From NCBI GenBank assembly GCA_021783135.1, contig JAJXUE010000015.1, positions 1 to 61,243 of the forward strand: 61,243 nucleotides of DNA. Reading direction: 5' to 3'. The DNA is from Bacillota bacterium. Its GTDB lineage: Bacteria > Bacillota > Desulfitobacteriia > Desulfitobacteriales > JAJXUE01. Shown one piece after another: positions 1 through 61,243 of this stretch. The number at the start of each line of letters is the position of its first letter. Position 1 is the first letter of the stretch. A program made the position numbers and the translations under genes. The notes beneath the pieces were generated by a model that searched no databases, was not told where the DNA came from, and saw nothing but the letters and a program-made list of their open reading frames with translations.

Positions 1-84
1 TCCCATCCCGAACACGGCAGTTAAGCCCTCCAGGGCCGATAATACTTGGACCGCAGGGTCCTGGGAAGGTAGGTCGTTGCCAGG
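1..84 (+). rRNA. 5S ribosomal RNA, 3' part
   Basis: The window opens inside a 5S rRNA. The loop motif CCCATCCCGAAC and the following GTTAAGCC at the start are diagnostic of 5S, and the helix GGGTCCTGGGAAGGTAGG near the 3' end fits the usual fold. The 5' third is missing because the window starts there. A terminator follows within 10 bases, so this is the last gene of an rRNA operon. The exact 3' end (about 83-85) is estimated from fold rather than mapped. Confidence 0.93.
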
Positions 85-92
85 TAAAAAGT

Positions 93-126
93 CCGGTACT
101 TCTTGTGAGTACCGGTCTTTTTTTTA
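93..126 (+). terminator. Rho-independent terminator of rRNA operon
   Basis: A perfect 8-bp stem CCGGTACT (93-100) / AGTACCGG (108-115) with a 7-base loop is followed by a run of about ten T. It closes the rRNA transcript and separates it from the polysaccharide operon. Confidence 0.93.
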
Positions 127-244
127 TATTCGGCATAATTTATCTGCGCCAGGCCAAAGATCACCCCAGGCTTAGGCGCCAAATGGTGAAATTCCAATGT
201 GACAAGACTTCAACATAACATATATGATGTAGGTACTTTTAAAA

Positions 245-268
245 GGTTAATTTAGCGGTTAATTTAGC
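245..268 (+). repeat. 12-bp tandem direct repeat in leader of polysaccharide operon
   Basis: GGTTAATTTAGC occurs twice back to back in the spacer between the 5S terminator and the first polysaccharide gene. It could be a regulator site or chance. The rest of 127-400 holds a TATAAT at 323-328 without a convincing -35, and nothing else I can name. Confidence 0.6.
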
Positions 269-400
269 TGAATTAATAGAAAGTTAGTACTTTAGTACGA
301 TGTAACCAAAGCCGTGCCGATATATAATAATAATAGAGGATATTAAGCGTTGGAGCACGAAATGTAAAGGAACATTTTGTATGGAGGTTGTCAGGAATTA

Positions 401-1798
401 ATGCACAAGTCTAATGAATTCACATACGCTAATATCGTACAACTCCTTTTTGACGAAATTTCTTTAGTCGTCACCTATTTTTTAGCGTACTTAATCGCTC
501 ACGGTGTAAGTCATTTGCAAACTATAACTCAATATATGTGGATTTTGATCATTTTCATGCCGTTGTGGGTTTCCATCATGGCTTTACGTGGTATGTATGA
601 CAACACTACTTTTTATTATTTTGACAGGATTTTACGTAACGTTATTTTAGCTTCAGCTGTATCAGGCTTAAGTATTGGAACCATGCTTTTTTTTATCAAG
701 TCAGAAGATAGCATTCGGTTGTTCATTGCTACCTTTGTTACTCTTTGTGTCCTGATCATGTTTCTTGAACGCAGCATATTTGGGCTGGTTTATAAACGTA
801 ATGGCAAGAACCTCCATTCGCCCAGGATGATACTTGTATGTACGGGTGAAACTTGTATTTATTTTTATAAATATTTAAGAAAAACACATATTAGATATAA
901 TGTTGTAGGAATAGTGCGAGTGGGTGAGGAATATACCCGCAAAGATGTTTTAAATTTGGGTACTCTGGAAAACCTGGAGGATATTTTAAAAAATCAGATT
1001 GTGGATGAAGTTGTAATGGCTCTGCCTCGCGATTATGTTGGTGAGGTTGAAAAGTATGTGCGAATTTGTGAGACCATGGGAATTACTGTTCATATGCTCT
1101 TGAATCTGTATGACTTGAAGTTATCCCGTATGCATATTTCGATGTTGGGTCCGCTGCCCATGCTCACCTTCCATACCGTTACTCTAAATCCGGTTCAAAA
1201 GGCGCTAAAACGTTTCGTTGATATTACCGGGTCACTGATTGGAATCGTAATTACCTTTATTGCTGCTATATTCATCGTACCGGCTATTAAACTTGATTCT
1301 AAGGGACCGGTGTTGTTTAAACAAAAAAGGGTCGGTCGGTACGGTCGAACTTTCAATTTATACAAATTTAGAACTATGTGCGTTGATGCTGAAGCAAAGC
1401 AACAAGAGTTATTGCAACTTAATGAACATCAAGACGGAATGATGTTCAAACTCAAAGACGACCCGAGAATTACCAGGGTAGGCGCATTCTTACGAAAGAC
1501 AAGTCTTGATGAACTGCCACAGTTTTTCCAGGTATTGAAGGGAGATATGAGTTTAGTTGGGACACGTCCTCCGACGTTAGACGAAGTCGCGCAGTATCAT
1601 ATTGAACACTTAAGGCGAATCAGCATTAAACCAGGCCTCACTGGGATGTGGCAGGTTAGTGGTAGAAGCGATATCAGAGATTTTGAAGAGGTAGTTGCCT
1701 TAGATACGCAGTACATAGATAATTGGTCCATATGGCTTGATTTTAACATTTTACTTAGGACAGTTTGGCAAGTGATCCACCGCAAAGCTGCCTACTAG
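401..1798 (+). CDS. Undecaprenyl-phosphate sugar phosphotransferase (polyprenyl glycosylphosphotransferase)
   Basis: This enzyme starts polysaccharide repeat-unit assembly by moving a sugar-1-phosphate from a nucleotide sugar to undecaprenyl phosphate in the membrane. The 465-aa protein has about four or five hydrophobic segments in residues 10-130, a Rossmann-like middle, and a C-terminal bacterial sugar transferase domain from about 270. Family motifs include FKQKRVGR, YKFRTM, TSLDELPQFFQVLKGDMS, LVGTRPP and KPGLTGMWQVSGR. The ATG at 401 is chosen for its AGGA 4 bases upstream; a TTG at 377 is in frame but has a weaker site. It is the first gene of the operon and is followed closely by the Wzz/kinase pair. 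The sugar specificity cannot be read from sequence. Confidence 0.93.
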   Translation: MHKSNEFTYANIVQLLFDEISLVVTYFLAYLIAHGVSHLQTITQYMWILIIFMPLWVSIMALRGMYDNTTFYYFDRILRNVILASAVSGLSIGTMLFFIKSEDSIRLFIATFVTLCVLIMFLERSIFGLVYKRNGKNLHSPRMILVCTGETCIYFYKYLRKTHIRYNVVGIVRVGEEYTRKDVLNLGTLENLEDILKNQIVDEVVMALPRDYVGEVEKYVRICETMGITVHMLLNLYDLKLSRMHISMLGPLPMLTFHTVTLNPVQKALKRFVDITGSLIGIVITFIAAIFIVPAIKLDSKGPVLFKQKRVGRYGRTFNLYKFRTMCVDAEAKQQELLQLNEHQDGMMFKLKDDPRITRVGAFLRKTSLDELPQFFQVLKGDMSLVGTRPPTLDEVAQYHIEHLRRISIKPGLTGMWQVSGRSDIRDFEEVVALDTQYIDNWSIWLDFNILLRTVWQVIHRKAAY

Positions 1799-1837
1799 CC
1801 AGGCTAAACCGCATAATTGGAATGAATGAGGTGCTCT

Positions 1838-2509
1838 ATGACCAACTGGAACAAATATTTCAAGATGATTTTTAAGAAAATGTGGTTTGTGATAACGATA
1901 ACTTTAATATTTGTCTTAGTAGCGTCTTACATAACGCTTTATGTTGTTAAACCACAATATCAGGCTAGTGCGCGCTTGTTTGTTATGATTAACAACAAAG
2001 ATAATCCCAATGCTATTACATATGACGACCTTCTGGCTGCGCAGCTTTTGGTAACAAATTATAAGGAATTAATTCAGAGTCGGACAGTAACCTCAGAAGT
2101 TATTTATAATCTTAATCTGACCAATATGACAGATCAGCAACTAGCAAGCAGTATTGATGTTCAAGTTGATCCTAACTCCAGTATGTTTGATATTCTGGTG
2201 CAACATGAAAACCCTAATCTTGATTTAGAACTGGCAAATGAAGTGAGTGCGGTCTTTATCCAAAAAGCATCAGAACTATTGAAGATTAATAACATTAGTC
2301 TGGTTGACGCGCCAACGGTTAGTTCTACACCGGTCTATCCGCGGACTAAGCTTGTTATCGCGTTTAGTTTTTTGGCAGGGATTATTATCTCGCTCGGTAT
2401 AATTTTGGTAATGGTTTATTTTGATGATTCTGTGCAAGACACTGATGAAATGGAAAATAAAACCGGTATACACGTCATTGGAATCATTCCTGACATGAAG
2501 ATAAGATAG
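1838..2509 (+). CDS. Wzz/CpsC-type chain-length and kinase-activator protein
   Basis: This 223-aa membrane protein has two transmembrane segments (about residues 17-37 and 170-193) around an extracytoplasmic loop, the layout of the Wzz domain. A proline-containing segment, PVYPRTKLVIAFSF, leads into the second segment as in the family. In Gram-positive bacteria such proteins activate the separate BY-kinase encoded next and set polymer length and export. The ATG at 1838 follows GAGGTG; the in-frame ATG at 1826 lacks a site. The gene lies 10 bases from the kinase gene, consistent with a CpsC/CpsD pair. Confidence 0.9.
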   Translation: MTNWNKYFKMIFKKMWFVITITLIFVLVASYITLYVVKPQYQASARLFVMINNKDNPNAITYDDLLAAQLLVTNYKELIQSRTVTSEVIYNLNLTNMTDQQLASSIDVQVDPNSSMFDILVQHENPNLDLELANEVSAVFIQKASELLKINNISLVDAPTVSSTPVYPRTKLVIAFSFLAGIIISLGIILVMVYFDDSVQDTDEMENKTGIHVIGIIPDMKIR

Positions 2510-2519
2510 GGGTTTTAAT

Positions 2520-3230
2520 ATGTGTGCACAAACTATTGATGTCACAGACTATCTAAATGCTCCTGTGCAAGAAGCCTTTCGTGTGCTAAGTGCCAACCTT
2601 GCTTTAAAGAGCAAGGCTGAAAGGTGGAAAACAATTTCAATTTGTAGTTTTAATCCCGGGGAAGGTAAAACGGCGGTTGCCTTTAACCTTGCAATAATCG
2701 CTGCCAAATCCGGTAGCAAAGTACTGCTCGTCGATGGAGATTTACGGAAACCTAATCATTTGAAGCGACACGGTGATGAGAATATCATTGGACTTACCAA
2801 TTACGACGCAACAATGAAACTTGAGGATATTGTGTGCGCAACCGGTGTCGAAAATTTGACGTACGTTGCGGCTGGCAATAAATTGATTGATCCCATAGAA
2901 TTTTTAAGTGGTAATGATTATGGAACTTTTTTAAAAACTGCTGTTCAAAAGTATGATATAGTTTTTGTCGATTCACCTGCCATTGGAAATTATATCGATG
3001 CGGCAGTTATCGGGTCAAAGGTCTCGGGTGTATTGGTAGTGGTTAAAGCCCAAAAAACCAAGTATCAAAATATCGACCGGATCAAATGGCACATGGGAAA
3101 TGCTAATGCCAACATCATAGGGATAGTCCTCAACAAAGTTGACAAGGTTGACTTTAGAGCGTATTTCAATTTGCACAACAACTATAAATCATTGGCGAAA
3201 CACATTAATAAAATGCAACCTAAAGATTGA
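2520..3230 (+). CDS. BY-family tyrosine kinase (CpsD/YwqD type)
   Basis: This is a cytoplasmic bacterial tyrosine autokinase that works with the preceding Wzz-like protein to control polysaccharide polymerisation and export. In 236 aa it shows Walker A (FNPGEGKT, about 44-51), the BY-kinase Walker A' (LLVDGDLRKP, about 69-78) and Walker B (VFVDSPA). The C-terminal tail has only scattered tyrosines (YFNLHNNY) rather than a dense cluster, so the extent of autophosphorylation may be reduced. It ends just before the dehydrogenase gene. Confidence 0.92.
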   Translation: MCAQTIDVTDYLNAPVQEAFRVLSANLALKSKAERWKTISICSFNPGEGKTAVAFNLAIIAAKSGSKVLLVDGDLRKPNHLKRHGDENIIGLTNYDATMKLEDIVCATGVENLTYVAAGNKLIDPIEFLSGNDYGTFLKTAVQKYDIVFVDSPAIGNYIDAAVIGSKVSGVLVVVKAQKTKYQNIDRIKWHMGNANANIIGIVLNKVDKVDFRAYFNLHNNYKSLAKHINKMQPKD

Positions 3231-3244
3231 GGGAGGACGGCTGG

Positions 3245-4516
3245 GTGAAAAGGAAAACAATTTGTATAATTGGGTTAGGTTATATAGGGTTGCCTACCGC
3301 TGCGATGTTTGCAACGCATGGACATAAAATTATCGGTGTGGATGTGAATGACTATGTCATTACCGCTCTCAATGATGCGCGAAGTATTATTGAAGAACCA
3401 TATCTTGATATTCTCGTGCAGGCAGCGGTTAAATCGGGTAACCTAAAGGCACAAAAGGTTCCGGACGAGGCCGATGTGTTCATAATAGCGGTTCCGACGC
3501 CAATCAAACCGAATAAGACAGCTGACATGAGCTTCGTTATCGAAGCCACCCAAAGCATTGTACCCCATCTTCGTGCCGGAAATGTTGTTGTTTTGGAGTC
3601 CACCTCGCCCCCAGGGACTGTGGACGATATTATCGTGCCAATTTTGGCAGAATCTGGCTTGGAGATTGGCGAACAAGTCATGGTTGCCCATTCGCCTGAA
3701 CGCGTTTTACCGGGTAGAATTTTAATTGAACTAGTAGAAAATAACAGGATAGTTGGCGGAATAAACCAAAGGTCGGCTGAGGTCGTTAAAGATCTTTATA
3801 AGACGTTTGTAAAAGGCGAGATATACCTCACGGACGCTAAAACTGCCGAGATGTGTAAAATTATGGAGAATACATATCGTGACGTAAATATTGCCTTTGC
3901 CAATGAATTGGCTATTATAAGCGAGAAAATGGGGATAAATGTCTGGGATGTTATCAAGCTTTGTAACAAACATCCGCGCGTTAATATATCGCAACCAGGT
4001 CCGGGTGTGGGTGGTCACTGTATCGCCGTAGATCCGTGGTTCATTGTTGAAAAATATCCGGATGAGACACAGATTATTGCTTTGGCACGACGTACCAATG
4101 ACTCCATGCCAGCGCATGTAACAGACCGAATTGATGCAATCTTAGCCCCTATTGATGGACCGAGAAAGATAACGATACTTGGAGTTACTTACAAACAGGA
4201 TGTCGATGATCTTAGAGAAAGCCCCATTATCCATCTGATTGAATTATTACAACAACGTCATGATTATCAAATAAGCATTGTTGATCCGCACGTAAAAAAC
4301 AGTAAGTTCGAAACGGAAGAATTCATTGATGCAGCGCGCGGAAGCGATCTGGTGGTTCTTGGAGTGCAACATAAGGTATTTGCCGAACTGGATTTTAAGT
4401 CAGTAGCTGCAGTGATGCGTAACAAGAACATACTGGATACGCGTAATTTCCTGAACGGCAAAGAGCTGGAGGATCTCGGCTTCCAATATTACCTCTTAGG
4501 CCAGTATAAGAACTAA
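3245..4516 (+). CDS. wecC: UDP-N-acetyl-D-mannosamine dehydrogenase
   Basis: This enzyme oxidises UDP-ManNAc to UDP-ManNAcA with two NAD+, supplying a uronic-acid building block. The 423-aa protein has an N-terminal Rossmann motif GLGYIGLPTA, the family segment ESTSPPGTVDD, SPERVLPGR, and the catalytic-cysteine motif GPGVGGHCIAVDPWF. These favour the WecC branch over UDP-glucose dehydrogenase. GTG at 3245 is taken as the start because GGGAGG lies 9 bases upstream. No UDP-GlcNAc 2-epimerase is present in this window, so the substrate must come from elsewhere. Substrate choice is inferred from family resemblance. Confidence 0.9.
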   Translation: MKRKTICIIGLGYIGLPTAAMFATHGHKIIGVDVNDYVITALNDARSIIEEPYLDILVQAAVKSGNLKAQKVPDEADVFIIAVPTPIKPNKTADMSFVIEATQSIVPHLRAGNVVVLESTSPPGTVDDIIVPILAESGLEIGEQVMVAHSPERVLPGRILIELVENNRIVGGINQRSAEVVKDLYKTFVKGEIYLTDAKTAEMCKIMENTYRDVNIAFANELAIISEKMGINVWDVIKLCNKHPRVNISQPGPGVGGHCIAVDPWFIVEKYPDETQIIALARRTNDSMPAHVTDRIDAILAPIDGPRKITILGVTYKQDVDDLRESPIIHLIELLQQRHDYQISIVDPHVKNSKFETEEFIDAARGSDLVVLGVQHKVFAELDFKSVAAVMRNKNILDTRNFLNGKELEDLGFQYYLLGQYKN

Positions 4517-4542
4517 ATTGCCTGGAGAGGAAAGTTGATTAT

Positions 4543-6525
4543 ATGGCCGCTTCAAATAAGCACTCGAGACCAGACAATTTTACAACTCTGTGGCGGGGTG
4601 TCATCCGAAAATTTGAATCGAAGCTGCGTCATACTTTTGAGCGACGCTTCACCGGACTATTCTGCGTTACTAGGCGCAATCGGCGTTTTGATCACTTTAA
4701 AGTCGCACTACACTTTTTTCCCGGTTTGGAAAGCCGAGAAGACACCGTGCGGATCATACGTCAGTACCCGGATATCCATGCCTTGATTTTGCGCCAAGCA
4801 AATCAAATTATCGAACATCGTTTTAACCTGTTGGGTAGTGGGGAGGTGGATCTTGGTCCGGTTATTGATTGGCATGCAGACTTTAAATCCGGCTATCGCT
4901 GGCCTCTTATTTACTATCACCTAATTGAAATGGGGATTACCAAGGGTGAATATCTGCATGATAAAATTGATGTTAAGGTTCCGTGGGAGTTATCGCGCTT
5001 ACAACATTTAGTATTGCTAGGACAGGCTTACTGGGTAAGCGGAAATGAACGATATACTACCGAGTTTGTGGAACAAATCACACACTGGACGGCAGCTAAT
5101 CCGCCCGAAATGGGAGTTAACTGGGTTTGCAGTATGGAGGTTTCCCTGAGGGTAGTCAGTATGATCTACGCCTACTTCCTTTTCAAGTCCTCACCGCTCA
5201 TTAGCAAACCATTTTGGGACAGTTACTTTACTCTTTTATATTATTCAGGCGTTCACATTGAGCAAAATCAAGAAGTACGCGCCAATGGGCATGGCAACAA
5301 TCACTATCTTACAAATTGTGCGGCGATGCTCTGGCTGGGTTTATTCTTTCGCGGGTATAATTCAAGAGCAACGCGCTGGCTAATGTTAGGACAGGAAAAA
5401 CTATGTAACGAAATGCATTATCAAGTGAATCCGGACGGCGGCAGTTACGAAGGTTCAATAGCTTACCATCGGTTAGTGTTGGAACTATTTTTGACCACTA
5501 CGATCCTCGCTGAGTGTAATGGAATCGTCTTTCCGCCAGACTATACCAGCCGGTTGGAAAAAATGTGCGAATTTAGTCAAGACCTTACTAAGCCTAACGG
5601 GTTATCACCCCAATTTGGCGATGCCGATGACGGCAGATTTTGCATTTTGAGCGGCTATGGCACGGATAATATGCTAGATCACCGCGCTGTCCTAGGTACA
5701 GCTGGTATATATTTTAAACGCAATGACTTTAGTGAGACCGCAGGAAGTAAGTGCTGGGACGGCTTCTGGCTGTTTGGCACAATCCAAAAAGCGCATCACC
5801 GCAAGGAACATTGCCCTGTATTAAAGAGCTATCCGTATACAGGATACTATAGAATCAAAACCGATAAGGCGTATTTAATTGTCAAGTGTGGCCAAATCGG
5901 TCAGAAAGGTGTGGGAGGACACGACCATAATGATCAGCTAAGTTTTGAGTTAAATATTGACGGAGTGGACATCGTCATTGATCCCGGTAGTTATTGTTAC
6001 TCAATGGATAAGGAAATGCGACATTTGTTTCGCTCAACTTGCTCTCATAATGTGTCTCAAAGCGGAAACCTAGAGCAAAATATAATCAAAAATGACGGTA
6101 AGCACGATATGTTTTGCATGTACTCCCACAATATAGGGGAATGTACATCTTTTGCCATCCTGGAGGACTCTAGGGTACGCTTTGGGGGCCAAATCTCAAT
6201 TGCGGACACCCAGATGCAATATTCCCGTGGTATCGAAGTTAATTCTGCTGCAAACAAAATTACGGTAATGGATTGCTTTGCCCCCGGAAGTGAACATATA
6301 TATACCGCTAGATTGCACCTTGCCAGAGAAGTTAATGTCACCCGAGTAAGTGATAATCAAGTTCACATTCAAGCTGGGCATGTCGGCGCTAAGCTTAGCA
6401 TTAGTGAGCAGATTAACATCGAACAAGGGTTAATATCACCAAGTTATGGCATAATTCAAGAGGCTTGGGTTATAGCGTGGAACTTTAACACAAAAACGCA
6501 GTTCGAAATTCAGTATGAGGTATAA
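4543..6525 (+). CDS. Heparinase II/III-family polysaccharide lyase
   Basis: This 660-aa protein has an alpha-helical toroid-like N-terminal half with DWHADFKSGYRWP, KVPWELSRLQHL and the segment NGHGNNHYLTN. Its C-terminal heparinase II/III-like beta-sandwich domain contains GGHDHNDQLSFEL and IDPGSYCYS. Family members cleave uronic-acid-containing polysaccharides by beta-elimination, which matches the neighbouring uronate-forming dehydrogenase. No signal peptide is visible, as is common for operon-encoded members of unclear localisation; it may edit precursor or be exported another way. The start ATG has GGAGAGG about 12 bases upstream. The bond it cuts is unknown. Confidence 0.88.
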   Translation: MAASNKHSRPDNFTTLWRGVIRKFESKLRHTFERRFTGLFCVTRRNRRFDHFKVALHFFPGLESREDTVRIIRQYPDIHALILRQANQIIEHRFNLLGSGEVDLGPVIDWHADFKSGYRWPLIYYHLIEMGITKGEYLHDKIDVKVPWELSRLQHLVLLGQAYWVSGNERYTTEFVEQITHWTAANPPEMGVNWVCSMEVSLRVVSMIYAYFLFKSSPLISKPFWDSYFTLLYYSGVHIEQNQEVRANGHGNNHYLTNCAAMLWLGLFFRGYNSRATRWLMLGQEKLCNEMHYQVNPDGGSYEGSIAYHRLVLELFLTTTILAECNGIVFPPDYTSRLEKMCEFSQDLTKPNGLSPQFGDADDGRFCILSGYGTDNMLDHRAVLGTAGIYFKRNDFSETAGSKCWDGFWLFGTIQKAHHRKEHCPVLKSYPYTGYYRIKTDKAYLIVKCGQIGQKGVGGHDHNDQLSFELNIDGVDIVIDPGSYCYSMDKEMRHLFRSTCSHNVSQSGNLEQNIIKNDGKHDMFCMYSHNIGECTSFAILEDSRVRFGGQISIADTQMQYSRGIEVNSAANKITVMDCFAPGSEHIYTARLHLAREVNVTRVSDNQVHIQAGHVGAKLSISEQINIEQGLISPSYGIIQEAWVIAWNFNTKTQFEIQYEV

Positions 6526-6530
6526 AAGTT

Positions 6531-7370
6531 ATGCACGTTAAGCAAAAGATTAAGAAACTCATTAAGCGGGTTGAACTCAAAATTGATGCTAAGGCTAAGT
6601 TGCAAATTAGTGCGCAGGATATTGTTGGATGTCTGCAGGAACAAGGCTTTGGTAGCGGTGATAGGGTAATGGTGCATAGCGCTTTGTCGCGTATTGGGTA
6701 TGTGGAAGGTGGAGCTGCATCAGTAGTAGCGGCTCTGCAGCAAGTTATAGGTGAACAAGGTCTTCTGGTCATGCCCTCTTTTCCTGCCCCAGAAAGAACC
6801 ATAGATTATGTATTGCAAAACCCCGTTTTCTCGGTAGGCGATACACCATCAAAAATGGGTACGATAACGGAGGTGTTTCGCACCAGTCCTAATGTTTTTC
6901 GAAGCCTGCACCCTACCCATCCCTTGATTGCTTGGGGCAAAGATGCAGTCAAGTTTGTCGACGGGCACCTGCGTGATGGAGCACCGTTCGCAACTGGAAC
7001 ACCCTATGAAAAAATTAAGCAGCTAGGATTTAAGGTGTTGCTAATTGGGGTCGATTTTGAGAATATGACAGCGTGTCGCATTATCGATGACATCGAGCCA
7101 AATTTTCCGGTTTCACCCTACATGCCGCAGCTGTACAAGCTGCAGGTGGTTGACGCTGAAGGCGTGGTGCATGAAATTTCAGTTAAGGTTCACAACCCGG
7201 AAATTAGTGCTAAACGCAAAAATATGATTTTATATCCTTATATGAAGCAGGAAGGCAAAGTTCAGGAGTTTAAAATGGGGGACGCCAGTTGCATGTGGGT
7301 ATATGTAGATGACTTATACGACCTTGAACTTCGCCTTATGCAGCAAAACATCACAACTTACGAATTATGA
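6531..7370 (+). CDS. AAC(3)-fold N-acetyltransferase-like protein
   Basis: This 279-aa protein belongs to the aminoglycoside 3-N-acetyltransferase fold. It carries VMVHSALSRIGYVEGG, LLVMPSFPAP and the HP motif FRSLHPTHPLIAWG. The usual later Cys-Thr-x-x-His-x-x-Glu segment is altered (MTACRIIDDI), so the histidine/glutamate pair of true resistance enzymes is not seen. The gene sits 5 bases after the lyase gene, deep in a polysaccharide operon. That position suggests a sugar or amino-sugar acylation role rather than antibiotic resistance. This is inference from context. Confidence 0.85.
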   Translation: MHVKQKIKKLIKRVELKIDAKAKLQISAQDIVGCLQEQGFGSGDRVMVHSALSRIGYVEGGAASVVAALQQVIGEQGLLVMPSFPAPERTIDYVLQNPVFSVGDTPSKMGTITEVFRTSPNVFRSLHPTHPLIAWGKDAVKFVDGHLRDGAPFATGTPYEKIKQLGFKVLLIGVDFENMTACRIIDDIEPNFPVSPYMPQLYKLQVVDAEGVVHEISVKVHNPEISAKRKNMILYPYMKQEGKVQEFKMGDASCMWVYVDDLYDLELRLMQQNITTYEL

Positions 7371-7395
7371 CAGCAAGGATAGGACAGAGGTAGTT

Positions 7396-8472
7396 ATGCT
7401 AAATATTTGTTTTACAGCAGACCATGAATTATTTTTTGGCAGAAATTACGTAAGTGAAGAGGAAGTTCTGATTCAACCCACATACCGTTTAATCGAAGTA
7501 TTAGAGCAATACAATATTCCGTTATGCTTAATGACTGATGTTTGCTCAATTAGCAGATACCAAGAGTTAGCAGTTGCAAGTCCTTACGTTGCGTTAATCG
7601 AGGCACAACTGCGGACAGCAATTGCGCGTGGGCATGATGTGCAGTTACACATCCACTCACATTGGGTGAGTTCTAGTTACGCAGACGGGCAATGGCAATT
7701 TGATTATACTAAATACAGGTTGCACAGTTTAGGGTTTGGCGTGGATTCCCTAGGGCAACGCATAATTGAGGCAGGGAAACAATATTTAGTCAATCTGTTG
7801 CAACCTGTTGATGCAAATTATGCTTGCGTCGCCTTTAGAGCCGGAGGCTGGTGCCTACAACCGGAAGCCGATTTTATGACCGGTTTAGCAAGCACAGGGA
7901 TTTCAATTGACACAACTGTGTTTCCCGGAGGGTACAGAAAAAATTCAGACCAGTTTTTCGACTTTCGACATTTGCCCAGCACGCCGAACTGGTGGATTGA
8001 TCCGCACCAGGGCCTTGAAATTGCTGCTGATAAATCACCAGGGTGTATTTTCGAGGTGACTATAGGTGCGTATAATTTTGGGCCGCTGCTACCACTACGC
8101 AAGCTGATTTTGAAACCTGCACGTATGAGGAGCCAAGCGAAAGTACCCCATGCAAATGGTATTTCCATGGATGGTTTATATCAGCAGGGCAAAGTAGCCA
8201 AAGTGACCGAAAAGTTAAGCAACTTTTTGTCCCAGCCGATTTTATTTACTTTTGATGGTGCATGCCATGAAGTTATGCTGTTCATTGTAGATTACTACTT
8301 AAGCAAGTATGACTGCCAAAACAGGGATATATATATAAGCCTAATTGGTCACCCGAAAGGTTTAAATGAAACTTCACTTGCAGAAATTGCAAAATTTTGC
8401 GCGACGGTGTCTGATGTATATAGGGAATCAGTTCAATTTATTAGGCTGCGGGACATTCCGCAGCGGACTTAA
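7396..8472 (+). CDS. NodB-like polysaccharide deacetylase-fold protein (WalW-like)
   Basis: This 358-aa protein resembles divergent NodB/WalW-type deacetylases. It has an N-terminal FTADHE (possible catalytic Asp), a metal-site motif HIHSHW and FRAGGWC, which matches the family's Arg-Gly motif. There is no signal peptide, so it may act on a cytoplasmic lipid-linked intermediate. ATG at 7396 follows GAGG about 8 bases upstream; the longer reading overlaps the previous gene heavily and has no ribosome site. The substrate is unknown. Confidence 0.78.
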   Translation: MLNICFTADHELFFGRNYVSEEEVLIQPTYRLIEVLEQYNIPLCLMTDVCSISRYQELAVASPYVALIEAQLRTAIARGHDVQLHIHSHWVSSSYADGQWQFDYTKYRLHSLGFGVDSLGQRIIEAGKQYLVNLLQPVDANYACVAFRAGGWCLQPEADFMTGLASTGISIDTTVFPGGYRKNSDQFFDFRHLPSTPNWWIDPHQGLEIAADKSPGCIFEVTIGAYNFGPLLPLRKLILKPARMRSQAKVPHANGISMDGLYQQGKVAKVTEKLSNFLSQPILFTFDGACHEVMLFIVDYYLSKYDCQNRDIYISLIGHPKGLNETSLAEIAKFCATVSDVYRESVQFIRLRDIPQRT

Positions 8473-8517
8473 GTGGGCACGGTACCCAGCATTGAACTTG
8501 GATCGGAGGAGAAAAAC

Positions 8518-9570
8518 GTGAAGGTGGGCTTAATTGGTCCCTATCCACCGCCGCGAGGGGGCATTTCTATTCATGTGGAAAGGCTCGCACAAGCCCTGCG
8601 GGCGCAGGGAATCGCGGTAACAGTTTTCGCGATCCCCAAAAAAATTGATAAAATCGGCAGGTTAGGCAAAAAGATAACAGCTATCACTTGGTTAATGCAT
8701 TTTATTTTCTGCCCTCAGATGGATATTCTCCATATTCATTTGAGCAACTGGCGTGATCGAGCTGTGATTATCTTGATTGCCCGTATGCGCAAAATAAAAA
8801 CTGTGGTTACCGTGCATAGTTTGCGCGATGAACTGGAACAAATGCCCATGATGCAAGCTGCATATATGCGACTTGTGATGCGACAAGCTGATGCGATAAT
8901 TTCTGTTGGCCCTAAAGAAAATAACAAGTTGGCCTCAAAATTCGGCAGTTCTGCCAATTTACGTATGATTAACCCCTTTATCGCACCCAAGATCGGTAAA
9001 ACGGAGCTGCTTCAATCAATCCAAAATTTTATGAACCGACACTCGTTCATTATCTCGGCAAATGGTTCCAACATGAACTTTTTCCAGGGTCAGGATGTAT
9101 ACGGGCTGGATATGCTGGTCGAGTTGTGTTTCCGCTTAACAAAGGATTACGATGTTGGCTTTATATTCTGTTTAACACGGGTAACCGACCCGGCATATCT
9201 GCAAAAAATTCATAACAGCATTCGCGAGCTTCACTTAGAAGCTTCTTTTCTGCTTGTCTGTGACAGTGTTGAATTATGGCCAATTTTGCAGCAAAGCCAG
9301 CTTTTTGTGCGTCCCACTTGCACTGACAGTTATGGCATCTCTATTGCGGAAGCCATAACTTTAGGAATTCCTAGTATTGCAAGCGACGTGTGTCAAAGGC
9401 CTGAAGGCACCATACTTTTTGCCAACAGGGATGGCGATGATCTTTATAATAAGGTCTGTCAGGTTATGAGTGACTATGCTAAGTATAAAAAACTACTGGA
9501 AAACGTGCTTGTCCCGGATTGCAGCACAGAAATAATCAAGCTTTACCGTGAGCTGTTGTCCACATTTTAG
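8518..9570 (+). CDS. Glycosyltransferase, GT-B fold, family 4 type
   Basis: This 350-aa cytoplasmic transferase adds a sugar to the lipid-linked repeat unit. The N-terminus (LIGPYPPPRGGISIHVERLA) carries the glycine loop of GT4 enzymes. The C-terminal domain has FVRPTCTDSYGISIAEAI, the E-x7-E-like nucleotide-sugar binding region. GTG at 8518 is preceded by GGAGG, so the upstream 15 codons are probably untranslated. Donor and acceptor sugars are unknown. Confidence 0.88.
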   Translation: MKVGLIGPYPPPRGGISIHVERLAQALRAQGIAVTVFAIPKKIDKIGRLGKKITAITWLMHFIFCPQMDILHIHLSNWRDRAVIILIARMRKIKTVVTVHSLRDELEQMPMMQAAYMRLVMRQADAIISVGPKENNKLASKFGSSANLRMINPFIAPKIGKTELLQSIQNFMNRHSFIISANGSNMNFFQGQDVYGLDMLVELCFRLTKDYDVGFIFCLTRVTDPAYLQKIHNSIRELHLEASFLLVCDSVELWPILQQSQLFVRPTCTDSYGISIAEAITLGIPSIASDVCQRPEGTILFANRDGDDLYNKVCQVMSDYAKYKKLLENVLVPDCSTEIIKLYRELLSTF

Positions 9571-9639
9571 ACCAGGTACATCTAGGTAGAAACACAGCAG
9601 TTAACCAGTTAGCGGGGAAGGTGGCTTTATACTTAACTA

Positions 9640-11112
9640 ATGGAAACAAAAAAACTTGCCAAGCACGGTTTAGTTTACACTGCTACTTCCCTAGCAGCGC
9701 AGGCAATTTCATTACTGATGGTACCTATCTTTACTAGGAATATGACTCAGGCTCAATACGGTCAATATAACTTGTTGATTTCTGTGCAATCATTCCTCGC
9801 TATATTCATCACGTTAGGTATTTTTTCGGGCATGAGTCGTTTTATCAACGAATTTGTCGATAAAAATAGAACGAAAAATATTGTTCTGACCTTCTCTCTG
9901 CTCTGGGGTTCCTTAATGTGTTTGTTTGCAGCTGCCGGTGCTGGATTTATCTATCATTTGATCCTATCCAACCAGCAAGACGGCGGTTATTACATCAACT
10001 TTATCGTAATAAGTTCTGTTTTATTGTGCTTTATCAGTATTTATACATCCTATTTCACGATGCTTTTTAAGCCCAAACATGTAACCATTACGAATTTGGC
10101 TCGGGTAATTTTTATGCTTGCTTATTCAGCCTACCTAATAATGGTTAAAAAGGAAGGTTTGTACGGGGCGTTGCAAGCACAATTGCTGGCCTTTAGCAGT
10201 GTGGTTATTGGCCTAATATGGTATGATTTTAAGAATATACGCTTGGTTCTGGCGTGGCCAGAGTTAAAGGCAATGTTATTGTATGGTTTAGGCCTAGTGC
10301 CGGGGCAGGCAGCTGGTTGGGTATACACCCTAATTGATCGCTATTTTATTCAGATCATGTTAGGCTTGCAGCAGGTGGCGGTTTATTCCATAGGCTACCG
10401 GCTCGGGATGATGATGGATCCCGTGTTTTTATCACCGTTTAAGTCTGTATTCACGTCTTTCAAATATAAGGTTTACAAAGATGCCGATGCCACACGCAAA
10501 ATTAAAGAAATATATGTTATTTATAATTTTGTTGGATGGTTTTGTATATTAGGTTTCTCCGTTTTTGCTAAGCCTGCCATTGCTATATTAGCAACTTCGG
10601 CGTATTCTGACGCTTTTACAATAGTTCCTATCGTCGTCTTTTCCTATTTTTTAAGTGGTTTAGGAGAGTTTTATTCGTTGGGTATTCATATCCAAAATAA
10701 ATCAATTGTTGAATCGTACATTCTTGCTGTTGGAGCGGCAATAAACGTTGTGCTGAATGTGGTATTGATACCACGATTAGGAATAATGGGTGCTGCTTAC
10801 GCGACTGTTTTGAGTTATTTAGCTATGAATGTGCTGTATTATTTCATAGGAAAGAAATATCTCGAGTTGGATTTACATTATTTTGCGCCGTTTAAAGGTA
10901 GCATAGTGTTTCTAATCTTATATGGATTTTATTTTATTGTTCATGGTTCAGTTAATAATATTTATCTAAACATCCTGCTTGCCACAGGTCTGTGCTTAAT
11001 CTATCCTTTCTTGGGAATTGCCGTTGGAATAATTCCGCGCGAAATGGCTAAGGCGGGTGTACTTGTTTTAATGCAAAAAGCTGGCAGAGTAAGGTTTAAG
11101 GCAAAAATTTAG
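9640..11112 (+). CDS. Wzx-type oligosaccharide flippase (MOP superfamily)
   Basis: This 490-aa, very hydrophobic protein has 12-14 predicted membrane segments. Its N-terminus (LVYTATSLAAQAISLLMVPI) is typical of MOP-superfamily polysaccharide exporters. It would flip the lipid-linked repeat unit to the outer face of the membrane for polymerisation. The ribosome site is weak: GGGGAAGG lies more than 20 bases upstream of this ATG. It pairs functionally with the polymerase at 12342. Confidence 0.92.
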   Translation: METKKLAKHGLVYTATSLAAQAISLLMVPIFTRNMTQAQYGQYNLLISVQSFLAIFITLGIFSGMSRFINEFVDKNRTKNIVLTFSLLWGSLMCLFAAAGAGFIYHLILSNQQDGGYYINFIVISSVLLCFISIYTSYFTMLFKPKHVTITNLARVIFMLAYSAYLIMVKKEGLYGALQAQLLAFSSVVIGLIWYDFKNIRLVLAWPELKAMLLYGLGLVPGQAAGWVYTLIDRYFIQIMLGLQQVAVYSIGYRLGMMMDPVFLSPFKSVFTSFKYKVYKDADATRKIKEIYVIYNFVGWFCILGFSVFAKPAIAILATSAYSDAFTIVPIVVFSYFLSGLGEFYSLGIHIQNKSIVESYILAVGAAINVVLNVVLIPRLGIMGAAYATVLSYLAMNVLYYFIGKKYLELDLHYFAPFKGSIVFLILYGFYFIVHGSVNNIYLNILLATGLCLIYPFLGIAVGIIPREMAKAGVLVLMQKAGRVRFKAKI

Positions 11113-11131
11113 CATATATTTGGGAGCAATT

Positions 11132-12337
11132 ATGAGGGTTGAAGTATGCAAGTGGTATGGAGATGCATTGTCGCCTGTTGTCTTCATGGTAGATGATTTC
11201 TGCAATGTATGGGTTGATACTAATGGCAATGGGCAGATTGATTTAGGTGAAGATTGGGGATATGCCCAGCGCGGTCCCGGCTCTTCGTTGGCTTTTATGG
11301 AAGACCAACTTTTAAGGGACTTCCCAGAGGTGAAGGTTACGTTTTTTGTACCAGTTGGCGTACGTGCTGGTGTGATTACGAATCCCCAGATTTCAGCCGT
11401 TGCTAAAATGATCAATTCTGATCAACAGGCAAAAGATTTTTTTAGATCTGTGGGTGAAAATCCGCGTTACGAAGTAGCTTATCACGGTACTACCCATGGA
11501 ACGCCAGGCCCAGAGGCTAGCGACTTTGTGCAAGAGTGGGCTACGTATCAAAATTTGGCTCAGGCAATGGAAACTATTAGCGCGGGTACAGAAGTTTTTC
11601 AAGAAGTATTCGGTTTCAAGCCAAGCGGAGGTAAGTATTGCGGCTATGTTACAAATTCGTTTTCGGATCTAAGTATCGAACAGAGCGGATTTGTATGGTG
11701 GTGCCGTTTCAGCAACGTTGGTTTGTATGAAACGAAAAATTGTGTCATTGGTGGGCAAGATTTCAATCGACTGACAAATTTCGACGTAAAGTATTTTGGT
11801 AGTCGCCCGGTAGTTGATATTCCGACGACATTGCCGGGAATGCTATTTAATCGTCTTCTTGATACTAATTCGCCTGGGCTAAAGAGTACGCTCAAACGAA
11901 TTTTAAAACCGATCCTTCTGTGGCGCACAATGAGGCATATTGATTTCCTGCTGCAAAACCGACTTGTTGTCTCCATCCAAGAACATATCTCACCTGCAAG
12001 GGTTGATGGCAGACGTCAAATGCCAAATATTTTTGATGATTTGACGAGTCTTAGGATTATTCTGACCAGGCTAAACCAATACCCAGTTTGGTACTGCACC
12101 TGCTCCGAATTGGCGAGTTATGTGTTGCTTCGGGATAATATCAGGATTCACATCAAGTCGGCATCTGACTTTCATCTGGAATCCAGTGGCGTAGGGAGGG
12201 ACAAGCTGACCCTCAAACTATATGACTGTGTTGCAAAAGCCATTGTTCAACCTGATGGGACAATTGTGCCGGTGCTTAATCAGTTAGCTGATGTTAAGGT
12301 GATGCAGGGCATATATACCATAGTTGCAGGAGGGTAA
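11132..12337 (+). CDS. Deacetylase-like protein with EF-hand-type calcium loop
   Basis: This 401-aa protein is not assigned to a family with certainty. It has features of NodB-like deacetylases: VFMVDDFCNVW (possible catalytic Asp), VTFFVPVG, and AYHGTTHGTP with a His-x3-His metal pair. Residues 29-40 (DTNGNGQIDLGE) match the canonical EF-hand/dockerin calcium loop, with Asp/Asn/Gly at positions 1, 3, 5, 6 and 9 and Glu at 12. No signal peptide is visible. ATG at 11132 follows GGGAG. It lies between flippase and polymerase genes, so a role in modifying the repeat unit is likely. Confidence 0.72.
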   Translation: MRVEVCKWYGDALSPVVFMVDDFCNVWVDTNGNGQIDLGEDWGYAQRGPGSSLAFMEDQLLRDFPEVKVTFFVPVGVRAGVITNPQISAVAKMINSDQQAKDFFRSVGENPRYEVAYHGTTHGTPGPEASDFVQEWATYQNLAQAMETISAGTEVFQEVFGFKPSGGKYCGYVTNSFSDLSIEQSGFVWWCRFSNVGLYETKNCVIGGQDFNRLTNFDVKYFGSRPVVDIPTTLPGMLFNRLLDTNSPGLKSTLKRILKPILLWRTMRHIDFLLQNRLVVSIQEHISPARVDGRRQMPNIFDDLTSLRIILTRLNQYPVWYCTCSELASYVLLRDNIRIHIKSASDFHLESSGVGRDKLTLKLYDCVAKAIVQPDGTIVPVLNQLADVKVMQGIYTIVAGG

Positions 12338-12341
12338 GTTA

Positions 12342-13640
12342 ATGTTGACTAATCGGAAGGCAGTGAGGAGTGCGAGCGACAGACTCATAGTATTATTATT
12401 GTTGGGTACTGCCTTGGCGCTATTTATATTCGATGAACCTTTTCGAAATATCTTTAGTTCGGGTAAAATCAATTCTTATTTTAATCTTCTCTATATTTTC
12501 TTTGGCACAGCGGCCATTATTGCGCTTGTAATGAGTAATCGAGTAGAAATACGAACGGTTTTGCTGGCGCTTACTTTTTTAGGTGTAGCCTTAATTACAC
12601 TGATGGCTAACAGTCAAAAGAGTGATCAGTATTTGATTGTGTTTACCTCAATGTTCATCCCGTTTCTCACCAGTTCCTTCCGATTACCGCGGGCAGCTAT
12701 GGAAAATTTCCTACCTAGATTTATTAAGGCAGCTAATGCCATCTGTATAACCTTGGCAGCCATCGCAGGTATTGATTATGCTTTGGGGGCAAAAATTCAA
12801 ATTTTTTTTGCGCAACATAATATTTTCACCCCAGACCTAGCAAGTTTGGCATTGTCGGAGCACGCGCAAGGCATCTATCGCTATTACTCAATTGTTGGAC
12901 ATCCATTGGTTACTGCTTGGTACTTCCTCGTGTTTTATGTGCTTAATGTCGTCTATGCCAGGTATTACAAGCCCCTAATTAATGAATATCTATTGACTTT
13001 CATTTCATTATTTGGCTTGATCCTCTGTGGTAGCCGAACTGCACTGCTAGTTGGAATTTTTATGTATATTTTCCTCAACAATAGAAAGCACAAGGCTGGT
13101 TTTCTAATTTTTCTAGTGCTACTTGGCGCTGGAGTCGCAATCACTCCGGTGTTTCAGCATAACATCATGCAACGCTTTCTTATTGGTACAACGACCAGTA
13201 CCGGTGTCAGTGCCAGTACGGCAGGAGAGGGAATTGGTGAGGGTAGAAATATGGCTCTTTCCTTCGTGTTGCAGGGCGTTGTTAAACCTCCGACATTTTT
13301 TATGGGAGGTGGACTTAATTACTCGCGCCAAGTTACCGCGGTGATGGGAGGGTTTATCAATAGTTTTGAATATCCCTTTATGATGTTTCCCTATGACCTT
13401 TCAATTTTAGGAGAAATGCTAATATATATTTTAATATTTTTTATTCCAATAATCGTTTTTTTAAGACATAGAAATTATTTTTTGGCAACATTTTTCCTAT
13501 TGTTATCACTGTATGTTAATGGTTTTAATGACCTTGCCAACTATGGAGACTTTATGGGACAGTTCTGTTTTGTTGTCATGATTCTAATCAATATTTCCAG
13601 TTTACAAAAACGAAAACGAGAAGAGAGACTGAAACTATGA
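12342..13640 (+). CDS. Wzy/O-antigen ligase-type polysaccharide polymerase
   Basis: This 432-aa integral membrane protein has about ten or more hydrophobic segments. A larger extracytoplasmic loop (residues about 270-340, rich in Thr/Ser/Gly) precedes the last segments, as in Wzy/WaaL proteins. It includes YSIVGHPLVTAWYF and LCGSRTALLVGIF, typical of the O-antigen ligase/polymerase family. ATG at 12342 follows AGGAGGG. The stop overlaps the next gene by 4 bases. It likely links flipped repeat units. Confidence 0.85.
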   Translation: MLTNRKAVRSASDRLIVLLLLGTALALFIFDEPFRNIFSSGKINSYFNLLYIFFGTAAIIALVMSNRVEIRTVLLALTFLGVALITLMANSQKSDQYLIVFTSMFIPFLTSSFRLPRAAMENFLPRFIKAANAICITLAAIAGIDYALGAKIQIFFAQHNIFTPDLASLALSEHAQGIYRYYSIVGHPLVTAWYFLVFYVLNVVYARYYKPLINEYLLTFISLFGLILCGSRTALLVGIFMYIFLNNRKHKAGFLIFLVLLGAGVAITPVFQHNIMQRFLIGTTTSTGVSASTAGEGIGEGRNMALSFVLQGVVKPPTFFMGGGLNYSRQVTAVMGGFINSFEYPFMMFPYDLSILGEMLIYILIFFIPIIVFLRHRNYFLATFFLLLSLYVNGFNDLANYGDFMGQFCFVVMILINISSLQKRKREERLKL

Positions 13641-14770
13641 AGAAAATTATTGTTGCTGACTTTATTGAATACAATTCCCAAACAGCTAAATTAGGCAACT
13701 ATCATTATTGTAATTGCTTTATTAAGGATGGGTATGAGGCACTATGGGTGTCAAACGCCTTTAACTATTTGGTTTATTTTAAAGACCGAGAGGACTATAA
13801 TTTCAAGAAAAGCATTTCTACTCCCACGCGGCACAAGTTGGCTCCTAACGTGTACGGTTTTGCCCCATTCGCAACGCGCTTGTATGGTAACTACCCATTC
13901 TCGCGCAGTCCGAAAATAATTGAACGCTTCACACAATATGTTAAGCCTGACGCCTGTGACAGCTTTAGGCGGATCGACTTTGGTGAAGTTGATGTACTGT
14001 GGATATCGAATCCAAAGGCTTATTGGTTAACAGAGGTTGTGAAGTACAACAAACTTATCTATCGCATTGCCGATGATTACAGCCGCTTCGCTGAGTTTCC
14101 TAACATTGCACCGATCGATGAGTTGTTAATCAGAAAGGCTGACGGAGTGGTTATATCCTCCAGTACGCTGGAAACACACGTGCAACAAGCCGGAAAACAG
14201 CCATTAGTACTGAGTAATGGGGTTACCTTCGAGCATTTCAGTCAAAAAGACGTGCCGGTGCCGCCTGAGTATTTAGGTCGTGAACGTAAGCGGCTTGTCT
14301 ATGTTGGGGCTCTGAAATATTGGTTGGATAAGGATTTACTCCGACAAATCGCGGCACAGGTTGATGCGGATATCTATTTAATTGGTAAATGTGAAACAGA
14401 TCTAGCATCCTTAGCAGACTGTGACAACATTCATCTGTTGGGACCGCGCAGTTATGAACTTCTACCGGGATACTTGCAGCACGCCGATGTTGCTCTGATC
14501 CCTTTTCTTAAAAGCAGTATCACAGATTCAATCAGCCCACTAAAACTTTATGAATATTGTTCCGCCGGAGTAGCCGTGGTATCAGCCAATCTTACGGAAA
14601 CAGCCAAACTAAATGCGCCAATTTGGCTTGCGAATGATCATGAAGAATTTATTTCCGGCATAAATCACTATCTTTCCCAAGGCTATGACCGCAAGGCGTT
14701 GCTAGAGTTCGGCAGAAGCAATGCTTGGGACGTACGTTACGCCCAATTAAAACAAACATTTTTAAAATGA
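13637..14770 (+). CDS. Glycosyltransferase, GumK/TuaH-like GT-B fold
   Basis: This 377-aa transferase overlaps the polymerase gene by 4 bases, suggesting translational coupling. The C-terminal half carries RLVYVGALKYWLD, HLLGPRSYELLPGYLQHADV and SPLKLYEYCSAGVAVVS, the donor-binding region of GT-B enzymes. The N-terminal half resembles membrane-associated GumK/TuaH glucuronosyltransferases (family match from memory). The donor could be a uronic acid, which would fit the dehydrogenase and lyase genes, but that is inference. Confidence 0.82.
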   Translation: MKKIIVADFIEYNSQTAKLGNYHYCNCFIKDGYEALWVSNAFNYLVYFKDREDYNFKKSISTPTRHKLAPNVYGFAPFATRLYGNYPFSRSPKIIERFTQYVKPDACDSFRRIDFGEVDVLWISNPKAYWLTEVVKYNKLIYRIADDYSRFAEFPNIAPIDELLIRKADGVVISSSTLETHVQQAGKQPLVLSNGVTFEHFSQKDVPVPPEYLGRERKRLVYVGALKYWLDKDLLRQIAAQVDADIYLIGKCETDLASLADCDNIHLLGPRSYELLPGYLQHADVALIPFLKSSITDSISPLKLYEYCSAGVAVVSANLTETAKLNAPIWLANDHEEFISGINHYLSQGYDRKALLEFGRSNAWDVRYAQLKQTFLK

Positions 14771-14787
14771 TACTGGGAGGAAACCGC

Positions 14788-15621
14788 ATGTGCATGGTAA
14801 GTGTCATCATTCCATATTTTAATCGTGGCGATACCTTGCCGCGGGCATTAGATTCAGTGCGCGCCCAAAGTTATCAAGACCTAGAGATTATCCTAGTTAA
14901 TGATGGGTCAACTGATCAAACGTCACAGTTAGTCGAGGCGTATATTCAGGACCACCCGGAGCTGCACTTCAAACATTTATGGCAAAAAAACTCCGGTCCT
15001 TCAGGAGCGCGCAATAATGCCATCCGTCACGCCACAGGCAGATACATTGCCTGCTTAGATTCGGATGACGCTTGGGAACCGCAAAAGCTCGCGATCCAGA
15101 TCGATTTTATGGAGCGTAACTCGGAAGTAGGAATAACAGGGACAAACTATTATATTGTGAAAGAACACCAATGGCATAAATACAACAATGTGACCGGCAG
15201 TGTGGAAGTGGGCTTTTATCGGGTGCTGTTTAAGTCTTTATACCTCACATCTACGGTGATTATGCGTACGGATATCTTCCGCCGCGACAACATTTGGTTT
15301 CAAGAGGGTAAAAACCAAGGCGAAGATCTATTGCTATTTTTGCAAATTCTGCGCAAATACAAGGGTGCTTTGCTTTATCAACCGTTAGCCAGTTACTTTA
15401 AATTTGAATATGGGGAAGAGGGATTGACAAGCGATTTGGGCAAGCTTCTCGCCAATGAGTTGGATAATTTAAAATTGTTGTATGCGGAAAATGAGTTAAG
15501 TGAAAAAAAAATCAGCTACGGCTTGTTTATCTTACTAAATATCTATACTTATTTGAAGCATGATAAGAGGGTGCTGCTCAACACTTGGCACAAAATCCAG
15601 AGCAGCAACGCTTCGGGCTAA
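14788..15621 (+). CDS. Glycosyltransferase family 2
   Basis: This 277-aa GT-A transferase begins VSVIIPYFNRGDTLPRALDS and carries ILVNDGSTD, SGPSGARNNAI and the DXD-like CLDSDDAW (metal/nucleotide site). A later LTSTVIMRTDIF matches family 2. GGGAGG precedes ATG 14788; the in-frame upstream extension overlaps the previous gene and has no site. Donor sugar unknown. Confidence 0.93.
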   Translation: MCMVSVIIPYFNRGDTLPRALDSVRAQSYQDLEIILVNDGSTDQTSQLVEAYIQDHPELHFKHLWQKNSGPSGARNNAIRHATGRYIACLDSDDAWEPQKLAIQIDFMERNSEVGITGTNYYIVKEHQWHKYNNVTGSVEVGFYRVLFKSLYLTSTVIMRTDIFRRDNIWFQEGKNQGEDLLLFLQILRKYKGALLYQPLASYFKFEYGEEGLTSDLGKLLANELDNLKLLYAENELSEKKISYGLFILLNIYTYLKHDKRVLLNTWHKIQSSNASG

Positions 15622-15665
15622 AGCTAATAACCGGATTAAAACTGCGAGGAGGGATTGAGTGCTAT

Positions 15666-16124
15666 ATGAAAATGTGCTTCATTGCTTCATCAGGTGGGCA
15701 TTTGGATGAACTCCTAATGCTTAAGCCACTTATGGATAAGTACCAGTCATACATTGTCACAGAAAAAACTTCATTTGACGCATTACCAAATACAGGGCTT
15801 AGGGCTTACTATTTCCCTCAAATTAACCGGAGCGAATTGATCTTTATTTTTAAATTGATTGCCTTGATTTGGCGCAGCGCTGTATTGCTGTATAAGGAAC
15901 AGCCTGATGTTATTATTTCGACAGGGGCGCTGGTTAGTGTACCCACATGTTTGTTGGCGAAGCTATTCCGTAAAAAGGTTATCTTTATCGAATCAATTGC
16001 CAAACTATATTCACCGACCTTGTCTGGGAAATTGGTATACCGCTTTGCAGACTTATTTATTATTCAATGGGAAAGCCTGCAAACTTACTTTCCTGACGCT
16101 GTGTATGGGGGGTGGATATATTGA
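15666..16124 (+). CDS. PssD/Alg14-like glycosyltransferase subunit
   Basis: This 152-aa protein begins CFIASSGGHLDELLML, the Alg14/PssD signature, and includes PDVIISTGALVSVPTCLLA. The family anchors and activates the catalytic PssE/Alg13 partner at the membrane; together they equal one MurG-like GT-B enzyme. ATG 15666 has GGAGGG upstream. Its stop overlaps the start of the partner gene as TTGA, a tight coupling expected for a 1:1 heterodimer. Confidence 0.9.
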   Translation: MKMCFIASSGGHLDELLMLKPLMDKYQSYIVTEKTSFDALPNTGLRAYYFPQINRSELIFIFKLIALIWRSAVLLYKEQPDVIISTGALVSVPTCLLAKLFRKKVIFIESIAKLYSPTLSGKLVYRFADLFIIQWESLQTYFPDAVYGGWIY

Positions 16125-16612
16125 TCTTCGTAGTACTTGGTTCACGCATGTTTCAGTTTGACAGATTACTGAAAGAAATTGACAATTTAATTGAAAAAGG
16201 TGTAATTAAGGACACTGTCTTCGCTCAGATCGGTAGCTCAACCTATAGGCCGCGTAATTATGCATACAAGGAATTCCTTGACCAAGCCGAGTTTAAGACC
16301 TACATAGAACAAGCGGATATTATCATCACTCATGCTGGAACCGGCTCCATAATTACCTCCTTGCAGGCCGGTAAAACGGTAATAGCTGTAGCAAGATTAA
16401 AGCAGTATCATGAAGTTGTGGATGACCATCAGTTGGAAATCGTCCGCAAATTTTCGGAAATGGGTATGGTTATAGGGGTGGAAAATGTGGCACAATTAGA
16501 AACTACTTTACTCAAACTGGACGCTCAGCATGTAAATCAGTTTGTCTCCAATACGCAACACATAATTGGGTTAATCGAGGACTTTATCGGTAAACAAGTA
16601 AAAAAAGTGTGA
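16121..16612 (+). CDS. PssE/Alg13-like glycosyltransferase catalytic subunit
   Basis: This 163-aa protein has the UDP-sugar binding half of a split GT-B enzyme: the start IFVVLGSRMFQFDRLLKEID and the motif ITHAGTGSIITSLQAGK. I place the start at TTG 16121 because the GGGGGG run at 16107-16112 then has normal spacing and the protein begins like other PssE proteins. An in-frame GTG at 16112 would leave no spacing. It ends the main polysaccharide operon; the next promoter begins 8 bases after its stop. Confidence 0.88.
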   Translation: MIFVVLGSRMFQFDRLLKEIDNLIEKGVIKDTVFAQIGSSTYRPRNYAYKEFLDQAEFKTYIEQADIIITHAGTGSIITSLQAGKTVIAVARLKQYHEVVDDHQLEIVRKFSEMGMVIGVENVAQLETTLLKLDAQHVNQFVSNTQHIIGLIEDFIGKQVKKV

Positions 16613-16619
16613 AATTTAG

Positions 16620-16648
16620 TTGACACGCATATTCAAGTATGCTATATT
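16620..16648 (+). promoter_or_regulatory. Sigma-A promoter for c-di-GMP-controlled lyase operon
   Basis: TTGACA (16620-16625), a 17-base spacer and TATATT (16643-16648) with an extended TGC just before the -10 form a near-ideal promoter. It drives the riboswitch leader and gives the following genes their own transcription unit. Confidence 0.85.
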
Positions 16649-16712
16649 CGTATCAGAATAGTAGATTATTTCTACTAGTTGAACTTAATAGAGTATCGTG
16701 TAAAACTTTTTA

Positions 16713-16786
16713 CCGATAAAGGCAAACTTGTTGAAAGACAAGGACGCAAAGCTAAAGGGCCTGTAAAATGGCAGCCAGCTACCGAA
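16713..16786 (+). ncRNA. Cyclic-di-GMP-I (GEMM-I) riboswitch aptamer, copy 1
   Basis: This segment has the conserved GEMM-I blocks GATAAAGGCAAAC, GGACGCAAAGCTAAAGGGCC, ATGGCAGCCAGCTACCGA. The P2 helix is CTTGT/ACAAG closed by a GAAA loop. A G precedes CAAAC, as in c-di-GMP-binding rather than cGAMP-binding members (family knowledge). It is the upstream member of a tandem pair. Confidence 0.93.
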
Positions 16787-16804
16787 AATGAAGTTTTTTT
16801 GTTG

Positions 16805-16831
16805 TTGAGAAGAACCTTTCATTTTTCTCAA
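16805..16831 (+). promoter_or_regulatory. Inter-aptamer hairpin with anti-Shine-Dalgarno loop
   Basis: TTGAGAA (16805-16811) pairs with TTCTCAA (16825-16831). The 13-base loop carries CCTTTC (16815-16820), exactly complementary to GAAAGG (16903-16908), which is the ribosome-binding site of the lyase gene. This suggests loop-to-ribosome-site pairing as part of the switch. Inference from pairing only. Confidence 0.5.
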
Positions 16832-16832
16832 A

Positions 16833-16906
16833 CGATAAAGGCAAACCTGTCTAAAGACAGGGACGCAAAGCTAAAGGGCCTGTAAAATGGCAGCCAGCTA
16901 CCGAAA
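16833..16906 (+). ncRNA. Cyclic-di-GMP-I (GEMM-I) riboswitch aptamer, copy 2
   Basis: This second copy is nearly identical to the first in all conserved blocks. The P2 helix differs by compensating changes (CCTGTC/GACAGG) and is capped by TAAA rather than a GNRA loop. Its 3' edge runs straight into the ribosome-binding site GAAAGGAG of the lyase gene 13 bases before the ATG, so ligand binding probably controls translation initiation. Two aptamers in series are known to sharpen or combine response in this class. Confidence 0.93.
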
Positions 16907-16918
16907 GGAGTCCTAAAA

Positions 16919-17818
16919 ATGAAAAAGGTTATAACTATTTTAGCATTAGCTACGTGCGCGACAATGGTAAGCTCCATCGGAGTAGCACAAGCAGCATCGA
17001 ACAAGCCTATTACTAGTCACAAAGCTTCAATCTCTATTCAAACAAAAAAGGTGAATGTAAACGCTGCTCCTAAATATAAATTAAGTGCATTAAGCACTAC
17101 CAGCGTGTTAGATACTTTTGAACAGCAAATCGGTAGCACTTGGTATACGGAAATGCCGAACAATACCTACTCCGGCCAAGTTTCAGCTAATTATATGTTA
17201 AATGGTAAAGATTCGTATCGCATTGAACTGCGTAAGTCTGATCCTAACGTTAATGGCAGCAAACGCTCTGAGATAGCCACTAACCCTGTACAACAATTGT
17301 CAGAGCACACTTACAATGTAAGTATTTTACTACCTAAAGGTGGTAGTGAGGATTATGCTCTCGACCCGCAAGGATCAGAAATCATTACCCAGTGGCACAA
17401 TACGCCAGATGTTGGCGAAGCTTGGACAACTCCTCCTCTTGCCTTACGTACGTATAATGGACACTATGTTTTGGAACGTTGCTGGGATGCGGCCCCAATA
17501 ACCTCGGATGCTCAAATGACTGCCGAAGGTAATCGTGCTTCTTATGACTTAGGATCATATATTCAGGACAAGGGTAAGTGGGTTAACTGGACTTTCCATA
17601 TCAAATGGGGATGGTTAGCTTCCCAGAAGCCTATTTTGGAAGTTTATAAAAATGGTGTTAACGTGCTTAATTTGGACGGACTGCCGAACACAACTAATGA
17701 CAAAGTGGGAACATATTGGAAAATGGGCTTATACAAATGGGACTGGGCACAAGGCTCACAAGATACTTCCGTTCTTTCCGACCGCGTAATTTACTTTAAT
17801 AATGTCAGTATGTCTTAA
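16919..17818 (+). CDS. Secreted polysaccharide lyase, heparin lyase I-like
   Basis: This 299-aa protein has a clear signal peptide (charged MKKV, hydrophobic core, cleavage near AQAAS at about 26). A single lyase-like jelly-roll domain covers residues about 60-299, with SEIITQWHNTPD, PPLALRTYNGHYVLERCWD and LGLYKWDW-like segments resembling the heparin lyase I-type family. It would cut uronic-acid polysaccharide outside the cell. Tandem c-di-GMP riboswitches in its leader link its production to biofilm signalling. A strong terminator follows, so it is monocistronic. A close paralogue lies at 18757. Confidence 0.87.
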   Translation: MKKVITILALATCATMVSSIGVAQAASNKPITSHKASISIQTKKVNVNAAPKYKLSALSTTSVLDTFEQQIGSTWYTEMPNNTYSGQVSANYMLNGKDSYRIELRKSDPNVNGSKRSEIATNPVQQLSEHTYNVSILLPKGGSEDYALDPQGSEIITQWHNTPDVGEAWTTPPLALRTYNGHYVLERCWDAAPITSDAQMTAEGNRASYDLGSYIQDKGKWVNWTFHIKWGWLASQKPILEVYKNGVNVLNLDGLPNTTNDKVGTYWKMGLYKWDWAQGSQDTSVLSDRVIYFNNVSMS

Positions 17819-17830
17819 GTATTTTAACTT

Positions 17831-17869
17831 AAAAAAGTGATGCAGTCTAATGACTGCATCACTTTTTTT
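17831..17869 (+). terminator. Rho-independent terminator after lyase gene
   Basis: GTGATGCAGTC (17837-17847) pairs perfectly with GACTGCATCAC (17852-17862) around a TAAT loop, flanked by A6 and T7. The A-run makes it usable in both directions. Confidence 0.95.
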
Positions 17870-17967
17870 ATGGTCATTGCATATGGCCGACACTTCAATA
17901 CTTAAGTGTGGTAAAATTATCAAGTGGAAGTAATTATATAGTATAATCCATAAAGGTGGCAAAATAA

Positions 17968-18666
17968 ATGCACTTAGGCTTCAGTGTCTTGGTCATATGT
18001 TTAGTTTGTTTTATAGTTTATATTGTCGTGCCGGATATTATTCTCTATCGTTTGGGCATAGGCACTTGGAAACGGCATATCGGCCCGGGTGTAGCGCTTA
18101 CATTCGATGATGGTCCCGATCCGCAGTATACCCCACGCGTGCTGGAAGTGCTCGAAAAGTATAATGCTACTGCGACATTTTTTTTGGTGGGCGCGAAGGT
18201 AGAGCAACATCCTGATTTGGTCGGTGCTATCTTACAGGCCGGACATCAGATTGGTGCGCATAGCCAACGCCATGTCAATGCTCGATATTTGTCCCCGTGG
18301 GGTACGTGGCGAGAATGGAATAATTCGATTAACTCGATTGAAAAAGTGAGCGCTAAACGGGTTGATTTTGTGCGGCCACCGTGGGGCGCGTTTAACGCCA
18401 TGCTTTGGTTGTGGTGTGTTGTCAAACGTAAAAGGCCTGTTTACTGGAGTGCAGATGGGGAAGACTGGTTTGCTGACCATACGCCTGAGATGATTGCGAC
18501 TCGTGCGCTAAGGCATGTCAGCCAAGGCTCTACAATTCTTTTGCACGACAGTGGGGGGGAAGCTGGAGCGCCAGCTAATACTATTGCCGCGCTGGAGTTT
18601 ATGTGTGAAGCTCTCTTGACGCAATACAAACTCCCGATTGTGCGGTTGGAATTCCCGGCAATATGA
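17968..18666 (+). CDS. Polysaccharide deacetylase (NodB domain), membrane-anchored
   Basis: This 232-aa protein has an N-terminal hydrophobic segment (residues about 5-25) that anchors or exports it, followed by a NodB domain. The domain has catalytic ALTFDDGPDPQYTP, metal-binding GAHSQRHVN (His-x3-His) and FVRPPWGAFN. It removes acetyl groups from amino sugars of a surface polysaccharide or peptidoglycan. AAAGGTGG precedes the ATG, and a TATAAT sits at 17942-17947 though the -35 is weak. Its place between two lyase paralogues suggests it prepares the same polymer. Confidence 0.92.
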   Translation: MHLGFSVLVICLVCFIVYIVVPDIILYRLGIGTWKRHIGPGVALTFDDGPDPQYTPRVLEVLEKYNATATFFLVGAKVEQHPDLVGAILQAGHQIGAHSQRHVNARYLSPWGTWREWNNSINSIEKVSAKRVDFVRPPWGAFNAMLWLWCVVKRKRPVYWSADGEDWFADHTPEMIATRALRHVSQGSTILLHDSGGEAGAPANTIAALEFMCEALLTQYKLPIVRLEFPAI

Positions 18667-18756
18667 TTTTTGATCTTGGACACCTGTATGAAGACGTTAC
18701 AGCGCTTAAAAGCGTACATGCTGATGGACGAGGTAGTAATCCGAAGGAGATTAGTG

Positions 18757-19896
18757 ATGAAAAAATCCTTATTCTTTGGCATAGCTGTAGTAATTGTTGC
18801 CACGATAGCAATTGTAAATTTTAGTCATGCTTTTGTCATCCCAGGGCAACACTTGGCAAGTGTTGCTAGAACTGGCCCGGAAAAGGTCGATGCACCCGGA
18901 ATCGAGGCTCGACATAGTACCACCAAGGTGTTGAATAAGGTACTCAATAATGTACAGCAGAAAATAAGTCACATCGCGTCCCCAAAAGCCGTTGTTGAGC
19001 CAGTCTCTCCCAAACCCGAGACTGATGATATTACGGTTAACGTCGCAAGCTCCGTTAAAAATAGTGTTCCGCCGCAAACTGTAAACGATAACGTGCCAGC
19101 TAATGCAGCAAAAAGCGGTGCTTCTGTGTCTTCTCCCAAAACTGTGCAGTCTGCAGTTTCGACTAGTCAAAACAAATCACCGATATTTTTTGATAGTTTT
19201 GAACAATCGTTAAATCCAAAGTGGTATCTCGAGATGCCTAACAATACGTATTCCTGGAGTTTCTCCCACAAATATGCCATAGACGGTAAGTCATCGCTGC
19301 GCGTAGAGTTACGCAAATCCGACCCTATGGTTCAAGGAGCTAAACGTGCTGAAATTTATCTGGACCCGGAAAGGCCCTTGCAGGAACACACGTATTCTTT
19401 TAGCATTTTACTGCCTCAGGGCGGGGATGAAGATTACGCTACTGATCCTGACGGGTCGGAAATTGTCGCCCAATGGCACAACACACCTGATCCAGGTGAG
19501 CGGTGGACTAATCCCCCGCTAGCGCTACGTACCTTTAGCGGACATTGGTATCTTGATAGGTGCTGGGATGACGCACCGCTCTCTTCTGACGCGGAAATGG
19601 CAGAAAAAGGCAACCAAGCTTCATACGACTTAGGCTCATATTTAAACGATAAGGGAAAGTGGGTAAAGTGGACCTTTCATGTGAAGTGGGGTTGGTTACC
19701 TTCACAACAGCCAATATTGGAAGTGTATAAAGACGGTGTGCGGATTCTTGACTTGGATGGTGAGCCGAATACTACAAACGACAAGGTTGGCGTATACATG
19801 AAGCTTGGGTTGTACAAGTGGGACTGGAGCCAAAGTGACGACACTTCGATTCTTGCGCGGCGTGTAGTCTATTATGATGATGTAAGCATTCGATGA
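18757..19896 (+). CDS. Linker-bearing polysaccharide lyase paralogue, heparin lyase I-like
   Basis: This 379-aa protein starts with a signal/anchor segment (KKSLFFGIAVVIVATIAIV). A Pro/Ser/Val/Asn-rich linker of about 110 residues follows, then a lyase domain (about 145-379) clearly homologous to the product at 16919: MPNNTYS, VELRKSDP, QWHNTPD, ASYDLGSY and TTNDKVG are shared. The long linker suggests a cell-attached form of the secreted enzyme. ATG 18757 has AAGGAGATTAGTG just upstream; earlier in-frame starts lack a site. Confidence 0.86.
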   Translation: MKKSLFFGIAVVIVATIAIVNFSHAFVIPGQHLASVARTGPEKVDAPGIEARHSTTKVLNKVLNNVQQKISHIASPKAVVEPVSPKPETDDITVNVASSVKNSVPPQTVNDNVPANAAKSGASVSSPKTVQSAVSTSQNKSPIFFDSFEQSLNPKWYLEMPNNTYSWSFSHKYAIDGKSSLRVELRKSDPMVQGAKRAEIYLDPERPLQEHTYSFSILLPQGGDEDYATDPDGSEIVAQWHNTPDPGERWTNPPLALRTFSGHWYLDRCWDDAPLSSDAEMAEKGNQASYDLGSYLNDKGKWVKWTFHVKWGWLPSQQPILEVYKDGVRILDLDGEPNTTNDKVGVYMKLGLYKWDWSQSDDTSILARRVVYYDDVSIR

Positions 19897-19909
19897 AAGG
19901 GCGAATTTT

Positions 19910-20494
19910 ATGTTCGGCAAGCTGTTGCGCACTTTTTTTAAGGTTGTAGGTACGGTTATAGCGATACCTATAGCTGTACCTTTTATTTTGTTGGGATGGA
20001 TTGGGATTGCCTGCGACCGATACGCCGAAGTCTCGGTGCTTGCTGCACACCTTCCGTTTTATGTTGGAGAATGTTCACGTTACTTTTATTACAAATTTAC
20101 CTTAAAGCAAGTTGGCCGTAAAGTTGTGTTTAAATACGGGAGTTTTTGTCAATATCGCAATACATTTATCGGTAACCGTGTATTGATTGGCTTCTATAAT
20201 ATCCTGGGCGAAGTTACTATCGGAGATGATGTATTGCTCGGGTCTTATGTCAATATTACTTCCGGAAAAAATCAACATTCCTTTGCGGATGTTAACCAAA
20301 AAATAAATGCCCAGCCGGCATTAGGACGCGTAATGGTACATATCGGAAATGATGTCTGGATTGGGAACAATGCAGTAATTGCCGCGGATATTGGCTCTAG
20401 GTGCGTTGTAGGACTGGGCAGTGTAGTCGTAAAAAAGCTTAGTAGTCATGGAGTTTATGGTGGTAATCCGGCAAAACTCATAAAACAAATCTAA
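19910..20494 (+). CDS. Hexapeptide-repeat acyltransferase (left-handed beta helix)
   Basis: This 194-aa protein has an N-terminal hydrophobic segment (about 8-30) and then isoleucine-patch hexapeptide repeats, for example IGFYNILGEVTIGDDVLLGS and VHIGNDVWIGNNAVIAADIG, ending with the usual VYGGNPAKLIK. Family members move acetyl or other acyl groups to sugars. It is 13 bases after the lyase paralogue, so it likely modifies the same polysaccharide. It closes the modifying gene set. Confidence 0.88.
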   Translation: MFGKLLRTFFKVVGTVIAIPIAVPFILLGWIGIACDRYAEVSVLAAHLPFYVGECSRYFYYKFTLKQVGRKVVFKYGSFCQYRNTFIGNRVLIGFYNILGEVTIGDDVLLGSYVNITSGKNQHSFADVNQKINAQPALGRVMVHIGNDVWIGNNAVIAADIGSRCVVGLGSVVVKKLSSHGVYGGNPAKLIKQI

Positions 20495-20665
20495 TGGGGA
20501 TTGGTACATCTTTAGAAGATAGCAGAAACAAGTTGAAATTACTCAAATATAGCATAGATTTGGCTAAAATTTTATCGAGTATTTTAGTAAGTTTTTAGCA
20601 ATTTAGATTCGCCTGTGACTATAATTAATACTAGCTAGGGATAAACAGTAGTAAGGGGCGTTCTG

Positions 20666-21094
20666 ATGATGCTGAAAAGGGTAATTGTTCTGCTGCTGAT
20701 TTGTACGGTCCTTGTTGGGTCATCACTGCGAATTAAGCAAGTCACAGAAATTACCTATTTGCCCGATGTAGCGGCCAAAATAAGTTCCGATCCAGAAAAA
20801 ATTGCCAACACTCTGACGGCTAAGTACTTAAAGCATTACGAATCTCGACTCCTGCCTGATGCTGTTAGGCTAGAGGATTACAGCATTAAAGAGTTGAAAA
20901 TTTTCCAAGTCGCTGCCAAAAGTTTTGTCTACACAGTCAAGTTTTCGGTGAAAGCCTCGAGCCGTACCTCGAATTGGGTTGCAGGTAATGGCAGTCTCGC
21001 TCCACAAGGTTGGATCGAGGATAAGTTTTTCTACGTTACAGTGTTGCACACAGGTGCTATTTATCGAGTCGAACGCATGGCTACGAGCTTGTGA
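20666..21094 (+). CDS. Small secreted protein of unknown function
   Basis: This 142-aa protein is not recognised. An N-terminal signal or anchor (LKRVIVLLLICTVLVGSSL) is followed by a charged alpha/beta domain of about 115 residues. GGGGCG lies 6-11 bases upstream of the paired ATGs at 20666/20669. A TATAAT at 20620-20625 with a poor -35 may be its promoter. Its TGA overlaps the ATG of a 41-codon reading frame, the start of a coupled chain of small genes. Confidence 0.75.
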   Translation: MMLKRVIVLLLICTVLVGSSLRIKQVTEITYLPDVAAKISSDPEKIANTLTAKYLKHYESRLLPDAVRLEDYSIKELKIFQVAAKSFVYTVKFSVKASSRTSNWVAGNGSLAPQGWIEDKFFYVTVLHTGAIYRVERMATSL

Positions 21095-21219
21095 TGGGTG
21101 CGAGAAGGAAATGCAAGAAGGCAATTGCTGAAGATGCTCACGCACCTTTTGTCACCCATACGCCGTATGATATAGCAAAGGCTGTGCCTTTTACTGCAAC
21201 AAGGGGTGGAGGCAGATGA
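21094..21219 (+). CDS. Small basic 41-aa protein, unknown, coupled at both ends
   Basis: This short frame starts within the previous stop (TGATG) and ends as ATGA on the next small gene's start (21216). The product begins MGARRKCKKAIAEDAHAPF and is basic at the N-terminus with no membrane segment. It has no good ribosome site of its own, so it would rely on re-initiation. The overlaps on both sides are the main evidence that it is real; function unknown. Confidence 0.45.
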   Translation: MGARRKCKKAIAEDAHAPFVTHTPYDIAKAVPFTATRGGGR

Positions 21220-21389
21220 AAGTTTTAGGTGACTTTCGATTGAAAACTTTGTTAGAGCGGATTGCTGATGAACTTAGACAACCGAGCAAGGAATCGCGCT
21301 ACACACCTAAAAACGAGTACAAACTGGAGAAGCCGTTGGGCGAACAACAAGAGTTTCCCAGCCGAAATTGTAAGCGGCGTGATGGCTAA
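21216..21389 (+). CDS. Small 57-aa charged protein, unknown
   Basis: This frame has a good ribosome site (GGGGTGGAGG about 5 bases before ATG). It encodes a charged soluble peptide starting MKVLGDFRLKTLLERIADEL, which can form an amphipathic helix, then a Lys/Glu-rich tail. It overlaps the 41-codon gene by 4 bases. A weak terminator hairpin follows at 21435. I do not recognise it. Confidence 0.55.
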   Translation: MKVLGDFRLKTLLERIADELRQPSKESRYTPKNEYKLEKPLGEQQEFPSRNCKRRDG

Positions 21390-21434
21390 ATTGGGAGTTG
21401 CATAATAACTCTTACCACGGGAAAATTACACTAC

Positions 21435-21462
21435 AAAAACATTCTGTAAAGGATGTTTTTTT
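21435..21462 (+). terminator. Rho-independent terminator after small-gene cluster
   Basis: AAAAACAT (21435-21442) pairs with ATGTTTTT (21453-21460) around a short loop, followed by further T. The stem is A/T-rich but the position between gene units fits. Confidence 0.7.
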
Positions 21463-21506
21463 GTTTGGCAGGAAGAGGAGGATATCATTTACCTACATGG
21501 AATAAC

Positions 21507-21526
21507 TAATATTGTATACAATATTA
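21507..21526. promoter_or_regulatory. 20-bp perfect palindrome, probable operator
   Basis: TAATATTGTATACAATATTA is a perfect dyad 22 bases upstream of the aminopeptidase ATG. Its core TTGTATACAA resembles GntR-family operators (established pattern). It may overlap the promoter and repress the gene. No matching regulator gene is adjacent. Confidence 0.75.
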
Positions 21527-21548
21527 CCAAAAACAAAGGAGAGTACAT

Positions 21549-22664
21549 ATGAAAGATCCCCGAATTGACAAGCTAGCAAAAAATTTGATTAATTACTCCG
21601 TCAAACTTCAGCCCGGTGAGAAAATCTTGATCGAAGCGATTGGTTTAGAATTCCCGTTATTGCAAGCCGTAATCAAAGAAGCATATGCAGCAGGCGGTAC
21701 GCCCTTTGTGACGATTAAAAATCATCAAGTGCTGCGCGAGTTGTTGCTGGAAACTTCGGTTGAGCAATTACAGCAGATGGCTACTTATGAAGCGGCCAGA
21801 ATGAAGGATATGGATGCCTATATTGGGATACGGTCAGGCGAGAATATTACCGAACTATCTGATGTGCCTGCCGAAAAAATGGCTCTGTATTTTGAACATC
21901 TGCAAAAAGTTGTCCATAGTGAGATTCGGGTCCCACACACCAAATGGGTTGTGCTGCGTTATCCGAGCTTTTCAATGGCACAACTTGCTGGTATGAGCAC
22001 AGAGGCGTTCCAAGACTTCTATTTTGACGTGTGCAATTTAGATTACGCTAAGATGTCAGGAGCAATGGATAGTTTAGTACGTTTAATGGAGCAAACTGAC
22101 CGGGTCAGATTGGTAGGCCCGGGCACAGATTTAAGTTTTTCGATCAAGGGGTTGCCGGCAATCAAATGCGCTGGTGAGTTGAACATACCTGACGGGGAAG
22201 TTTTTTCAGCACCGGTAAAGGATAGCGTCAATGGGTTTATTACCTATAATACGCCGGCAGTGTATCAAGGGTATACGTTTGAAAATATTCGCCTCGAGTT
22301 TGCGGCCGGAAAAATCATTCAAGCCACTGCAAACGACTCTGCAAGAATTACCCAAGTCTTTGACACAGATGCAGGTGCTCGCTACGTAGGCGAGTTTGCC
22401 ATTGGTATCAACCCATATATTACGAAGCCAATGAAAGATACCTTGTTTGATGAAAAAATTATGGGTAGTTTTCATTTCACTCCCGGCAGCTCCTATGATG
22501 AATGCTTCAATGGGAACAAATCAGCAGTCCACTGGGACTTGGTTTGTATTCAAACACCGGAGTATGGCGGTGGAGAAATTTATTTTGATGACGTCTTGAT
22601 CCGCAAGGATGGTGCTTTTGTTTTGCCGGAGTTACAATGTTTAAATCCGGAAAATCTTAAATAA
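21549..22664 (+). CDS. Aminopeptidase, M29 (thermophilic, AmpS/PepS) family
   Basis: This 371-aa cytoplasmic metallo-aminopeptidase has M29 features: LVGPGTDLSFSIKG, IPDGEVFSAPV, FVEF-like metal ligands in the C-terminal half (YVGEFAIGINPYIT, HFTPGSSYDECFNGN, HWDLV). It trims N-terminal residues from peptides using Co/Zn/Mg. AAAGGAG precedes the ATG. The palindrome just upstream suggests its own regulator, and a very strong terminator follows, so it is monocistronic. Length is normal for the short M29 branch. Confidence 0.9.
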   Translation: MKDPRIDKLAKNLINYSVKLQPGEKILIEAIGLEFPLLQAVIKEAYAAGGTPFVTIKNHQVLRELLLETSVEQLQQMATYEAARMKDMDAYIGIRSGENITELSDVPAEKMALYFEHLQKVVHSEIRVPHTKWVVLRYPSFSMAQLAGMSTEAFQDFYFDVCNLDYAKMSGAMDSLVRLMEQTDRVRLVGPGTDLSFSIKGLPAIKCAGELNIPDGEVFSAPVKDSVNGFITYNTPAVYQGYTFENIRLEFAAGKIIQATANDSARITQVFDTDAGARYVGEFAIGINPYITKPMKDTLFDEKIMGSFHFTPGSSYDECFNGNKSAVHWDLVCIQTPEYGGGEIYFDDVLIRKDGAFVLPELQCLNPENLK

Positions 22665-22674
22665 CCTATCATCC

Positions 22675-22728
22675 AAAAATACGCGCAGCTGGCTACCTTA
22701 CATTGTAAGGCCAGCTGCGCGTATTTTT
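22675..22728 (+). terminator. Strong Rho-independent terminator after aminopeptidase gene
   Basis: An 18-bp or longer perfect stem runs AAATACGCGCAGCTGGC to GCCAGCTGCGCGTATTT, with an inner CCTTACA/TGTAAGG hairpin, and ends in T5. A matching A-run on the left makes it bidirectional. Confidence 0.95.
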
Positions 22729-22903
22729 GTGCAGATCGTTTGTGCATATTCCATAATTGCTTGATGTACAGTGGCAAAATATAAACGCTAAAATAAAAGT
22801 GAGCCAAAAATAAGGAAAACGCCAGGAAAAAAGTGAGCCACTTCTAATAAAAAACCTGTATAGTTCAGAAGGTAAGAATAGCTGACGTACAGGGGGAGAA
22901 AGG

Positions 22904-24373
22904 GTGTCAATTGAAGTGGACATTTACGAAAAAATACGCTACTTGCATGAGCACGAAGGCAAATCACAAAGAGCAATATCCACACTGCTTGGGATATCCC
23001 GCAATACGGTAAAGAAATACTGTGAGGGATCACAGGTCCCCTGGGAGCGTCAAGGAACAAGTGGCCGTCAGCGATATATGGTAACCGATGAGATTATGGA
23101 TTTCATCAAGAGTTGCCTTGAGACGGATGAACTCGAAAACATTAAGAAACAGAAACACACCGCCAAGCGGATATATGACCGCCTTGTGCAGGAGAAAGGC
23201 TTCAAGGGCGGAGAATCAACCATACGCGAAATCGTAGCTAAACTTAAGGACAAACAGCCGAAAGTATTTGTGCCATTAGCCTATGATCCGGGAGAAGCGA
23301 TTCAGATCGACTGGGGTGAGGCAACAGTATACTTGAGCGGCAAAAAAATGAAGGTAAACTTGTTTTGCATGCGGGAGTGCTACAGTGCGGATATGTTCTG
23401 TAAAGCTTTCTACCGCCAGAATGAAGAAAGTTTTCTGGAAGGCCAGATCTCTGGATTCGACTATTTCGAAGGTGCCCCGAAACGACTTATATTTGACAAC
23501 GCCAAAGTGGCGGTAAAAGAGGGTTTTGGTGTTCATGCAAAGCCCCAGGATAGATACAAGGCTTTAGCCGCCCACTATGCTTTTCAATGTAAATTCTGCA
23601 ATATTGCAGCAGGCCACGAAAAAAGCTTGGTAGAGGGACTCGTGGGCTGGGTAAGGAGGAATATCTTAGTACCAATCCCCCGAGTGGAAACGATCGATGA
23701 GCTAAACGCGGAAATTTTACGCAGATGCCTGAAATACCGTGAGCATAGGATAGCCGGCCGGGATCAGACCGTCGGTGAGATGGCACTGACTACTAGGGTA
23801 AGGCTAACAAAATTACCAAGGTATAGATTCGACCCAAGCAAGAGCATAACGCAAAGAGTGAGCGATTTCTCAACGGTGAGATTTGATTACAACCACTACT
23901 CTGTGCCGGTCAAATATGCCGACAAAGAAGTCAGCATCAAGGGTTACGGCAATGAAGTAGTGATGATATACAGAAACAGCGAGATAGCCAGATATCCCCG
24001 TTGTTATGAACGAGGTCAAACCAAATACCGCCTGGAACATTACATAGACTTGATTGAAAAGCGCCCCCGCAGTGTTTTCAATGCCAAGCCGGTTAAGAAC
24101 AACCTATCCACACAGCTGCTGGAGATCGGCAGAAGGCTGTCTGGGCCTAGGGAAATGGTCAAGCTCCTTAGACTTTGTGTTGACTACGGGGAGGACAAGA
24201 TTCTAGCAACCGTTAACGCCCTTAATACTCCTGAGCTATCGGTAGAGCAGATAAGGGCCCATCTGACACCGATCAGCATACCGGAGAGGATAACTCCGGA
24301 GATTGACATCAAGGTTACAATACCGGAGTTTGACAGGTATGACGCCCTGATATACAGGGGGGTTACCATATGA
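22904..24373 (+). CDS. istA: IS21-family transposase IstA
   Basis: This 489-aa DDE transposase has an N-terminal helix-turn-helix (QRAISTLLGISRNTVKKY), a retroviral-type integrase core and a C-terminal beta domain (FSTVRFDYNHYSVPVKYADK). Catalytic residues are likely the Asp in IQIDWGEA, the Asp in LIFDNAK and the Glu in KSLVEGLV. The GTG start has GGGGAG upstream. Its stop overlaps istB by 4 bases, as is usual. It appears intact, but transposition would need a working IstB. Confidence 0.95.
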   Translation: MSIEVDIYEKIRYLHEHEGKSQRAISTLLGISRNTVKKYCEGSQVPWERQGTSGRQRYMVTDEIMDFIKSCLETDELENIKKQKHTAKRIYDRLVQEKGFKGGESTIREIVAKLKDKQPKVFVPLAYDPGEAIQIDWGEATVYLSGKKMKVNLFCMRECYSADMFCKAFYRQNEESFLEGQISGFDYFEGAPKRLIFDNAKVAVKEGFGVHAKPQDRYKALAAHYAFQCKFCNIAAGHEKSLVEGLVGWVRRNILVPIPRVETIDELNAEILRRCLKYREHRIAGRDQTVGEMALTTRVRLTKLPRYRFDPSKSITQRVSDFSTVRFDYNHYSVPVKYADKEVSIKGYGNEVVMIYRNSEIARYPRCYERGQTKYRLEHYIDLIEKRPRSVFNAKPVKNNLSTQLLEIGRRLSGPREMVKLLRLCVDYGEDKILATVNALNTPELSVEQIRAHLTPISIPERITPEIDIKVTIPEFDRYDALIYRGVTI

Positions 24374-24725
24374 GTGGACATGCCAGCGACATTAACCCCA
24401 TTAAAGAGACCATTAAGCTTTATGCCCGGCAACTTAAAACTCCGGCCTTTGTAGGCTATGAAAGTATAGTTAGGCAGCTATCCCCCGGTGACGGATACGA
24501 TAAATTTCTTAGCGAGACCATGAAGCTTGAGGTGTCGCAGCGGCAAATCGCCGGACAGAAGCGCCGGATTAAGCAGGCCGGGTTTCCTGTCATGAAGACA
24601 CTTGATGAATTCAACTACAATAGGCTGGAACATGTATCGGAATCCTATATCTGGGAGCTTGCCTCTTGTGACTTTATTAAGAACCGGCAGAATGTCGTAA
24701 TGATCGGCTGTCCAGGGGCTGGCAA
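24370..24725 (+). pseudogene. istB: istB, 5' fragment (IS21 helper ATPase, interrupted)
   Basis: The first about 118 codons of the IS21 AAA+ helper ATPase are intact up to the P-loop sequence MIGCPGAGK. There the frame runs into the left inverted repeat of the RIT element, and a stop appears at 24757-24759. The 3' part resumes at 29964. Joining the fragments at the shared TGGCAA restores a continuous P-loop (GCPGAGKSHLS), so the break is an insertion rather than decay. Confidence 0.93.
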
Positions 24726-24806
24726 TTATCGAAAGAATTTATTTATGGAAAGAAATTAGTGTTCGTCCTAGTGTTGCATAAGATGTGCTTTAATTTCTTT
24801 CCATAA
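24720..24806 (+). repeat. RIT left terminal inverted repeat (87 bp)
   Basis: The repeat itself contains a 16-bp inverted pair, TTATGGAAAGAAATTA (24743-24758) and its complement (24791-24806), around a 32-base centre. A degenerate direct copy, ATCGAAAGAATTTA, lies at 24728-24741, 17 bases before its match. These look like recombinase-binding arms. Confidence 0.95.
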
Positions 24807-24955
24807 CACCTCAGAATAGGCAATGAAATCTTGTCTATTGGAGCATTCCTGTAATAAACAAAAATGAACTTTGAATCAAAAAGCACCTCACAGTAGAATA
24901 AGGATGTGCCCAACTTGCCAGGAAAGCACAAATCCAAACTACGGAGGTACTTGAC

Positions 24956-26239
24956 ATGAAGTATACCCAGAATGAAAAGATTTTGCAAATCACTGACCAG
25001 ACCATGATTGTTGGAGTTGACATCGCGAGTGAAATCCACTACGCTCGTGCCTTTGACGGCCGCGGATTAGAAGTTGGTAAGTTGCTAAGGTTTAACAACG
25101 ACGCAGATGGTTACTCTCAGTTCACAACGTGGATCCAAGCTATCCAAGAAAGAAGCGGCAAAAGCAATGTAATGGTTGGCATGGAGCCTACCGGTCACTA
25201 CTGGTTCAATATTGCTCAGCAACTTAAGGATCACGGTATCAAGCTTGTGCTGGTGAATCCGTTTCATGTCAAAAGGAGCAAAGAACTAGACGACAACAAT
25301 CCGACCAAGAATGACCGTAAAGATCCCAAAACCATTGCAATGCTCGTCAAAGATGGCCGCTATATGGAACCGTATATACCGGAAGGTATTTACAGCGAGT
25401 TAAGGACAGCTATGGAAACTAGATGGCAGATTGTAAAGCAGTTAAACATAATCCGTAACCGGGTAAAACGATGGATAAGCATCTACTTCCCTGAGTTTAA
25501 CCAAGTCTTTGGAGACTGGGAAGGTAAGGCCGCCATGACTGTGTTACATGAGTTTTCCACTCCGGCCAAGATATCAGAAAAAGGCGTTGCAGGTATTATT
25601 GGTCGCTGGAAGCAAGATAAGCTAAGGGCTGTAGGCATTAAGCGAGCTACAGCATTGGTTGAGGCTGCTAGAACGTCTGTAGGCGTCCGTGAAGGCCTAA
25701 AGGCTGCCGAGAATGACTTGATGTTTCTGCTGCAGAACTATGAAATGTATATGCAGCAATATGAACTGACGATGGCTCTAGTGGAGCAGCTTGCTATGCA
25801 GATTCCAGGCCTTGAAGAGATGGTAAAGATCAAAGGGGTTGGCTTAATCACGGCAGCAGGCTTCATTGCGGAAGTCGGTGACATTAGCCGGTTTGAGCAT
25901 CCCCGGCAAATCCAGAAACTCGCTGGTCTAAACATAAAAGAGAACAGCTCCGGAAAGCACAAAGGCAAAAGCAGCATCAGCAAGCGAGGCAGGCGAAGGC
26001 TAAGATCACTGCTATTTCAGGCAATCATGCCAATTGTCGCCAAGAATCCAGAGTTTCGCGAACTCCATCGCTACTATACAAACAGGGACCATAATCCACT
26101 AAAGAAGAAGCAATCGTTGATACTGTTGAGCTGTAAGTTAATACGGGTATTCTTCGCCCTGCTGACTAAAGGCTCCAAATATGACCCACAGAAAATGATG
26201 AGCGATATCAGAAGACCACAACTACAGGAAGCAGCATAG
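24956..26239 (+). CDS. IS110-family transposase (DEDD type)
   Basis: This 427-aa protein has an N-terminal RuvC-like DEDD domain: GVDIASEIHYA (Asp), MVGMEPTGHYW (Glu) and KNDRKDPKTIAML (Asp, Asp). A coiled segment and a C-terminal Tnp20-type domain follow, with IKGVGLITAAGFIAEVGD and the catalytic-serine region KGKSSISKRGRRRLR. GGAGG precedes the ATG. Enzymes of this family use a non-coding bridge/seek RNA from their own element to choose target sites. It appears full length. Confidence 0.93.
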   Translation: MKYTQNEKILQITDQTMIVGVDIASEIHYARAFDGRGLEVGKLLRFNNDADGYSQFTTWIQAIQERSGKSNVMVGMEPTGHYWFNIAQQLKDHGIKLVLVNPFHVKRSKELDDNNPTKNDRKDPKTIAMLVKDGRYMEPYIPEGIYSELRTAMETRWQIVKQLNIIRNRVKRWISIYFPEFNQVFGDWEGKAAMTVLHEFSTPAKISEKGVAGIIGRWKQDKLRAVGIKRATALVEAARTSVGVREGLKAAENDLMFLLQNYEMYMQQYELTMALVEQLAMQIPGLEEMVKIKGVGLITAAGFIAEVGDISRFEHPRQIQKLAGLNIKENSSGKHKGKSSISKRGRRRLRSLLFQAIMPIVAKNPEFRELHRYYTNRDHNPLKKKQSLILLSCKLIRVFFALLTKGSKYDPQKMMSDIRRPQLQEAA

Positions 26240-26520
26240 ACACAACAAGAACAATAGACAGTAAGACATTCAAGATAGCACATTGACAAAACGAGCCGGG
26301 ATTAGTTAGGTTGAATATTTTCCATAAGGGCATAGACCCAGTATTGGAGCATGACTAACATCCACCTCATGGATAGGCAGAACGAAGGAATTTAGGGCAA
26401 GGACCCTGCGAGACATGGGAGGGTTGCCACCGGAGAGCATGTGGATACCAACGGCCAAAATAAGCTGAAAATACTAGACGCTTATTTAGGTGCACCCATG
26501 CCCATCCAGTTTAATGCATA
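26240..26520 (+). ncRNA. Candidate bridge/seek RNA region of the IS110-family element
   Basis: This long non-coding stretch after the transposase stop contains several short hairpins, for example ATCCA/TGGAT at 26360-26374 and GGCA..ACCCT / AGGGT..TGCC at 26396-26428. A downstream position suits the IS1111 subgroup. The RNA's ends and guide loops are not resolved here. Confidence 0.45.
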
Positions 26521-26620
26521 AATGAGTATAATATCCATGTGGCTTGTTTTAAGAAATGTGTAATTCTAAGAAAATGCGAGTAAACACGAGAAATCTTTAG
26601 ATTATAGAGGGAGGTAGGTT

Positions 26621-27862
26621 ATGGAAATGAGAAAGCCAATTGAGGTACTAGCCACAGATGTTGTCAAAGAACTCAAGCGACTCAATTACGCATACAACAC
26701 CATATGCGGGTTGCGAGCATCGTTCAAGAGAATTTGTGCCTTTGCGCGGGACAAAGGTGAGTTGCACTTCTCTGAAAATCTCGGTAAGGAGTATCTTAGA
26801 GAAAGATATGGATGTACAACGGACTATTATTTGGAACCCTTCCCTAAGAAAGCAAAAGAAGCTATCCGGTCAATCCGACTTCTGGGAGATTTTCAACTTC
26901 ATGGCTTTATCATTCGCAGAATCGTAAAGCGAAAGGGATACGTAAAGCCGCCACAGTTCGAGGAAGTTCTGACCGCTTACGAGAGAGAATGCGCAAACAA
27001 TGAATACTCTATTCGAGGAATGCGCACCAGACTCCAGCGATTATTCTTTTTTGTCGATTATCTTTCACTGCGGCGCGTGACGGCTGTAGGCCACATTACG
27101 CCTAAAATCATATCGGACTACGTCATAAGCATTTGTCCAAAACACGAAAAGAGTATCGCCTCCATACTGACAACTCTAAGAGTTTTCTTGAGGTTTCTCT
27201 ATCTAAACGGGTACACCGATAAAGATTTATCCCTTAGCGTGCCAAAGCAGAACAAATACCATTACCCCACCGTACCATCAACTTGGGACCCTTCAGAAGT
27301 AAAGCGGATGCTTGATGTCATTGATCGGGGAAATCCTCGCGGAAAGCGAGACTATGCCATCCTTATTCTTGTCGCAAAGCTAGGAATACGTGTCAGTGAC
27401 ATAAAGGCCTTGAAACTTTCGAATTTGAACTGGGCTAACAAAACGATTACCATTCGGCAGGAAAAAACAAAAAACCAAGTTACATATCCAATTCTTCACG
27501 ATGTAGGTTGGGCACTAATTGATTATCTTCAAAATGCACGACCTAAGTGCGATGTGCCGTATGTGTTTGTACGTCTTAATGCTCCGTTTCAAGCCTTTGG
27601 TGAAAATGCCAACCTCCATAACATAATTACTGAATACATTCGATTGGCTGGAATTAACGTTCCTCGCGGAAAACGGCATGGGCTTCATTCACTCAGGCAC
27701 TCGCTGGCTAGCGCCCTTTTGGAACAGGGAGCGTCTCTTGCTGTTATCTCCGATATCTTGGGTCATGTAGATTCAAAATCTACTTCGGTTTATCTACATA
27801 CAGATCTTAATGGGCTAAAGGCCTGTGCGCTTGACCCCGAGGAGGTGTTCCCGAATGCCTGA
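26621..27862 (+). CDS. RIT tyrosine recombinase, first gene (RitA-like)
   Basis: This 413-aa recombinase has an N-terminal SAM-like core-binding region and a C-terminal catalytic domain. The catalytic Arg is in KLGIRVSDIKAL, the HxxR in HGLHSLRHSLASALL, the second His in ISDILGHVDSKST and the Tyr in SVYLHTD. GGGAGG precedes the ATG. It overlaps the second recombinase gene by 8 bases. The three enzymes probably act jointly on the complex terminal repeats. Confidence 0.92.
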   Translation: MEMRKPIEVLATDVVKELKRLNYAYNTICGLRASFKRICAFARDKGELHFSENLGKEYLRERYGCTTDYYLEPFPKKAKEAIRSIRLLGDFQLHGFIIRRIVKRKGYVKPPQFEEVLTAYERECANNEYSIRGMRTRLQRLFFFVDYLSLRRVTAVGHITPKIISDYVISICPKHEKSIASILTTLRVFLRFLYLNGYTDKDLSLSVPKQNKYHYPTVPSTWDPSEVKRMLDVIDRGNPRGKRDYAILILVAKLGIRVSDIKALKLSNLNWANKTITIRQEKTKNQVTYPILHDVGWALIDYLQNARPKCDVPYVFVRLNAPFQAFGENANLHNIITEYIRLAGINVPRGKRHGLHSLRHSLASALLEQGASLAVISDILGHVDSKSTSVYLHTDLNGLKACALDPEEVFPNA

Positions 27863-28841
27863 AAACCTAGGGTTTCGGAGCGTACTAGCCGTGCTAATTA
27901 AGAACTATATTGCAGAAAAACAAGCTGTAGGCTACAAATTCGCAAAAGGAGCTGATATGTTAAGGAGTTTCGACTCCTTTGTGTTCAGTCGAGGCTTGAA
28001 AGTGACAGCTTTAACAAAACAAATGGTTATTGAGTGGACCGCTCGCAGGCCGAATGAGACCGTTTCGACACAATGTCGTAGGATTTCATTGTTGCGGGGA
28101 CTGGCGGCATACTTAAATCGTATAGGTTATCCTGCGTATGTTTATCCCAGAGCGATGGTCACCGTGGATCGATACACCTATATTCCGTACATATTTTCAA
28201 GTGACGAAATGAAAAGGATCTTTGATGTGTGCGACCACTACAGACCGAATGGCGTAACGCCAAATCGACATTTGGTTATGCCGCTTTTAATCCGCATACT
28301 CTATGGATGTGGACTCCGGATTTCCGAGGCAATGAACTTAACTCTCCAGAATGTTGACCTTAACAAAGGCTACTTGTACATCAAAAATGCAAAGTTCAAC
28401 AAAGAGCGTATACTGCCAATGGCAGACAGTCTAACGGAACGATGCCGGGAGTACTGGGCAAATGTCAGTATTGGAAAGATAGGCAATCCGTTTTTCTTCC
28501 CGTCGCCATATGGCGGTCATTATTCCGAGTCAACCATTTATAAACTCTTTAGAGCGATACTTAGAATAGCCAAGATTTCACACCTGGGGAGGGGAAAAGG
28601 CCCCCGAATTCACGATGTCCGGCATACCTTCGCAGTTAATTGCCTAAAGAATTGGGTCCTAGACGGAAGGGATCTTAACAATTGTCTTCCCTATCTCTCT
28701 TCATATCTTGGCCATGAAGATCTGCGTGGCAGTCAGAGATACTTGCGGCTAACTGCTGAGTTGTACCCAGACATAACAAGCAAGATCGAGAAGACTTGTT
28801 CATACATCATTCCGGAGGTGGAATTGTATGAAGCAGACTGA
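27855..28841 (+). CDS. RIT tyrosine recombinase, second gene (RitB-like)
   Basis: This 328-aa recombinase has Arg in YGCGLRISEAMNLTL, HDVRHTFAVNCL, a spaced insert (GRDLNNCLPYL), then YLGHEDLRGSQRYLRLT with the catalytic Tyr. GAGGTG upstream supports ATG 27855, giving an 8-base overlap with the first gene. The 10-codon upstream extension is unlikely. It overlaps the third gene by 14 bases. Confidence 0.92.
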   Translation: MPENLGFRSVLAVLIKNYIAEKQAVGYKFAKGADMLRSFDSFVFSRGLKVTALTKQMVIEWTARRPNETVSTQCRRISLLRGLAAYLNRIGYPAYVYPRAMVTVDRYTYIPYIFSSDEMKRIFDVCDHYRPNGVTPNRHLVMPLLIRILYGCGLRISEAMNLTLQNVDLNKGYLYIKNAKFNKERILPMADSLTERCREYWANVSIGKIGNPFFFPSPYGGHYSESTIYKLFRAILRIAKISHLGRGKGPRIHDVRHTFAVNCLKNWVLDGRDLNNCLPYLSSYLGHEDLRGSQRYLRLTAELYPDITSKIEKTCSYIIPEVELYEAD

Positions 28842-29853
28842 TTTTGCGAGGACGCTTGCGAGTTATCTGACGGATTTTTTGCCTGGACAGAGAAATGTAA
28901 GCATTAACACGATTAAATCCTATCGCGATACCTTCAAGCAATACCTCATGTTCATGCGGGAGGAAAAAGGAATCAAGCCAGAAACTATTTCATTTGTATA
29001 TGTAACGGCGCCGAACATAAAAGACTTTTTGCAATGGCTCGAGACCTCCAAAAATGTGACTACTAGCACCCGGAATCAGCGACTCGCTGCTGTTCACAGC
29101 TTCTTCAGATATGCTCAGACTGAGAATCCAGAGATCCTGTTCGAAAGCCAAAAGATTCTCGGCATGCCGTTTAAGAAAAAGCAGCAACAGACCATACCGC
29201 ATCTATCTATGAATCAATTGGCATATCTATTCGAACAGCCTGATACAACCACTAAAAGGGGACGTAGAGACTTGGCCTTAATTGTCCTCTTATATGATGC
29301 CGGTGCGAGAGTACAGGAGTTGATCGACCTAAAGGTCTGTGAGGCGAGACTGGCCAACCCTGCAACAATTACGCTGACAGGCAAAGGCAACAAGAAGAGG
29401 AACATCCCAATCATGTCTAAAACTCGAAACCTTCTTCAAGGCTACATGGATGAAAACCACCTACTCGAAAACGGTCGGCAACAAAGCCCTCTGTTTTGCA
29501 ACAGCAGATACCAGGCGTTTACAAGACCAGGTATTACATACATCCTAAATAAGTACTTCAAGCAGGCAAAGCTCAGCCACAATGACGAGGTTTTCCCGGA
29601 TAGGCTCCATCCGCACATGCTAAGACACTCAAAAGCCCTTCATCTCTTGGAATCCGGTGTGAACCTGCTTTATATTCGCGACTTATTAGGGCATGTTAGT
29701 GTGACTACAACCGAAATTTACTTAAAATTTGATACAGAACTTAAGAGAAAGGCTTTGGAAGCTGCATATCCCCAAATAATAATTGGGGAAGTTCCTGAAT
29801 GGGAGGTAAACTCCGATATCCTTCAGTGGCTACAGAACCTCTGTCGCCCTTGA
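28828..29853 (+). CDS. RIT tyrosine recombinase, third gene (RitC-like)
   Basis: This 341-aa XerC/D-like recombinase has an N-terminal core-binding domain (NTIKSYRDTFKQYLMFM), Arg in YDAGARVQELIDL, LHPHMLRHSKALHLL, LLGHVSVTTTEIYLKFD with the catalytic Tyr. GGAGG is upstream. The stop lies 3 bases before the right inverted repeat. It is the most XerCD-like of the trio. Confidence 0.93.
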   Translation: MKQTDFARTLASYLTDFLPGQRNVSINTIKSYRDTFKQYLMFMREEKGIKPETISFVYVTAPNIKDFLQWLETSKNVTTSTRNQRLAAVHSFFRYAQTENPEILFESQKILGMPFKKKQQQTIPHLSMNQLAYLFEQPDTTTKRGRRDLALIVLLYDAGARVQELIDLKVCEARLANPATITLTGKGNKKRNIPIMSKTRNLLQGYMDENHLLENGRQQSPLFCNSRYQAFTRPGITYILNKYFKQAKLSHNDEVFPDRLHPHMLRHSKALHLLESGVNLLYIRDLLGHVSVTTTEIYLKFDTELKRKALEAAYPQIIIGEVPEWEVNSDILQWLQNLCRP

Positions 29854-29856
29854 TTA

Positions 29857-29943
29857 TTATGGAAAGAAATTAAAGCACATCTTATGCAACACTAGGACGA
29901 ACACTAATTTCTTTCCATAAATAAATTCTTTCGATAATTGCCA
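29857..29943 (-). repeat. RIT right terminal inverted repeat (87 bp)
   Basis: It is the exact reverse complement of 24720-24806. It abuts a palindromic host-junction stretch that has no counterpart at the left end. Confidence 0.95.
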
Positions 29944-29969
29944 TTATGTAAAGCTTTACATAATGGCAA
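29938..29969. repeat. 32-bp perfect palindrome at the RIT right junction
   Basis: Half TTGCCATTATGTAAAG (29938-29953) is followed by its exact complement (29954-29969). It overlaps the right repeat tip by 6 bases and ends with TGGCAA of the host gene. It is absent at the left junction, so it is either part of the element's right end, a recombination scar, or an attachment site. Confidence 0.9.
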
Positions 29970-30381
29970 AAGCCACTTGTCCATCGGGTTAGGCATGAAA
30001 GCCTGCTATGCCGGTTTTAACGTCAAATTCTACACAGCAATGAACCTGGCCAACGAGCTGGCGGAGGCCATCCAATTTCACCGTCTATCGAAGCTTGAAA
30101 AAGCCATGGCGAGGATTGACTTACTGATCATTGACGAACTCAGCTACCTTACCTTCAACCGTCATCAGTCTGAAATGTTGTTTCAGGTAATATCCGAGCG
30201 TTCGGAACGGGGGAGCATTATATTAAGCACCAACCTTGAATTCTCCCGCTGGACGGAGTTGTTCGAGAATGAAATCATGGTCGCTGCCTTAATAGACCGA
30301 ATAACCTTCCGTTCCCATGTGTTAGACATGAACGTCAAGGATTCCTACCGGCTGGAACAGACCCTGACCAAAGCAAACTAG
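29964..30381 (+). pseudogene. istB: istB, 3' fragment (IS21 helper ATPase, interrupted)
   Basis: The reading frame resumes in the P-loop (GKSHLSIGLGMKACYAG) and continues through Walker B (LLIIDELSYL) and the family end (DRITFRSHVLDM) to a normal stop. It lacks its own start because the RIT element precedes it. Protein quality is high, so the disruption is recent. Confidence 0.92.
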
Positions 30382-30408
30382 GTTAAAACCAGGCAGTCAG
30401 CCGGCCGC

Positions 30409-30461
30409 GCGCCTGTAAAATCTCCACTCGGGCTACGCCCTCCTTCCGATTTTACAGGCGC
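30409..30461 (+). terminator. Long hairpin downstream of istB
   Basis: GCGCCTGTAAAATC (30409-30422) pairs perfectly with GATTTTACAGGCGC (30448-30461). An inner GGGC/GCCC hairpin fills the 25-base loop. No T-run follows, so it may be an IS21-internal structure rather than a classical terminator. Confidence 0.6.
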
Positions 30462-30773
30462 ATATTAATATCGGTAAGTGGCGCAATATTTACCCAGCGT
30501 TTTAACCTAATATGGCTCACTTTTTTACTGGCGTTAGTGGCTCAACTTTTTTCTGGCGGGTGGCTCACTTTTCTATTGACAATCGCAGGCAAAAGCCATG
30601 ATTATGATAATTCATCTAATTTATATCTAATCTTCATGTTCATTTAAACGAGTTTTAATTTAATAAACCTAAACTTAGTAATAGTAAATCACAATTAGAC
30701 TTCAAATTAATTAGACTCGAATTTACGCATCAATATGTTCAAACGTTGGAGAATGAAAGTTGGAGGTAGTTAA

Positions 30774-31403
30774 GTGGCTAAGATGGGATTCAAAATGGTC
30801 GCCCTATGTGCGGCAGCTGCCGGAATAATTTATGGCGCCGGGTACACTGTGACGGATACGCCTGCGGCATCGTACGCGCTAAATGATACACCTTCAGTGG
30901 TTGCGTACAGGAAATATGCGCAGACAGCAACTAAACTCTCTGTCCCGCAACAGGAGAAGAAGGTTCAGACTGAGCCAAAGACTGTTACCTTTGCGTCAAG
31001 TACAGCGTCAACAAAACAACCAGCACAAAATCCTAGTTCTACACAAAATCCTAGTACAGTACAAAGCCCTAGCACAACACAAAGCCCAAGCTCAGCGCAA
31101 AGCTCTAATGCAGCCCCAAGTGCTAAGCAACAAGGACAATACAAGGATGGTACATATTACGGTCAGGGAAGTAATCGGATTGGCACTGTAGGAGTTGCGG
31201 TTACAGTCAAACAAGGCAGAATTGTGTCAGCCCAAATTACCCAATGTGATACACATTATCCGCAGTGGCGGATCGATCCCGTACTCCCGGATCAAGTTGT
31301 CGCAAAACAAAATGGCAATATAGATGCAATTTCCGGGGCGACACGCAGTTCAGAAGATTTCCAAGTGGCAGTGCAAACAGCGTTGCAACAGGCTCAATTG
31401 TAA
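30774..31403 (+). CDS. Secreted FMN-binding-domain protein with flavinylation site
   Basis: This 209-aa protein has an N-terminal export segment (MGFKMVALCAAAAGIIYGAGY), a Ser/Gln/Pro/Thr-rich linker (about 75-120) and a C-terminal FMN-bind domain. The motif DAISGATRSS holds the SGAT threonine to which ApbE attaches FMN in RnfG/NqrC-type proteins. It is a probable extracytosolic one-electron flavin carrier. The GTG start has GGAGG 8 bases upstream. The ApbE and RnfD-like genes follow. It starts about 190 bases after the IS21 end; direct repeats AATTAGACT (30693, 30709) lie in that leader. Confidence 0.9.
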   Translation: MAKMGFKMVALCAAAAGIIYGAGYTVTDTPAASYALNDTPSVVAYRKYAQTATKLSVPQQEKKVQTEPKTVTFASSTASTKQPAQNPSSTQNPSTVQSPSTTQSPSSAQSSNAAPSAKQQGQYKDGTYYGQGSNRIGTVGVAVTVKQGRIVSAQITQCDTHYPQWRIDPVLPDQVVAKQNGNIDAISGATRSSEDFQVAVQTALQQAQL

Positions 31404-31471
31404 AGTACCTGACGCGTTAGGTTAAAAAGAGGTTAAAAAGTTATTTGAAGCAAGTAAGGAGGTGCAGCCTC

Positions 31472-32401
31472 ATGGTCTGTAGCGGAAGCAACCGGCGCAT
31501 CGTGCAATCAGCTTTATATATGGACACTGTAGTTACCTTAACTATCGCTACTGACGCAACGCCAACTGAGGTTGAACCGGCTTTAGCTCGGGCCTTTGCG
31601 GCCTTTGAACGCGTCCAAGGGGTCTGTAATCGATTTGATGCGCAGGCCGAGATTAGTAAACTTGCCTTGCAGATTGGCAAGGCTATACCGGTGAGTGATC
31701 TGCTGTTTGAGGCTATTCGCTTTGCCTTAGCAGTGGCTGATTGCAGCCGAGGGGCATTTGATCCAACCTTGGGTTTTGCGCTGCAAGCCAATGGTTTTGA
31801 TCGCAATTATTTGACTGGAGCGAGATTAAACTTAAGTGGCAACTCCGGCTCGACCACAAGCTATCGTGATGTTGTGCTTGATGCTCAGCACAAAACAGTT
31901 TTGCTCACAAAGCCGCTTGTGCTCGATTTGGGAGCGGTAGCTAAGGGTTTGGCTGTTGATATAGCGGCCCAAGAGTTAAGCGATTTCAGGGGTTTTATGA
32001 TTGATGCCGGCGGCGATATTTTTGCGGGTGGCCTGAATGAGCGGGGTGAGCCGTGGAGAATCGGCGTTCGCCACCCCAAGCAAAAAGATAGGATAATTTG
32101 TGCCATCGAGTTGACGGATGCTGCTGTTTGTACCTCAGGCGGTTATGAACGGCCCAGCCCGGTAAAAGCAGGCACGCATCATCTCATCGAACCAAGCACG
32201 GGCATGTCGCCTGGACAGGTTGTGAGTAGCACGGTGATTGCCCCATTTGCGATGTTGGCTGATGCTTTTTCGACAACGGCGTTTATCCTAGGACCTGACA
32301 AAGGTATCGCGTATTTAGAGGAAGTCGGACTTGAGGGAATGTTGATTACGCCGGCGTTAGAGCTACGAGTAACGCAAGAAATGGAGAGGTTTTTAGTATG
32401 A
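31472..32401 (+). CDS. apbE: FAD:protein FMN transferase (ApbE)
   Basis: This 309-aa enzyme transfers FMN from FAD to Thr in SGAT motifs, here probably of the preceding protein. Motifs include MDTVVTLTI, FDPTLG, LGAVAKGLAVDIAA, DAGGDIFAGG, TSGGYER, HHLIEPSTG and ADAFSTTAFILG. ATG 31472 has AAGGAGGTG upstream. Unlike most ApbE proteins no clear signal peptide or lipobox is visible, which is odd for modifying an exported protein. It overlaps the next gene as ATGA. Confidence 0.92.
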   Translation: MVCSGSNRRIVQSALYMDTVVTLTIATDATPTEVEPALARAFAAFERVQGVCNRFDAQAEISKLALQIGKAIPVSDLLFEAIRFALAVADCSRGAFDPTLGFALQANGFDRNYLTGARLNLSGNSGSTTSYRDVVLDAQHKTVLLTKPLVLDLGAVAKGLAVDIAAQELSDFRGFMIDAGGDIFAGGLNERGEPWRIGVRHPKQKDRIICAIELTDAAVCTSGGYERPSPVKAGTHHLIEPSTGMSPGQVVSSTVIAPFAMLADAFSTTAFILGPDKGIAYLEEVGLEGMLITPALELRVTQEMERFLV

Positions 32402-33225
32402 ATGCAACCGGTACAGTACCTAGGTCAAGAAGCTACTCACGTAAGGTTGTGATAACGCCTAAAATTTTAGTGCTCGTTATACTCTTGGGCATGACCGTAA
32501 TTGCGGCTAGGCTGAATCCTGCCGACAGCAGGGGCATTGTCAACGCAGGTATCGCTATGCTAACAGCGGGTATACTTGATTTGAGCGTGGCGCTTTGGCA
32601 TGGGCGGAAGCTGTCATTTCCTGACGGAGGTATCGTGACAGGTCTGATTGTGGCCCTTGTGTTAAGTTCATCGGCGCATTGGTACACAGTTGTGGCAACT
32701 ACAGTGATTGCGCTCGCTTCCAAACACTTATTTAAAATTAAAAGAAGGCCAATTTTTAACCCAGCTGCTTTTGGGTTGCTGGCGGCCATCATTTTGTTTT
32801 CCAGTGATCAAAGCTGGTGGGGTGCCTTCAACAATTTATCTGGCTGGTGGGTAGTGCCTTTATTGGCTGTAGGTTTCTTTGTCACCAATCGAGTGAATAA
32901 ATTTCCCCAAGTGTTTGCGTTTTTGCTAACTTATCTTAGCTTACTGCTGGTCATGGGCTTGTGGCATTTGGGACATGCAGGCGACATTCTGCGTAACCCA
33001 TTTATTAATTCTGCTTTATTTTTAGCCTTTTTCATGGTGACAGATCCGCCAACATCGCCAGGCAAATATCCGGACCAAATGCTTTTTGGGGTCATAATTG
33101 CCGTAAGTACCCTGGCAATATATTGGAAGTATGGCGGACTGGCTTTTCTGCCTGCCGGATTATTAGTGGCAAATGTCTGGAATGCCGTGCGCATGTCGCG
33201 CACAGCTGCAAAACTGGCAGAATGA
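32398..33225 (+). CDS. RnfD/NqrB-like membrane electron-transfer protein
   Basis: This 275-aa integral membrane protein has about eight to ten hydrophobic segments. It carries LSFPDGGIVTGLIVALVLSS, RRPIFNPAAFGL and MVTDPPTSPGKYPDQ, the conserved TDPxTSP region of RnfD/NqrB. No SGAT-like FMN motif is seen. It probably carries electrons across the membrane to the flavinylated partner. Other Rnf/Nqr subunits are absent, so this is a minimal stand-alone system. Confidence 0.88.
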   Translation: MNATGTVPRSRSYSRKVVITPKILVLVILLGMTVIAARLNPADSRGIVNAGIAMLTAGILDLSVALWHGRKLSFPDGGIVTGLIVALVLSSSAHWYTVVATTVIALASKHLFKIKRRPIFNPAAFGLLAAIILFSSDQSWWGAFNNLSGWWVVPLLAVGFFVTNRVNKFPQVFAFLLTYLSLLLVMGLWHLGHAGDILRNPFINSALFLAFFMVTDPPTSPGKYPDQMLFGVIIAVSTLAIYWKYGGLAFLPAGLLVANVWNAVRMSRTAAKLAE

Positions 33226-33337
33226 GTTCCGGGTGAAAGTCGCGCCGAACCAATTAGGGCGCTTTTGCGCTGCGGCCCTTTTTGGTGGGGTAGAGTCCGC
33301 CGCCGAAGCCTCGATGTTTAGCGGCAGCTAAACGAGC

Positions 33338-34087
33338 TCACTTACCGGGTAAGACTTGAGGTAATACGTCTACAAAATTATCTGGCAAGTAACCTAAAGC
33401 TTGCATCTTTTGGATGATGAGTTTTTGCTTGGCTAAAGCAGCAGGGATATTATTCGCAAAATAGGAAGGTGATTGCGGCAATCCTGCCAGAAATGCGCAT
33501 TGGGCAACCGAGAGGGTCGAGACATCGGACGTTCCAAAGTAAGCTGTTGCCGCAGCTTTGATGCCCCAGGCATTACGCCCATAGTAGATATTGTTGAGGT
33601 ACAACTCCAATATTTTGCCTTTGTTTTTGTAGTAGTCTTCTAATTGCAAAGCCAGTAGGGCTTCTGTTAACTTGCGCCTAACTGTTTGGGTTGGGCTTAA
33701 GTAGAGATTGCGGGCCAATTGCTGGGTTATAGTACTTGCCCCTTCCACGGCATGCTGGCTGGTTAGGTCAGTAAATATGGCACGTGCCACGCCGTAAAAG
33801 TCAACTCCTTTGTGCTGATAAAAACGCTGGTCTTCAATCGCAACAACAGCTTGGCAGAGTGTAATGGGGATTTCCTGTAATGGCACATAAACGTTAGGAA
33901 TGGGTTGCAATAACTGGGTACTGCCTCTGACAACTGTTTTGGGCGTATCAGTACTGAGTTGCATGCGCGTGATATTAGGCAGGAACGGAAAGACACGGGC
34001 AACTGCCATTGGGTGTTCATAGATTGACCACGTCAGTAATGTCAAGAGTAAGCAGGCTAAAATGAACAGCCTTTTAATAAATCGCAT
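33338..34087 (-). CDS. Monofunctional peptidoglycan transglycosylase (GT51)
   Basis: This 249-aa protein has an N-terminal membrane anchor (LFILACLLLTLLTWSIY) and one GT51 domain. It shows the catalytic Glu motif AVVAIEDQRFYQHKGVD, the segment EGASTITQQLARNLYL, RKLTEALLALQLE and ILELYLNNIYYG. It polymerises glycan strands from lipid II but has no transpeptidase domain. It is the only minus-strand gene in the window. A TATAAT on the minus strand (34132-34127) may promote it. An upstream minus-strand RNA candidate ends about 70 bases before its ATG. Confidence 0.92.
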   Translation of the reverse strand: MRFIKRLFILACLLLTLLTWSIYEHPMAVARVFPFLPNITRMQLSTDTPKTVVRGSTQLLQPIPNVYVPLQEIPITLCQAVVAIEDQRFYQHKGVDFYGVARAIFTDLTSQHAVEGASTITQQLARNLYLSPTQTVRRKLTEALLALQLEDYYKNKGKILELYLNNIYYGRNAWGIKAAATAYFGTSDVSTLSVAQCAFLAGLPQSPSYFANNIPAALAKQKLIIQKMQALGYLPDNFVDVLPQVLPGK

Positions 34088-34154
34088 CGCTATCTTCTCC
34101 TACACCAAGGATTTGATTAGAGTAATATTATACTCCGTAAAGCGGAAAAAGGGC

Positions 34155-34282
34155 AAAAAAGTACCCTGGCCATTTTCGATCCGCCAGGGTAAGAGCAGAG
34201 GGGTTAGATTGAGGAGGAGTGAGATGAGAAGATTCAATACTTAACCAATTAAGCATTGATTGTGAAAGTTAATAGTTTCACA
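34155..34282 (-). ncRNA. Candidate small RNA or attenuated leader upstream of the GT51 gene
   Basis: Reading leftwards, a minus-strand promoter (CTTGCA at 34316-34311, 17 bases, TATAAT at 34293-34288) is followed by a hairpin (arms 34258-34267 and 34276-34285) and a second hairpin (CTTAA/TTAAG). An unpaired CU-rich segment with CACTCCTCCTC comes next, then a terminator, TACCCTGGC/GCCAGGGTA (34191-34162) plus T6. The CTCCTCC is complementary to ribosome-binding sites, as in RsaE/RoxS-like RNAs. It could instead be an attenuator of the GT51 gene. Confidence 0.5.
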
Positions 34283-34373
34283 ATCAAATTATAACTTATT
34301 TTGCTGAGTTTGCAAGCACTTTCATTAAAGTCGCAATTGTGCAAAAACTCCAAAATAAGCGTTGGCCCGAAAC

Positions 34374-34402
34374 TTGTTTAATAGTGTCTTTAATAGTAAA
34401 AT
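34374..34402 (+). promoter_or_regulatory. Probable promoter of hyp operon
   Basis: TTGTTT (34374-34379), 17 bases, TAAAAT (34397-34402). Transcription would begin near 34409, before the hypF ATG at 34435, which agrees with that start. Confidence 0.6.
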
Positions 34403-34434
34403 GAATGAAACAAATGATATTAAAGGAATTTTAT

Positions 34435-36711
34435 ATGAGTTATGAGGCGGCGACAATTAAATTTCACGGCGTGGTACAAGGTGTCGGGTTTAGACCCTTC
34501 GTCTATCGAGTAGCGTACGAAATGCAGGTCAAAGGTTGGGTTAACAATACGGCAAATGGTGTTACCATTCACGCCGAAGGAGTTGACTTGCCTTGTTTTT
34601 ATCGCCGTTTGCTAAGTGAGTTGCCAACTTTGGCTCTCGTCAAACACCATACATTTGAATCGGTAGAAGTTGAAGGTTTTACTGAGTTCTCGATTAGCCA
34701 AAGTGACATGGCAAATTCCGGCGAGGTTCTGATATCACCTGATGTAGCGACTTGCCCTGAATGTTTAGCGGATATTAACAGCCCGACCAATCGGCGTTAT
34801 CATTATCCATTTACTAACTGCACTAATTGCGGTCCGCGTTATAGCATTATCTTGGACATTCCGTATGATCGACCCAATACTACTATGCGGCAATTTACGC
34901 TGTGTCCGGATTGTGGTGTTGAATATTATAACCCGTATGATCGTCGTTTTCATGCCCAACCAATTGCCTGCCCGAGGTGCGGACCGACAGCGATACTTCG
35001 GGACACCGCCGGCGCGGAATTGCCGGGATTGGGCCAGTTACAAATCGCCTCAGGTGCAATCATAGCCGTCAAGGGTCTGGGAGGATTTCATTTAGCCTGT
35101 GATGCTCTTGACGACAGGGCCGTGGAACAACTGAGAAATCGTAAAAAAAGAGAGGCTAAGCCTTTTGCTGTAATGGCGAGAGACTTGGCAGTAGTTAAGC
35201 GTTACTGTTACATTGATAGTGAGGAAGAAAAGCTCTTGTCCAGTCCGGCAGCGCCGATTGTCGTGTTACAGCTCAAGGCCGGCCTGAGTGAACTTGGCCT
35301 ACCGGAGAGCCTAGCACCAAACCTTAATACCTTGGGAGTAATGTTGCCTTACACGCCATTGCACCATTTACTGTTTGCGGACGGTCTGGATTTGTTGGTA
35401 ATGACCAGCGCTAATCGCAGCGGTGAGCCCTTAGTGACGGATAATGCGGCAGCAGTACGTAAATTGGATGGTATTGCCGATTATTGGTTGACTCATAATC
35501 GTGACATCTGTCATCCAATTGATGATTCTGTGATTCGCGTTATTAACGGTCAGGCAGTCTTTTTGCGACGGGCTCGCGGGTATGTACCGCTTCCCCTAGA
35601 ATTGGATGATAAATTTCTACCGATAATGGGTGTGGGTGGGGATATGAAGAACACTTTTTGCCTCCTCAAGGACAATCGGGCCTTTATCAGTCAGCATGGC
35701 GGCGATTTAGGTAATTATGATAATTATAAACAATTCACCCATGCAGTTGAGGCCTTTGCCAAGGTCGTTAAGGCTAACCCGGCTGAATTAGCCTGTGACT
35801 TACATCCGGATTACTATTCGACTCGTTATGCCCGTAACAGCGGGTTGCCTTATGTGGCCGTGCAGCATCATCATGCCCACTTGGTAAGTTGTTTGGTTGA
35901 AAACGGAGTTAAGGATAAAGTATTGGGTGTTGTCTGTGACGGCACTGGCTTCGGGCTTGACGGCAATGTCTGGGGTTTCGAATTTCTCATAGGTGATCGG
36001 CGGGAATTTGACCGGGTTGGACACCTGGAATATCTTCCTTTGCCCGGGGGAGATAATGCAGTCAAGTATCCAGGCAGAATTGCCCTGGCTTACTTGCTCC
36101 GATTGTTGCCACAACAAGCCGATAAAATCGGTACATATTTCATGGATATTGCCCCAGAGGAAAAAGCGATAATTGCGCACCAAATCCGGCAGGACTTTAA
36201 TACCTATGCTACCTCTAGCTGTGGCCGATTATTTGATGCGGTTGCCGGATTGACGGGTATTTGCAGTCTAGTAAGCTATGAAGGTCAGGCGGCAATCGAG
36301 CTTGAGGCTGCGATTATGCCGGGTGAATCCGGCGTGTATTCATATCAAATTGACTCTGACCAGGGTATGCAGCTAATTCGGGTTGCAACGATGTTCAGCG
36401 AAATCATGACGGATTTGCGTGCGCAAACACCGCTGGGACAGATTGCGGCTAAGTTTCATAATACTATAGGCGCAATGATTCTGACAGTTTTGCACCAATT
36501 GCGTTGTGAGTATGGTGCGAGTCAAGTCGCCCTCACAGGCGGGGTTTTTCAAAACAAGTATTTAGTGGAATACTTGGTACCCAGGTTAACTAATGCAGGT
36601 TTTACTGTTTATCAGCACCGGCGGCTATCTCCCGGTGACGGTAGTTTGTGCTTGGGCCAAGCAATTATAGCAAATGAGGTGAACAAAAATGTGTCTAGCA
36701 ATTCCCGGTAA
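34435..36711 (+). CDS. hypF: Carbamoyltransferase HypF
   Basis: This 758-aa cytoplasmic enzyme makes the thiocarbamate on HypE that becomes the cyanide ligands of [NiFe]-hydrogenase. Domains in order: N-terminal acylphosphatase (FHGVVQGVGFRPFVYRVA), two zinc-ribbon units (CPECLAD, CTNCGPR, CPDCGVE, CPRCGP), a YrdC-like domain (GLGGFHLACDA) and a Kae1-like domain with VQHHHAHLVSCL and GDGSLCLGQA. AAAGGA precedes ATG 34435. HypC overlaps its end. Length is normal. Confidence 0.96.
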   Translation: MSYEAATIKFHGVVQGVGFRPFVYRVAYEMQVKGWVNNTANGVTIHAEGVDLPCFYRRLLSELPTLALVKHHTFESVEVEGFTEFSISQSDMANSGEVLISPDVATCPECLADINSPTNRRYHYPFTNCTNCGPRYSIILDIPYDRPNTTMRQFTLCPDCGVEYYNPYDRRFHAQPIACPRCGPTAILRDTAGAELPGLGQLQIASGAIIAVKGLGGFHLACDALDDRAVEQLRNRKKREAKPFAVMARDLAVVKRYCYIDSEEEKLLSSPAAPIVVLQLKAGLSELGLPESLAPNLNTLGVMLPYTPLHHLLFADGLDLLVMTSANRSGEPLVTDNAAAVRKLDGIADYWLTHNRDICHPIDDSVIRVINGQAVFLRRARGYVPLPLELDDKFLPIMGVGGDMKNTFCLLKDNRAFISQHGGDLGNYDNYKQFTHAVEAFAKVVKANPAELACDLHPDYYSTRYARNSGLPYVAVQHHHAHLVSCLVENGVKDKVLGVVCDGTGFGLDGNVWGFEFLIGDRREFDRVGHLEYLPLPGGDNAVKYPGRIALAYLLRLLPQQADKIGTYFMDIAPEEKAIIAHQIRQDFNTYATSSCGRLFDAVAGLTGICSLVSYEGQAAIELEAAIMPGESGVYSYQIDSDQGMQLIRVATMFSEIMTDLRAQTPLGQIAAKFHNTIGAMILTVLHQLRCEYGASQVALTGGVFQNKYLVEYLVPRLTNAGFTVYQHRRLSPGDGSLCLGQAIIANEVNKNVSSNSR

Positions 36712-36916
36712 GGTTATCCTTACCACAGAACACACAGCTGAAGTAGATTTGATGGGTAACAGACGAAAAGTTAATATTGATTTGGTAGCAGATGAAGTAA
36801 AACCAGGTGATTACCTGCTGATTCATGCGGGTTATGCGATTGAGAAAGTTGACGAAGAAATTGCACTGGAAACACTGGCTTTATTTGAGGAGGCATTGGA
36901 AAAGAGTGACTATTAA
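36689..36916 (+). CDS. hypC: Hydrogenase assembly chaperone HypC/HybG
   Basis: This 75-aa protein begins with the family signature MCLAIPGKV, whose Cys2 is essential for binding HypD and the hydrogenase large subunit, and has GDYLLIHAGYAIEKVDEE. It overlaps hypF by 23 bases and hypD by 11 bases, showing tight coupling. It carries the Fe(CN)2CO group with HypD. Confidence 0.96.
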   Translation: MCLAIPGKVILTTEHTAEVDLMGNRRKVNIDLVADEVKPGDYLLIHAGYAIEKVDEEIALETLALFEEALEKSDY

Positions 36917-37985
36917 AGCACAATCCGCGAAACTTATAGCTGATATTAAGGCGATGGCTACAGAGCCGTTTAAACTTATGGAAGTGTGCGGTAGCCATAC
37001 TGTAGCCATCGCCAAAAGCGGTATTCGCGAACTTTTGCCGCCCAATATCAGACTTGTGTCAGGTCCGGGATGCCCCGTATGTGTTACAGATAATTCCGAT
37101 ATTGACCGCTTTCTAAGTCTGGCTCAGCAGCCCGGACTTATCATTGCTACATTTGGCGACATGATTCGAGTACCGGGAACTGTAACCAATTTGCAAAACA
37201 TCCGGGCCGGCGGAGCGGACGTTAGGGTTGTTTACTCGACCTTAGATGCTTTAGAAATAGCAAGGCAAAACCCGGAGAAGCAAGTAGTGTTTTTAGGTAT
37301 TGGTTTTGAAACAACTATTCCGACAGTCGCTGTTTCTGTTGAGATCGCGGCGCGGGAAAATTTGTCCAATTATAGTGTGCTGGCAATGCATAAGTTAGTG
37401 CCGCCTGTTTTGGAAGTTCTGGTTATGGACCCGGAGTTGGGCATTGATGCGTTTATTAATCCGGGACATGTCTGTTCCGTTCTGGGCACAGAGCCATTTG
37501 AATTCATTGCTAAGCAATATGGTAAACCAAGTGTAATTGCGGGATTTGAACCGCTGGATATTTTGCAAACGATCTGGATGCTGTTAAAACAAAGAACAGA
37601 AGGACGCTCAGAAGTCGAGATTGAGTATACAAGAGTAGTAAAAACTGCTGGTAATCCTAAAGCCAGAGAATACATGGACAAGTATTTTACCGTTGTGGAT
37701 GCCCGCTGGCGGGGGATCGGCGTCATTCCTCAGTCCGGTTTGAAGTTGCGGCCTGAATATTCCCAGTTTGACGCTGAGGCCAAATTTACCCTGCCTCAAC
37801 CGGTCGAAACGAATATTCCCGGCTGTCAATGCGGTGATATCCTGAAAGGGAGATTATTACCGCCGGATTGCGCCCTGTTTGGCAAAGCCTGTACACCTCT
37901 GCAACCGATAGGTCCTTGTATGGTGTCATCGGAAGGTTCGTGTGCAGCTTTTTACCGGTATCGGGGGAGGAGTTATAATGCTTGA
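36906..37985 (+). CDS. hypD: Hydrogenase maturation iron-sulfur protein HypD
   Basis: This 359-aa scaffold assembles Fe(CN)2CO with HypC. It has MEVCGSHTVAIAKSG, SGPGCPVCVT, GFETTIPT, and a C-terminal cysteine set for a 4Fe-4S cluster (GCQCGDILKG, GKACTP, IGPCMVSSEGSCAAFY). GTG 36906 is chosen because GAGGAGG lies 11 bases upstream inside hypC; earlier in-frame starts have no site and do not match the family. It overlaps hypE by 8 bases. Confidence 0.95.
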   Translation: MTIKAQSAKLIADIKAMATEPFKLMEVCGSHTVAIAKSGIRELLPPNIRLVSGPGCPVCVTDNSDIDRFLSLAQQPGLIIATFGDMIRVPGTVTNLQNIRAGGADVRVVYSTLDALEIARQNPEKQVVFLGIGFETTIPTVAVSVEIAARENLSNYSVLAMHKLVPPVLEVLVMDPELGIDAFINPGHVCSVLGTEPFEFIAKQYGKPSVIAGFEPLDILQTIWMLLKQRTEGRSEVEIEYTRVVKTAGNPKAREYMDKYFTVVDARWRGIGVIPQSGLKLRPEYSQFDAEAKFTLPQPVETNIPGCQCGDILKGRLLPPDCALFGKACTPLQPIGPCMVSSEGSCAAFYRYRGRSYNA

Positions 37986-38982
37986 GGATAGGATAATTAT
38001 GGCTCACGGCAGCGGGGGGCGCTTAAGCCATCAGTTGATTCGTGATGTATTTCAACAGGCGTTTGCTAACGAATGGCTGGGTCAAATGAACGACGCCACA
38101 GTCTTGCCCAAAGAACCGGGGCAACTCGCGGTAACTACTGATTCGTTTGTCATTTCACCCATATTTTTTGCCGGCGGCGACATAGGCAAACTGGCCGTGT
38201 GCGGCACGGTGAATGATTTGGCTGTATCCGGCGCAATACCGAAATACTTAACAACAGGGTTCATTATCGAAGAAGGCTTCCCTGTGGCTGAGCTATTGCA
38301 AATTGCCAATTCGATGGCTGCTGCAGCGAGTGCTGCCGGTGTTTGTTTGGTTGCCGGAGATACCAAGGTGGTTGAGCGTGGGGGCGCAGATAAGGTCTTT
38401 ATTAATACCACAGGGATAGGTTTTATACCGACAAAACGTAAGCTCAGTCCTGAGCGGATTAAACCGGGTGATAAAATAATTATTAGCGGGACTATGGGTG
38501 ATCACGGCATTGCGATTGTGTCGCAACGTGAGGGGCTTGAATTTAGCTCTCCGGTTGTCAGTGATTGTGCGACTTTAAATCAATTTATTGACAGTTTTAT
38601 CCTGCCAGGGGTTAAATGCATGCGTGATCCGACCCGAGGCGGATTAGCTACAACGCTTAACGAGTTGGCTGGGCAAGCCGGAGTTGCAATGGTGATTGAG
38701 GAAGAACTAGTTCCGGTATCCCCTGCTGTTAAAGGCGCTTGTGATATGTTGGGGTTGGACCCGTTATACCTAGCTAATGAAGGTAAGGTTATCGTCATCG
38801 TTAATCCTAGGGACGAGGCAGCTGTGCTTGACAGGATGCATGGGCACCCACTCGGCAAGGATGCACGGACAATCGGTGAGGTGCTGTCCGATGAGTCCGG
38901 CTTGGTCCTAACTGAAACGGTTTTAGGGGTGCGCCGTATCCTAGGTATGTTGGAAGGCGAACATCTCCCCCGTATTTGCTAA
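37978..38982 (+). CDS. hypE: Hydrogenase maturation protein HypE
   Basis: This 334-aa ATP-dependent dehydratase (PurM fold) turns thiocarbamate on its C-terminal Cys into thiocyanate. Key features are MAHGSGGRLSHQLI, VVAGDTKVVERG, MRDPTRGGLATTLNE and the invariant C-terminal PRIC. GGGGAGG precedes ATG 37978. The chain ends the hyp unit; hypA and hypB and hydrogenase subunits are not in the window, so the enzyme served lies elsewhere. Confidence 0.96.
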   Translation: MLEDRIIMAHGSGGRLSHQLIRDVFQQAFANEWLGQMNDATVLPKEPGQLAVTTDSFVISPIFFAGGDIGKLAVCGTVNDLAVSGAIPKYLTTGFIIEEGFPVAELLQIANSMAAAASAAGVCLVAGDTKVVERGGADKVFINTTGIGFIPTKRKLSPERIKPGDKIIISGTMGDHGIAIVSQREGLEFSSPVVSDCATLNQFIDSFILPGVKCMRDPTRGGLATTLNELAGQAGVAMVIEEELVPVSPAVKGACDMLGLDPLYLANEGKVIVIVNPRDEAAVLDRMHGHPLGKDARTIGEVLSDESGLVLTETVLGVRRILGMLEGEHLPRIC

Positions 38983-39004
38983 AATTAATTAAGGAGAGCT
39001 TCAG

Positions 39005-39424
39005 GTGAAAATTGCCGTAATTGACGGTCAGGGTGGCGGCATTGGTAGGTTAATAACCGAAAAAATTCGCAAAGCTTTGCCTGAGGTAGAAATTATTGCA
39101 TTGGGAACCAATGCGTTGGCCACCAGTTTGATGCTAAAGGCAGGGGCGAATGAAGGCGCGTCTGGCGAAAATGCTATTGTGGTAAATGCTGCGCACGTAG
39201 ATCTTATTGTCGGATCTATAGGCATCCTTGTCGCTAATTCTATGCTGGGTGAATATACGCCTAGTATGGCGCGTGCCGTAGCGGAGAGCGCTGCTGTTAA
39301 GCTAGTTATTCCGCTCAATCGTGCGCGAGTTGAGGTTATCGGACTTAATGACGAACCTTTGCCACATCAGGTGGAAAAATTAGTGCAAAGAATCCAAAGA
39401 ATCAAGGTTGACAGGGGCAACTAA
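39005..39424 (+). CDS. DUF3842-like small Rossmann-type protein
   Basis: This 139-aa protein has an N-terminal nucleotide-like loop ([18 protein letters not shown]), a middle Ala-rich region and the segment [13 protein letters not shown]. It matches proteins annotated DUF3842 in Bacillota (from memory); function unknown. The GTG start has GGAGAG upstream. Its last codons contain the cysK promoter. It is often a single-copy gene near housekeeping loci. Confidence 0.8.
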
Positions 39425-39436
39425 GCCTGCTACAAT
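39408..39436 (+). promoter_or_regulatory. cysK promoter, inside the preceding gene's 3' end
   Basis: TTGACA (39408-39413), 17 bases, TACAAT (39431-39436) with TGC just before the -10. It gives cysK its own start despite the close upstream gene. Confidence 0.8.
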
Positions 39437-39488
39437 CAAAATAAATCTTAAAAACCGATTGAAATACTCGGATTTAGGAGGAAAGCTA

Positions 39489-40418
39489 ATGCAAGTTGCC
39501 AGTAGTATCACGGAATTAATCGGAAAAACTCCTTTGGTTAAACTTAATCATCTTGTGAGCAAGGATTCAGCCGATATCTATGTTAAAGTGGAATCGTGTA
39601 ACCCTGGTGGTAGTGTTAAAGACAGGATTGCACTCAACATGCTTGATGCAGCAGAAGCGGCGGGTATACTTAAGCCCGGAGCAACAATTTTGGAACCAAC
39701 TAGCGGTAATACCGGGGTAGGGTTGGCTATGGTTGCTGCAGCCAGAGGCTATCACCTGATACTTGTAATGCCCGAAACAATGAGCATTGAACGGCGGTTG
39801 TTGGCGGCCGCCTACGGCGCGGAAATTGTCCTCACTCCTGGTTCGGAGGGCATGAAGGGCGCAATTCATAGAGTTGAAGAGATGTTGGCCGCAAACCCAG
39901 CTTATTTCTGCCCGCAACAATTTAACAATCCTGCCAATCCCGAGATACACCGTAAGACTACAGCCGAGGAAATCTGGCAAGCAACCGATGGCCTAGTTGA
40001 TGCTTTTGTGGCTGGGGTTGGGACCGGTGGTACTATAACCGGGGTTGGTGAAGTCTTAAAAGGCCTCAAACCGAGTGTGCATGTGGCTGCGATAGAACCG
40101 GCCAATTCACCTGTGCTTTCAGGTGGTGCACCCGGACCGCATAAAATTCAAGGGATTGGCGCCGGCTTCATCCCGGAAGTGCTTAACACTGCCGTCTTAG
40201 ATGAAATTATTACCGTCACCAATGATGAAGCTATGGATACGGCCAGACGGCTAGCTAAAGAGGAAGGGATCTTGGTTGGCATATCGTCCGGCGCGGCAAT
40301 ATTTGGCGCCCTCAAAGTGGCGCAAAAATTAGGGCAAGGTAAAATTGTTGTAGTACTTGCGCCAGACTCCGGTGAGCGCTATCTCAGTACAGAATTGTTT
40401 AAGCTACCAGGCGCCTAG
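39489..40418 (+). CDS. cysK: O-acetylserine sulfhydrylase (cysteine synthase A)
   Basis: This 309-aa PLP enzyme makes L-cysteine from O-acetylserine and sulfide. It has [15 protein letters not shown], the PLP-lysine motif [25 protein letters not shown], the phosphate-binding [13 protein letters not shown] and [21 protein letters not shown] precedes ATG 39489; upstream in-frame codons overlap the previous gene and are not part of the family. A terminator follows. Confidence 0.96.
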
Positions 40419-40438
40419 AAAATCAATTAGTACCGTGG

Positions 40439-40470
40439 AAACGGCCTTCATTTGAGGGCCGTTTTGGTTT
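40439..40470 (+). terminator. Rho-independent terminator after cysK
   Basis: AAACGGCC (40439-40446) pairs with GGCCGTTT (40457-40464), followed by T and GGTTT. Confidence 0.85.
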
Positions 40471-40500
40471 ATCGAGGGTGAAAAAGCTGAGGTATTAGCT

Positions 40501-40529
40501 TTACAACAATTTTTGGCCTGTGCTAAAAT
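40501..40529 (+). promoter_or_regulatory. yebC promoter
   Basis: TTACAA (40501-40506), 17 bases, TAAAAT (40524-40529) with an extended TGC. Confidence 0.65.
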
Positions 40530-40561
40530 GAAAAGCAGATTATGCCTAAGGGGGAGAAATA

Positions 40562-41314
40562 GTGTCAGGTCACTCGAAATGGGCAAACATTAAGCATAAA
40601 AAAGCGCGTGCTGATGCGCAAAAGGGCAAGGCCTTTACGAAAATAGGTAAAGAAATTATTGTGGCGGCACGTCAGGGCGGCGGTGATCCTAATGGTAACT
40701 TTCGTCTCAAAATGGCTGTGCAAGCGGCCAAAGCTGCCAACATGCCTAACGATAATATTCAACGCGCTATTCAAAAAGGGGCAGGCGGTGCAGAAGGCTC
40801 TAATTTCGAAGAGCTCACCTATGAAGGGTATGGCCCGGGTGGAGTAGCGGTGATGATTAATATTATGACCGATAACCGCAATCGCACTGCCGGAGAAATC
40901 CGTCATTTATTTTCCAAAAACGGTGGTAATATGGGTGAAACCGGGTGCGTAAGTTGGATGTTTAATTCTAAAGGTCAAATTATTTTGGATCGCGAACAAG
41001 TTAGTCTGGGTGAAGATGAATTAATGTTGGCTTGCCTTGACGCAGGGGCTGAGGACCTCAAAATAGAACCTGACTCTGTCGAGATCTATACTGACCCCAC
41101 GGAGTTAGAATTAGTCAGGCAGGCTCTGTTGGACGATGGTATAGAAGTAGCGGAGGCCGGAGTTGAACTTATCCCGGAAAACACCATCCTGGTGACCGAG
41201 AAGGAGCAGGCTGCTAAGCTCATTAAATTGATGGATGCCTTGGATGATCATGAAGATGTCCAAAATGTATTCGTTAATTTTGACATTCCGGAGGAGCTTG
41301 CAGAACAAATTTAG
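40562..41314 (+). CDS. yebC: YebC/PmpR family protein
   Basis: This 250-aa protein begins with the invariant [20 protein letters not shown] and has [13 protein letters not shown] and GPGGVAVMI. Members act as transcription regulators or as translation factors that relieve stalls at proline runs. GTG start with GGGGAG upstream. It precedes ruvCAB, a common arrangement in bacteria. A short GC hairpin follows (41355-41385, AGGCGCGC/GCGCGCCT), with only three T. Confidence 0.95.
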
Positions 41315-41450
41315 CCCGAACTGATTAAATGCAAATAGCAGTAATAGTTAATTGAGGCGCGCAATTGGGAAACTATAGCGCGCCTTTATGGTGCTCGTGT
41401 GGGCAGGATTCCCCGGATGGTGTGTCGAAGTACGCTGAAAGGTGAATAGC

Positions 41451-41936
41451 ATGAAAATACTAGGCATTGATCCTGGCACTGCCATAATGGGCTACGGATT
41501 GACTAACTTTGTCGGAAACAAGTTTGAAGTCATTGATTACGGTTGTTTTTATACCAAGGCCGGCGAGCCGCTAGCGCTGCGTTTAAAACAGTTGTATCAG
41601 CGCTTAGAGGCTTTGATTGGGGAACATTCACCGGATCATCTGGTTGTCGAAGAACTGTTCTTTAATAAAAACGCTACGACAGCGTTTGCGGTGGGTCAGG
41701 CGCGGGGCATAGTCCTTCTTGCTGGGGCCCAGGTCGAGATACCGGTGTTTGAGTATACGCCTTTGCAGGTCAAACAGGCGGTAGTGGGATATGGGCGCGC
41801 AGACAAAAATCAAGTTCAGCAGATGGTTAAGACCTTATTGGGTTTACCGCAACTGCCCAAGCCGGATGATGCGGCGGATGCGTTGGCAATCGCAATTTGC
41901 CATGCCCATTCCTATCGGGTTGAGTACCGCCGTTAA
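41451..41936 (+). CDS. ruvC: Crossover junction endonuclease RuvC
   Basis: This 161-aa nuclease resolves Holliday junctions with RuvAB. Catalytic acids are the Asp of GIDPGTA, the Glu pair of VVEELFF and the Asp residues of PDDAADALAIAICH. ATG 41451 has AAAGGTG upstream. It is the first gene of ruvCAB, with short spacers after it. Confidence 0.96.
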   Translation: MKILGIDPGTAIMGYGLTNFVGNKFEVIDYGCFYTKAGEPLALRLKQLYQRLEALIGEHSPDHLVVEELFFNKNATTAFAVGQARGIVLLAGAQVEIPVFEYTPLQVKQAVVGYGRADKNQVQQMVKTLLGLPQLPKPDDAADALAIAICHAHSYRVEYRR

Positions 41937-41972
41937 GTCTTGTTCGGCAGTCTTGTTGGGGAGGAAAAGTCT

Positions 41973-42551
41973 TTGATTGCAATGCTCACGGGTCGTTTAA
42001 TGCTGACCAAAGAGGAATATATCGTTTTGGATGTGGGTGGTGTGGGGTATAAGGTATACACGCCGCTTGCTTCCATGGTGACTGGGCAGCAGTTGACCTT
42101 GCACACTTATTTGCAGGTGCGCGAGGATGCGTTAGTACTATTCGGGTTTGTGCGCGAAGAGCAATTGGAAATGTTTGAACTCTTAATCACGGTGTCAGGG
42201 ATGGGACCGAAAGGTGCACTTGGCGTGTTAGCGCATCTCGATACCGAGCGTATTCGTCAAGCGGTCGCCTCCGAGGATATAAATTTGCTCACGCAGATTC
42301 CCGGTGTAGGTAAAAAGACCGCGCAGAGACTGGTGCTGGAGCTGCGTGACAAATTAAAAGCATTTTCAGGGGAGTTATACGTACCCTTAAGCGGCGAAGC
42401 AGGAGTACGGGCTGAGGCTGCCGAAGCTCTTGTAGCTTTAGGCTATTCTGCGGCAGAAGCAAAAGCGGCTTTAGGGAAAGTTCTAGGTCTTGACCAGGGG
42501 ACAACCGATGTGGCAGAATTAATCAAACTGGCGCTGAAACAGCTTAGGTAG
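41973..42551 (+). CDS. ruvA: Holliday junction branch-migration protein RuvA
   Basis: This 192-aa protein has the N-terminal OB-fold (YIVLDVGGVGYKVYTP), a helix-hairpin-helix pair (LLITVSGMGPKGALGVL and IPGVGKKTAQRLVLELRDK) and a C-terminal RuvB-binding domain. TTG 41973 is preferred because GGGGAGGAAAAG lies just upstream and it makes the usual short N-terminus (IAMLTGRL). It targets RuvB to four-way junctions. Confidence 0.94.
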   Translation: MIAMLTGRLMLTKEEYIVLDVGGVGYKVYTPLASMVTGQQLTLHTYLQVREDALVLFGFVREEQLEMFELLITVSGMGPKGALGVLAHLDTERIRQAVASEDINLLTQIPGVGKKTAQRLVLELRDKLKAFSGELYVPLSGEAGVRAEAAEALVALGYSAAEAKAALGKVLGLDQGTTDVAELIKLALKQLR

Positions 42552-42563
42552 GAGTTGCCAAAT

Positions 42564-43592
42564 ATGGCGGAAGAACGTATTGTCAGTGGGAATCAAATGG
42601 ATGGGGATTGGGAGCAGGACAAGAGTTTGCGGCCCCGCGTATTAAATGAATACATCGGACAAGGGAAAATCTGTAATACCTTGGCAATCTTTATTGAGGC
42701 TGCCATGGCCCGCGGTGAGTCGCTCGACCACGTCTTGCTGTATGGACCGCCGGGACTGGGCAAAACTACTCTGGCTAATATTATCGCCAACGAGCTTAAC
42801 GTTAATATCAGGATAACCTCCGGACCTGCGATTGAACGCCCAGGTGATTTAGCGGCAATTCTTACCGCTCTTGAACCGCGTGATGTTTTATTTATTGATG
42901 AGATTCACCGTCTAAACCGTACTGCTGAAGAAATTCTTTATTCGGCAATGGAAGACTTTTCGTTGGATATCGTGATTGGCAAAGGACCTAGCGCCCGTTC
43001 GGTGCGGATTACCCTGCCTCCTTTCACTCTCGTAGGGGCTACTACTCGAGCAGGTCAACTTACCTCTCCACTGCGTGACCGTTTCGGCATGATCAATCGG
43101 CTTGAGTTTTATGCTGTTACGGAATTGGAACAGATCGTAGCCCGTTCCGGCAAGTTATTAGGAGTTGTTATGGATGCAGCCGGAGTTACAGAGATTGCGC
43201 GTCGGTCCCGCGGCACACCACGGATAGCTAATCGCCTGTTGAAGCGAGTGCGAGATTATGCCCAGGTCCGGGCCGGAGGGATGATTACCTTAGATGTGGC
43301 GAACGAAGCCTTGAATTTACTAGAAATTGATGCACTGGGCTTAGACCGCGTCGATCGCAAACTTTTGGATACCATTGTTGGTAAGTTCGGCGGCGGGCCG
43401 GTTGGTTTGGATACGTTGGCGGCAACAATTGGTGAAGACCCGCTGACTATTGAAGATGTTTACGAGCCGTTTTTGTTGCAATTAGGCTTCCTCAACCGTA
43501 CACCCAGGGGGCGGGTGGCAACTCCGGTTGTCTACCGCCATCTGGGCTTAAAAGTGCCCATGGAACAAAACGGTTTATTTTCCGATACTTAG
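42564..43592 (+). CDS. ruvB: Holliday junction helicase RuvB
   Basis: This 342-aa AAA+ motor drives branch migration. Motifs: [13 protein letters not shown], Walker [14 protein letters not shown], Walker [11 protein letters not shown], sensor GATTRAG with arginine finger SPLRDRFG, and a winged-helix C-terminus. ATG 42564 has GTAGGAG 10 bases upstream; TTG 42555 is a less likely start. Confidence 0.96.
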
Positions 43593-43665
43593 CACTAGAA
43601 ATGTATATTTTTTGCGGGCTGGGGCTAGATATATAGGGTATGATACTAAAACAGGGGTGGTCTGA

Positions 43666-45000
43666 GTGCAAAGAATCAGCTTAGCCTGTCTGGCAGTGCT
43701 GGTACTCCTATTTATGTTCCCCTGTGCAGCAGGGGCAGCCCTAGACGTTAAGGTCGGTTTGGTTTGGCAGCTTAAGGGTGAGGCTTTGCTTGGATTTGAA
43801 GTGGAGCAAGGGACCTACAGACTGAGTATTGATGATAAACGGAATACAACTGTGAGTACAGGAGTCATGTATAAAGCGGGCTCGGATGCTTGGGGAATGG
43901 TAGTTTTTGCGCAGGGCCAACCTATCGGGTTTTGCCGCTCAATTAAATTTGAGCCGGTGCAGGGCAAGCTGCCGTTATTTAAAATATACAGCTCGCAAGG
44001 AACCAAAGTATATCGGGGCAGTTTAGAGCTTACCCGACAAGTTGACGGGAGTTTATTGGCGGTAAACACTTTAGGTGAACAAGAATACCTGTTTGGCGTC
44101 GTGCCGATGGAAATGAGCAACGCGTGGGCGTCTAAAGGTATGGAAGCGCTTAAGGCTCAGGCTATAGCGGCTAGGACCTACTTGTACACCCATTACGACG
44201 CACAGCAAACAAAGGGTTATAACATTTCGGATAGTCCTAATATTGATCAAGCCTACGCCGGATATGAAGTGGAAGGGGTAGCCGGTAAGGCGGTTGAAGC
44301 TACGGCTGGTGAGGTTTTAGTCGATAAAAGCACCCACAAGCCAATTAATGCTTCATATTCCTCTCATTCCGGCGGGCATACCGAAGACTCCGAAAATGTG
44401 TGGGGTGGTGTAGATTCTCACTTAAGAGGTGTACCGGACCCATATTCGCTGGGTGTAGGTTCAATGGCCGATAATTGGTCTTACACCGCGTCGGCGATTG
44501 CGCTCGGAAAACCTCTGGGATTAGGGCCGATAGTTGACATCAAACTGCAAAAGTTTCCTTCCGGCAGGGTGAGGACTGTGTGGCTTAAGGATGTTACAGG
44601 CAAGACTGTTACGACGAGCGGACGTCGCTTTGTCGCGTTGTACTACCCTCAAGGACGCAACATTACCACGCGAGACTTCTTGGGTAGCCTTTTTTCAGTC
44701 CGCAGGCTGGCGGAGGGGAGTAATATTTTGCAAAACCCTCAACCGCTGGATATTTTCCGGCAACGTCAGGTCAAAGCGCGAGGGCCCCAATTAAATCGCA
44801 TTGATACTTCGGTGAGCCCACCCTTGGCAGTGCCAAGTCCGTATTCTGTTTACGTATTTTCCGGTTCGGGTTGGGGACACGGTGTTGGTATGTCACAATG
44901 GGGCGCCTATGGCATGGCGCAACAAGGCTTTAATTATCGCGCTATACTTGCGCATTACTATGCGGATATACAAGTCTTAAATTACCACCTGCAACAGTGA
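43666..45000 (+). CDS. SpoIID/LytB domain protein, exported
   Basis: This 444-aa protein has a signal peptide ([21 protein letters not shown]). Its SpoIID domain has [56 protein letters not shown] and a C-terminal [19 protein letters not shown]. SpoIID is a glycan lytic transglycosylase needed in endospore engulfment; LytB-type relatives act in general wall turnover. The context (ruvCAB-spoIID-queA) is typical of Bacillota including Negativicutes. GTG start with GGGGTGG upstream. Confidence 0.92.
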
Positions 45001-45022
45001 TAAAGGAGAAATAGCAAGACAA

Positions 45023-46048
45023 ATGCAGCTATCAGATTTTGATTTTGATCTACCGACCGAACTAATTGCACAGTATCCGGTGGAACCGCGCGATGCTTCT
45101 CGTCTCATGGTGGTTGACCGCAGCGCACCTGAATTTATCCATGCCAGGTTTAGTGACATTGTTGATTATCTAAGATCCGGTGACGTTTTGGTCTTAAATA
45201 ATACGCGGGTTTTGCCTGCTCGCTTACTTGGTCAGCGCGAAGATACCGGAGGCAAAGTAGAGGTGTTATTGCTGCGACGGCAGGATTTAGCTACCTGGGA
45301 AGTTTTAGTCAAACCGGGTAAAAAGGCAAAATTAGGTGCTATCCTGAGTTTCGGCGGCGGTCTGTTAAGGGCACAGGTTCTGGATGTAACGGAAGCCGGC
45401 GGTAGGGTGGTTAAGTTTCTGTATACCGGGGTGTTTGAGAACATTTTAGATGAGCTGGGTAAAATGCCTTTGCCACCCTATATAACTGCTGCTTTGGCAG
45501 ACCGGGAACGTTATCAGACCGTATATGCCAAGGAAACCGGTTCTGCAGCAGCACCGACAGCAGGTTTACACTTTACGCCGGAACTGCTGGCAAAAATTCG
45601 GGACAAAGGTGTCCAAGTCGTAGAAATTTTGCTGCATGTGGGACTAGGTACCTTCCGTCCGGTTAAAGCGGAGAATATTTTGCAACACCAGATGCACAGC
45701 GAGTACTATCGGATTGAGGCAGAGGTAGCCGAAGTCATCAATCGAGCTAAGACTGAAGGGCGTAGAGTTATCGCGGTAGGTACCACTTCCGCGCGAACGC
45801 TGGAAGCAGCGTCTGATGCCGACCACAGACTTCGGGCCGAGGAGGGCTGGACTAATATCTTTATTTACCCGGGGTATTGCTTTAAGCTGGTAGATGGTCT
45901 AATTACCAACTTTCACTTTCCTAAATCGACACTCCTGATGCTGGTTAGTGCCCTGGCTGGTAGAGAACGCATTATGGACGCCTATCAGGCGGCAGTTTCC
46001 GGTGCATACCGATTTTATAGCTTCGGTGATGCGATGTTTATCATTTAA
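45023..46048 (+). CDS. queA: S-adenosylmethionine:tRNA ribosyltransferase-isomerase
   Basis: This 341-aa enzyme moves the ribosyl part of SAM to preQ1 in tRNA to give epoxyqueuosine. It has [60 protein letters not shown] and [23 protein letters not shown] precedes the ATG by about 13 bases. It sits next to tgt, whose product it uses. Confidence 0.97.
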
Positions 46049-47185
<1,137 letters not shown>

Positions 47186-47262
47186 AGGCAGGATTTCTCT
47201 AGGTGCATGTTTAACTATATAGTATAATAAAATTTGGTTCAAAGCGCATAAGGAGGATCTTC

Positions 47263-47643
47263 ATGGGTAGTGGAACAACAACTTTAGTAATCTATATGGT
47301 GATATTCTTTGGCATCATGTATTTTCTCATGATTCGCCCCCAGCAAAAACAGCAAAAGGCCAGACAAGCTTTGCTGAGCAGTTTGCGGGTGAAGGACAAG
47401 ATTTTGACAGCGGGCGGAATTTACGGTAAAATCACAAAGGTCAAAGAAAATAGCGTCATGGTACAAATAGCGGATAAAGTAGAAGTTGAAGTCGCTAAGA
47501 GTGGCATTGCCAGTGTTGAAAACCGCACACTAGACGCCAGTGACAGTAAGGCAAAGAAGGAAAAAAGCGAAGTTATAGAAGAACCTAAGGTACTGGAAGC
47601 CGAGAGAGCGGACAATGCCGATAACGTAACAAAGGACGCGTAA
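47263..47643 (+). CDS. yajC: Preprotein translocase subunit YajC
   Basis: This 126-aa protein has one N-terminal membrane segment (YMVIFFGIMYFLMIRPQQKQ), with the family RPQQK motif, then a basic cytosolic region and an acidic tail. It associates with SecDF in the holo-translocon; secD is 1.7 kb downstream. AAGGAGG precedes the ATG. A terminator follows. Confidence 0.95.
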   Translation: MGSGTTTLVIYMVIFFGIMYFLMIRPQQKQQKARQALLSSLRVKDKILTAGGIYGKITKVKENSVMVQIADKVEVEVAKSGIASVENRTLDASDSKAKKEKSEVIEEPKVLEAERADNADNVTKDA

Positions 47644-47679
47644 TATAGGAGTTCAGGTCAATTATTGTAAATAAGTGCT

Positions 47680-47714
47680 AAGGGTTACGGTTGATTCAGC
47701 CGTAACCCTTTTTG
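47680..47714 (+). terminator. Rho-independent terminator after yajC
   Basis: AAGGGTTACGG (47680-47690) pairs with CCGTAACCCTT (47700-47710), followed by TTTG. Confidence 0.9.
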
Positions 47715-47813
47715 TGGTACGCAAAACTTGCCATCACCTGACAAAATATATGCAGGAGAAAGAGAATAAGATGTAAAATACTTACATAAAAGGAAAATAC
47801 CTAAGGGGTTGAG

Positions 47814-47987
47814 TTGTTGCGAACATTGCGAATTTTGCAAGTGTTGCATGGGTGGTCCGAACATAGAAGGTTTGTACGGCGCATCAAAAACGACTATCGA
47901 AAGGCAGCAAGGCTTAAAATTATGGCTGCAACTCAGTTGCCGGAGGAGGAAGACCAGCTCTTTGTCAAGGTTGACCGTGAGTTTTAA
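47814..47987 (+). CDS. Small 57-aa protein upstream of MazF-like toxin, candidate antitoxin
   Basis: A reading frame with TTG start (47814 or 47817) follows AAGGGG at 47804-47808. The N-terminus is basic (LRTLRILQVLHGWSEHRRF) and the C-terminus acidic (LPEEEDQLFVKVDREF), the layout of many antitoxins. It ends 18 bases before the toxin ATG. It does not match a MazE-type family that I can name, so the assignment rests on place and composition. Confidence 0.5.
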   Translation: MLRTLRILQVLHGWSEHRRFVRRIKNDYRKAARLKIMAATQLPEEEDQLFVKVDREF

Positions 47988-48005
47988 AAGCGGAGGGCAA
48001 TTGGC

Positions 48006-48422
48006 ATGAAAACATCGGTTCGACGTGGGGAGATTTATAATTGTCAGCTGGCAAACGGTGCAGAACAGAAATTTCTAGTAATCCAAAATGATATTGGCAA
48101 TAAATATTGTGAATCACTAATTGTAGTACCGCTCACTAAAAACATGCGCTCACGCCGTTTGCTGTTTAGTCTGGTGATCGAGGGAAACGCAATTAGTGGG
48201 TTAGACCAAGATCATGTGGCATTGTTCTTTCACATCCGCACCCTAAACAAAGACAGATTCGGTCGACACAACCGCCTAGGCTGGCTTGATTACCATGCCT
48301 TACAGTGCATGGATGCAATGCTTGAACTTAGTTTAGGGCTCAGTACCTTGCAAAGATTGGAGACCAGATTTAACCACGTGCGTCGCGCCAGCGATGCGAG
48401 AGGACGCGAAATTGCCCGGTAA
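48006..48422 (+). CDS. MazF/PemK-family endoribonuclease toxin-like protein
   Basis: This 138-aa protein has RRGEIYNCQLANG, LVIQNDIGNKYCESLIVVPLTK and HIRTLNKDRFGR, the PemK/MazF fold and active-site region (Arg, Thr). Such proteins cut mRNA at short sequences when the antitoxin is lost. GGAGGG precedes the ATG. The small gene just upstream may be the partner. The unit lies between yajC and secD, which are usually neighbours. Confidence 0.88.
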   Translation: MKTSVRRGEIYNCQLANGAEQKFLVIQNDIGNKYCESLIVVPLTKNMRSRRLLFSLVIEGNAISGLDQDHVALFFHIRTLNKDRFGRHNRLGWLDYHALQCMDAMLELSLGLSTLQRLETRFNHVRRASDARGREIAR

Positions 48423-48571
48423 TCTCAGCGGCAACACACATTTTGTATGTTAATAATGTATACGCGGGGGTACTAAGGAGGAATTTTATCATTTAAGCAG
48501 AAAAATAATAGGCTGGGGAAAAGATAAAGCTTGCCGCAAGGCAATACGCACAGGGAAGAGGGGTAACAGCT

Positions 48572-49237
48572 ATAGCACAAGTAACACTGCAGGAACTAAA
48601 ACAAGACCCTTTAATTGACGCTTATATAACCGGGGGTAATGCGTATTTGGCGACGCTTGGTTATACCGAACATGGCTACCGGCATGTAGGACTGGTGGCG
48701 CACAATGCGAGTAAGATTTTGCGGGATTTAGGTTTTCCTGAACGCGAGGCGGACCTAGGGGCAATTGCCGGCTATATTCACGATATCGGCAATTGTATTA
48801 ATCGTAATAATCATGCTCACACTGGTGCGCTTTTGGCGGCGCAGATTTTGACTCAACATAATATGGATCCCGGCGAGCTTGCCATGACTATCGCAGCAAT
48901 TGGCAATCACGATGAGTCCGATGGTCAACCGATAAGCAATGTGTCTGCGGCACTTATCTTAGCAGACAAATCTGATGTTCATCGATCGCGTGTCCGAAAC
49001 AAGGATTTTGCGACTTTTGACATTCATGATCGGGTTAATTATGCTGTGGAACGTTCAATTCTTCGCGTTGAGGCAGAGGACCACCGCATCTCGCTTGATT
49101 TAAAGATTGATACAAAAATCTGTCCCTTAATTGAGTATTTTGAGATATTCACAGCAAGAATGTTGATGGGCCGTCGCGCTGCCGATTATCTAAACTGTAC
49201 TTTTGAATTAATTATTAATACCGTTAAATTACTTTAG
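48572..49237 (+). CDS. HD-domain phosphohydrolase-like protein with probable ATA start
   Basis: This HD-domain protein has HGYRHVGLVAHNASKIL, the metal motif AGYIHDIGNCINRNNHAHTG and IGNHDESDG. Homologous reading begins upstream of the first usual start (TTG 48647). The frame stays open to 48512, and GAGGGG (48558-48563) sits exactly 8 bases before ATA at 48572, giving AQVTLQELKQDPLIDAYI. No ATG, GTG or TTG is in frame there. TTG 48647 has no ribosome site. So ATA (or a lost ATG) is the likely start; product about 221 aa. Substrate unknown. Confidence 0.8.
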   Translation: MAQVTLQELKQDPLIDAYITGGNAYLATLGYTEHGYRHVGLVAHNASKILRDLGFPEREADLGAIAGYIHDIGNCINRNNHAHTGALLAAQILTQHNMDPGELAMTIAAIGNHDESDGQPISNVSAALILADKSDVHRSRVRNKDFATFDIHDRVNYAVERSILRVEAEDHRISLDLKIDTKICPLIEYFEIFTARMLMGRRAADYLNCTFELIINTVKLL

Positions 49238-49251
49238 TAATTTAGCTCTAA

Positions 49252-49280
49252 TTGACATCCTATTACCGTAAAGCTATAAT
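49252..49280 (+). promoter_or_regulatory. Consensus sigma-A promoter of secDF
   Basis: TTGACA (49252-49257), 17 bases, TATAAT (49275-49280): a perfect match to consensus in both boxes and spacing. It starts the secD-secF unit. Confidence 0.92.
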
Positions 49281-49326
49281 TATTTTTATTGGCTAAGTCC
49301 AACATTTCACAAAGGAGGAAGTAGAC

Positions 49327-50559
49327 ATGCGCAGGGGAAATGTTCTAAAGCTGCTAGGTTTAATTGTAGTGGTGGCTGCACTTGTAGTTGTTTCGATTAA
49401 TCCCCTAAAGAATCCTCAGACGGGTATTCCTTTAGGTCTTGATATTCGCGGCGGTGTACATATTTTGCTGCAAGCGAGTCCCGGGCCCGGTCAGGGGGCG
49501 ATTACCAACCAAGATATGGATACTGCACGCGACGTTGTCGCCCGCCGAATTAACGGCATTGGTGTATCGGAACCTAATATTCAAGTTGATTATGCCAAGA
49601 AGAGACTCTATGTTGATATGGCCGGCATAAAGGATCCTGAGCAGGCAGTTAAATTATTGTCTACCACGGCACAGCTCACTTTTCGTGATCCCAACAACAT
49701 TAACAAAGTGGTACTAAGCGGCAGTGATGTAAAAACTGCCCAAGCCGCGCAAAACACCCAAACTGGGCAGTATGTAGTTGATGTCACCTTTACCTCGGCC
49801 GGTGCCAAAAAGTTTGCGCAGTTAACGACCCAAAATGTCGGAAAGCAAATGCCGATTTTCCTCGATCAAAAGGAACAGACCTCACCAAAAATTGACGAAC
49901 CTATTCTGAACGGTAGTGCTGAAATTAGTGGAAGTTTTACGAGTTTTGCTGATGCAGCTAATACTGCCAACATGTTACGTTCCGGAGCCCTTCCGGTTTC
50001 GCTCTCAATTCAAAGCAAGGAAGTTATTGGGCCTTCCTTAGGTGCTGATTCTTTACTGGCCAGCTTGAATGCAGCTAAATGGGGAATTATCATCGTGCTC
50101 ATATTCATGGTGCTCATGTACCGAGTTCCTGGTTTGGTTGCGGATTTCTCCTTGGTTGCTTATGCGCTCTTAGTATTGTGGGTGCTGTGGTCATTCAAAG
50201 CAGTCCTCACCCTACCCGGTATCGCAGGCTTTATTCTGTCCATAGGCATGGCAGTTGACTTTAACATTATTATTTACGAACGCCTGAAAGAAGAACTCAG
50301 ATCCGGTAAATCCTTGCGGGCGGGAATTGACCATGCGTTTAACCGAGCACTGACTACGGTTATCGACGCTCACGTTACTACTAGTATTGCGGCTATTACC
50401 TTAATCATCTGGGGATCTGGCACGGTTCAAGGGTTTGCCGTGACCTTGCTGATCGGTATTATTGCCAGCCTATTCACCGCTATCTTTTTCACGCGGTATG
50501 TGCTCCGTTTGGTGGCCGGTCTAAAGGCAGAACAAAACTTGAAACTATACGGGGCATAA
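49327..50559 (+). CDS. secD: Protein translocase subunit SecD
   Basis: This 410-aa membrane protein has an N-terminal membrane segment, a periplasmic-type P1 region and about five C-terminal segments. Motifs include GLDIRGGVHILLQA, VVARRINGIGVSEPNIQV, LPGIAGFILSIGMAVDFNI and TTSIAAITLIIWGSG. With SecF it uses proton or sodium flow to finish protein export. AAAGGAGGAAG precedes the ATG. Confidence 0.97.
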   Translation: MRRGNVLKLLGLIVVVAALVVVSINPLKNPQTGIPLGLDIRGGVHILLQASPGPGQGAITNQDMDTARDVVARRINGIGVSEPNIQVDYAKKRLYVDMAGIKDPEQAVKLLSTTAQLTFRDPNNINKVVLSGSDVKTAQAAQNTQTGQYVVDVTFTSAGAKKFAQLTTQNVGKQMPIFLDQKEQTSPKIDEPILNGSAEISGSFTSFADAANTANMLRSGALPVSLSIQSKEVIGPSLGADSLLASLNAAKWGIIIVLIFMVLMYRVPGLVADFSLVAYALLVLWVLWSFKAVLTLPGIAGFILSIGMAVDFNIIIYERLKEELRSGKSLRAGIDHAFNRALTTVIDAHVTTSIAAITLIIWGSGTVQGFAVTLLIGIIASLFTAIFFTRYVLRLVAGLKAEQNLKLYGA

Positions 50560-50577
50560 GGAAAGGAGGCAGGGCAA

Positions 50578-51567
50578 ATGGCTACGGCTAAAAATAAGCG
50601 TGAAGTTAAAGAGGCAGTTGAACAAGTAGTGTCGACGGTGCCGGAAAAAAGATTCTTTTGGCAGTTTCCTATCGTCAAATTGCGCTACTGGTGGTTTGCG
50701 ATATCTTTGTTGGTTATTATTCCCGGTGTGATTTCTTTGTTTTTACATGGTCTTAATCTCGGGATTGACTTTACCGGAGGTTCGGTTTTCAATCTAACCT
50801 TCAATACACCTGTAACACAGACCGAAATAAGTTCCGCGCTTCAATCTGTGGGTTTACCTGACAGTACGGTGCAGTTATCGATGCAAAATGGCAAGTCAGT
50901 GGCCTTGATTCGTACCAAGAGCTTAGATGAAACTCTGCGCTCCAAAGCTTTGGCGGCGATCCAAGCTAAAACGGGACCATATGATCCCAGTCAATATTCC
51001 GAGGATAAGGTAGGTCCCTCGATTGGCCAAGAAATTACTCAGAATGCGATTATCGCCTTGTTAATCGCATTTGCCGGGATGATCCTGTATTTAACCATTC
51101 GTTTTGAATTTGTGTTTGGTGTCTCGGCTGTCGCAGCAATTTTTCATGACGTCTTAGTGGTGTTAGGACTGTTCTCAATTTTTCGGTGGGAGATTGACGC
51201 ATCTTTTGTTGCCGCAATTTTGACAGTTGTCGGTTATTCAATTAATGATACTGTTGTTATCTTCGATCGGATTCGTGAAAATCAAGAGAAACTTCGGCGC
51301 GGCGACTCCTACGAAGACATGGTGGAAAAAAGCGTTTGGCAAACTATGGCGCGATCCATCAACACCGTTTTAACTGTATTAATTACTTTGTTTGCCATAT
51401 TCCTCTTAGGTGGCGAATCTACGCGTATATTCTCACTGGCAATGTTAATTGGTGTGTTCAGTGGGGCGTACTCTTCCATTTTCAACGCCAGTCAAATATT
51501 AGTGGAATTAAAAAATTGGCAAAGTCGTCGCCAAAAAGCAACGCGGCTGGCAAAATCTCGCGCTTAA
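50578..51567 (+). CDS. secF: Protein translocase subunit SecF
   Basis: This 329-aa membrane protein has six segments, GLNLGIDFTGGSVFNLTF, VSAVAAIFHDVLVVLGLF and ILTVVGYSINDTVVIFDRIR. A basic cytoplasmic N-terminal extension of about 35 residues is present. It lies 18 bases after secD with AAAGGAGG. It ends at a terminator. Confidence 0.97.
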   Translation: MATAKNKREVKEAVEQVVSTVPEKRFFWQFPIVKLRYWWFAISLLVIIPGVISLFLHGLNLGIDFTGGSVFNLTFNTPVTQTEISSALQSVGLPDSTVQLSMQNGKSVALIRTKSLDETLRSKALAAIQAKTGPYDPSQYSEDKVGPSIGQEITQNAIIALLIAFAGMILYLTIRFEFVFGVSAVAAIFHDVLVVLGLFSIFRWEIDASFVAAILTVVGYSINDTVVIFDRIRENQEKLRRGDSYEDMVEKSVWQTMARSINTVLTVLITLFAIFLLGGESTRIFSLAMLIGVFSGAYSSIFNASQILVELKNWQSRRQKATRLAKSRA

Positions 51568-51587
51568 ACAGATCGACATTGGTTCAA

Positions 51588-51622
51588 ACTATACCGGTAG
51601 AAGTATCGGTATAGTTTTTTTA
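51588..51622 (+). terminator. Rho-independent terminator after secF
   Basis: ACTATACCG (51588-51596) pairs with CGGTATAGT (51607-51615), then T7. It is only about 20 bases before the next gene's start, so it might attenuate that gene as well. Confidence 0.9.
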
Positions 51623-51640
51623 TTAATGGAGGTCAGGCAG

Positions 51641-52093
51641 GTGCAATTTGCGCAACAAACAGGTCTTACACTTATTTTGTTCTGGGCAGGGTTGGCAGTT
51701 TTGCTGCGCGGCAGAGTTGCCTTAATGGCAACTTCAGGGGCTCTAATCTGTTTGCTGGGGCTCAAACAACTCCCAGTGTGGAGTCTAAGCATCACAGGTA
51801 CACTCTTAGGCATTGGAATAATGTTGGAGATGCCGGTCAAGGCTTGGATAATTCGCCAAGGACAAGGGGACTTAATCAATGAGTTATCCGGCGTAGTTCT
51901 GCCCCTTTTAGTTTTCGGGATATTTTTTGGCCCGCTAACTAGTCTGGCGCTATGGTTAATTGCAATTGGGTTTAAGTTTATATCACGGATTAAATCCAGA
52001 GTTGGCTTTTTGTCCGGTTTAGCCGGAATCGCGCTACGCGGTTTCGTTGCTTTCGGGCTAGTGATCATGGGGCTTTATGGTATATACGTTTGA
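51641..52093 (+). CDS. Small multi-pass membrane protein, unknown
   Basis: This 150-aa protein has about five hydrophobic segments (LTLILFWAGLAVLLRG, VALMATSGALICLLGL, LLGIGIMLEM, VVLPLLVFGIFFGPLTSLALW and the C-terminal helix). I do not recognise a family. GTG 51641 is preferred because GGAGGT lies 7 bases upstream; ATG 51626 is in frame but overlaps the terminator tail. It is followed by the NiCo riboswitch. Confidence 0.7.
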   Translation: MQFAQQTGLTLILFWAGLAVLLRGRVALMATSGALICLLGLKQLPVWSLSITGTLLGIGIMLEMPVKAWIIRQGQGDLINELSGVVLPLLVFGIFFGPLTSLALWLIAIGFKFISRIKSRVGFLSGLAGIALRGFVAFGLVIMGLYGIYV

Positions 52094-52125
52094 ACCTACT
52101 ATTTGTAAAAATAAGTAAACTGTGA

Positions 52126-52154
52126 TTGAAAATGACCATAGTATGTGATAAAAT
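52126..52154 (+). promoter_or_regulatory. Promoter of metal exporter leader
   Basis: TTGAAA (52126-52131), 17 bases, TAAAAT (52149-52154) with TG just before it. Transcription would begin near 52161, at the start of the riboswitch. Confidence 0.7.
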
Positions 52155-52158
52155 ACGC

Positions 52159-52254
52159 TTACAAGTCAGGTCGGCGGTCCGACCGGGCCAGGCGGCAGCG
52201 GTATGAGCCGTGGGACTACATCTTTTGTGGAGTTCCATGGCTTATTTATTTTTG
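52159..52254 (+). ncRNA. NiCo (czcD) riboswitch with overlapping terminator
   Basis: The segment 52159-52221 has the NiCo aptamer blocks: CAGGTCGG/CCGACC helix, GGGCCAGGCGGCAGCGG and GAGCCGTGGGACTAC. The 3' part GCCGTGGGACT (52207-52217) can instead pair with AGTTCCATGGC (52231-52241, 11 bp, two wobble pairs), followed by a T-rich run, forming a terminator. Ni2+ or Co2+ binding would hold the aptamer, block the terminator and turn on the exporter gene. Family match is from memory of the consensus. Confidence 0.85.
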
Positions 52255-52304
52255 CTAGGAGCGTGGTCGCCGTGGATAGAGAGTTGCGAGGTGGGAGTTA
52301 CGTA

Positions 52305-53255
52305 ATGACTAGCGATGCCAATGCCAATGCCAGTACCAATGCCAATGCCAAGATGCGCGCCGCGATAATTTCTGTTGTATCTAATACCCTATTGGTTATC
52401 GGTAAAATTGTTGCCGGGATGCTATCCGGTTCAATTTCCATTGTCTCCGAGGGAATCCACTCCGGCATTGATTTGATTGCGGCGCTGATTGCCTATTTTG
52501 CGGTGAAGGAGTCGAGCAAACCGGCTGATGCGATACATAAGTACGGGCATGGCAAAATTGAAAATATCTCAGGCACTGTTGAGGCGCTGCTGATCATAGT
52601 AGCTGCCGTCTGGATTATCTTCGAGGCCGGCCATAAGCTTTTGGCCGGAGGGTCAGTGGAACAACTCGGATGGGGTATGGCCATCATGGCGATATCGGCG
52701 CTCGTTAATCTTTACGTGAGCAACACCTTGATGCGTACAGCCAAAGCTACCGACTCAGTGGCGTTGAAAGCTGATGCGATGCATCTGCGGACAGATATCT
52801 ATACTTCGGTCGGAGTATTTATCGGGTTATTAGGCATCAAGCTAACCGGAATAACGTGGCTTGACCCCATAGCCGCTTTAGGTGTTGCTGTTTTGATTAT
52901 CAAAGCGGGTATCGATATGACCAAGCAGGCCTTTTTCCCCTTAGTTGATGTGAGTCTGCCGCAGGAAGAAGAAGCGGTAATTGTCAACGTGATCGAATCT
53001 TTCTCCCATGAATATTTGGAGTTTCATAAGCTGCGCACGCGCAAAGCTGGTTCAGAACGGCATATTGATTTGCATTTAGTAGTTCCTAAGGATGCCCCGG
53101 TCCACCGGGTGCACGATTTATGTGATGCGATTGAAGCCGAAATTAAACAAAGGTTACCGGGTGCGCAGGTGTTAATTCATATTGAACCGTGCGATCCGGG
53201 GAAGTGTGATATATGCTCTACAGCGTCGCCTAACTGTATGGATAATCAGGAATAG
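52305..53255 (+). CDS. Cation diffusion facilitator metal exporter
   Basis: This 316-aa CDF transporter has six membrane segments, SISIVSEGIHSGIDLIAALI (a metal-site Asp/His region), HKYGHGKIENISG, ALKADAMHLRTDIYTSVGV with the second site, and a C-terminal cytoplasmic domain ending in a Cys-rich tail (CDPGKCDICSTASPNC). An N-terminal Asn/Ala repeat (ANANASTNANAK) precedes the first segment. ATG 52305 has GAGGTGGGAG upstream; longer readings run into the riboswitch. Ni/Co export is inferred from the leader. Confidence 0.92.
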   Translation: MTSDANANASTNANAKMRAAIISVVSNTLLVIGKIVAGMLSGSISIVSEGIHSGIDLIAALIAYFAVKESSKPADAIHKYGHGKIENISGTVEALLIIVAAVWIIFEAGHKLLAGGSVEQLGWGMAIMAISALVNLYVSNTLMRTAKATDSVALKADAMHLRTDIYTSVGVFIGLLGIKLTGITWLDPIAALGVAVLIIKAGIDMTKQAFFPLVDVSLPQEEEAVIVNVIESFSHEYLEFHKLRTRKAGSERHIDLHLVVPKDAPVHRVHDLCDAIEAEIKQRLPGAQVLIHIEPCDPGKCDICSTASPNCMDNQE

Positions 53256-53280
53256 AATAGCGTTGACGTGCCACTAACAA

Positions 53281-53309
53281 AGGGAGATAGCTTAAGTAGC
53301 CATCTCCCT
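53281..53309 (+). terminator. Hairpin after metal exporter gene
   Basis: AGGGAGAT (53281-53288) pairs with ATCTCCCT (53302-53309). Only a weak T-run follows, so termination may be partial. Confidence 0.55.
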
Positions 53310-53400
53310 GCTTGATATTCTGGAAGAAGGATTTTGTCGGTTTACAGTGAATTAATATGGGGTGTGAGTCTGGACAACAAAGAAGCTGAAGGTGATACAT

Positions 53401-55890
53401 ATGGGACAACCCCAAAAGATATGGCAAATAGCCGAAGTGGATACGCAACTAGCCCACGAGTTCACAACTAGCTTGGGTGTGTCGGAGACTGTCGCCAGGA
53501 TTTTATGTAACCGTGGGCTAAAAAGTGTGGCTGAAGTGCGTGAATTTCTGGCTTGTGAACTGCAAGGTGTACCGGACCCATTTTTGCTTAAAGGCATGGA
53601 CAGGGCGGTTAAACGTATTTTGCAGGGAATTGAAGCAGGCGAAAAAATCATGGTATATGGTGACTACGATGTAGATGGTGTGACGAGCACAGCACTATTG
53701 CTGGACACACTGGAAATCTTGGGTGCAGATGCCGATTTTTACATACCGGACAGACATGACGAAGGGTATGGCCTCAATCAAGAGGCCATCAGTAAAATTT
53801 TTGCGGCAGGTTATACGTTGGTGATTTCCGTCGATTGCGGCATCAGCGCCGTAGCTGAGGCCGAGTTTGCGGCCAAAATCGGCTTGGAATTAATTATTAC
53901 AGATCACCACGAGCCGCCTGAAAATCTACCCGTGGCATTTGCCGTCATAAACCCGAAACAAGCTAAATGTCCTTATCCTTTTAAGGACTTGGCCGGTGTC
54001 GGAGTAGCCTTTAAATTAGCCCAAGCTCTGTTTCATGTAGGTTTAGGGTCGATGCAAGCAGCAATGGAGCTTTTAGACTTATTCACCTTAGGGACGATAG
54101 CGGATATGGTTCCGTTGCAGGGGGAAAATCGCACTCTTGTTAAGCACGGACTGATCAGCCTGGGGCAAACGGATCGTATTGGCATTAGAGCACTGCTCGA
54201 AGTTGCCGGTCTGCAGGATAAGGAAATTGGTGCAGGTCAAGTTGGGTTTGGCCTAGCCCCACGTATCAATGCAACGGGGCGCATTGGAGACGCTTCACTG
54301 GCCGTCCAATTAATGCGTACGGATGATGAACTTCGGGCGCGTGACATGGCTGCCTATCTTGATTCTGAAAATCAAGCTCGCCAGGAAATTGAAGCAAATA
54401 TTTTAGCAGAAGCACTGCAAATGCTGCAAGAGTTCGATTCAGACGCGGATAGAGTTATTGTACTGGCAAGTGCTAATTGGCATGCCGGTGTAATCGGTAT
54501 TGTTGCTTCTCGCCTGGTGGAAAAATTCTATCGTCCAGTTCTACTCATAGCCATCGAGGGGAGTGACGGTAAAGGTTCAGCCCGGAGTGTGCCAGGGTTT
54601 AACTTACATGCCGCACTAACAACATGCAGTGATTTGTTGCTTAAATTTGGCGGGCACAAGCAGGCTGCCGGTCTTTCTCTGGCCATAGATAACATCGCGC
54701 CGCTGCGCAAACGCCTCAATGAGTTGGCTTGCTTAGAAGATGCGCAAATTTTCATTCCCAAGCTTAAAATAGATGCCAGAATCTCTCTGGCAGAAGTAAC
54801 CAAAGACCTGGTCGACGAAATTCAGGCTTTAGGACCTTTTGGCATTGGCAATGCAGGCCCGGTGTTGATGGCGGACAAATTGGATTTGCTTGATGCGCGT
54901 ACGGTAGGGCGAGACAAAACACATTTGAAGGTCAGGCTACAAGACGGGAATAGGCGTATGGACGGCATTGGCTTCAACCTGGCTGCCTACCTAGAGAGCA
55001 TGGATATGGCGCGTCAGGTTGAGGTAGCCTTCGTTCCGGATCTAAATGACTATAATGGTAAAGTCAGCGTACAACTCCAGCTAAAAGATTTGCGCAATTT
55101 TAATTTGGCGTCAAATAGCAGTAAATTCTACCATTTCGGTAGTGATCAAAGTGAGTTAATGCTCCAAGAACAGCTGAATCATGGTAAATCGGTCGACGCA
55201 TCAGCTACGCGGGATATATGGCTGCCAATCAAAGCAGCTATGCATCGAGCAGAAGTTACCGGCCGGCCGGCGGTTTTGGTTTACCCGGTACCCTCTTTGG
55301 TACACTGGATTGCGGTGAATTGCCGCGAAGCCCTTGGTGATTCGGATTTGCCGCTGACAACAATTTTGGAGCGAGGTGACTGTGAGCGCATTACGGTGTC
55401 TAAGGGGATAAATTGCGTAACCTCGGAATTCCTGCCCCAAGTTTTGGTAAAACTAAAAGAACAGCAGACCGTGCCAGCATTGTTGGCAGTGGACAGCTTA
55501 GAAGTTACAGCCTTAACTATTTCGGAAGAAAGTCATTTTCCTATTTTGCGGACACAGACAGCAGCGAAAATCCTTGATGCCCAGGCTCCGGCGCGCGATA
55601 GGTTAGCTCGGTTATACACGGTCTTGCGCAGTTTGGCCGATGCAACTGGCAGCTTAGGTAGTTCACCCCAAGGTGGACTAGCGGAGTGCTTAGGTGAGAC
55701 TTTGGCGTTTGTGCAAACCGGATTGGATATTTTTGAAGAATTAAATATCATTAAAAGGGAAAATAGCGAAACAAGGCGAACTATTCATTTTCAGGCCCCG
55801 ATAGGAAAGTTGGATTTAACTAGCTCGCGGCGCTTTGCTGCCGGCTTGATTATGGCAGAAGAAATGGCTCAACTAAAACAGATAGGATAA
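53401..55890 (+). CDS. recJ: Single-stranded-DNA exonuclease RecJ
   Basis: This 829-aa 5'-3' exonuclease has DHH motifs MVYGDYDVDGVTSTALLLD, ISVDCGISA and IITDHHEPPENL, and the DHHA1 segment FGGHKQAAGLSL. An OB-fold follows, then about 250 more residues (from about 575) that are common in Bacillota RecJ and absent from the short E. coli form. GAAGGTG precedes ATG 53401. It acts in recombination and mismatch repair. Confidence 0.95.
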   Translation: MGQPQKIWQIAEVDTQLAHEFTTSLGVSETVARILCNRGLKSVAEVREFLACELQGVPDPFLLKGMDRAVKRILQGIEAGEKIMVYGDYDVDGVTSTALLLDTLEILGADADFYIPDRHDEGYGLNQEAISKIFAAGYTLVISVDCGISAVAEAEFAAKIGLELIITDHHEPPENLPVAFAVINPKQAKCPYPFKDLAGVGVAFKLAQALFHVGLGSMQAAMELLDLFTLGTIADMVPLQGENRTLVKHGLISLGQTDRIGIRALLEVAGLQDKEIGAGQVGFGLAPRINATGRIGDASLAVQLMRTDDELRARDMAAYLDSENQARQEIEANILAEALQMLQEFDSDADRVIVLASANWHAGVIGIVASRLVEKFYRPVLLIAIEGSDGKGSARSVPGFNLHAALTTCSDLLLKFGGHKQAAGLSLAIDNIAPLRKRLNELACLEDAQIFIPKLKIDARISLAEVTKDLVDEIQALGPFGIGNAGPVLMADKLDLLDARTVGRDKTHLKVRLQDGNRRMDGIGFNLAAYLESMDMARQVEVAFVPDLNDYNGKVSVQLQLKDLRNFNLASNSSKFYHFGSDQSELMLQEQLNHGKSVDASATRDIWLPIKAAMHRAEVTGRPAVLVYPVPSLVHWIAVNCREALGDSDLPLTTILERGDCERITVSKGINCVTSEFLPQVLVKLKEQQTVPALLAVDSLEVTALTISEESHFPILRTQTAAKILDAQAPARDRLARLYTVLRSLADATGSLGSSPQGGLAECLGETLAFVQTGLDIFEELNIIKRENSETRRTIHFQAPIGKLDLTSSRRFAAGLIMAEEMAQLKQIG

Positions 55891-55922
55891 CAATACTAGT
55901 GAATGGAACGGGAGTGGAGCAG

Positions 55923-56435
55923 GTGGACCTAAAACAATACATTGAGGTGATCCCCGATTTTCCTACGGCGGGGGTTAGCTTTAAGGATGTCACCAGCCTG
56001 TTGCAAAATGGCAAGGCACTGCGGTTTGCGGTGGAGCAAATTGCCGCTTGGGCCGAGAAAATGGGCGCAGAGGCTATTGTAGGGCCTGAGGCACGTGGAT
56101 TTTTGTTCGGTACCCCGGTCGCCTATGAATTGGGAATTGGTTTTGTGCCTGTGCGTAAACCGGGGAAATTGCCCCGGGCAACCCTGGAAGTAAAATATAA
56201 CTTAGAATACGGTATGGATTGTTTGCAAATCCATCGTGACAGCTTGAGGGCAGGGCAAAAGGTAGTGATTGTGGATGATTTGCTGGCCACAGGTGGAACT
56301 ATAGGTACCACAATCAAATTGGTAGAAGAGTTAGGTGCTGAGGTCGTTGGGTTAGCATTTTTAATTGAGTTAGTCTACCTGGATGGACGTAATAAACTAG
56401 ATGACTATAATATTTTTTCTTTGATTGAATACTAG
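55923..56435 (+). CDS. apt: Adenine phosphoribosyltransferase
   Basis: This 170-aa enzyme makes AMP from adenine and PRPP. It has IPDFPTAGVSFKDVTSLL, GPEARGFLFGTPVAYELG, VPVRKPGKLP and the PRPP loop VVIVDDLLATGGTIG. GTG 55923 gives the usual family length with GGAG upstream; the GTG at 55899 is less likely. It lies next to recJ and rel, a conserved order in Bacillota. Confidence 0.96.
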   Translation: MDLKQYIEVIPDFPTAGVSFKDVTSLLQNGKALRFAVEQIAAWAEKMGAEAIVGPEARGFLFGTPVAYELGIGFVPVRKPGKLPRATLEVKYNLEYGMDCLQIHRDSLRAGQKVVIVDDLLATGGTIGTTIKLVEELGAEVVGLAFLIELVYLDGRNKLDDYNIFSLIEY

Positions 56436-56442
56436 TTATGCG

Positions 56443-56470
56443 TTAACCCCTTGCATAGGCAAGGGGTTAA
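56443..56470 (+). terminator. Perfect hairpin between apt and rel
   Basis: TTAACCCCTTGC (56443-56454) and GCAAGGGGTTAA (56459-56470) form a 12-bp perfect stem with a 4-base ATAG loop. There is no T-run, so it may be a processing or attenuation site. Confidence 0.65.
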
Positions 56471-56509
56471 GTGTCGCAGGGACATTGAGTTTAAAGAGGG
56501 TGTAGGGGT

Positions 56510-58684
56510 ATGACCATAGACGATTTAATTATAAAGTTGAAGGAGGTCAACTCCGCCGGTGACGCCAAACTGGTGCGGAATGCTTACGATTTTGCGGAGC
56601 ATGCGCATAAAGGGCAAATGCGTAATTCAGGTGAAGAGTATATCAATCACCCCCTGGAAGTGGCCTATATTCTTGCCAGCCTGGAACTGGATAATATAAC
56701 TGTAGCAGCCGGACTGTTGCACGATGTGGTAGAAGATACCCTGGTTACCTTGCCGGAGTTGGAGAGGATTTTTGGTTTCGAAGTTGCCCAGCTTGTGGAC
56801 GGTGTAACTAAACTAAGTCGGATTGAATATAAGTCCAAAGAAGAACAGCAAGCCGAAAACCTGCGTAAGATGTTTTTGGCTATGGCTAAGGATATTCGCG
56901 TTATTTTAATTAAATTAGCAGACCGGTTGCACAACATGCGCACGCTTAAATATCAGAGCAGAGAGAAGCAATTGGAATGTGCGCGGGAAACTTTGGAGAT
57001 CTTCGCGCCGCTGGCTAATCGCCTGGGTATTCAAAATATTAAAGGTGAATTGGAAGATTTAGCTTTTCGGTATACAGAACCGGAAAGCTACTATGCGCTG
57101 GTCGAAGGAATCGCCCAAAAACGTCAAGCGCGCGAAGTGAACATGAATGTGGTGATGGAGCAAATCGCCGAAAAATTGGCGGCAGTCAATATCGCCTGTG
57201 ATATCTCTGGACGACCCAAACATTTCTATAGTATTTATCATAAAATGGTGACGCAGAACAAGGAACTGGCAGAAATTTACGACTTGACCGCAATTCGCGT
57301 CATAGTCGATTCAGTCAAAGATTGTTATGGCGCGCTTGGAGTAATTCACACTATTTTTAAACCGTTGCCTGGGCGCTTTAAGGATTATATAGCTATGCCC
57401 AAACCCAATATGTATCAGTCCCTGCACACTACTTTGGTGGGGCCGCAAGGTCAACCGTTTGAAGTGCAGATCCGCACGTGGGAAATGCACCGCACCGCCG
57501 AGTACGGCATCGCGGCGCACTGGAAGTACAAGGAAAACGCTAAAACAGGCACTGGGGACTTCGAACAGAAATTATCGTGGCTACGGCAATTGTTGGAATG
57601 GCAAAATGATTTGCGTGATGCCCGCGAATTTATGGAATCCTTAAAAATTGACCTGTTTGCGGACACTGTTTTCGTGTTCACCCCTAAAGGTGATGTGGTT
57701 GAGTTGCCGGCCGGCTCTTGCCCGTTAGACTTTGCCTACCATGTACATACAGATGTTGGACATCATTGTGTCGGAGCAAAAATTAACGGTCGGATTGTGC
57801 CCTTAGATACCAAGCTGGACAATGGCGATATTGTCGAGGTGCTTACCCGGAAGGACAACAACGGGCCAAGTCGTGACTGGTTATCTTTTGTTAAAACGTC
57901 AGCAGCTAAAAACAGAATTCGTCAATGGTTTAAAAAGGAAAAACGTGATGAAAACGTTATCAGGGGTAAAGAACTCCTCGATAAGGAATTGCGGAAATTA
58001 TCCCTGGAACCGGCGGAAGTGCTTAAGACCGATAAAGTACTGGAAATTGCAAAATCGTTTAATTTGCTGTCGATTGATGATTTAAACGCCGCTTTGGGCG
58101 ACGGTGCCTTAACGGTCAGCAAAATACTGCAAAAACTAAAAGATGAAATTTTGCGGGAACAAAAGCGCCTGGGCTTGACCCCAGAAGAGGCTAAGCCTGA
58201 GGTTAAACCGTATTCGCAATATGGTAAACCTTCGCAAGGTGTGCGGGTCAAGGGAGTAGACAATATTTTGATTCGCTTCTCGCACTGTTGTAACCCGTTG
58301 CCAGGCGATGCAATTATTGGGTATATTACTAAGGGACGAGGAGTATCCGTGCACCGTGCGGATTGTGTTAATGTCAGTCATGAAGTTGAGGGTAGGTTGG
58401 TTGATGTTGCTTGGGATGAACAGGTTCAAGCGGTGTATCAAGTTGAACTGGAAATTCAGGCCATCGATCGCCCACGCTTGACTATGGACGTTATGAATGC
58501 GGTAGCAGATACTAAGACTATCATTAATGCCATTAATGCTCGGGCAACGAAAAATGGTATGGCCTTGATTACCATGAAAATAGAAATTCGGAATTTGGAA
58601 CATATGGAGTTTATAAGCCAAAAAATCAGGCGGGTAAAAGATATTGTAGATATTAGGCGGGTAACTCCCGGCGTGGCCAAGTGA
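56510..58684 (+). CDS. rel: Bifunctional (p)ppGpp synthetase/hydrolase Rel
   Basis: This 724-aa protein carries the hydrolase HD motif AAGLLHDVVEDT. The synthetase domain has GRFKDYIAMPKPN, whose RFKD is the RXKD type of bifunctional enzymes, not the EXDD of RelA. TGS (about 390-450), helical and C-terminal ACT (RPRLTMDVMNAVAD) domains follow. It makes and degrades the stringent alarmone. The ATG has a modest GGGG upstream. Confidence 0.96.
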   Translation: MTIDDLIIKLKEVNSAGDAKLVRNAYDFAEHAHKGQMRNSGEEYINHPLEVAYILASLELDNITVAAGLLHDVVEDTLVTLPELERIFGFEVAQLVDGVTKLSRIEYKSKEEQQAENLRKMFLAMAKDIRVILIKLADRLHNMRTLKYQSREKQLECARETLEIFAPLANRLGIQNIKGELEDLAFRYTEPESYYALVEGIAQKRQAREVNMNVVMEQIAEKLAAVNIACDISGRPKHFYSIYHKMVTQNKELAEIYDLTAIRVIVDSVKDCYGALGVIHTIFKPLPGRFKDYIAMPKPNMYQSLHTTLVGPQGQPFEVQIRTWEMHRTAEYGIAAHWKYKENAKTGTGDFEQKLSWLRQLLEWQNDLRDAREFMESLKIDLFADTVFVFTPKGDVVELPAGSCPLDFAYHVHTDVGHHCVGAKINGRIVPLDTKLDNGDIVEVLTRKDNNGPSRDWLSFVKTSAAKNRIRQWFKKEKRDENVIRGKELLDKELRKLSLEPAEVLKTDKVLEIAKSFNLLSIDDLNAALGDGALTVSKILQKLKDEILREQKRLGLTPEEAKPEVKPYSQYGKPSQGVRVKGVDNILIRFSHCCNPLPGDAIIGYITKGRGVSVHRADCVNVSHEVEGRLVDVAWDEQVQAVYQVELEIQAIDRPRLTMDVMNAVADTKTIINAINARATKNGMALITMKIEIRNLEHMEFISQKIRRVKDIVDIRRVTPGVAK

Positions 58685-58700
58685 ATAGGGAGGAGCAGGT

Positions 58701-59150
58701 GTGCGAGCAGTTATACAACGGGTGCAAAAGGGCAGGGTTGCGGTTGCCGGCCACGTTACCGGCGAGATAGCGACCGGTTTGGTAATCCTATTGGGTGTGG
58801 GCAATCAAGATCAGGCTGCTGATGCTAAATATTTGGCGGATAAGATTTGGCATTTACGGATTTTCGCAGACAATGCAGGTAAAATTAACAATTGTGTCCA
58901 GCAGGTAGACGGCGAAATTCTGGTGGTATCGCAATTTACCCTCATGTGGGATTGCCGCAAAGGTCGGCGCCCGAGTTTTGACCAGGCTGCTGCGCCGGAA
59001 TACGCCAAGCAACTCTACGAGTACTTTATCGCGTGCTTGCGTGAACTGGGAGCTCGGGTGGCGACGGGTGAGTTTCAGGCCCATATGTTGGTGGAAATTG
59101 CTAACGATGGACCTGTGACGGTATTGCTCGACAGTAAAAAAGAATTCTAG
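58701..59150 (+). CDS. dtd: D-aminoacyl-tRNA deacylase
   Basis: This 149-aa enzyme removes D-amino acids from tRNA. It has MRAVIQRVQKGRVAVAG, the catalytic SQFTLMWDCRKGRRPSF, and the Gly-cisPro motif NDGPVTVLLDS. GGGAGGAGCAG precedes the GTG. It is 16 bases after rel, a conserved pair. Confidence 0.96.
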   Translation: MRAVIQRVQKGRVAVAGHVTGEIATGLVILLGVGNQDQAADAKYLADKIWHLRIFADNAGKINNCVQQVDGEILVVSQFTLMWDCRKGRRPSFDQAAAPEYAKQLYEYFIACLRELGARVATGEFQAHMLVEIANDGPVTVLLDSKKEF

Positions 59151-59161
59151 GAGGATCATTC

Positions 59162-59809
59162 ATGCTGGTTAAAGCTATGATGGTGGGCGAAATACAAGCA
59201 AATTGCTATATCGTCGCGTGTGATGCCAAGGATGCAAGTGAGGCAACTGAGCTTAAAGAGGGCTTGATAATTGACCCGGGTGATGACGCCGACGTGATCC
59301 TGGAGATGGTACGCAAGCTTGGGGTAAAGGTAAAATACATCATACTTACGCATGGACATCTGGACCATATCGCGGCAGTGGAAAAAGTACGTCAAGCCAC
59401 CGCAGCCAAAGTCTTAGTGCATCGCTTGGATGCTGATTGCTTGATTGACCCCAGCAAGAACCTTTCCGCTCTGTTTGGTCAGCCTGTTTATGGTGCAGCG
59501 GCTGATGAACGATTGGAAGATGGGCAAGAAATTATAGTAGGAACTCTAACCCTGCGTGTCCTCCACACCCCGGGACACACCCCGGGAGGGATTTGTTTGA
59601 GTTTTCCTCACGCGGTATTTACAGGTGATACCTTATTTGCCGGATCCATTGGTAGGACGGATTTCCCGGGTGGTTCGTTGCCAGAGTTAATTGACGGCAT
59701 CAAGACTAAGCTTTTGACCTTAGACCCCACCACTAAGGTCTATCCCGGGCATGGTCTCAGCACGACCATTGGCGCAGAGATCAAGGGCAATCCTTTTTTG
59801 CAGGGTTAA
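59162..59809 (+). CDS. MBL-fold hydrolase, glyoxalase II-like
   Basis: This 215-aa metallo-beta-lactamase-fold protein has LIIDPGDDADVI, the metal motif ILTHGHLDHIAAVE, HTPGHTPGGICL, VFTGDTLFAGSIGRTDFPGG and VYPGHG. It resembles YqgX/glyoxalase II-like thioester hydrolases. GGAGG precedes the ATG. It is 11 bases after dtd. Confidence 0.93.
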   Translation: MLVKAMMVGEIQANCYIVACDAKDASEATELKEGLIIDPGDDADVILEMVRKLGVKVKYIILTHGHLDHIAAVEKVRQATAAKVLVHRLDADCLIDPSKNLSALFGQPVYGAAADERLEDGQEIIVGTLTLRVLHTPGHTPGGICLSFPHAVFTGDTLFAGSIGRTDFPGGSLPELIDGIKTKLLTLDPTTKVYPGHGLSTTIGAEIKGNPFLQG

Positions 59810-59855
59810 TCTCTTTGTGATTGTTAGGTGATTGGGTTTATGATTGGGTTTAAGT

Positions 59856-61243
59856 ATGGCTAGTGAGGTTTACGGGCCGCCTGTATTGGTGGCTGCAGTC
59901 AAAGATTTAATGCGCATTGTTCCTGCTTCGTCGCAACTGCGGGTTGAATTTGGCCCTGTGCCGGCTACTGCCGGGGTTATCAGCTGTGTTGTCAACCAGG
60001 AGTTTACAGTTAATGTTAACACCACGAGCAATGAGCTCAGGCAAATTAAACATGCCGCGCGACGAGCCTTGGTTGGGGCACTTAACCTGGCATTGCCATG
60101 GTTAAGTTTGCCTTGGGGCACTTTGACCGGGATTCGACCGACCAAAATCGTGCACCGTTTATTGGATCAAGGACTTTCCCCTCAGGTTATAGTGCAGTGT
60201 TTGAGGGCTGAATATTTGATTCGGCCGGATAAAGCAGAATTAGTGCTTGAGGTGGCCCTACGTCAACGTAAATATCTCTTGACGCCGGAAGCGGCGCAAC
60301 GCTCGGTCAGCGTTTATGTAGGTATTCCGTTTTGTCCTACGCGTTGCCTGTACTGTTCGTTTCCCAGCTATATTGGCAACTTGCCGCGCTTGCAGACCTA
60401 TTTGAGCGTGGTTGAACAAGAGATTGCAGCGCTGGGTGGCGCTTTGCAGGAACGTGATATCCAGGTTCAAACTTTGTATGTTGGCGGTGGTACCCCGACT
60501 ATGCTGGACCCCGCTCAATTAAGTGAGCTGCTGGAAAGCTGCTGTCGGCACATTGTCACAGCAGCGACGCAGGAATTTACCGTGGAAGCAGGCCGACCGG
60601 ATACGATTAATGCAGCAAATTTGCAGCTTATGGCTGATTACGGGGTCACTAGGGTTAGTATCAACCCGCAATCGATGCGTGCGCATACTTTGCAGGCTAT
60701 GGGTCGTGACCATACCCCGGAACAAGTAAAAAAGAGTTTTGCGCTGGCCCGGAGTTTAGGCTTTACGCAGATTAACATGGACATAATTATGGGCTTGCCG
60801 GGTGAAGACCGGGAGGACGTTGCGTACACGTTGCAGGAGCTTTGCAGCTTGGACCCCGACAATTTGACCGTGCATGCCTTAGCCCTTAAACGAGCGGCTA
60901 CTTTGCGTCAAGAGGTTGAAGCACTCGCCTTGCCGTCGGCTCAGGTTGCGGAGGCTATGCAGGAACTTGTGCAGGGTGCGGCGCGGGATATGGGCATGGA
61001 ACCGTATTATCTTTATCGGCAAAAGCAAATTTTCGGCAACTTAGAAAATGTGGGCTATGCTAAACCGGGTAAGGAGTCAATCTATAATATTCAGATTATG
61101 GCGGAGAGACAGAGTATTCTTGCGGTTGGAGCCGGGGGTGCTTCCAAGCTGGTCAAACCTGGGGAGTGGAGCCTGTGCAACTTTCAGCATCCGAAACAAC
61201 CTGAGGCGTATTACGCGCGCTGGCGGCAAGATCTCACCCGGGT
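59856..61243 (+). CDS. hemZ: Coproporphyrinogen dehydrogenase HemZ, partial at 3' end
   Basis: The frame is open to the window's end; 462 codons are visible and the stop lies beyond. The protein has an N-terminal region with LPWGTLTGIRPTKIVH, the radical-SAM cysteines (VGIPFCPTRCLYCSFPSY), GGGTPTML and INMDIIMGLPGE. It resembles oxygen-independent HemZ of Bacillota. The start is uncertain: ATG 59856 has no good site. A tandem repeat of GATTGGGTTTA lies just upstream, and TTG 59844 is also in frame. Confidence 0.92.
   Translation, partial: MASEVYGPPVLVAAVKDLMRIVPASSQLRVEFGPVPATAGVISCVVNQEFTVNVNTTSNELRQIKHAARRALVGALNLALPWLSLPWGTLTGIRPTKIVHRLLDQGLSPQVIVQCLRAEYLIRPDKAELVLEVALRQRKYLLTPEAAQRSVSVYVGIPFCPTRCLYCSFPSYIGNLPRLQTYLSVVEQEIAALGGALQERDIQVQTLYVGGGTPTMLDPAQLSELLESCCRHIVTAATQEFTVEAGRPDTINAANLQLMADYGVTRVSINPQSMRAHTLQAMGRDHTPEQVKKSFALARSLGFTQINMDIIMGLPGEDREDVAYTLQELCSLDPDNLTVHALALKRAATLRQEVEALALPSAQVAEAMQELVQGAARDMGMEPYYLYRQKQIFGNLENVGYAKPGKESIYNIQIMAERQSILAVGAGGASKLVKPGEWSLCNFQHPKQPEAYYARWRQDLTR

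Follow-up and report, generated by a model that had tools for sequence, protein, structure and literature searches.

Knowledge of RIT elements goes back to about 2009. The name stands for recombinase in trio and applies to the ritABC genes of Cupriavidus metallidurans and their relatives (PMC3414803, PMC2864759). Such elements have been recorded in radC, in an IS66 transposase gene and in a Tn6049-type transposase gene (PMC3414803, PMC2864759), and two core-binding domains have been reported for RitA (PMC8138268). The inverted repeat of these elements, with its overlapping palindrome, did not fit the usual site models (PMC3414803). Target specificity and movement were given as not tested (PMC10214605), and neither a target rule, nor an attachment-site model, nor an explanation for the presence of three recombinases is offered in PMC3414803 and PMC2864759.

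The locus described here belongs to a stretch of 61,243 nucleotides from a member of the Bacillota, the whole of which is referred to as the window. Its recombinase trio shares with the published RITs the fixed gene order, the gene overlaps, the length of ~3.5 kb and the terminal inverted repeat with an overlapping palindrome. Location inside another transposon is likewise known for published RITs, as is location in radC (PMC3414803, PMC2864759). The copy in the window differs from them by carrying an IS110-family element.

A nest of three mobile elements

The preliminary description of the window, made from its letters alone, read positions 22765-30581 as an IS110-family element inside a RIT inside an IS21 element. 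All three layers, which lie on the forward strand, were matched by protein profiles and open frames. The outermost one, the IS21-family host (22780-30581), has only approximate ends, the end position being set by comparison with an intact relative from Peptoclostridium (L194). Multiple terminal repeats of the AAAGTGAGCCA type are present at both ends (22783-22850 and 30513-30578); no target duplication was recognised. Two hairpins were seen near these limits, namely a terminator-like perfect 20-bp inverted repeat with a 16-bp loop (22674-22729), which follows the gene at 21549-22664 and adjoins the left end, and a 14-bp perfect hairpin (GCGCCTGTAAAATC; 30409-30461) between istB and the right-end repeats.

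The istA gene (22904-24373; 489 aa; 229 bits to the NCBIfam IS21 profile) is open throughout, as had been claimed, and its stop overlaps the start of istB at 24370-24373. The 5' part of istB (24370-24725; IstB_IS21 profile positions 28-105) stops inside the Walker A motif, between GCPGAG and K, and the 3' part (29970-30381; positions 104-235) begins with SHLSIGLG. The two pieces had been said to rejoin seamlessly upon removal of 24726-29969. Joining 24725 to 29970 indeed yields ...IGCPGAGK/SHLSIGLG..., a single frame of 255 aa in which the Walker A motif of IstB is regained. The rejoined DNA aligns to the uninterrupted Peptoclostridium IS21 as one segment across the junction (67.7% over 501 columns), and the protein also aligns as one segment (59.6%). 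Related IS21 copies without the rejoined istB sequence, which would have refuted the nest, are thus not what was found: the intact relative has an uninterrupted istB. No second copy of either the RIT or the IS21 was detected in the genome of origin, so that it contains no empty site; the search for one, as proposed in the preliminary description, was satisfied only by the Peptoclostridium relative. In sum, the host is like other IS21-family members in having istA, istB and multiple terminal repeats, and differs in that its ends are placed only approximately and in the break of istB at Walker A.

The RIT occupies 24726-29963 and measures ~3.47 kb without the IS110 element. It encodes three tyrosine recombinases with Phage_integrase domains, RitA (26621-27862; 413 aa), RitB (27825-28841; 338 aa) and RitC (28828-29853; 341 aa). 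The genes overlap by 38 and 14 bp and are colinear with the trios of other genomes; the catalytic motifs R, H-x-x-R and Y are intact in each protein. The 87-bp inverted arms, described earlier as perfect, are exact complements. The left one (24720-24806) has the core half-site TTATCGAAAG and the inner sites TTATGGAAAG / CTTTCCATAA, and the right one (29857-29943) has the core half-site CTTTCGATAA and the inner spacer TTGCCA; a 16-bp internal inverted pair is contained in each. Parsing of RIT ends identified a crossover spacer, TGGCAA, with a left copy in the Gly-Lys codons of the P-loop (24720-24725) and a right copy at 29964-29969. Between the right arm and the right spacer lies a 20-bp palindrome, TTATGTAAAGCTTTACATAA (29944-29963), which provides half-sites for two inverted crossover sites. 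The perfect 32-bp palindrome at 29938-29969 is part of the RIT. Eight of the nine TTATNNAAAG/CTTTNNATAA sites in the whole window fall within the RIT ends. With adjacent, overlapping ritA-ritB-ritC genes, terminal inverted repeats, a palindrome at one end and a length of ~3.5 kb, the trio meets the criteria of a RIT.

The trio might still be a piece of some larger, unrelated integrated element or of a phage, since GInts also have three genes of the tyrosine recombinase type and Tn554-like elements have several. However, RIT ends directly border the trio on both sides, the IS110 element is the sole cargo, and relatives are complete at ~3.45 kb, which fits the published length of ~3.5 kb. We therefore practically dismiss this explanation, which the preliminary description had named as a possible refutation, and regard the trio as a free-standing RIT. 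Eight records of a phage collection (H98-H105), all gut 'Bacteriophage sp.' and several of them just 4-6 kb long, encode a RitC relative and are possibly RIT elements that were deposited as phages.

The innermost layer (24840-26613) is located in the leader of ritA. Its transposase (24956-26239; 427 aa; 219.7 bits to NF033542) combines the DEDD and Transposase_20 domains, in agreement with the earlier assignment to the IS110 family. Close relatives of the RIT (L028-L032) are IS110-free, similar in length to the window RIT minus its insertion, and have an uninterrupted ritA leader, for example ...TCTATTGGAGGTAAGCCATGG in L028. In the window the leader reads TCTATTGGAG/CATTCC ... TTATAGAG/GGAGGTAGG. 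Three identical copies of a related IS110 element in another genome have the common right end TTATAGGGAGG, which implies that the window element spans ~24840-26613 with GGAG at both edges (24840-24843 and 26610-26613). Judged from these comparisons, the IS110 element was the last arrival in the RIT and left the ribosome-binding site of ritA in place; GGAG of this ribosome-binding site is inferred, from one site only, to be the target core. A conserved non-coding stretch of ~370 nt follows the transposase gene on its 3' side. The element thus shares DEDD, Transposase_20 and the long conserved 3' non-coding stretch with IS110-family members of the IS1111-type layout, and an Rfam search for a guide (bridge) RNA in it gave no match.

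Two further observations concern IS110-type elements. A lone 37-bp match (92%) to the right end, terminating in TTATAGAGGGAGG, is present in another contig of the same genome (C47:8883-8919; L005 1501-1537), just upstream of the start of another gene. This match, near the ritA leader, was considered as another RIT, a reading that was dropped; it is likely what is left of an IS110-type element that had inserted at a ribosome-binding site. The RIT on a Paraburkholderia sabiae plasmid (L185) has an IS110-family transposase gene beside its recombinases and pieces of a group II intron maturase nearby.

The three layers and the proposed order of arrival, IS21, then RIT, then IS110, hold. The claim that the insertion was recent stands on weaker ground: the intact frames and identical arms give it weak support, but the genome has just one copy of the RIT, and RitC of the closest relative is 83% identical.

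Targets of related RIT elements

The nearest RIT among the relatives searched, from Heliorestis (74% DNA identity), breaks istB at the same glycine-lysine codon, in a host IS21 whose IstA is just 35% identical to that of the window. RIT loci were therefore collected from genome contigs, and the ends of 80 loci out of 547 confirmed stretches were parsed. About one-third of the loci lacked a flank or an assigned target, and the plasmid RITs L184, L185, L186, L188-L190 and L193 were not parsed by the end model. Comparison of the loci showed that all intact RITs in the sample have one layout, target - 6-bp spacer - TTATNNNNAG ... CTNNNNATAA - spacer - TTATNNNNAGCTNNNNATAA - spacer - target, including the 20-bp palindrome at one end. 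Joining of the flanks produced open frames with the junction at a conserved motif. Many RIT contigs are 3.39-3.56 kb long (L028, L036, L038, L045, L056, L083, L088, L094, L100, L103 and L106) and end almost exactly at the element ends, as expected for multicopy elements collapsed by assemblers.

Within the 80-locus sample, 20 RITs of the window's clade occupy the same Walker A codon of istB (G^K[ST], with ^ marking the junction); rejoined frames include GPPGVG^KTHLA, GAPGTG^KSHLA and GPVGTG^KSHLA. Their hosts are Bacillota and metagenome-assembled genomes of Atribacteria, Lentisphaerae, Spirochaetaceae and Deltaproteobacteria. The host IstBs have a median pairwise identity of 35%, which indicates that the insertions at istB were independent. 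What the preliminary description overlooked is that, as far as these comparisons go, the insertion site in istB is a clade-specific target and not an accident.

The same position could also be explained if the RIT were a co-inherited module of certain IS21 elements, travelling with them and not inserting repeatedly. The constant position inside IS21 in the window's clade would be expected under this explanation. It does not agree with the divergence of the host IstBs, as compared with ~60-83% RitC identity among the nearest members, nor with the occurrence of both RIT orientations and of an intact IS21 relative without a RIT. Moreover, two RITs with identical RitC (L020 and L021) reside in two different group II intron reverse transcriptase genes, both at PQ^GG, of one complete single-contig genome. 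Co-inheritance is accordingly very hard to credit. Repeated site-specific insertion is preferred, and RIT mobility, comprising excision and integration, is inferred from the independent sites and from this same-genome pair.

Other RIT clades were found at other motifs: IstB Walker B (^DE.GY), RadC (^HNHPSG), group II intron reverse transcriptase (PQ^G[GS]..SP), DDE transposase (K^G.IE) and tyrosine recombinase (LR^H). PcfJ (H^HCVG) constitutes a further class. Pfam searches with a sample of the rejoined frames confirmed RadC, RVT_1, rve, Phage_integrase, IstB Walker B and PcfJ, and blastx matches of additional flanks ended at the same residues. Closed plasmids of Rhodococcus, Agrobacterium and Rhizobium agree with these sites (L183 and L187 in intron reverse transcriptase, L192 in IstB Walker B), so that assembly error is not the cause. 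Single or few RITs each (L105, L096, L099/L097, L073/L101, L104 and L191) were located at other conserved motifs; these targets are an AbiEii-type nucleotidyltransferase, the start region of topoisomerase III, a PcfJ-like protein (HHCVG), an amidoligase-like gene, an IS4-like transposase and an ArdC-like gene.

Mapping of 11 target classes on the RitC tree (85 rows) required 11 changes, the minimum being 10. Shuffled target labels required 35.7 changes on average, and none of 200 shuffles was as low as the observed value. A few duplicate entries from a single contig (L024/L062) and copies from the same genome (L020/L021) are included in the RitC set; they raise the clustering slightly and leave the main classes unaffected. 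Taken as comparative evidence, these data indicate that every RIT branch has the coding DNA of a single conserved motif as its target, in most cases within genes of other mobile elements.

Most of the genes hit are dispensable or mobile, and published RIT sites were taken simply as transposon hits (PMC3414803, PMC2864759). Broad insertion, with only the hits in dispensable mobile genes surviving, could therefore be proposed, the istB site being a product of ascertainment and selection. However, selection can neither put 20 insertions at one codon out of ~250 in istB, where other positions in istA or istB would do equally little harm, nor make the motif follow the recombinase tree. We consider broad insertion highly improbable, although marginally less so than co-inheritance, and retain site specificity, as shown by the comparison of loci.

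A proposed palindromic circle with two crossover sites

Our main reading, to which we assign a probability of about 0.86, is that a RIT whose clade targets the istB P-loop entered an IS21 element by site-specific integration, that the IS110 element later entered the RIT, and that the RIT moves by way of a palindromic circle with two sites. Neither a circle nor an excision event was observed, and the evidence for the mechanism is entirely comparative. The circle itself, the chemistry, the order of strand exchange and the separate roles of RitA, RitB and RitC, including which of them reads which DNA, are inferred.

When the RIT ends of the window are brought together computationally, they form a 194-bp perfect palindrome with two inverted crossover sites. 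The RIT would thus leave as a circle, at whose junction a long perfect palindrome contains two inverted, equivalent crossover sites of the type CTTTNNATAA - NGGNAA - TTATNNAAAG, flanking TTATNNAAAGCTTTNNATAA on both sides. Either site could recombine with istB via the 6-bp spacer, whose sequence corresponds to the Gly-Lys codons of Walker A. The predicted product runs N-half / RIT end ... RIT end / palindrome / C-half, and ritABC may point either way in it. A junction with two inverted sites should allow entry of ritABC in either orientation and keep the target polarity fixed. Comparison of the loci revealed both orientations, in a ratio of 19:19 at the targets, and in the rejoined istB Walker A cases the N-half adjoins the RIT end and the C-half adjoins the palindrome. 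Since the insertion removes the Walker A lysine, the host IS21 should be disabled; this loss of mobility is inferred.

The unused inverted site would remain in the integrated RIT and could recombine once more with a second istB. Such an event would swap flanks between two IS21 copies. A two-site circle is therefore expected to give RITs between two istB 5' halves (N-RIT-N) and, reciprocally, a bare palindrome between two 3' halves (C-palindrome-C). RITs between two 5' halves were identified in L029, L037, L039 and L040, as well as in RadC (L086) and in a recombinase gene (L055). L044 was dropped as such a case because the istB piece on its left belongs to the 3' part and lies at another position. 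The bare palindrome between two istB 3' halves was first predicted and then found, by a palindrome search in genomes with such loci, in Gracilibacillus, in the genome of L040; a less clear case was detected in Desulforamulus putei, in the genome of L044. Of the genomes checked whose RITs lack the palindrome and carry an istB 5' half at one end, only two had reciprocal products. The re-paired Gracilibacillus halves N1 and C2 match an IS21 IstB as one piece over the full length (68%; tblastn against plasmids), and the other re-pairing has only partial support.

Homologous recombination between inverted RIT copies, in place of a second site-specific event, might also be invoked for these arrangements, given that RITs are often present in several copies and that both orientations are found. 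It would, however, give C-palindrome-RIT-palindrome-C, and what was found is the bare palindrome between two 3' halves. Homologous recombination is thus an unlikely source that we do not exclude, and a second site-specific recombination is favoured.

The wobble base of the spacer at the unused site is identical to that at the outer junction in 10 of 14 cases (permutation p = 0.00035). In L030 this base is T, G and C. A strict demand for spacer homology is ruled out by L030, L049 and L058, which differ at the wobble base. This is as expected of a strand-exchange region that prefers homology without strictly needing it.

Relation to known systems

The element is of a known kind; new here are the target rule, the model of a palindromic circle with two sites, and the predicted rearrangement products. 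A clade specific for the istB P-loop and targeting of motifs by clade are not described in PMC3414803 or PMC2864759, and our literature search for a link of RITs to istB or Walker A, or for any other target rule, whose coverage did not include Ricker 2013, found nothing. The published radC cases fit the RadC target class, and the layout found here accounts for the palindrome noted in PMC3414803.

We tentatively propose, at somewhat below even odds, that RITs are specialised predators of mobile elements. Each trio lineage would have become adapted to recognise the DNA behind one conserved catalytic motif, different subunits being responsible for its own half-sites and for the foreign motif, so that one element could strike any member of a huge gene family; the spare inverted crossover site would rearrange the genome between prey copies. 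The clade-wise map of target motifs and the palindromic two-site circle together offer a direct and cheap experiment per point. They also show a way in which a tyrosine recombinase system, by recognising DNA that encodes a motif, can get at thousands of different genes, and they point to a natural brake on IS21 elements and group II introns.

GInts, SEs and Tn554-type elements resemble RITs in that several tyrosine recombinases act jointly in site-specific insertion (PMC10214605, PMC5385486). They additionally encode a fourth or accessory protein and carry cargo, whereas the RIT in the window has neither. Inteins and homing endonuclease elements insert where the DNA encodes conserved active-site motifs; because they splice out, the gene is spared. 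The RIT is similar to them in its choice of sites, but its mechanism is unrelated. Unlike inteins, it destroys the gene it enters and is thus confined to dispensable genes.
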